21,968 bases of DNA from positions 1-21,968 of IMG/VR virus record IMGVR_UViG_3300027777_000173, one strand, 5' to 3'. Made by a program: the position numbers and the translations under genes. The notes below the pieces were generated by a model that was given only the letters and a program-made list of their open reading frames with translations, did no database searches and had not been told where the DNA came from. This DNA is from a virus. Shown here one piece after another: positions 1-21,968 of this stretch (its first letter is position 1; each line of letters begins with the position of its first letter).

Positions 1-491
1 GCTTGGCCAGTCTTGTTTCCCGGCATCGAGGGCGAGTAGAGAACCCGGCCCATCTCGTCTTGGGTCTTTTCGAGCTTGGCGCTCATGTAGACGTGGCGGC
101 CGGGCAGGTCGCGGAAGGCTCGGATAATGTCCGCCATTTGCTCCTGCATCGCGCCGTAGGCGGCGCGTGGGTCTTTGTTGCTTTTTTTCTCGGCGTTCAG
201 GACAACCTCGGCAATCTCGCTGATGCTGTCCAGCGCCACCGATTGATAGTCCTTGGCCTCGTGGCTGTCGCGAAGCCAAGAGTAGGCCTCCATCAGGGTG
301 GCCATTGAGGTAACCTCAATGTAGGGCAGGTTTGCATCCTGAATGCTCAGGAGCCCGCCTTCGGCGCTCAGAATGATGGGCGCTGGCAAGGTTGCCGCCA
401 GGGTGGTCTTGCCTGCGCCTGCTTGGCCGTAGACAAGGAGCTTGGCGCCGTTTGACGCCAGGGTGGCGGTGGTTTTTAGGTTGATGCTCAT
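1..491 (-). CDS. Sak4-like / AAA_24 phage ATPase (3' end outside window)
   Basis: This is an ATP-binding protein of the phage RecA-like AAA_24 (Sak4-like) type, a family linked to single-strand annealing and recombination during phage replication. About 163 residues are visible from the ATG at 491 (minus strand) and the frame runs open off the left edge, so the C-terminus is missing. A Walker A motif GQAGAGKT lies at residues 22-29 and a Walker B-like stretch SVALDSISEI around residues 84-93, with D88 as the likely Mg-binding aspartate. A family-typical segment with AEGGLLSI follows the Walker A strand. The start codon overlaps the stop of the upstream DUF1874 gene as ATGA (488-491), so the two are probably translationally coupled. 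The family call rests on the motif pattern from memory. A RecA-like or DnaB-like ATPase of another subfamily is possible but less likely. Confidence 0.8.
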   Translation of the reverse strand, partial: MSINLKTTATLASNGAKLLVYGQAGAGKTTLAATLPAPIILSAEGGLLSIQDANLPYIEVTSMATLMEAYSWLRDSHEAKDYQSVALDSISEIAEVVLNAEKKSNKDPRAAYGAMQEQMADIIRAFRDLPGRHVYMSAKLEKTQDEMGRVLYSPSMPGNKTGQ

Positions 492-805
492 GCTGTCTCT
501 CCATCAGCGGCCAGCGAGACGCTGACCCATTCGAACGAGCTGCCCTCGGGCAGTACGGTGGTCCCCTCTGGGAGCCGCGACCCCTGCAGCTGGGCAACGT
601 ACATCCAGTCGCCGACCGCCAACTTGACGCTGATGCGGTTCATCGGCACGCCCAAGAGGGCGGCGGTGTCGGTGTGGCCGACGGCGCTGGTGTAACGACC
701 AGCCGCCAATGTGCGCTCGGGGCGCTGGCAGGGTGCAAACCGCACCCGGTGAAGATCAGCTGGGGCGACCATGCCCAGGCTGAATGAGTTTGCGATATAA
801 ATCAT
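488..805 (-). CDS. DUF1874 protein, AcrIII-1-like viral ring nuclease (putative anti-CRISPR)
   Basis: A 105-residue protein resembling the DUF1874 family (STIV B116, SIRV1 gp29). SIRV1 gp29 is AcrIII-1, which cleaves the cyclic tetra-adenylate messenger of type III CRISPR and shuts off the defence. The N-terminus MIYIANSFSL matches the family's YLANAFSINML. The core SAVGHTDTAALL carries H44, equivalent by my alignment from memory to catalytic H47 of SIRV1 gp29. MNRISVKL supplies R57 (R66 equivalent), and RLPEG supplies R77 and E80 (R85 and E88 equivalents). N6 and S9 match N8 and S11. Length fits the family (about 110). It sits in the middle of a minus-strand cassette with ATGA overlaps on both sides (802-805 and 488-491), typical of early genes. 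The family call is strong. The enzymatic role is inferred, since some DUF1874 members are uncharacterised. Confidence 0.86.
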   Translation of the reverse strand: MIYIANSFSLGMVAPADLHRVRFAPCQRPERTLAAGRYTSAVGHTDTAALLGVPMNRISVKLAVGDWMYVAQLQGSRLPEGTTVLPEGSSFEWVSVSLAADGETA

Positions 806-990
806 TGCTGCTTGACTCCAAAAATTGCGTCAATCAGGGCATTGCTGCCCTTAGAGTTGGGGAAGCGCTTTGCGTAGGCTGCGCGCTGGGCAGCCTCGCG
901 TGCGGCCTTTTCGGCCTGAAATGCTGCAAATGCAGCATCGCCCCGCGCCTTCTCGGCGGCTTGAGCAGGGGTTAGGGTTTTGCGTGACAT
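802..990 (-). CDS. Small Ala-rich helical protein, unknown function
   Basis: A 62-residue protein that I do not recognise. It is rich in Ala, Lys, Glu and Arg and looks almost wholly alpha-helical (residues about 8-42), with no transmembrane segment or Cys motif. The ATG at 990 is preceded on the minus strand by AGAGGA four bases upstream, a good ribosome-binding site, which supports it as a real gene and as the first gene of the minus-strand cassette. Its stop overlaps the start of the AcrIII-1-like gene as ATGA at 802-805, so it is probably co-translated with it. In early phage cassettes such small proteins are often host-takeover or defence-modulating factors, but nothing in the sequence shows a function. 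Confidence 0.65.
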   Translation of the reverse strand: MSRKTLTPAQAAEKARGDAAFAAFQAEKAAREAAQRAAYAKRFPNSKGSNALIDAIFGVKQQ

Positions 991-1068
991 GAAATCCTCT
1001 TACGTTTAGCACTCGTCGGGAAGTCCGTTCAGTGCATGGATAGCATCCTACACCATCTTTTCGACTTG

Positions 1069-1077
1069 TGGTATACT
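1069..1077 (+). promoter_or_regulatory. Candidate extended -10 promoter for the HTH/primase operon
   Basis: TGGTATACT fits an extended -10 box (TGn followed by TATACT) about 40 bases before the HTH gene start. I see no good -35 at the usual distance, which is tolerable for extended -10 promoters. GTATAC at its centre is palindromic. It lies in the 128-base gap (991-1118) between the divergent minus-strand cassette and the plus-strand operon. I could not identify a convincing matching promoter for the minus-strand genes. Confidence 0.4.
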
Positions 1078-1118
1078 TTTTTTCAATCTTCACCAACTTT
1101 TTTTCAGGAGTACGCTTT

Positions 1119-1310
1119 ATGATGACGATTGAGCAGATCATCGCCGGGCTGCAAGACCGCAAGGTTCGGGTCGTTGCAGCGGCCACCGGCCTGCACTACA
1201 GTACCGTGCTTGCCCTCCAGCGAGGTCGCAGCAAGAGACCCCGCATCACCGCGATACAGCGGTTGTCGACCTATCTATCCAAGGCACCAGCCAATGGCAG
1301 ACCTGACTAG
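1119..1310 (+). CDS. Small helix-turn-helix DNA-binding protein
   Basis: A 63-residue protein whose centre, about residues 16-50, reads as a phage Cro/C1-type helix-turn-helix: VRVVAAATGLHYSTVLALQR, then a basic RSKRPR linker and ITAIQRLSTYL. I chose the ATG at 1119 because CAGGAG lies eight bases upstream. The longer reading from 1068 would need an unsupported hydrophobic N-terminus overlapping the promoter. It is the first gene of the rightward operon and its end overlaps the primase-helicase start by 17 bases. Standing next to a divergent gap, it could repress or activate either direction. Whether it acts as a lysis-lysogeny regulator cannot be said, because no integrase or second repressor is visible. 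Confidence 0.7.
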   Translation: MMTIEQIIAGLQDRKVRVVAAATGLHYSTVLALQRGRSKRPRITAIQRLSTYLSKAPANGRPD

Positions 1311-3240
1311 CATCTTCGGCGGCGTCTACGCCCTCCCCGAGCCCAAGAGGGTAGACCCGCCAGACGAACAGCTGCGGGAGGCAATGATTGAGGCGGGTTT
1401 AGAGCCGCCGGAGAATATCTATCTAGACGGTCAGCTGCATAGGTTCAACTCCGGCACCAAGGGCACGCCAGGCCACAGCAAGCCAGGTTGGTACGTTGCA
1501 TTCGGTGATGGCGTCCCGGCAGGTCGCTTTGGTTGCTGGCGTGCAGGCATCGAGCAGGCCTGGCAGGCGGAGATGGGCAGGAAACTCACCATTGCCGAGG
1601 AAATGGCGCACACCAGGCGCATGGCGGAGGCCAAGGCAGCGCGGGAGGCCGAGCAGGAGCGCAGCCAGGCGGTTGCCGCCAGTACCGTGGATGCGATCTG
1701 GACAGCAGGCGGTGCGGCGAGTGCGGACCATCCTTATCTAGCACGCAAGGGCATAGCCCCCAATGGCGCAAGGATCACCGGCGACGGGCGGTTGATGGTC
1801 CCGTTGTACGGCGCCGAGGGTGATCTGGCCAGCGTTCAGTACATCGCAGCCGACGGCGAGAAGCGCTACCACCCCGGCGGTGCCACTGGCGGCAAGTTCT
1901 GGATGCTTGGCGAGCCTGGCAGCACGATCTACATTGCCGAGGGTTTTGCCACTGCCGCCACTATTCACCAGGCCACCGGCAAGGCCTGCGCGGTGGCGTA
2001 CAGCGCCAGCAACCTAGTCCCGGTGACTGGAGCGCTTCGGGATCGGTTCGGCGCACAACAGGACTTGGTGATTGTGGCCGACAATGATGCGTCTGGAGTG
2101 GGCCAACGCTACGCCGAGCAGGCCAGCGCCAAATACGGCGCCAGGTCGGTGATGCCGCCGCAGGCTGGGGACGCCAATGATTACGTCCAGGCAGGCAATG
2201 ACCTGGCGGCGTTGCTTGAGCCATCGGTGAGCGACTGGCTGATGCCAGCGGATGAGTTCTCCCGCCAGCCAGCGCCGATTCGATGGATGGTCAAGGGCTG
2301 GATTCAGCAAGCCGCGCTCATCATGGTTCACGGTCCCAGCGGCGGCGGGAAGACTTTCGCCACGCTTGACTGGTGCCTGCGCATGGCCCAGGGCCAGCAG
2401 GATTGGTTCGGGCACCGTGTAACGCCAGGCGCGATTGTCTACTTGGCGGGCGAGGGCCACCATGGTCTGCGCAGCCGGATAGCGGCGTGGAAGGAGCGCC
2501 ATGGTAATGGCCAGCCTCTTAATATGTATCTCAGCAAAAGCGGCTGCGATCTAGATACTCCAGAGGGCTACCGCAAGGTCTCCGAGCACATCAGGGCGCT
2601 ACCGATCAAGCCCGCCATCATCACGATAGATACTCTCCACCGCTTCAACTCCGGCGACGAGAATTCATCCCAGGATGCCAAGGCGATGCTTGATGCTTGC
2701 GCCATGCTAATGGCAGAGTTTAATTGCACCATCATACTGGTCCACCATACTGGCGTATCTGAGGAGACCCAGCATCGAGCCAGAGGCTCAAGCGCTTGGC
2801 GCGGTGCGCTGGACATTGAGATCAGCATCGTCCCGGCCAAGGGTGATGCGCCGATGGAGATTATTCAGCGCAAGAGCAAGGACGCCGAGTTAGCAGCTAC
2901 CTTATATGCCACGCTGGAGAAAGTAATTATTCCTGGTTGGTTTGACGAGGATGGCGATCCGGTCACCAGTGCCGTGTTGGTGCAGGCCGGGGCGCTAGAG
3001 AAGACCACCAAGCGCAAGCTCAGGAGCACCAATGCCAACGTGGCTTGGGAGGCGTTCAAGGTGCTCAATTCGAAGCTGGTCGCTCGGTCAGAATGGCGCC
3101 ATGCATTTGATGATTTGTCCGAGCTGGAGTCCACCAACAGCAAAAAGCAAGCGTTCGCCAGGGCCGTTGTTGAGCTGCTTGAGCGCGGCGAGATGGTTGA
3201 GGATGAGCCCGGAATTTATGAGCTGGGGATTGGATTTTGA
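1294..3240 (+). CDS. Primase-helicase: Toprim domain plus RepA/AAA_25-type ATPase
   Basis: A 648-residue replication protein combining a primase-type Toprim domain with a hexameric-helicase-like ATPase. The N-terminal region (residues about 40-205) resembles the domain preceding Toprim in phage primases. Toprim follows, with the glutamate motif IYIAEGFATA (E216) and the metal-binding VIVADNDASG (D263, D265). The C-terminal half is RepA/AAA_25-like, with Walker A GPSGGGKT at 347-354, Walker B AIITIDTLHRF with D446, and ILVHHTG at 481-487. No zinc-finger primase N-terminus is visible. The open frame extends upstream to 1129, but those residues overlap the HTH gene and look non-coding, so I start at the ATG at 1294, 17 bases inside the HTH gene, with a weak AAGG nine bases upstream. 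It would unwind and possibly prime phage DNA, and the iteron-like array follows directly. Confidence 0.88.
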   Translation: MADLTSIFGGVYALPEPKRVDPPDEQLREAMIEAGLEPPENIYLDGQLHRFNSGTKGTPGHSKPGWYVAFGDGVPAGRFGCWRAGIEQAWQAEMGRKLTIAEEMAHTRRMAEAKAAREAEQERSQAVAASTVDAIWTAGGAASADHPYLARKGIAPNGARITGDGRLMVPLYGAEGDLASVQYIAADGEKRYHPGGATGGKFWMLGEPGSTIYIAEGFATAATIHQATGKACAVAYSASNLVPVTGALRDRFGAQQDLVIVADNDASGVGQRYAEQASAKYGARSVMPPQAGDANDYVQAGNDLAALLEPSVSDWLMPADEFSRQPAPIRWMVKGWIQQAALIMVHGPSGGGKTFATLDWCLRMAQGQQDWFGHRVTPGAIVYLAGEGHHGLRSRIAAWKERHGNGQPLNMYLSKSGCDLDTPEGYRKVSEHIRALPIKPAIITIDTLHRFNSGDENSSQDAKAMLDACAMLMAEFNCTIILVHHTGVSEETQHRARGSSAWRGALDIEISIVPAKGDAPMEIIQRKSKDAELAATLYATLEKVIIPGWFDEDGDPVTSAVLVQAGALEKTTKRKLRSTNANVAWEAFKVLNSKLVARSEWRHAFDDLSELESTNSKKQAFARAVVELLERGEMVEDEPGIYELGIGF

Positions 3241-3242
3241 CC

Positions 3243-3350
3243 GGGTACAGGGTACAAGCGGGTACAAGCGGGTACAGTTGTACCCTGGCGAAATACGTGT
3301 TTGGGGTACAACCGGGTACACACCCCTTTAGGGGTGTACCCGCTGTACCC
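3243..3350. repeat. Iteron-like cluster of GGGTAC/GTACCC elements with hairpin
   Basis: Nine copies of the hexamer lie in about 108 bases. GGGTAC occurs at 3243, 3250, 3260, 3270, 3304 and 3314. The inverse GTACCC occurs at 3280, 3336 and 3345. Three copies (3250, 3260, 3270) are spaced exactly 10 bases apart, about one helical turn, and two of them form the longer direct repeat GGGTACAAGC. The copies at 3270 and 3280 face each other. A 7-bp hairpin ACACCCC-TTTA-GGGGTGT (3320-3337) sits in the right half. The array starts within a few bases of the primase-helicase stop in the 171-base non-coding gap. It fits an iteron-type replication origin or a multi-operator site. The hairpin lacks a T-tract, so it is not a classic terminator. 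Confidence 0.6.
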
Positions 3351-3389
3351 GAACATCGTGCAAAAAATGCGTATCCGGGAGGCTCCCTA

Positions 3390-3416
3390 TTGACAGACTG
3401 CTTTTTTTGCTATGAT
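3390..3416 (+). promoter_or_regulatory. Sigma70-like promoter before the Dps-like gene
   Basis: A perfect -35 hexamer TTGACA (3390-3395) is followed after 15 bases by TATGAT (3411-3416), a five-of-six match to the -10 box. The spacer is short of the optimal 17 bases. Transcription would start near 3423, essentially at the ATG at 3424, so the transcript could be leaderless or nearly so. It is a plausible start for the plus-strand genes that follow, which have no other obvious promoter nearby. Confidence 0.5.
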
Positions 3417-3423
3417 CGGCCAC

Positions 3424-3780
3424 ATGACTGAAATTGCTGCCTTTGTTCTGGCGTTGCTGCACTCCAGCACTAACGCTCATCTGATGCACTGGTCTACTAA
3501 GAGCTTGTCAGTCCATCTGGCGCTTGGGGACTACTACGCTCAGATCATTGACCTGGCGGACCAGTTCGCCGAGGCCGCTATGGGTCGTTACGAGCAGCTT
3601 AAAGAGTTCCCGCAGGACTACCACCAGGCCACCGAGCCGGTGGCGTACTTGGAGTCTATGAAATTGTTTGTCCAAGAAGCGCGGCAGCATCTGCCCCAAG
3701 ACAGCGAGCTACAGAATCTTGTCGATGAGATTGCCGACCTGATAAACTCAACCCTTTTTAAACTCCGTTTTCTGGATTAA
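3424..3780 (+). CDS. Dps/ferritin-like small phage protein (DUF5856-like)
   Basis: A 118-residue, probably four-helix protein. The segment HLMHWSTKSLSVHLALGDYY followed by a second amphipathic helix resembles phage DUF5856 proteins and, more distantly, Dps ferritins, whose core starts with an HW motif. H22, H31, D46 and E50 are placed much like the Dps ferroxidase ligands (His, His, Asp and Glu, with the last two four residues apart), although this is only a pattern match. Metal binding or DNA protection is therefore possible but unproven. I chose the ATG at 3424. An in-frame ATG at 3412 lies inside the -10 box, so it would not be transcribed from that promoter. It is the first gene after the iteron-like gap and GroES follows four bases after its stop. 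Confidence 0.72.
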   Translation: MTEIAAFVLALLHSSTNAHLMHWSTKSLSVHLALGDYYAQIIDLADQFAEAAMGRYEQLKEFPQDYHQATEPVAYLESMKLFVQEARQHLPQDSELQNLVDEIADLINSTLFKLRFLD

Positions 3781-3784
3781 ATAC

Positions 3785-4042
3785 ATGCTGCAACCGCTCC
3801 ATGATAAGGTAGTTATTAAGCCGAATACTCGGCAACTATCTGATATTATTATTACCAATAATAAAGAACCGTTTAATGAAGGTACGGTCGTGGCTGTTGG
3901 GCCGCTTGCGCTGGACGTGCAAGTGGGGGATTTTGTAAAGTATGGTAATGGCGACTATTTGAAATGGCCGACGCATAAGGTAGATGGTCAGGATTATCAG
4001 ATTATTCAAGAAGCTGATATTTGTGCTATTGTTGAGCATTAA
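3785..4042 (+). CDS. groES: GroES-type co-chaperonin
   Basis: An 85-residue protein with the full GroES fold signature. PLHDKVVIKP opens the first strand, a mobile-loop region spans residues about 17-32, EGTVVAVGP follows, then VQVGDFVKYGNGDYLKW, and the ending QIIQEADICAIVE is the family's final strand. It is slightly shorter than bacterial GroES (about 95), as in many phage versions. Phage co-chaperonins such as T4 gp31 bind host GroEL and help fold the major capsid protein. Here the likely client is the coat protein at 10547-11794, an inference from the P22 literature on GroEL-dependent coat folding. The gene is visibly more A+T-rich than its neighbours, hinting at separate acquisition. 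Confidence 0.9.
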   Translation: MLQPLHDKVVIKPNTRQLSDIIITNNKEPFNEGTVVAVGPLALDVQVGDFVKYGNGDYLKWPTHKVDGQDYQIIQEADICAIVEH

Positions 4043-4059
4043 CTCAAAGGAATACAATC

Positions 4060-4464
4060 ATGTCTAATTCTATTGCTACTGGCGTTGCATATAATGACCC
4101 GGAGTTCTCGACCGTCTACGCTACGGCGGAGATTGGGTACAGCACGGCGGCGCAGGGCACGGTGACCCAGCTCACAAGCAAGTCCACCGGCGTGACTTTG
4201 AACAAGTCCAGCGGCCAGATCACGATGAACAATGCGGCGTTGGCAAACGGCGCCATCATCTCGTTTACGCTGACCAACAGCCTGTTGTCGGCCAAGGATG
4301 TCATCATTGTCAACGTGGCTGGCGGCCTGGCTACTAACGGCACCTACACGTCTTTCGTCTCAAACGTCAGCGCGGGCACGGCGGTTATCAGCCTGTACAA
4401 CATCAGCTCGGGCTCGCTGTCTGAGGCTGTGGTCCTCAATTTTGCAATCATCCACGGACAATAA
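4060..4464 (+). CDS. Small beta-rich protein, probable virion or decoration protein
   Basis: A 134-residue protein rich in Ser, Thr, Ala, Asn and Val with alternating hydrophobic strands, typical of a beta-sandwich. The pattern GTVTQLTSKSTGVTLNKSSG, then an ITMNNAALANGAIISFTL strand pair and a final SLSEAVVLNFAIIHG, is one I recognise from unannotated phage structural genes, without a firm function. There is no signal peptide, membrane segment or catalytic motif. AAGGA about eleven bases upstream of the ATG gives a good ribosome-binding site. It stands between groES and small accessory genes rather than in the capsid block. A capsid decoration or Ig-like surface protein is the best guess. Confidence 0.6.
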   Translation: MSNSIATGVAYNDPEFSTVYATAEIGYSTAAQGTVTQLTSKSTGVTLNKSSGQITMNNAALANGAIISFTLTNSLLSAKDVIIVNVAGGLATNGTYTSFVSNVSAGTAVISLYNISSGSLSEAVVLNFAIIHGQ

Positions 4465-4466
4465 TC

Positions 4467-4625
4467 ATGCCGCTTATGAAGTCAGCAAGCCCCAAGGCCT
4501 TTGGCAAGAACGTCAAGGCCGAGATGAAGGCGGGCAAGCCTGTGAAGCAGGCTGTGGCCATCGCCTACTCGGAAAAGCGTGAGGCCGAGAAGGGCCGCAT
4601 GTCTGAGAAAAAAGAGAAAAAATGA
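4467..4625 (+). CDS. Small basic DUF6496-like peptide
   Basis: A 52-residue Lys-rich protein starting MPLMKSASPKAFGKNV, continuing with a KAEMKAGKPVKQAVAIAYS core and ending in a charged KEKK tail. This is the pattern of the DUF6496 family, small proteins common in tailed phages and of unknown function. It begins two bases after the preceding stop and ends in an ATGA overlap (4622-4625) with the ParB-domain gene, so it is clearly part of the same operon. The strong positive charge could reflect nucleic-acid binding, but that is only inference. Confidence 0.72.
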   Translation: MPLMKSASPKAFGKNVKAEMKAGKPVKQAVAIAYSEKREAEKGRMSEKKEKK

Positions 4626-5128
4626 AGATTGAGCAGCGCCCGGTGGCGGGCCTGATCCCCTACGTCAACAACAGCCGCAAGCACAGCGATGAACAGGTCG
4701 CTCAGATAGCGGCCAGCATCAAGGAGTTTGGGTGGACCAACCCTATCCTGGTGGATGGTGCCAACGGCATCATTGCCGGGCATGGGCGCTTGATGGCGGC
4801 TCGCAAGCTGGGCATGGAGGCCGTACCAGTCATTGAGTTGGCGCACCTATCCGAGCCGCAGCGCAAAGCGCTCATCATTGCCGACAACAAGCTGGCAATG
4901 AATGCGGAGTGGGACAACGATCTGTTGATGCTGGAGCTGGGCGAGTTGCTCGAGGGCGGGTTTGATCTTGATTTGCTGGGATTTGGGAAGGACGAGCTTG
5001 ATGCGCTGATGAAAGAAATTAATTTTGCCCCTGCTACAGAGGAAGAACAGGGCAAATTGGACGAATTAGACCCGAAATGGATTGCTTGTCCCCATTGCGG
5101 GAAAGAATTTGATGCAAGACAAGCCTAG
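4622..5128 (+). CDS. ParB/Srx-domain protein with C-terminal CPHCG zinc knuckle
   Basis: A 168-residue protein. Residues about 3-100 form a ParB-like (ParB/sulfiredoxin superfamily) domain: an opening RPVAGLIPYVNNSRKH, the phosphate-binding GHGR at 53-56 inside IIAGHGRLMAARKLG, and ALIIADNKLAMNAEWD at about 83-98. In many phages this domain is fused to, or next to, a DNA methyltransferase that it may guide. Here no methyltransferase follows. Instead the protein ends with IACPHCGKEF (CPHCG at 156-160), half of a possible zinc site, and its last codons overlap the Mom-like gene by 17 bases. It could act as a DNA-binding or NTP-dependent partner of the modification enzyme. That role is inferred from context. 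Confidence 0.8.
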   Translation: MKIEQRPVAGLIPYVNNSRKHSDEQVAQIAASIKEFGWTNPILVDGANGIIAGHGRLMAARKLGMEAVPVIELAHLSEPQRKALIIADNKLAMNAEWDNDLLMLELGELLEGGFDLDLLGFGKDELDALMKEINFAPATEEEQGKLDELDPKWIACPHCGKEFDARQA

Positions 5129-5831
5129 CCTAAAAATTGATTGGGCTAGCCACGATGCGGCTAAGTATGCTTGCATTAACTGGCATTACAGTAAAGCAGT
5201 GCCGATGCCGCCTATTGTAAAAATAGGGGTATGGGAAGACAATAAGTTTATCGGTGTTGTTTTGTTTTCACGAGGCGCAAGCCCGATGCTGGGTGCAGCT
5301 TACGGACTTACACAAACTGAATGCTGTGAATTAACAAGAGTTGCATTAACTAAACACACGACACCTGTATCAAAAATAATTAGTATTGCAATTAAATTCT
5401 TAAAGAAAAACAATAAAGGTATTAGGTTAATTGTGAGTTTTGCAGATCAGATGCAAGGTCACCACGGCGGAATTTATCAAGCTGGCGGATGGATATATTC
5501 AGGTACTTCAAATGAAAGTTTTGAATACATCGGTCCAAACGGAAAGAAATATTTACAAAGACAAGTCGCTGAATCGGGGTTTGTAAAGCAATTTGGGAAA
5601 ACAACAAAAGTTTTTAAAAGAAGCGAGTGCGTTGCTGTTCCTGTTTTGGGCAAGCACAGATACCTGATGCCACTTGACAAGATGATGAGTGCTAAGATCG
5701 CACCACTAGCAAAGCCTTATCCAAAGCGTGAGAAGCAGGCGATGGTCGATTCCCTCGACACAGCGGCGGTGCGTCACCGACCCTCACGCTCCAATTCAAC
5801 AATGCTTGAGTGCGACACTTTGCCTCAATAA
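5112..5831 (+). CDS. mom: Mom-like DNA modification protein
   Basis: A 239-residue protein resembling phage Mu Mom, a GNAT-fold enzyme that converts adenines in phage DNA to a carbamoylmethyl form and protects it from restriction. Family-like stretches are INWHYSKAVPMPP (residues about 18-30), a KFIGVVLFSRGASP strand, ECCELTRVAL, then LIVSFADQMQGHHGGIYQA and GGWIYSG. I start at the ATG at 5112 rather than the TTG at 5082, since GGGAAAG lies upstream at a usable distance and the Mom fold begins right after. The gene is clearly more A+T-rich than its surroundings, suggesting recent acquisition. It overlaps the ParB gene by 17 bases. The last 50 or so residues look unlike the rest (see findings). 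Confidence 0.8.
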   Translation: MQDKPSLKIDWASHDAAKYACINWHYSKAVPMPPIVKIGVWEDNKFIGVVLFSRGASPMLGAAYGLTQTECCELTRVALTKHTTPVSKIISIAIKFLKKNNKGIRLIVSFADQMQGHHGGIYQAGGWIYSGTSNESFEYIGPNGKKYLQRQVAESGFVKQFGKTTKVFKRSECVAVPVLGKHRYLMPLDKMMSAKIAPLAKPYPKREKQAMVDSLDTAAVRHRPSRSNSTMLECDTLPQ

Positions 5832-5834
5832 AAG

Positions 5835-6179
5835 ATGCTACCCCACGAACCCACCGAGAAAACCCGCTCCCAGGCCCAATCCGCAGCAGGCCTGGGGCTG
5901 CCGCATGAGCAGATCGGCGCTCTGCTGGGCATCAGCGATGTGACCCTGCGGAAATACTATGACGTTGAGCTGGCGCTTGGGAAAGCCACGGCCAGCGCTA
6001 GTATTGCCAAGACGCTATTTAACAAGGCGATGGCGGGCGATACCACGGCGATGATCTGGTGGACCAAGGCGCAGATGGCCTGGGGCGAAACGAATACCAC
6101 CAAGCTGGCGAACCCGGACGGCACGCCCATCGAGGGCATAATGGTTTCGTTCGTCAAGGCCAATGAGCCAAGCACTTAA
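5835..6179 (+). CDS. HTH protein, probable terminase small subunit
   Basis: A 114-residue protein with a helix-turn-helix at about residues 13-40 (AQSAAGLGLPHEQIGALLGI then SDVTLRKYY), resembling sigma70 region 4-like folds. An Ala-rich helix follows (TASASIAKTLFNKAM), and GDTTAMIWWTKAQMAWGETN is a family-typical segment. Proteins with this pattern directly upstream of terminase large subunits are commonly taken as the small subunit that recognises the packaging site. Its end overlaps the large subunit start by 17 bases. A weak AAAAG directly precedes the ATG. Position and fold support the call. The pac or cos site cannot be seen, and a regulatory HTH role remains an alternative. Confidence 0.68.
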   Translation: MLPHEPTEKTRSQAQSAAGLGLPHEQIGALLGISDVTLRKYYDVELALGKATASASIAKTLFNKAMAGDTTAMIWWTKAQMAWGETNTTKLANPDGTPIEGIMVSFVKANEPST

Positions 6180-7440
6180 CAAGGCCATTAGCCTGGCAGA
6201 GTTTCCGGAGAAACTCGCCTGCCTATTCGAGCCATCCCGCTACAAGGTACTCTACGGCGGGCGAGGCGGTGCCAAGTCTTGGGGTATTGCTCGAGCCCTG
6301 CTTATCCTCGGCGCCAAGTCCCCGCTGCGCATCCTGTGCGCTCGAGAGTTTCAGACCAGCATCAAGGATTCTGTTCACAAGCTGCTCTGCGACCAAATAG
6401 AGGCGCTGGGCTTGCTTGGGTTTTACGAGATCACCCAAGCGTCCATTCGCGGCAAGAACGGCAGCGAGTTTGCCTTTGCTGGCCTGCGCAACAACATCAG
6501 CAACATCAAATCATTTGAAGGAGTGGATATTTGCTGGGTCGAAGAAGCGCAGTCGGTCAGCCGCCTGTCGTGGAATGTCCTGATACCAACTATTCGAAAG
6601 GCGGGCAGCAGCATCTGGGTGAGCTTCAACCCGGAGCTTGAGACCGACGAGACCTATCAGCGTTTTGTTCTCAAGCCACCCGCCGACTGCGTAATTCGCA
6701 AGGTGAACTGGTCCGACAACCCTTGGTTCCCTGAGACGTTGCGGCTGGAGAAGGACGCGCTCAAGGAACGGGACATTGAGTCCTATAACACCGTGTGGGA
6801 GGGCATCTGCCGCCAGACGGTGGACGGTGCTATCTTTGCCCGCGAAATGCAGATGGCCGAGCTACAGGGCCGGATTACGACTGTCAACTACGACCCCAGC
6901 AAACCAGTTCATGCGGTGTTCGACCTTGGCTGGTCAGATTCAACGGCAATCTGGTTTCTCCAGTTTGTTGGCATGGAGACCCGGCTTATCCGTTACCTTG
7001 AGGACAACCAGCGCACCATCAGCCACTATTTGTCTGAGATGCAGACATTTGGTTACGTCTACGACACCCTATGGCTACCCCATGATGCTCAAAACCAGAC
7101 CCTGGCGGCTGCGGGTCGTTCCATTGAGGACATTGTTCGATCTGCTGGATACAAGGTCAATATTATTCCTCGTGTGCCGATACCAGACAGTATCAATGCC
7201 GCTCGCACAATCTTTCCGAACTGCTGGTTTGACAGAGAGAATGCGGCGGATGGGATTTCGTGCCTGCGCCACTACCGATATGATGTAGACCCCGAGACCG
7301 GCGGATTCAGCAAGCAGCCGCTGCACGATCACTACAGCCACGGCGCGGACGCATTCAGGTACATTGGCCTGATGGTCAACGAGCCTCGCAAGGCTAAAAA
7401 GAAAGCAACCTTTTCGTTGCCAGCAAATTGGATGGGATAG
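6163..7440 (+). CDS. terL: Terminase large subunit (PBSX/Terminase_3 type)
   Basis: A 425-residue packaging motor protein. The ATPase half has Walker A GGRGGAKS at 32-39, Walker B VDICWVEEAQ at 121-130 with E127/E128 as catalytic candidates, and a coupling segment WVSFNPELETDE at 152-163. The nuclease half has VFDLGWSDSTAIW (D254, D259), LWLPHDAQ (D308) and a C-terminal HDHYSHGADAFRY (388-400) with D396, which together fit the RNase H-like metal site. Length fits the PBSX-type family (about 420-440). It would pump DNA into the procapsid through the portal encoded next and cut the concatemer. All visible key residues are intact. Confidence 0.93.
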   Translation: MSQALNKAISLAEFPEKLACLFEPSRYKVLYGGRGGAKSWGIARALLILGAKSPLRILCAREFQTSIKDSVHKLLCDQIEALGLLGFYEITQASIRGKNGSEFAFAGLRNNISNIKSFEGVDICWVEEAQSVSRLSWNVLIPTIRKAGSSIWVSFNPELETDETYQRFVLKPPADCVIRKVNWSDNPWFPETLRLEKDALKERDIESYNTVWEGICRQTVDGAIFAREMQMAELQGRITTVNYDPSKPVHAVFDLGWSDSTAIWFLQFVGMETRLIRYLEDNQRTISHYLSEMQTFGYVYDTLWLPHDAQNQTLAAAGRSIEDIVRSAGYKVNIIPRVPIPDSINAARTIFPNCWFDRENAADGISCLRHYRYDVDPETGGFSKQPLHDHYSHGADAFRYIGLMVNEPRKAKKKATFSLPANWMG

Positions 7441-7442
7441 CA

Positions 7443-9548
7443 ATGTACTACTCTGACAACGATGTAAGCCCCGACAAGCGCATTGATGCGGCAATCAAGT
7501 TCCTGCGACTGGCGGGTGACTCCGACTCCACGAACCGTGCTGACGCGCTGGACGATCTGAAGTTTGCCGCCGGAGATCAATGGCCGGTGGAGATTCAGAA
7601 CAGCCGCAACCTTGACGCCAGGCCGTGCCTGACCATCAATAAGATTGACGCCTACGTGCGCCAGGTGACGAACCAGCAGCGTCAGCAGCGGCCCAGGATC
7701 AAAGTCCACCCCACCAACACCCAGGCCGACGCCAAGATTGCGCAGACGCTTGAGGGGATCACCCGGCACATCGAGGAGAACAGCAATGCCGACACAGCGT
7801 ATGACAACGCATTCGACTATGCGGTGCGCATGGGCTGGGGTTACTGGCGAATCATCACGGATTACGTGCGCGAGGACTCGTTCGACCAGGAAATCTACAT
7901 ACAGCCTGTCGACAACCCGTTTACTGTTTACTTCGACCCCAATAGCGTGTTGCCGGACGGCTCAGACGCCGAGCAGTGCCTGATTACTAGCGTGATGCCC
8001 AAGGCGGTGTTCCGCGAGATGTATCCCGGCGCGGATGATGGCGCCAACTTCTTGCAGCGCAGCACGGGCGACGATAGTGCTGACTGGGTGATGACCGAGG
8101 ACATTCGGATCGCCGAGTATTTCCACATTGAGCGCGTCAAAACCAAGCTGTTGATGCTTTCAGATGGCACCAAAATCTACAAGGATGAGCTGCCCAGCGA
8201 CGAGTTCTTGGCGTTGGCCGGGATCACCATCGTTGACGAGCGGCCCAGCTATCGCAAAGTGGTCAAGTGGTGCAAGCTGACCGCGATGGAAGTGTTGGAG
8301 GAAAAGGACTGGCCAGGCCGGTATATTCCGGTTGTGCCGGTTTACGGTCAGCAATTAATCGTTGAGGACAAGCGCAAGAAGTTCGGCCTGGTGCGGTTTG
8401 CCAAAGATCCGCAGCGCATGTACAACTTCTGGCGCACCAGCATGACCGAAAGCATTGCGCTGGCGCCGAAGGCCAAGTGGCTGTTGGCGGAAGGCCAAGA
8501 CGAGAACCACGAAGACGAATGGGCGCAGGCCAACATCAAGTCCAGCCCTGTCCTGCGCTACAAGCAGACCGACATTGACGGCAGGCTAGCCCCGACGCCC
8601 ACCAGACTGCAACCCGAGCCGCCGCCTGTTGGCGTGATGAGCGCCGCCGAAGCTATCAATTCTGACCTTCAGATGGTCCTGGGCATCACCGATCCTAACC
8701 AGCTGCCGAGCGGCAACATCAGCGGCAAGGCGCTCAACGGCCAGCAGCAACAAGTTGATCTAAGCAACTTCCATTACTTCGACAACCTGACCCGCTCAAT
8801 CAAGCACACCGGCAAGATTCTGTTAGACCTGATCCCCAAGATTTACGACACCCAGCGCGTGATGCGGATCATTGGCGAGGATGGTCAGCCGGACATGGTC
8901 ACCATCAACGAGCAGGGCCAAGACGAATACGGCGTCCAGAAGGTCTTGAACGACGTCACAGTGGGCGAGTACGACGTGGTGATGGACAGCGGGCCAGGCT
9001 ACATCAGCAAGCGGATGCAGGCCGTGGATTCCATGATGCCGTTGTTGGCTGGCAACCCTGATTTGTTCAAGCTGGCGGGCGATCTGGTGTTTAGGAATAT
9101 GGACTTCCCCGGCGCCGAGGTCATTGCCGACCGCCTGGCGGCAAGCAACCCGCTGGCGCAAATTGATAAGAAATCACCGATCCCGCCGCAGGTACAGATG
9201 CAGCTTGCACAGAGCAAGGCACAGATTGAGCAGATGACCCAGCAGATGCAAGCGATGCAATTGGAGATCAACAACCGCGCTCAGGTTGCCCAAATCCGCG
9301 AGGAAGGCGCTACCAAGCGCACGCTGATGCAGGTAACGGCCAAGGCCCACGAGACCGAGTCCAGTAATGCCGAGAAGCGCAACACCGAAGAAATGAAGAT
9401 CAGCGGTCGCGCTAACGAGACCGTTATTGAAAGCAATACCCGGCTACAGATTGAGCACATCAAAGGCCAGCTAGCGCTCATGCTGGCGGACATTGACAAA
9501 AGCACCATGCACACCAGCACTGGCGAGGCTATTGAGCGAGCAATCTGA
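7443..9548 (+). CDS. P22-type portal protein
   Basis: A 701-residue portal, close to P22 gp1 (725). Family-typical segments include RPCLTINKIDAYVRQVTNQQ, AFDYAVRMGWGYWRI, PFTVYFDPNSVLPDGSDAEQ, YIPVVPVYGQQLIVEDKRKK and SGKALNGQQQQVDLSNFHYF. The protein ends in a long Gln/Glu/Lys-rich helix (roughly the last 115 residues), as in the P22 portal, whose C-terminal helices form a barrel in the capsid that senses packaging. I start at 7443 because GGATGGGA lies a few bases upstream. An in-frame ATG at 7428 would add five residues and overlap terL by 13 bases, but has no ribosome-binding site. The portal is the ring at the packaging vertex, joining terminase during packaging and the gp4-like adaptor afterwards. 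Confidence 0.93.
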   Translation: MYYSDNDVSPDKRIDAAIKFLRLAGDSDSTNRADALDDLKFAAGDQWPVEIQNSRNLDARPCLTINKIDAYVRQVTNQQRQQRPRIKVHPTNTQADAKIAQTLEGITRHIEENSNADTAYDNAFDYAVRMGWGYWRIITDYVREDSFDQEIYIQPVDNPFTVYFDPNSVLPDGSDAEQCLITSVMPKAVFREMYPGADDGANFLQRSTGDDSADWVMTEDIRIAEYFHIERVKTKLLMLSDGTKIYKDELPSDEFLALAGITIVDERPSYRKVVKWCKLTAMEVLEEKDWPGRYIPVVPVYGQQLIVEDKRKKFGLVRFAKDPQRMYNFWRTSMTESIALAPKAKWLLAEGQDENHEDEWAQANIKSSPVLRYKQTDIDGRLAPTPTRLQPEPPPVGVMSAAEAINSDLQMVLGITDPNQLPSGNISGKALNGQQQQVDLSNFHYFDNLTRSIKHTGKILLDLIPKIYDTQRVMRIIGEDGQPDMVTINEQGQDEYGVQKVLNDVTVGEYDVVMDSGPGYISKRMQAVDSMMPLLAGNPDLFKLAGDLVFRNMDFPGAEVIADRLAASNPLAQIDKKSPIPPQVQMQLAQSKAQIEQMTQQMQAMQLEINNRAQVAQIREEGATKRTLMQVTAKAHETESSNAEKRNTEEMKISGRANETVIESNTRLQIEHIKGQLALMLADIDKSTMHTSTGEAIERAI

Positions 9549-9609
9549 TTCTGATACTATGCGCAAAACCTACCGGCGGGTACACCGGGCAAAATCCTTG
9601 AGGTAACTC

Positions 9610-10527
9610 ATGTCGGAAGTGCAGGAACGGTTGGCCGCTAACGTGGTCACCAGCGAAAATCTAGCCGAGTTCAACTCGCAACGTCTAAACCTAGCTAATC
9701 GTGAGACGCCAGCTGCGGCTGCTGAGGAAACTCCAGCAGAGCCGGTTGAAGTCACCGAGCAGAGTGGGCAAGACGGCGATGAGAAGGAAGCGACAGCAGT
9801 AGAAGAAAACAGCAAGCCTAATAAGCTGGAGAAGCGATTTACGGCACTGACCAAGCAACGCGAAGAAGCCCGGCAAGAAGCCGAGCGGGAGCGGGCGGCT
9901 AGGGAGATCTTGGAGTCGAAGGTCAGGGAACTTGAAGGACGCAGCAGGCCGCAGGTAGAGCCAGCAGCAACCACCGAGGAACCCCATCCTAGCCAGTTCT
10001 CTGATGCGTTTGAGTACGCAAAAGCACTGGCGGAATACTCCACTGAGCGGGCGTTACGGAATCGAGACAGGCAAGACGCAGAGCGCAAGGCGGCAATTGA
10101 GCGGGACAAGGTCATTGAGACTTGGAACACCCGGCTGTCGGCGGCTAAGGCAGAGCTTCCTGATTTCGATGACATGGTGGCATCCAGCGACGTACAGGTC
10201 AGCGACCAGATACGGGACGCGATACTTGACAGCGATGTGGGACCAAAAATCCTGTATCACCTGGCCGAGCACACCGATCTGGCAACGAAGTTGGCAGGAA
10301 TGTCCACCGCAAACGCTCTGCGAGAGATAGGCAAGCTTGAGGCACGGTTTGAGGCGAAAGCCGAAACCAAGCCGCTTTCTACCGTTGGCAGGTCCAAGGC
10401 GCCACCACCGATCAACCCCATCAGGGGCGGCGGGACTGGCACCGATGTAAAAATTGACAGCAACGGCGAGTTTCACGGCGATTACCAATCTTGGCGAGCC
10501 GCGAGAATGGCCGGAAAAATCCGATAA
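9610..10527 (+). CDS. Scaffolding-like protein
   Basis: A 305-residue, strongly acidic and helical protein between portal and coat, the place of the scaffold gene in P22-like phages (P22 gp8 is 303 residues). The N-terminal third is Glu-rich and disordered-looking. Residues about 70-125 form a predicted coiled coil rich in Glu, Arg and Ala. The C-terminal part includes an AAKAELPDFDDMVA segment typical of phage scaffold-like proteins and a basic tail (RAARMAGKIR) that could contact coat. It would direct coat assembly into a procapsid and leave before packaging. TGAGGT lies five bases before the ATG. The 61-base gap before it contains one GGGTAC element (9578) within a CCGG inverted pair, possibly a regulatory site. 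Family assignment rests on position, size and composition. Confidence 0.75.
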   Translation: MSEVQERLAANVVTSENLAEFNSQRLNLANRETPAAAAEETPAEPVEVTEQSGQDGDEKEATAVEENSKPNKLEKRFTALTKQREEARQEAERERAAREILESKVRELEGRSRPQVEPAATTEEPHPSQFSDAFEYAKALAEYSTERALRNRDRQDAERKAAIERDKVIETWNTRLSAAKAELPDFDDMVASSDVQVSDQIRDAILDSDVGPKILYHLAEHTDLATKLAGMSTANALREIGKLEARFEAKAETKPLSTVGRSKAPPPINPIRGGGTGTDVKIDSNGEFHGDYQSWRAARMAGKIR

Positions 10528-10546
10528 CTTTTAGGAATAAAGAATC

Positions 10547-11794
10547 ATGGCTAATACCCTGCTTACTATTAGCAAGATCACCAACGAGGCGTTGATGGTC
10601 TTGGAAAACAGCTTGACTTTTACAAGTGAAGTTGAACGGACCTATGACGATCAGTTCGCTGTCGTTGGCGCAAAGATCGGCAATACACTGAACGTCCGCA
10701 GGCCGGGTCGTTTTATTGGTACTACGGGACCTGCCCTCGCCGTCGAAGACTTCAACGAAACGTCGGTGCCAGTAACTTTGTCAACGCAGTTTCATGTCGA
10801 CACACAATTTTCTACCCAGGATTTGGCGCTGTCGTTGGATATGTTTAGTGACCGCGTGCTAAAACCCGCGATTGCAGCCATCGCCAACAAGATCGACCGC
10901 GACGGCCTGGTGATGGCAAAGAACAACACCGCCAACATCGTTGGCACCGCCGGCACCCCGCCAAGCAGCCTTTTGACGTTCCTGAACGCTGGCGCGTATC
11001 TGGACGCCGAGGGCGCGCCTCGCGACGGTCAACGCTCTTGCATCATTGAGCCGTTTACCTCTGCGACCATTGTTGATAGCTTGAAGGGTTTGTTTGTGCC
11101 CAACAATACTATTTCCAGGCAGTTTCAGAAAGGCCTTATGGGAACGGACAGCGCTGGAATGGATTGGAAAATGGATCAGAACGTGGTTAATCAGACGTTC
11201 GGCTCCTACGCCACCACCACGGCGTTTAGCTGCAACACCAGCACCGCCACCGGTTTCCTGACCACCGGCTGGGCTTCGACCTCTACCATCGCGCTTTCTT
11301 GCTCGACGGCAGCCGCGGGTTTGAAGCAGGGCGACGTTATCCAGATTGCCAACGTCTATGCGGTCAACCCGCAGAACCGCCAGGCTTATGGCTCTAACAA
11401 GCTGCGCAATTTCGTGGTCCAGGCCGACGTTACTGTTGCAACCTCTGGCACCACCTCGGTGATCGTCTCCCCGGCGGTTATCACGGCGGGCCAGTTTCAA
11501 AACGTCAGCGTTACCTCGCCAGGCGCATCAACCGTTACGCCTTTCAACAACACCGGCGTGGTCTCGCCGCAGAACATCGTGATGCACAAAAATGCGTTCA
11601 CCATGGCTTGCGCCGACCTCGAGCTGCCTGATGGGGTCCATTTTGCTGGTCGCGCAAGTGACAGGCAGCTGGGTCTGTCCATCCGCGTGGTGCGACAGTA
11701 CACTATCAACAACGATTCGATCCCGACTCGTCTTGATGTGCTGTACGGCTGGGCGCCTTTGTACCCCGAGCTTGCTTGCCGGGTTGCTGCGTAA
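10547..11794 (+). CDS. Major capsid (coat) protein, P22 gp5 type
   Basis: A 415-residue coat protein of the P22 type (gp5 is 430 residues), an HK97-fold subunit. Recognisable features are the start MANTLLTISKITNEALMVLE, TYDDQFAVVGAKIGNTLNVR, a VTLSTQFHVDTQFSTQDLAL strand, DRVLKPAIAAIANKIDRDGL, NIVMHKNAFTMACADLELPD, SIRVVRQYTINNDSIPTRLD and the ending YGWAPLYPELACRVAA. A Ser/Thr/Ala-rich middle part (about residues 210-330) likely forms the inserted domain seen in P22-like coats. AGGA ten bases before the ATG supports the start. It assembles on the scaffold, and the GroES at 3785-4042 may help it fold. It is followed by a hairpin at 11802-11821. Confidence 0.92.
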   Translation: MANTLLTISKITNEALMVLENSLTFTSEVERTYDDQFAVVGAKIGNTLNVRRPGRFIGTTGPALAVEDFNETSVPVTLSTQFHVDTQFSTQDLALSLDMFSDRVLKPAIAAIANKIDRDGLVMAKNNTANIVGTAGTPPSSLLTFLNAGAYLDAEGAPRDGQRSCIIEPFTSATIVDSLKGLFVPNNTISRQFQKGLMGTDSAGMDWKMDQNVVNQTFGSYATTTAFSCNTSTATGFLTTGWASTSTIALSCSTAAAGLKQGDVIQIANVYAVNPQNRQAYGSNKLRNFVVQADVTVATSGTTSVIVSPAVITAGQFQNVSVTSPGASTVTPFNNTGVVSPQNIVMHKNAFTMACADLELPDGVHFAGRASDRQLGLSIRVVRQYTINNDSIPTRLDVLYGWAPLYPELACRVAA

Positions 11795-11801
11795 TCAATC
11801 A

Positions 11802-11821
11802 GGGGAGCCGGAGTGCTCCCC
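11802..11821 (+). terminator. Perfect 7-bp hairpin after the coat gene
   Basis: GGGGAGC (11802-11808) and GCTCCCC (11815-11821) form a perfect stem with a six-base loop, eight bases after the coat stop codon. No T-run follows, so full intrinsic termination is unlikely. It may be a weak terminator or an mRNA-stabilising 3' structure that boosts coat expression. Confidence 0.4.
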
Positions 11822-11849
11822 ACTTTCCAACTAATTCAAGGAAATCATC

Positions 11850-12278
11850 ATGGCCAATCCCGGACCCGCATCAAGCACCCAAACCCACCCGCAGGTACTG
11901 AGTTCCAATCAGGCGCTACGCCTGCTGGGCAGCGCTCAGAGCATCAACTGCAACGCTACTGGTGACACGGCAATCCCGATTTTGAACACCAGCAGCTACA
12001 TCATCCTGTACGTCATCGCCACCAACGCCAGCATCTCGCTGACCACGGCGGCTGGCGGTCTGTTCACCGGCCCTGCGGCTGGCGGCACTCCACTGGTGAC
12101 TAGCGCGGCATTGTCAGCCCTCACAGGCTCAACAATCGCCAGCCAACGTACCGTTCTGACAGCTGGTTTGAACCAGAACACCAGCCAGACGATCTATTGG
12201 AACATCGCCACCGCACAGGGTGCCGCTGCTACGATGGACCTGCTGGTCTATGGTATTGATCTGACCTTCCTGCCCTAA
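11850..12278 (+). CDS. Small beta-rich protein, probable capsid-associated
   Basis: A 142-residue protein I do not recognise by family. It is rich in Ala, Thr, Ser and Asn with alternating hydrophobic strands and no catalytic motif, membrane helix or signal peptide. The sequence of strands (SYIILYVIATNASISLTTAA, SQTIYWNIATAQ, MDLLVYGIDLTFL) suggests a compact beta-sandwich. It lies directly after the coat gene and before the terminator at 12304-12330, the place where many phages encode a decoration or head-fibre protein. AAGGAAATC upstream of the ATG is a good ribosome-binding site. A virion decoration role is inferred from position only. Confidence 0.65.
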   Translation: MANPGPASSTQTHPQVLSSNQALRLLGSAQSINCNATGDTAIPILNTSSYIILYVIATNASISLTTAAGGLFTGPAAGGTPLVTSAALSALTGSTIASQRTVLTAGLNQNTSQTIYWNIATAQGAAATMDLLVYGIDLTFLP

Positions 12279-12303
12279 ACGGCGACGGCTCAGGCACAAT
12301 GGG

Positions 12304-12330
12304 AGCCGTCCTCAAAAGGGACGGCTTTTT
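12304..12330 (+). terminator. Intrinsic terminator at the end of the capsid block
   Basis: An 8-bp stem AGCCGTCC / GGACGGCT (12304-12311 and 12319-12326) encloses a seven-base loop, and TTTTT (12326-12330) follows, overlapping the last paired T. This fits a Rho-independent terminator. The upstream arm can alternatively pair with GACGGCTC at 12284-12291 (through GAGCCGTC at 12303-12310), which would prevent the terminator from forming. It sits between the capsid genes and the tail and adsorption genes. Confidence 0.72.
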
Positions 12331-12357
12331 GTTTATTCAATCTTCGGAATTTGCATC

Positions 12358-12684
12358 ATGAACAACAGCGCATTTGCACCGTTTGGCCCAACGTATCAAA
12401 TCGGCACCTCGGCGGTGCAAGTGCTTGCCACCAACAACAACGGCTGCACTAGCTATCGGGTTCGTTCTCTGCTTTCCACCACGCAGTACCTATCCTGGGC
12501 ACCAGCTGGCGTGGCCAACGCGACCCCGACGATCACGGTCACAGCGCCTGGCGCATCGCCCAGCGCCTACACGCTCGGCATCACGGCGGGGACGGTTGAG
12601 GTCTTTGGCAACCTGCCGCCTAACGGCTTCTTCAAGGCCGACGCCGCCGCAGCCTTTGAGATCACCCCAGGCGAGGGTCTGTAA
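12358..12684 (+). CDS. Small virion protein of unknown function
   Basis: A 108-residue protein. AFAPFGPTYQIGTSAVQVLA, a TQYLSWAPAG segment, LGITAGTVEVFGNLPPNGFF and the ending AAAFEITPGEGL match a small protein I have seen repeatedly in phage structural regions, always without assigned function. It looks like a single beta-sandwich domain with no signal peptide or membrane helix. It is the first gene after the terminator, and the adhesin-like gene begins one base after its stop. The ATG at 12358 has only a weak ribosome-binding site (CGGAAT). It may be a tail or capsid accessory protein, or a partner of the adhesin next door. Confidence 0.62.
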   Translation: MNNSAFAPFGPTYQIGTSAVQVLATNNNGCTSYRVRSLLSTTQYLSWAPAGVANATPTITVTAPGASPSAYTLGITAGTVEVFGNLPPNGFFKADAAAAFEITPGEGL

Positions 12685-12685
12685 G

Positions 12686-15088
12686 ATGATTCGGAATCAT
12701 TCCCGGCATGGTTCCAGGTTTCGTATTACGCTGGGAAGTGGCGGCAATACCGTTCCGGGCGCTCCAACAATTGGAACTGCAACCGCTACTGGAACAACAA
12801 CCGCCACTGTTTCGTTTACTCAGCCCGCCAGTGATGGCGGGTCTACCATTACCAGCTACACAGCCACTAGCAGTCCGGGTGGTATCACAGGCGTTTTGAA
12901 TCAAGCGGGTTCCGGCACCATCAACGTGACTGGGCTTAGTGCTGGCACTTCATATACCTTCACAGTCACCGCCACCAACGCAGTCGGCACTGGGTCAGCA
13001 AGCGCGGCAAGCAACTCTATTACAACGACCGCTTCTGCTCCGGGTGCCCCAACAATTGGGATTGCAACAGCAACTGGAGCAACGACCGCTACTGTTGCGT
13101 TTACTCAACCTGCTAGCAATGGTGGTTCCGTAATCACTAGTTACACGGCGACCAGCAGTCCTGGCGGCATCACAGGAACCCTAAGCCAAGCAGGTTCGGG
13201 GACAATCAATGTAACCGGACTTTCGGCTAGTACTTCGTACACTTTTACCGTTACTGCAACCAATGCAATTGGCACAAGCTCGGCAAGCGCCGCAAGCAAC
13301 TCTATTACAACAACAGCAATTACGGTTCCAGACGCGCCAACAATAGGCACGGCGTCTGCAACAGGCGCAACCACAGCAACAGTATCGTTCACACAACCGG
13401 CCAATAACGGTGGCTCTGTAATCACTAGCTATACAGCAACCAGCAGCCCAGGCGGCATTACAGGGACTCTAAGCCAAGCAGGTTCTGGTTCAATTGATAT
13501 TACCGGGCTTACGCTGAATACAACGTACACGTTCACAGTGACGGCTACCAATGCAATTGGTACAAGCGCCGCAAGCGCCGCAAGCAATTCTGTTGTCACA
13601 ACACCGTTCAATTCTTTGCGTATCAGGTCTAATTCGAGCGCATGGCTGAACAGAACATCAGCAGCGACGGTCAGCACTTATACGTTGTCGATGTGGGTAA
13701 AACGTGGCATTTTGTCTGGGACTTATCAATATCTGTTTAGTTTTGGGAATACCGGAAATACTGATGCTTATGGGTTAGCGTTTAACGCTTCCACTGACAC
13801 ACTATATTTTTACAGTGGTGTATCGTATCCAACAGTTGCGGTTTACCGTGATCCAACTGCCTGGTATCACATTGTTTTGTCTAATAATGCTGGCGCATTC
13901 ACTTTGTACGTTAATGGCGTATCAGCAGCGACAGGAACCGCCGCCACAATCCCTAGCGGATCGGTGATGAACATAGGCCGGTATGCTTATGGTTCAGGAT
14001 CACTTTATTTTGACGGTGACATTAATGAGGTCAACTTTGTATCCGGTCAAGCGTTGGCCGCAACAGCGTTTGGCGCAACCGGGGCAAATAGCCAATGGCT
14101 TCCGATACCATACACAGGCACATACGGGGCTAGCGGCTTCCATTTGACCTTTGGTGATGCCACCAGCACAACAACGTTGATGGCTGACTCCAGCGGCAAC
14201 GGAAACAACTGGACTCCAAATAACGTATTTCTTACCCCTGGGATTGCATACGACTCTTTGACCGATGTACCAACAATATCCTCAAAATTTGCAGCAAATT
14301 ATGCAGTTTTGAATCCTTTGCAAGATGGCGCAGGAACTTTGTCTGCCGCCAACTTGAACATGACTGGTCTAGGCACAGCGGCATGGGCAACTAGAGTTTC
14401 AACGATTGCGGTTACTTCCGGGTCGTGGTATTTTGAGGTTACTCCAACAAGCGGTTCTGTATCGTCAGGTATTATGTTTGGAATAACAAAAAACCCATAT
14501 CCGTCAGGCAGCATTGCGCTTGATTCAAACGGTTATGGGTATTACGGAAATAACGGTCAAAAATACAATAATAATGCTGGCGTTGCATATGGCGCAGTTG
14601 TTGCTGACAACGACATAGTCGGTGTAGCGTTTGATGCAACCAATGGCTCAGTAACGTTTTACAAGAACAACGTGAGCCAGGGCGTTGCGTTCTCTGGTTT
14701 GTCTGCTGGAACGTGGTATTTTGGAGTCTCTTGTTACGGAACAGCAACTGCATCTATCAATTTTGGTCAGCGTCCATTTTCCTACACGCCGCCAACAGGG
14801 TATGTTGCCCTCAACACCTACAACCTCGCAGCCGGAACAGTCACCACCAGCGGCACATTTACCGGCAATGGCAACGGAAACGGCCCGATGGTGTGGCTGA
14901 ACGGCACGCCTACAACGATGACCATCAACGGAAATGCGGTGATATTTGGAGCCCAAGCCGACAAACTAGCTTCCGGTTTCAAGCTCCGCACTGGCGCCGC
15001 CGCATACAACGCAGTTGGGAGCAACAGTTACACGGTGTCGGTCTCTGGCGCTGTGTTCAAATACGAAGATGCGCAAGGTAACCCATGA
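12686..15088 (+). CDS. Multidomain adhesin-like virion protein: three FN3, LamG-like, SPRY-like
   Basis: An 800-residue protein built of binding modules. Three near-identical fibronectin type III domains start at about residues 24, 119 and 215 (each about 95 residues, with a recurring [20 protein letters not shown]-like strand pair). A LamG/concanavalin-like domain spans about 311-490 ([48 protein letters not shown]). A SPRY-like domain follows around 575-700 ([49 protein letters not shown]), then a short beta-rich tail. Such sets bind carbohydrates or surface proteins in phage tail fibres and head decorations. I start at the ATG at 12686. The longer open frame upstream overlaps the 108-residue gene and is Arg-rich shadow sequence. 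No receptor is implied by the sequence. Confidence 0.82.
12755..13607 (+). repeat. Three tandem FN3-coding repeats (about 285-288 bases each)
   Basis: The modules begin near 12755, 13040 and 13328. They encode very similar residues (for example [13 protein letters not shown] in all three), but many codons differ by synonymous changes, the second and third being more A+T-rich. They are an internal tandem duplication inside the adhesin gene. Confidence 0.85.
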
Positions 15089-16062
15089 CCACAGCAGCAA
15101 CCCCAATCCAAATCATTAGCCGAGCGCTCAAAGACATTGGGGCGCTTGAGGCTGGCGAGACGCCCACCGCAGATGCGGCGCAGGACGCTTTTGAAATGCT
15201 CAACGACATTGTTGGGCAGTGGTCGAATGAAAACATGATGGTGTACTACACCTCGGAAATCATCTTTCCGGTTGTGTCTAACCAGATTCAGTACACCATC
15301 GGCCCCACCGGCCAGATCGGCGCCACCATCACCGGCTCGATTGCCGGAACGGTCCTTACCGTCACCGGCCTGGCGTCTGGCGCCATTTGCGTTGGTCAGA
15401 AGCTCTCCGGCACCGGCATTGCGCCTGGCACCATCATTGTTGACTTTGTCACCGGCGCTGGCGGCAATGTCAACGTGCTGGGCACCTACACAGTCAGCAT
15501 TCCGCAGACGGTCGCCAGCACATCAATCCGCGCCTACTACGAGCGTCCGCTGTCTATCTCCTCGGCGTTCGTGCGCGTCAGCACCACGGCCAACGGCGTG
15601 CCGATCTACGGCGGCGGACTGGACTACCCGGTGGCCGTCCTCGGGCTTGGCGAGTACGAGATGATTGGGCTCAAAAGCCTGAACGGTCCCTGGCCCAAGG
15701 CAATCTACTACCAGCCAGCAGAGCAGCTTGCCACGATCTTTGTTTGGCCTAACCCGGCGCAGGGCGAGCTTCATCTGTTCACCAGCACCAGCTTTTCCGA
15801 ATACGTCAGTTTGTATGACGCAATCAATCTTCCGCAGGGCTACAACATGGCGCTGCGCTGGTGCCTGGCTGAACGTTTGATGCCGATGTATGGCAAAGTT
15901 TCTCAAGCCCAAATTGCTATGATTGGCGGCTTCGCGGCCCAGGCCAAGGCTACAATCAAGCGCACCAACATGCTTCCGGCCCCGGTCGCTCGATACCCCG
16001 ACGCGCTACTGATGGGCAAGGCCAAGGACGCTGCGTTTATTATGGACGGCGGATTTAGGTAA
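15085..16062 (+). CDS. P22 gp4-like head-tail adaptor with an inserted beta domain
   Basis: A 325-residue protein whose ends match P22 gp4-type adaptors, the ring that joins portal to tail. The N-terminal helices ([20 protein letters not shown] and [20 protein letters not shown]) and [10 protein letters not shown] lead in, and after a break [30 protein letters not shown] and the C-terminal helices resume the fold. In between, residues about 77-152 form an extra Gly/Thr/Val-rich domain ([41 protein letters not shown]) not present in the P22 protein, so the gene is about twice P22 gp4's length (166). The ATG overlaps the adhesin stop as ATGA (15085-15088). The insert resembles Ig-like or decoration modules found across phage virion genes. 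Confidence 0.83.
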
Positions 16063-16065
16063 CCC

Positions 16066-17622
16066 ATGCCAGATTTCGGCTTTGTCGGTCCCAGCTACGA
16101 GGCGCCCAGCATCTATCAAGATGCTCAGGAGTGCATCAACTTTTATCCTGAAGTTGATCCGACAAAGCCGCCTGGCACTCGAGGAATCGTAGCGCTCTAT
16201 CCGACGCCAGGCTACACGATGGTGGCGCAGCTGGAAGTTGGCAAAGTGCGCGGAATGCGGGCGCTCTCTGGCGGGCAATATCTGGTGGTGGTCTCCGGCA
16301 CTTCCGCCTATTCAATGACTTCGGCCATGGTGCCGACGCAAATCGGATTTGTGTCGGGCACTGGCCAAGTTTCCATTTCCGACAATGTGACCATTGCCGA
16401 TGGCCTGACCGCCTACATTGTCAGCGGCGCAGAACGATATACCTGGGTTGCTGCCACCAACGTATTCACGCAACTGCCCGCCACAGACGGCCCATGGCAA
16501 GGCGCCAATGTCTGCGAGGTAGTGGACAACTACAACATCTACAACCAGCCTGGAACGCAGAATTGGGGCGCCACGGACCTTGGCAGCAGCCTGAGCACCA
16601 ACGCCTACTATGGCGCCAAAGATGGCGCACCGGACAATCTGGTGTCTTTGATCGTTGACCACCGCCAGGTCTATCTGCTCGGCGAGTTTACGACTGAGGT
16701 TTGGACCGACATCGGCAACGTAATCCCCGGAATCATCTCCTTTCCGTTTCAGCGCGTCCCCGGCACGATGGTGCAGCACGGCATCGCCGCTCAGTTCTCG
16801 GTGGCCCGGTTCGCCGAGGCGTTCATGTTTGTGAGCCAGGACCAGCGTGGCCAATCAATCATTGGCATGATTGCTGGCTACCAGTTTCAGCGCATCTCAA
16901 CCCATGCGGTCGAGCAATCGCTAGTTGACAAAACGATTTCCGATGCAATAGCTTGGACCTATCAGATCGAAGGCCACGAGTTCTATGTGGTGACTTTTCC
17001 CAGCGCTGATTTGACCTGGGTTTACGACCTGGCGAGCCAGGCTTGGCACAAGTGGCTGTCCTTTGCCGATGGCGAGTTCCATCGCCATCGTTCCAACTGC
17101 GGCACCAACTTTGCTGGCAATATCTTCATCGGCGATTTTGAGAACGGGATGCTCTACAAATTGAGCAACACCGTCTATACCGACGCCGATGCACCCATCC
17201 GCCGCCTGCGCCGAGCGCCGCACCTGACCACCGACCTGCAACGCCAGTACTTTGACGAGTTCCAAATCCAGTTCCAGCCTGGCGTTGGCTTGGCGGGCAA
17301 TGACCCGACAATAACGCTGGAGGCGCTGCTCACCGAGGCTGGTGATGAGTTGTTGACCGAATCCGGCGATACTTTGCTGGCGTCCGTTGCCACTGTGCAG
17401 GGCGTTGACCCGCAGGCTATGCTTCGCTGGAGCAATGACGGCGGCAGCACTTGGTCGAACGAGCATTGGACAAGCATCGGCAAGATCGGGCGCTATCAGA
17501 ACCGCGCTATCTGGCGCCGCCTGGGCATGGCGCGGGATCGCATCTTTGAGGTTTCCATCTCCGATCCCGTCAAGGCAGTGATCGTCTCGGCCAACCTGAA
17601 AGCTTCGGTGGGCGACAACTGA
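16066..17622 (+). CDS. P22 gp10-like packaged-DNA stabilisation protein
   Basis: A 518-residue tail hub protein of the P22 gp10 type (472 residues), which plugs the portal-tail channel and keeps packaged DNA inside. The start DFGFVGPSYEAPSIYQDAQE, followed by CINFYPEVD, is the family's opening. Further marks are VSLIVDHRQVYLLGEFTTEV, MVQHGIAAQFSVARFAEAFM, ISDAIAWTYQIEGHEFYVVT, and the ending with WRRLGMARDRIFEVSISDPV. Around residues 419-438 sits a short insert with repeats LLTEAGDE, LLTESGDT, LLA. Three bases separate it from the gp4-like gene, and its stop overlaps the next ATG (TGATG at 17620-17624). It would join the adaptor ring to the tail needle and fibres. No gp26-like needle gene is visible in the window. 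Confidence 0.87.
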   Translation: MPDFGFVGPSYEAPSIYQDAQECINFYPEVDPTKPPGTRGIVALYPTPGYTMVAQLEVGKVRGMRALSGGQYLVVVSGTSAYSMTSAMVPTQIGFVSGTGQVSISDNVTIADGLTAYIVSGAERYTWVAATNVFTQLPATDGPWQGANVCEVVDNYNIYNQPGTQNWGATDLGSSLSTNAYYGAKDGAPDNLVSLIVDHRQVYLLGEFTTEVWTDIGNVIPGIISFPFQRVPGTMVQHGIAAQFSVARFAEAFMFVSQDQRGQSIIGMIAGYQFQRISTHAVEQSLVDKTISDAIAWTYQIEGHEFYVVTFPSADLTWVYDLASQAWHKWLSFADGEFHRHRSNCGTNFAGNIFIGDFENGMLYKLSNTVYTDADAPIRRLRRAPHLTTDLQRQYFDEFQIQFQPGVGLAGNDPTITLEALLTEAGDELLTESGDTLLASVATVQGVDPQAMLRWSNDGGSTWSNEHWTSIGKIGRYQNRAIWRRLGMARDRIFEVSISDPVKAVIVSANLKASVGDN

Positions 17623-18413
17623 TGGCCACCAATACCAACATCAACTTTCCGCAGTCCGAGTTCTTAGACCCACGGACCCAGCGACCAGCGCGGGAGTGGA
17701 TGCTCTGGTTGATGAGCCCAAGCGTCATTCAGATCAATTCAACCACCGCCCTGAGTGTCCAGTCTGGCGGAACGGGCTTGTCCACAATCCCGACCAATGG
17801 CCAATTGCTCATCGGCAATGGCGCAGGCTACGCCCTCAACACACTGACGCCAGGCGCTGGCATTGGGGTGACCAACGCTGCTGGCGCTATCACGGTCGCC
17901 AATACTGGTGTGCTTTCTTGGGCTGGTGGCGCCACTGGCCTGACCCCGGCAGGGGCGGCGACTGGCGCGGTCAACTTAGCTGGCGTGCTTAATGTTGCAA
18001 GCGGAGGCACCAGCGCGTCCACGGCCAGCATTGTCTCGTTTAACAATATTACCGGCTACAGCGCCGCTGGCGCTACCGGCACGACCAGCACAAACCTGGT
18101 CTTCTCAACTTCGCCGACAATCACCACGCCGGTTATCAACGGGTTCACCGGCAACACAAGCGTGGTAAACATTGGCAGCGGCCAGTTTTTTAAGGCAACC
18201 AGCGGAAACATTGGCCTAGGCACCATTTCGCCAAATGCGTCGGCGATATTGGACGCACAATCAACCACCCAAGGCATTCGGTTTCCCAACATGACCACGG
18301 TGGAAAAAAACGCTATTGGCACCCCAGCCGCCGGCTTGGTTGTATTTGATACCACGCTTGCCAAGCTCTGCGTTTACTCTGGCACGGCCTGGCAAACCAT
18401 CACATCCGTCTAA
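17622..18413 (+). CDS. Tail fibre protein (short version)
   Basis: A 263-residue Gly/Ser/Thr/Ala-rich fibre. The N-terminus (MATNTNINFPQSEFLDPRTQ then RPAREWMLWLM) likely anchors to the virion and resembles attachment segments of phage fibres. Then come tail-fibre repeats with GGTGL/GGTSA seams (VQSGGTG, NVASGGTSAST) and shared modules such as [20 protein letters not shown]. The C-terminus, with TTQGIRFPNMTTVEKNAI and AAGLVVFDTTLAKLCVYSGT, is a widespread fibre tip pattern. It starts one base inside the gp10 stop, indicating translational coupling. The fibre gene at 20166-21338 shares a large part of it. Host binding is likely and no enzymatic motif is seen. Confidence 0.75.
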   Translation: MATNTNINFPQSEFLDPRTQRPAREWMLWLMSPSVIQINSTTALSVQSGGTGLSTIPTNGQLLIGNGAGYALNTLTPGAGIGVTNAAGAITVANTGVLSWAGGATGLTPAGAATGAVNLAGVLNVASGGTSASTASIVSFNNITGYSAAGATGTTSTNLVFSTSPTITTPVINGFTGNTSVVNIGSGQFFKATSGNIGLGTISPNASAILDAQSTTQGIRFPNMTTVEKNAIGTPAAGLVVFDTTLAKLCVYSGTAWQTITSV

Positions 18414-18422
18414 GGCTACACC

Positions 18423-20156
18423 ATGAGCGCATATCTCACCCCCAACCCGTTGATGCAGTTCTTTGACGTTACCGGCGCCCCGCTAGTCGGAGGGACGCTC
18501 CAGACGTTTGCCGCTGGCACAAGCACGCCGCTGGCAACTTATACCGACTTCAGCGCGGCAATTGCCAACCCGACCACCATTACGCTCAACACTCGAGGCG
18601 AAGCGGCGGTATGGCTTGGCCCAGCAGCATACAAGTTCACGTTGCGCGATGCGGCGGGCGTTCTTATCTGGACCGCTGACAACATCACCACGCAAGATGC
18701 TCTGCTTGCTCTGGCAGCGTTTCAATCAACGCTGGCTGGCAGCACCGGCTCGACTCTGGTGGGTTTCACCCAAAACGGCCCAGGCACCACGCGCACGGTC
18801 CAGAGCAAACTGAGCGACTCCTACAGCGTTGCTGATTTTGGCTTCTCTACTAGCGCCAGCGCAACGGCCAACGCTACCGCTTTTGTCAATGCCTGGAACA
18901 TCTCCAAGCAGTTGACCATACCGGCGGGAACCTACAACGTCACCGGCCTGCCCAACTTCGCCACGCTTGGCGCTCGCATTCAGGGAATTGGAAAGGTTGT
19001 GCTGAACATCACCGGCGCTGGGCCGGGGCTGATTGTTGATGCCGGGACGACCGCAGGCGTTGTCGTGCAGAACATTGTTATCGACAATCTGACGATCAAC
19101 TGCACTGGCGCCGCGACTATTGGTGTCTTCATCCGAGGCATCACGCACAGTCAATTCAACCGTTTGCGGTCCATCAATTTCCCCGCCTACGCCATGTTGT
19201 GCCAATTCATGGTGTCCAACTCGTTTTACGACTTCTGCCATTCAGGCAACGAGCCGGGGATCATCACGCCGTCTGTGATTGGCGTTGGACTTGGCTTGCG
19301 CAACGTCAATGAACAATGCGCCGATTGCACTTTTGTCAACCTTATTGTTGAAGGTACAAGTGGCAACGGGTTGGTGCTGGATGAGACCGCATCAAACACG
19401 TTCATCGGCGGCACGGTTGAGGGCTGCGGATACACCACTGGCTACGGCGGCATTCTTATTAGCTCTAACAACACCAATAATACGTTTGTCAATATGTTTC
19501 TTGAAGCCAACGGCATAGTTGGCGACGCAACAACATTTCACATCAAATGCGCTGGGCTAAGAACCACTTTTGTAAATCTTTTTGCTGATGCGGGCGAAGG
19601 TTATCCGGCTCCAGCAGGCACCCCATTGGTCTGGATATATGGCGGCAACAGCACGGCGTTTTTTGGCGGCAGCATCCAGAGCCTAAAGATTGAAGCTGGC
19701 GTCAAGAACACGGTCACCAACTCGCTGGCCTATAACATTGGCGCTGCCACTGGCACCATCACCGACGCTGGCACCAACACCCGCCACATCCAACTTTACA
19801 ATGTCGGCAGCGCAACCACCCTGCCAGACTCCTACGTCACGAAGAACACTTGGACGCCAGTTCCTGCCAGTTTAGTGGTTGTTGGCACTCCAACCTACAC
19901 CGGCACCTACGAGCGCGTTGGCGATCTGGTGAGCTTTACCATCCGGGTCACCAGCACCACCAGCACAGCGGCCACGGCAGGGTCAACCAGTTTCACGGCG
20001 CCAACTTCGACCGTGGTCTCAGGCACCTGCGTTGCCGCATCTGCCGTAACTGCGGTTGGCTACGGCACTGGCTTGGTTAGCAGCAACGTCATCTATGTGC
20101 CGACCTGGGCGGCAAGCGCCGATGTTGTCATCACTGGTCAATACTTCGCAGCATAA
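18423..20156 (+). CDS. Tailspike-like protein with beta-helix domain
   Basis: A 577-residue protein. The N-terminal 90 residues (PNPLMQFFDVTGAPLVGGTL, TPLATYTDFSAAIANPTTIT, YKFTLRDAAGVLIW) match head-binding domains of podovirus tailspikes. From about residue 135, the pattern SVADFGFSTSASATANATAF and KQLTIPAGTYNVTGL opens a right-handed parallel beta-helix of the pectate-lyase type, with many short Asn/Thr/Gly-rich coils (for example NTFIGGTVEGCGYTTGYGGI) to about 460. The rest, with PTYTGTYERVGDLVSFTIRV, looks like a beta-sandwich C-terminal domain. Such spikes often depolymerise capsule or O-antigen, but catalytic residues cannot be picked out here, so simple binding is also possible. The gene is nine bases after the preceding fibre. 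Confidence 0.8.
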   Translation: MSAYLTPNPLMQFFDVTGAPLVGGTLQTFAAGTSTPLATYTDFSAAIANPTTITLNTRGEAAVWLGPAAYKFTLRDAAGVLIWTADNITTQDALLALAAFQSTLAGSTGSTLVGFTQNGPGTTRTVQSKLSDSYSVADFGFSTSASATANATAFVNAWNISKQLTIPAGTYNVTGLPNFATLGARIQGIGKVVLNITGAGPGLIVDAGTTAGVVVQNIVIDNLTINCTGAATIGVFIRGITHSQFNRLRSINFPAYAMLCQFMVSNSFYDFCHSGNEPGIITPSVIGVGLGLRNVNEQCADCTFVNLIVEGTSGNGLVLDETASNTFIGGTVEGCGYTTGYGGILISSNNTNNTFVNMFLEANGIVGDATTFHIKCAGLRTTFVNLFADAGEGYPAPAGTPLVWIYGGNSTAFFGGSIQSLKIEAGVKNTVTNSLAYNIGAATGTITDAGTNTRHIQLYNVGSATTLPDSYVTKNTWTPVPASLVVVGTPTYTGTYERVGDLVSFTIRVTSTTSTAATAGSTSFTAPTSTVVSGTCVAASAVTAVGYGTGLVSSNVIYVPTWAASADVVITGQYFAA

Positions 20157-20165
20157 GGAGCCATC

Positions 20166-21338
20166 ATGGCTGGCGTCAAAATATCAAACCTTCCTGCTGC
20201 TGGTGCAATCACTGGCACTGAGCTTGTTGCGGTTGTGCAGGGTGGTGTCACCAAGCAATCAACGGTCACTGCTACGCAGACCACTGTATCTGGCGGCACT
20301 ACCGGCCTGACCCCAGCAACTGCCACCGCCGGTGCTGTTACGCTCGCCGGAACCTTGGCAATTGCCAATGGTGGGACAAACGCTACCGCCTCGCCAACAG
20401 CTGGCGCAGTTCCTTATGGCACCGGCACAGCATATGCCTTCACCGCCGTTGGCACTTCAGGTCAGGTTCTGAAATCCAACGGTGCAGGCGCTCCCACTTG
20501 GTCAACAATATCCGGGGCGGGCACAGTCACCAGCGTAGCGGCTACCGTACCAACTTTCCTGAGCGTTACCGGGTCACCAATTACTTCTTCGGGAACGCTT
20601 GCCATTTCCTACTCTGGCACGGCACTTCCTGTTGCTAACGGCGGGACAAACGCTATCACGGCCAGCATTGCATCATTCAACAACATCACTGGCTACTCGG
20701 CATCGGGCGCAACGGGAACCACAAGCACCAACCTTGTGTTCTCAGATTCTCCCTCGCTTACCGGAACTGTTGCCATTCCAACCAAAGTTCTGGTTGGTGG
20801 TCCCACATCTAGCGCAAGTGCATTTGGCGTTCAGGTGTTTGGAGACGCTACTACGTTTGCGCCCAGCATAGTACAACGGGGTTACTCCAACACTGCTGCT
20901 AGCGCTTACGTATACATGCTTAAGACTCGCGGCACCACGGCTACATCCACCACTGCCGTGCAGCAATACGACTCGCTTGGCGGGTGGTTGTTTGGCGGCG
21001 CAGATGGCACGAACAATCAATTCCTAGCCAACATGTCGGCGTACGTTGATGGCGCGGTTTCTGCTGGAACTGTCCCTACAGCCTTCTCGTTTGCCACCGG
21101 CACCAATAACAGCACGTTGCCGCCAGTGTCAAGGTTGCAGATCAGCAGCACCGGCAATATCGGTTTTAACAACGGACAGCCTGGCGTTTGGGGCACCAAC
21201 GCTGACAAGGTCATTGCCATTGGCAACGGCACCGCGCCAACAACCTCCCCAGCAGGCATGGGCCAACTTTACGTCGAGGCGGGCGCTCTCAAATACCGGG
21301 GCTCATCGGGCACCGTCACCACGATTGCAGCAGCATGA
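20166..21338 (+). CDS. Tail fibre protein (long paralogue of the 17622-18413 fibre)
   Basis: A 390-residue fibre with AGGAG before its ATG and a start, [20 protein letters not shown], common to phage fibre proteins. It repeats large parts of the shorter fibre: [17 protein letters not shown] against TGLTPAGAATGAVNLAG, and [20 protein letters not shown] against the [11 protein letters not shown] version. Between them lies an extra module of about 100 residues (from NATASPTAG to [10 protein letters not shown]) flanked at both ends by ANGGTNA. The C-terminal part ([20 protein letters not shown], then [20 protein letters not shown]) is a typical fibre end. The stop overlaps the next ATG as ATGA. 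No chaperone or peptidase motif is seen. Confidence 0.78.
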
Positions 21339-21577
21339 AAACTCCAGCCTGGCAGCGCAAAGAAGGCAAGAACCCCGAGGGCGGCTTGAACGCCAAGGGC
21401 CGCGCCTCGTACAACGCAGCAAACCCCGGCAAGCCTGGCCTCAAGCCACCGCAGCCCGAGGGTGGGCCGCGCAAGGACTCATTCTGTGCTCGAATGGGAG
21501 GCGTACCGGGGCCAATGAAGGACGCCAAGGGCGAGCCTACCCGCAAGGCGCTGGCCTTGAAGAAGTGGAAATGCTAG
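21335..21577 (+). CDS. Small DUF6321-like phage protein
   Basis: An 80-residue basic, Gly- and Pro-rich protein. The motifs [20 protein letters not shown] and [18 protein letters not shown] match the DUF6321 family of small tailed-phage proteins with no known function. It has no membrane helix. The gene is tightly placed: its ATG overlaps the fibre stop (21335-21338) and its stop overlaps the next start by seven bases. The stable motif content suggests structural or DNA-associated work, but nothing in the sequence settles it. Confidence 0.75.
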
Positions 21578-21968
21578 AGATCACTGACCGCCCCGAGCCG
21601 CCGACGCTGGAGCAAATTCAGCGGTTGGAGACGGAAATGCTCGCCATGCCTCAAGTTGAGCTTGAGACGGAGCATTATTTCTCCGATGGCATGTACTGCC
21701 GCAAGGTAGCGCGGGCGGCTGGGACGATCATCGTCGGCAAGACTCATCTGAAGCCGCACCTCTTTCTATGCGCCAAAGGCGAGATAATGGCGTGGAGCGA
21801 AACGGGAATGCGTCACATGCACGCCGGGGACGTCATCCAATCGTTGCCAGGAACTAAGCGCGTGACAATGGCGATCACCGATGCAATCGGGATCACAATC
21901 CACCGCACCGACAAGACCGATCTAAACGAGATTGAGGCAGAGCTAATTGAGCCGAATGACCTGGCCTT
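21571..21968 (+). CDS. Cupin-like phage protein (3' end outside window)
   Basis: About 132 residues are visible from the ATG at 21571, open to the right edge. The sequence EHYFSDGMYCRKVARAAGTI, then GKTHLKPHLFLCAKGEIMAW and a later GDVIQSLPGTKRVTMAITD fit a single-domain cupin of the kind seen in many environmental phages. The His residues near residues 61-64 (TH, PH) resemble the first cupin motif. The stretch HRTDKTDLNEIEAELI is also family-typical. Whether a metal is bound or what it does is unknown. It overlaps the DUF6321-like gene by seven bases and belongs to the same operon. Confidence 0.7.
   Translation, partial: MLEITDRPEPPTLEQIQRLETEMLAMPQVELETEHYFSDGMYCRKVARAAGTIIVGKTHLKPHLFLCAKGEIMAWSETGMRHMHAGDVIQSLPGTKRVTMAITDAIGITIHRTDKTDLNEIEAELIEPNDLA

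Follow-up and report, generated by a model that had tools for sequence, protein, structure and literature searches.

A predicted AcrIII-1-type ring nuclease gene in a variable slot beside the Sak4-like gene of a P22-like virus

Among the means by which viruses counter type III CRISPR immunity, AcrIII-1 is the best known, and its encoding by viruses or other mobile elements sets it apart from the cellular Crn2. The AcrIII-1/Crn2 family (PF08960, formerly DUF1874) consists of fast ring nucleases, specific for cyclic tetra-adenylate (cA4), that switch off type III signalling; in this family cleavage is lost when the His is changed and binding is lost when a Ser is changed (PMC7213978, PMC7293037, PMC12409355). 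The closest described systems are the AcrIII-1 of the archaeal virus SIRV1 (gp29/ORF114; structures 6scf and 2x4i), the DUF1874 protein of the Thermoanaerobacterium phage THSA-485A (Tsac_2833), which is a tailed-phage member of the family, and the cellular Crn2 of Marinitoga, which is fused to a Csx1 effector (Csx1-Crn2; 8y7f, 8y7g) and limits the cell's own response (PMC7293037). Another small ring nuclease acting on cA4, Csx16 (TIGR02620), belongs to type III loci, and when 28,114 phage genomes were surveyed in a study published in 2025, AcrIII-1 was found in no more than 36 (PMC12409355). When a small alignment of the family was run once against IMG/VR, 152 stretches encoding a relative were returned. 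Enzymes of this type are known already, also from tailed phages; what is new in the locus described here is the setting of the gene, which lies in a swappable slot and is shared, exactly to its ends, with unrelated phages.

The DNA analysed here, hereafter the window, is the whole 21,968-base stretch of the IMG/VR record IMGVR_UViG_3300027777_000173, which is probably a fragment. Its plus strand carries, between positions 6163 and 17622, a block of genes running from the large terminase subunit to the head closure protein Hc3. As the terminase subunit matches Terminase_3 and is accompanied by a P22-type portal (7428-9548; phrog_156, E 4e-141), scaffold (9610-10527; phrog_8865), coat or major head protein (10547-11794; phrog_283) and Hc3 (16066-17622; phrog_578), the virus is P22-like, and the label that the first-pass annotation had given it is right by gene content. 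The nearest records are those of Manatee Spring phages, for which no host is named and whose portal and coat are annotated as P22-like; the portal is 71% identical and the coat gene 73% identical at the DNA level. The ring nuclease open reading frame occupies 488-805 of the minus strand, reads from an ATG at 805 to a stop codon at 488-490 and encodes a protein of 105 aa. It stands in the same record as the P22-like structural genes and is thus virus-encoded, as AcrIII-1 is in distinction to Crn2. Relatives of the portal are also found in two other carriers of DUF1874 genes, L106 (47% identity) and L120 (~30%), and the window is therefore not the sole carrier with a P22-like portal (L numbers denote related loci and contigs).

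The assignment of this protein to DUF1874, which had been made from the letters alone, was confirmed by profile searches. The protein scores 28.2 bits with PF08960 (E 2e-6), which is above the curated cut-off of 26, and matches phrog_5063 with an E value of 1e-11; by sequence alone it retrieves AFV3-109 from the PDB (E 3e-7). When a profile of its relatives was compared with the PDB, the matches were SIRV1 ORF114 (E 5e-13), 6scf, which is SIRV1 gp29 H47A with cA4 (E 5e-11), and again AFV3-109. Identity to characterised members of the family is only ~15-30%. The protein is almost certainly of the AcrIII-1 kind, a known type of enzyme, whose activity it is predicted to share. An AlphaFold model of the monomer, for which both phage-collection rows were left out of the alignment, has a mean pLDDT of 94.2 and a pTM of 0.86. 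Its best fold match is 6scf (Z 12.1, 98 residues aligned), followed by 2j85 (STIV B116; 11.6), 2x4i (11.4) and 2j6b (AFV3-109; 11.2), and the Marinitoga Csx1-Crn2 entries score somewhat lower (8y7f, Z 10.4; 8y7g, Z 10.0). The next different fold reaches a Z of only 2.3, and AcrIII-1/Crn2 structures are thus the sole real fold matches. The comparison with the gp29-cA4 complex that the first-pass annotation had proposed accordingly places the monomer model in the AcrIII-1 fold.

The resemblance to SIRV1 AcrIII-1 extends to the catalytic His, Arg and Glu, the N-x-F-S motif and the size of the viral gene (~110 aa), although the two proteins are only ~21% identical and the window gene is carried by a P22-like bacterial virus. 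The printed HMMER alignments pair H44, R57, R77 and E80 of the window protein with H47, R66, R85 and E88 of gp29, which are residues of the SIRV1 active site, and N6 and S9 fall within the shared N-x-F-S motif. This is the correspondence that the first-pass annotation had given. To place it in the family, related loci were gathered from IMG/VR, a GTDB genome set and phage records, and 108 of them were aligned with the window protein. In the resulting 109 rows, N6 is kept in 106, S9 in 104, H44 in 108, R57 in 107, R77 in 108 and E80 in 107. The near-invariant positions are N6, F8, S9, M12, S40, G43, H44, D46, A48, R57, L62, Q72, G75, R77, L78, P79, E80, G81, L85 and P86. The relatives had been collected with two search motifs, one of which contained H44 and the other R77 and E80. 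However, the His is kept in 33 of the 34 loci that fail the first motif, and R77 and E80 are both kept in all 22 loci that fail the second and have residues there. The conservation is therefore not just a product of the search.

The window protein differs from its archaeal relatives of known structure in the segment between the catalytic His and Arg (H44-R57). This segment is 12 residues long in the window protein and in 73 related loci, 18 residues in 33 loci and 20 residues in one, and no locus has a length between 12 and 18. The long form (18) includes SIRV1 gp29, AFV3-109, STIV B116 and phage THSA-485A, and the window protein is thus six residues shorter than these. The THSA-485A protein is 40% identical and shares the motif G-x-R-L-P-E-G-x-T-x-L-P, but it has the long form and another phage background, whereas the Marinitoga proteins share the fold and the family with its catalytic His but are cellular. 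The profile of the relatives retrieved no structure of the short form from the PDB. The six-residue indel is a clean two-state character that seems to have been gained or lost several times. The possibility that the short form is a single clade is unsupported, as the tree requires at least three changes of form and the best tree nine, with the indel columns kept in the tree. Within this tree the window protein groups, with support of 99/95, with L002, L005-L007, L095 and L097-L099.

The short segment is relevant to the alternative that survives best, namely that the protein is a sponge or acts on another substrate, binding cA4 or another cyclic oligonucleotide, of a different defence system such as CBASS, but not acting as a rapid ring nuclease on cA4. 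A segment of 12 residues, in place of the 18 of the three archaeal structures and phage THSA-485A, could alter the pocket. Moreover, family members occur in bacteria in which we know of no type III system: one is present in Bacillus subtilis, which served as a control and to our knowledge has no CRISPR system, and the family therefore need not always counter type III CRISPR. Against this, the catalytic His and Glu would be dispensable in a pure sponge, yet both are near-invariant, the short forms included, and the characterised members are specific for cA4 (PMC7293037). We consider this alternative unlikely, and a cA4-cleaving enzyme of the AcrIII-1 type is the reading favoured here.

The gene forms part of a leftward operon. 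Its stop codon overlaps (ATGA) the start of a gene for a Sak4-like ssDNA annealing ATPase (3..491, minus strand), which runs off the window and marks one edge of the slot. Its own start is overlapped, again by ATGA, by an upstream partner, UP62, a basic open reading frame of 62 aa (802..990, minus strand). The leader of the operon (991..1067, minus strand) follows; the stretch that the window has in common with its sister phages ends within it at ~1008, which is where the variable slot starts. On the other, conserved side lies a divergent HTH regulator (1068..1310, plus strand), the true start of which may be the ATG at 1120. No consensus promoter was found near the slot in the window.

A search with Sak4 returned 39 phage records in which this protein is 95-99% identical. 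Neither the family model nor the protein used as the query detected the ring nuclease gene in any of these 39 records, many of which are fragments; the search with the protein was added because PF08960 picks up no more than 28 of 37 members of the family at E 0.001. The slot could be read in 37 of the 39 records, where it contains other small open reading frames or is empty. In nine relatives compared at the DNA level, both flanks are 84-92% identical to the window, and the match stops at ~490 and ~1008. The occupants of the slot in these relatives include recurrent families of 73, 51, 53 and 46 aa, and no PHROG name better than E 0.02 was obtained for the alternative open reading frames. In L038 the slot has 84 nt and no open reading frame. 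The slot of L018 (2642-2793) and the window's ring nuclease gene end in the same 30 nt (CGCTGATGGAGAGACAGCATGAGCATCAAC), the rest of the L018 open reading frame being unrelated, and these 30 nt look like a recombination scar, possibly of an earlier copy. The lack of a copy in 39 records with nearly the same Sak4 indicates that the ring nuclease gene is an accessory insert, and for the same reason the earlier proposal of a candidate enzyme for this virus type does not hold for the type as a whole.

The same gene is found in phages of another type. Five contigs (L002-L006, of which L002-L004 are identical where they overlap) encode the ring nuclease with 90-93% protein and ~87% DNA identity, and their DNA match to the window covers 488-808, i.e., the gene and nothing beside it. 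L002 has a different terminase, its 36-kb record contains no relative of the window's portal, and no Sak4 homologue adjoins the gene in any of the five contigs. Between the window and L002 or L005 the dS of the gene is ~0.49, with a dN/dS of 0.10 (L002) and 0.09 (L005), which shows that the gene is maintained under purifying selection. These copies also bear on the second alternative, that the ring nuclease is a housekeeping part of a replication/recombination operon with Sak4. The ATGA overlap with the Sak4 start is as expected of translationally coupled operons, but the near-identical Sak4 genes without a copy, the unrelated or empty contents of the readable slots and the absence of Sak4 next to the gene in L002-L006 render this highly improbable.

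An exchangeable accessory gene is also indicated by UP62, the sole other IMG/VR copy of which was found in L095 (92-95% identical), a locus that likewise carries a DUF1874 gene (~69%). In the gene array of L095, a repeated 70-nt unit composed of a hairpin-like sequence and TTGACA-N16-TATAAT stands between small genes, and the DUF1874 gene itself is preceded by a TATAAT box. Repeated leader- or promoter-like units between small open reading frames were observed in L095 (641-1303), L007 (5332-5826) and L002 (3107-5608). From their sequence we read these arrays as moron-type cassettes, with the units as putative promoters. Based upon its absence from the sister phages, the variability of the slot, the gene-exact sharing and the copy of UP62 in the L095 array, the ring nuclease gene is regarded as a mobile counter-defence cassette. 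A tentative suggestion, which we think rather doubtful, is that the Sak4-side slot and the repeat-bounded arrays of L095, L007 and L002 draw upon one shared stock of counter-defence cassettes, each driven by a promoter, that pass between unrelated phages living in the same waters, the 73-, 51-, 53- and 46-aa slot proteins of the sister phages being inhibitors of host defence as well. Near the DUF1874 genes of L095 (1322-1594) and L007 (6101-6358), very acidic proteins of 85-90 aa (pI ~4.0) without PHROG matches are encoded, which look like candidates for DNA mimics or other inhibitors.

The interpretation that we favour, with a probability of roughly 0.85, is that the gene encodes a viral ring nuclease of the AcrIII-1 type, which is made from the leftward operon in an exchangeable Sak4-side slot and was acquired as a single-gene cassette common to unrelated phages. 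By analogy with the characterised relatives, two copies of the protein would form a dimer whose interface binds cA4. H44 would act as the general acid, together with E80 and the phosphate-binding R77 and R57, in a metal-free cutting of the cA4 ring into two A2>P halves, and with cA4 destroyed the cA4-activated CRISPR effectors would stay off, to the presumed benefit of the phage against type III CRISPR. Expression from the leftward operon would probably be early, and the slot would be a place where this phage lineage swaps small accessory genes. The locus offers a natural contrast, in which nearly identical phages either have or lack the gene, and the gene itself recurs in unrelated phages. 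If the predicted activity holds, this contrast shows how phages become resistant to immunity that works by signalling, and the other occupants of the small slot that it marks are counter-defence candidates open to testing.

The remaining alternative, a Csx16-family ring nuclease, to which the PADLOC Csx16 model points with an E value of 1.5e-5, can be dismissed, as the motifs of real Csx16 (TIGR02620), W-F-V-S/T-R-H-x-G-A and H-L-D, are absent, the profile-profile comparison (hhalign) gives a probability of 0.2% and NCBIfam gives no match. Surveys of ring nucleases in phages can be led astray by this PADLOC model (PDLC01147), which matches a DUF1874 protein. The same applies to PF08960, which misses nine of 37 members at E 0.001 and gave no match when 297 genomes belonging to one class were searched, although tblastn had retrieved a relative from one of them.

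The first-pass annotation had taken the gene to imply type III immunity in the host, a step that goes too far. Among 25 genome bins with a relative, Csm1 was found in five and Cmr2 in two others above the curated cut-offs (7/25, a proportion with no matched background), and the Desulfovibrio bin of L175 contains Csm1 together with the cA4 ring nuclease Csx16. As a link to type III systems these Cas10-type genes are suggestive only, since several of the bins are Patescibacteria and phage contigs may have been misbinned. The window and six related loci were searched for tRNA genes as a clue to the host, and none was found. Assignment of a host from the nearest named phages was rejected, as these are too distant: the Manatee Spring phage, without a host, is followed by Xanthomonas phage PBR31, with a portal identity of 49%.

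Some other genes of the window deserve mention. Mom modifies phage DNA and so shields it from restriction, and a member of the Mom protein family is encoded at 5082-5831 on the plus strand (PF25680, E 1e-46); it is likely a second counter-defence gene in the same virus. Directly upstream of it lies a gene for a ParB-like protein (4622-5128, plus strand; phrog_620, E 3e-62). The window also encodes a GroES co-chaperonin (3785-4042, plus strand; PF00166, E 4e-12), as does the Manatee Spring phage MW202674.
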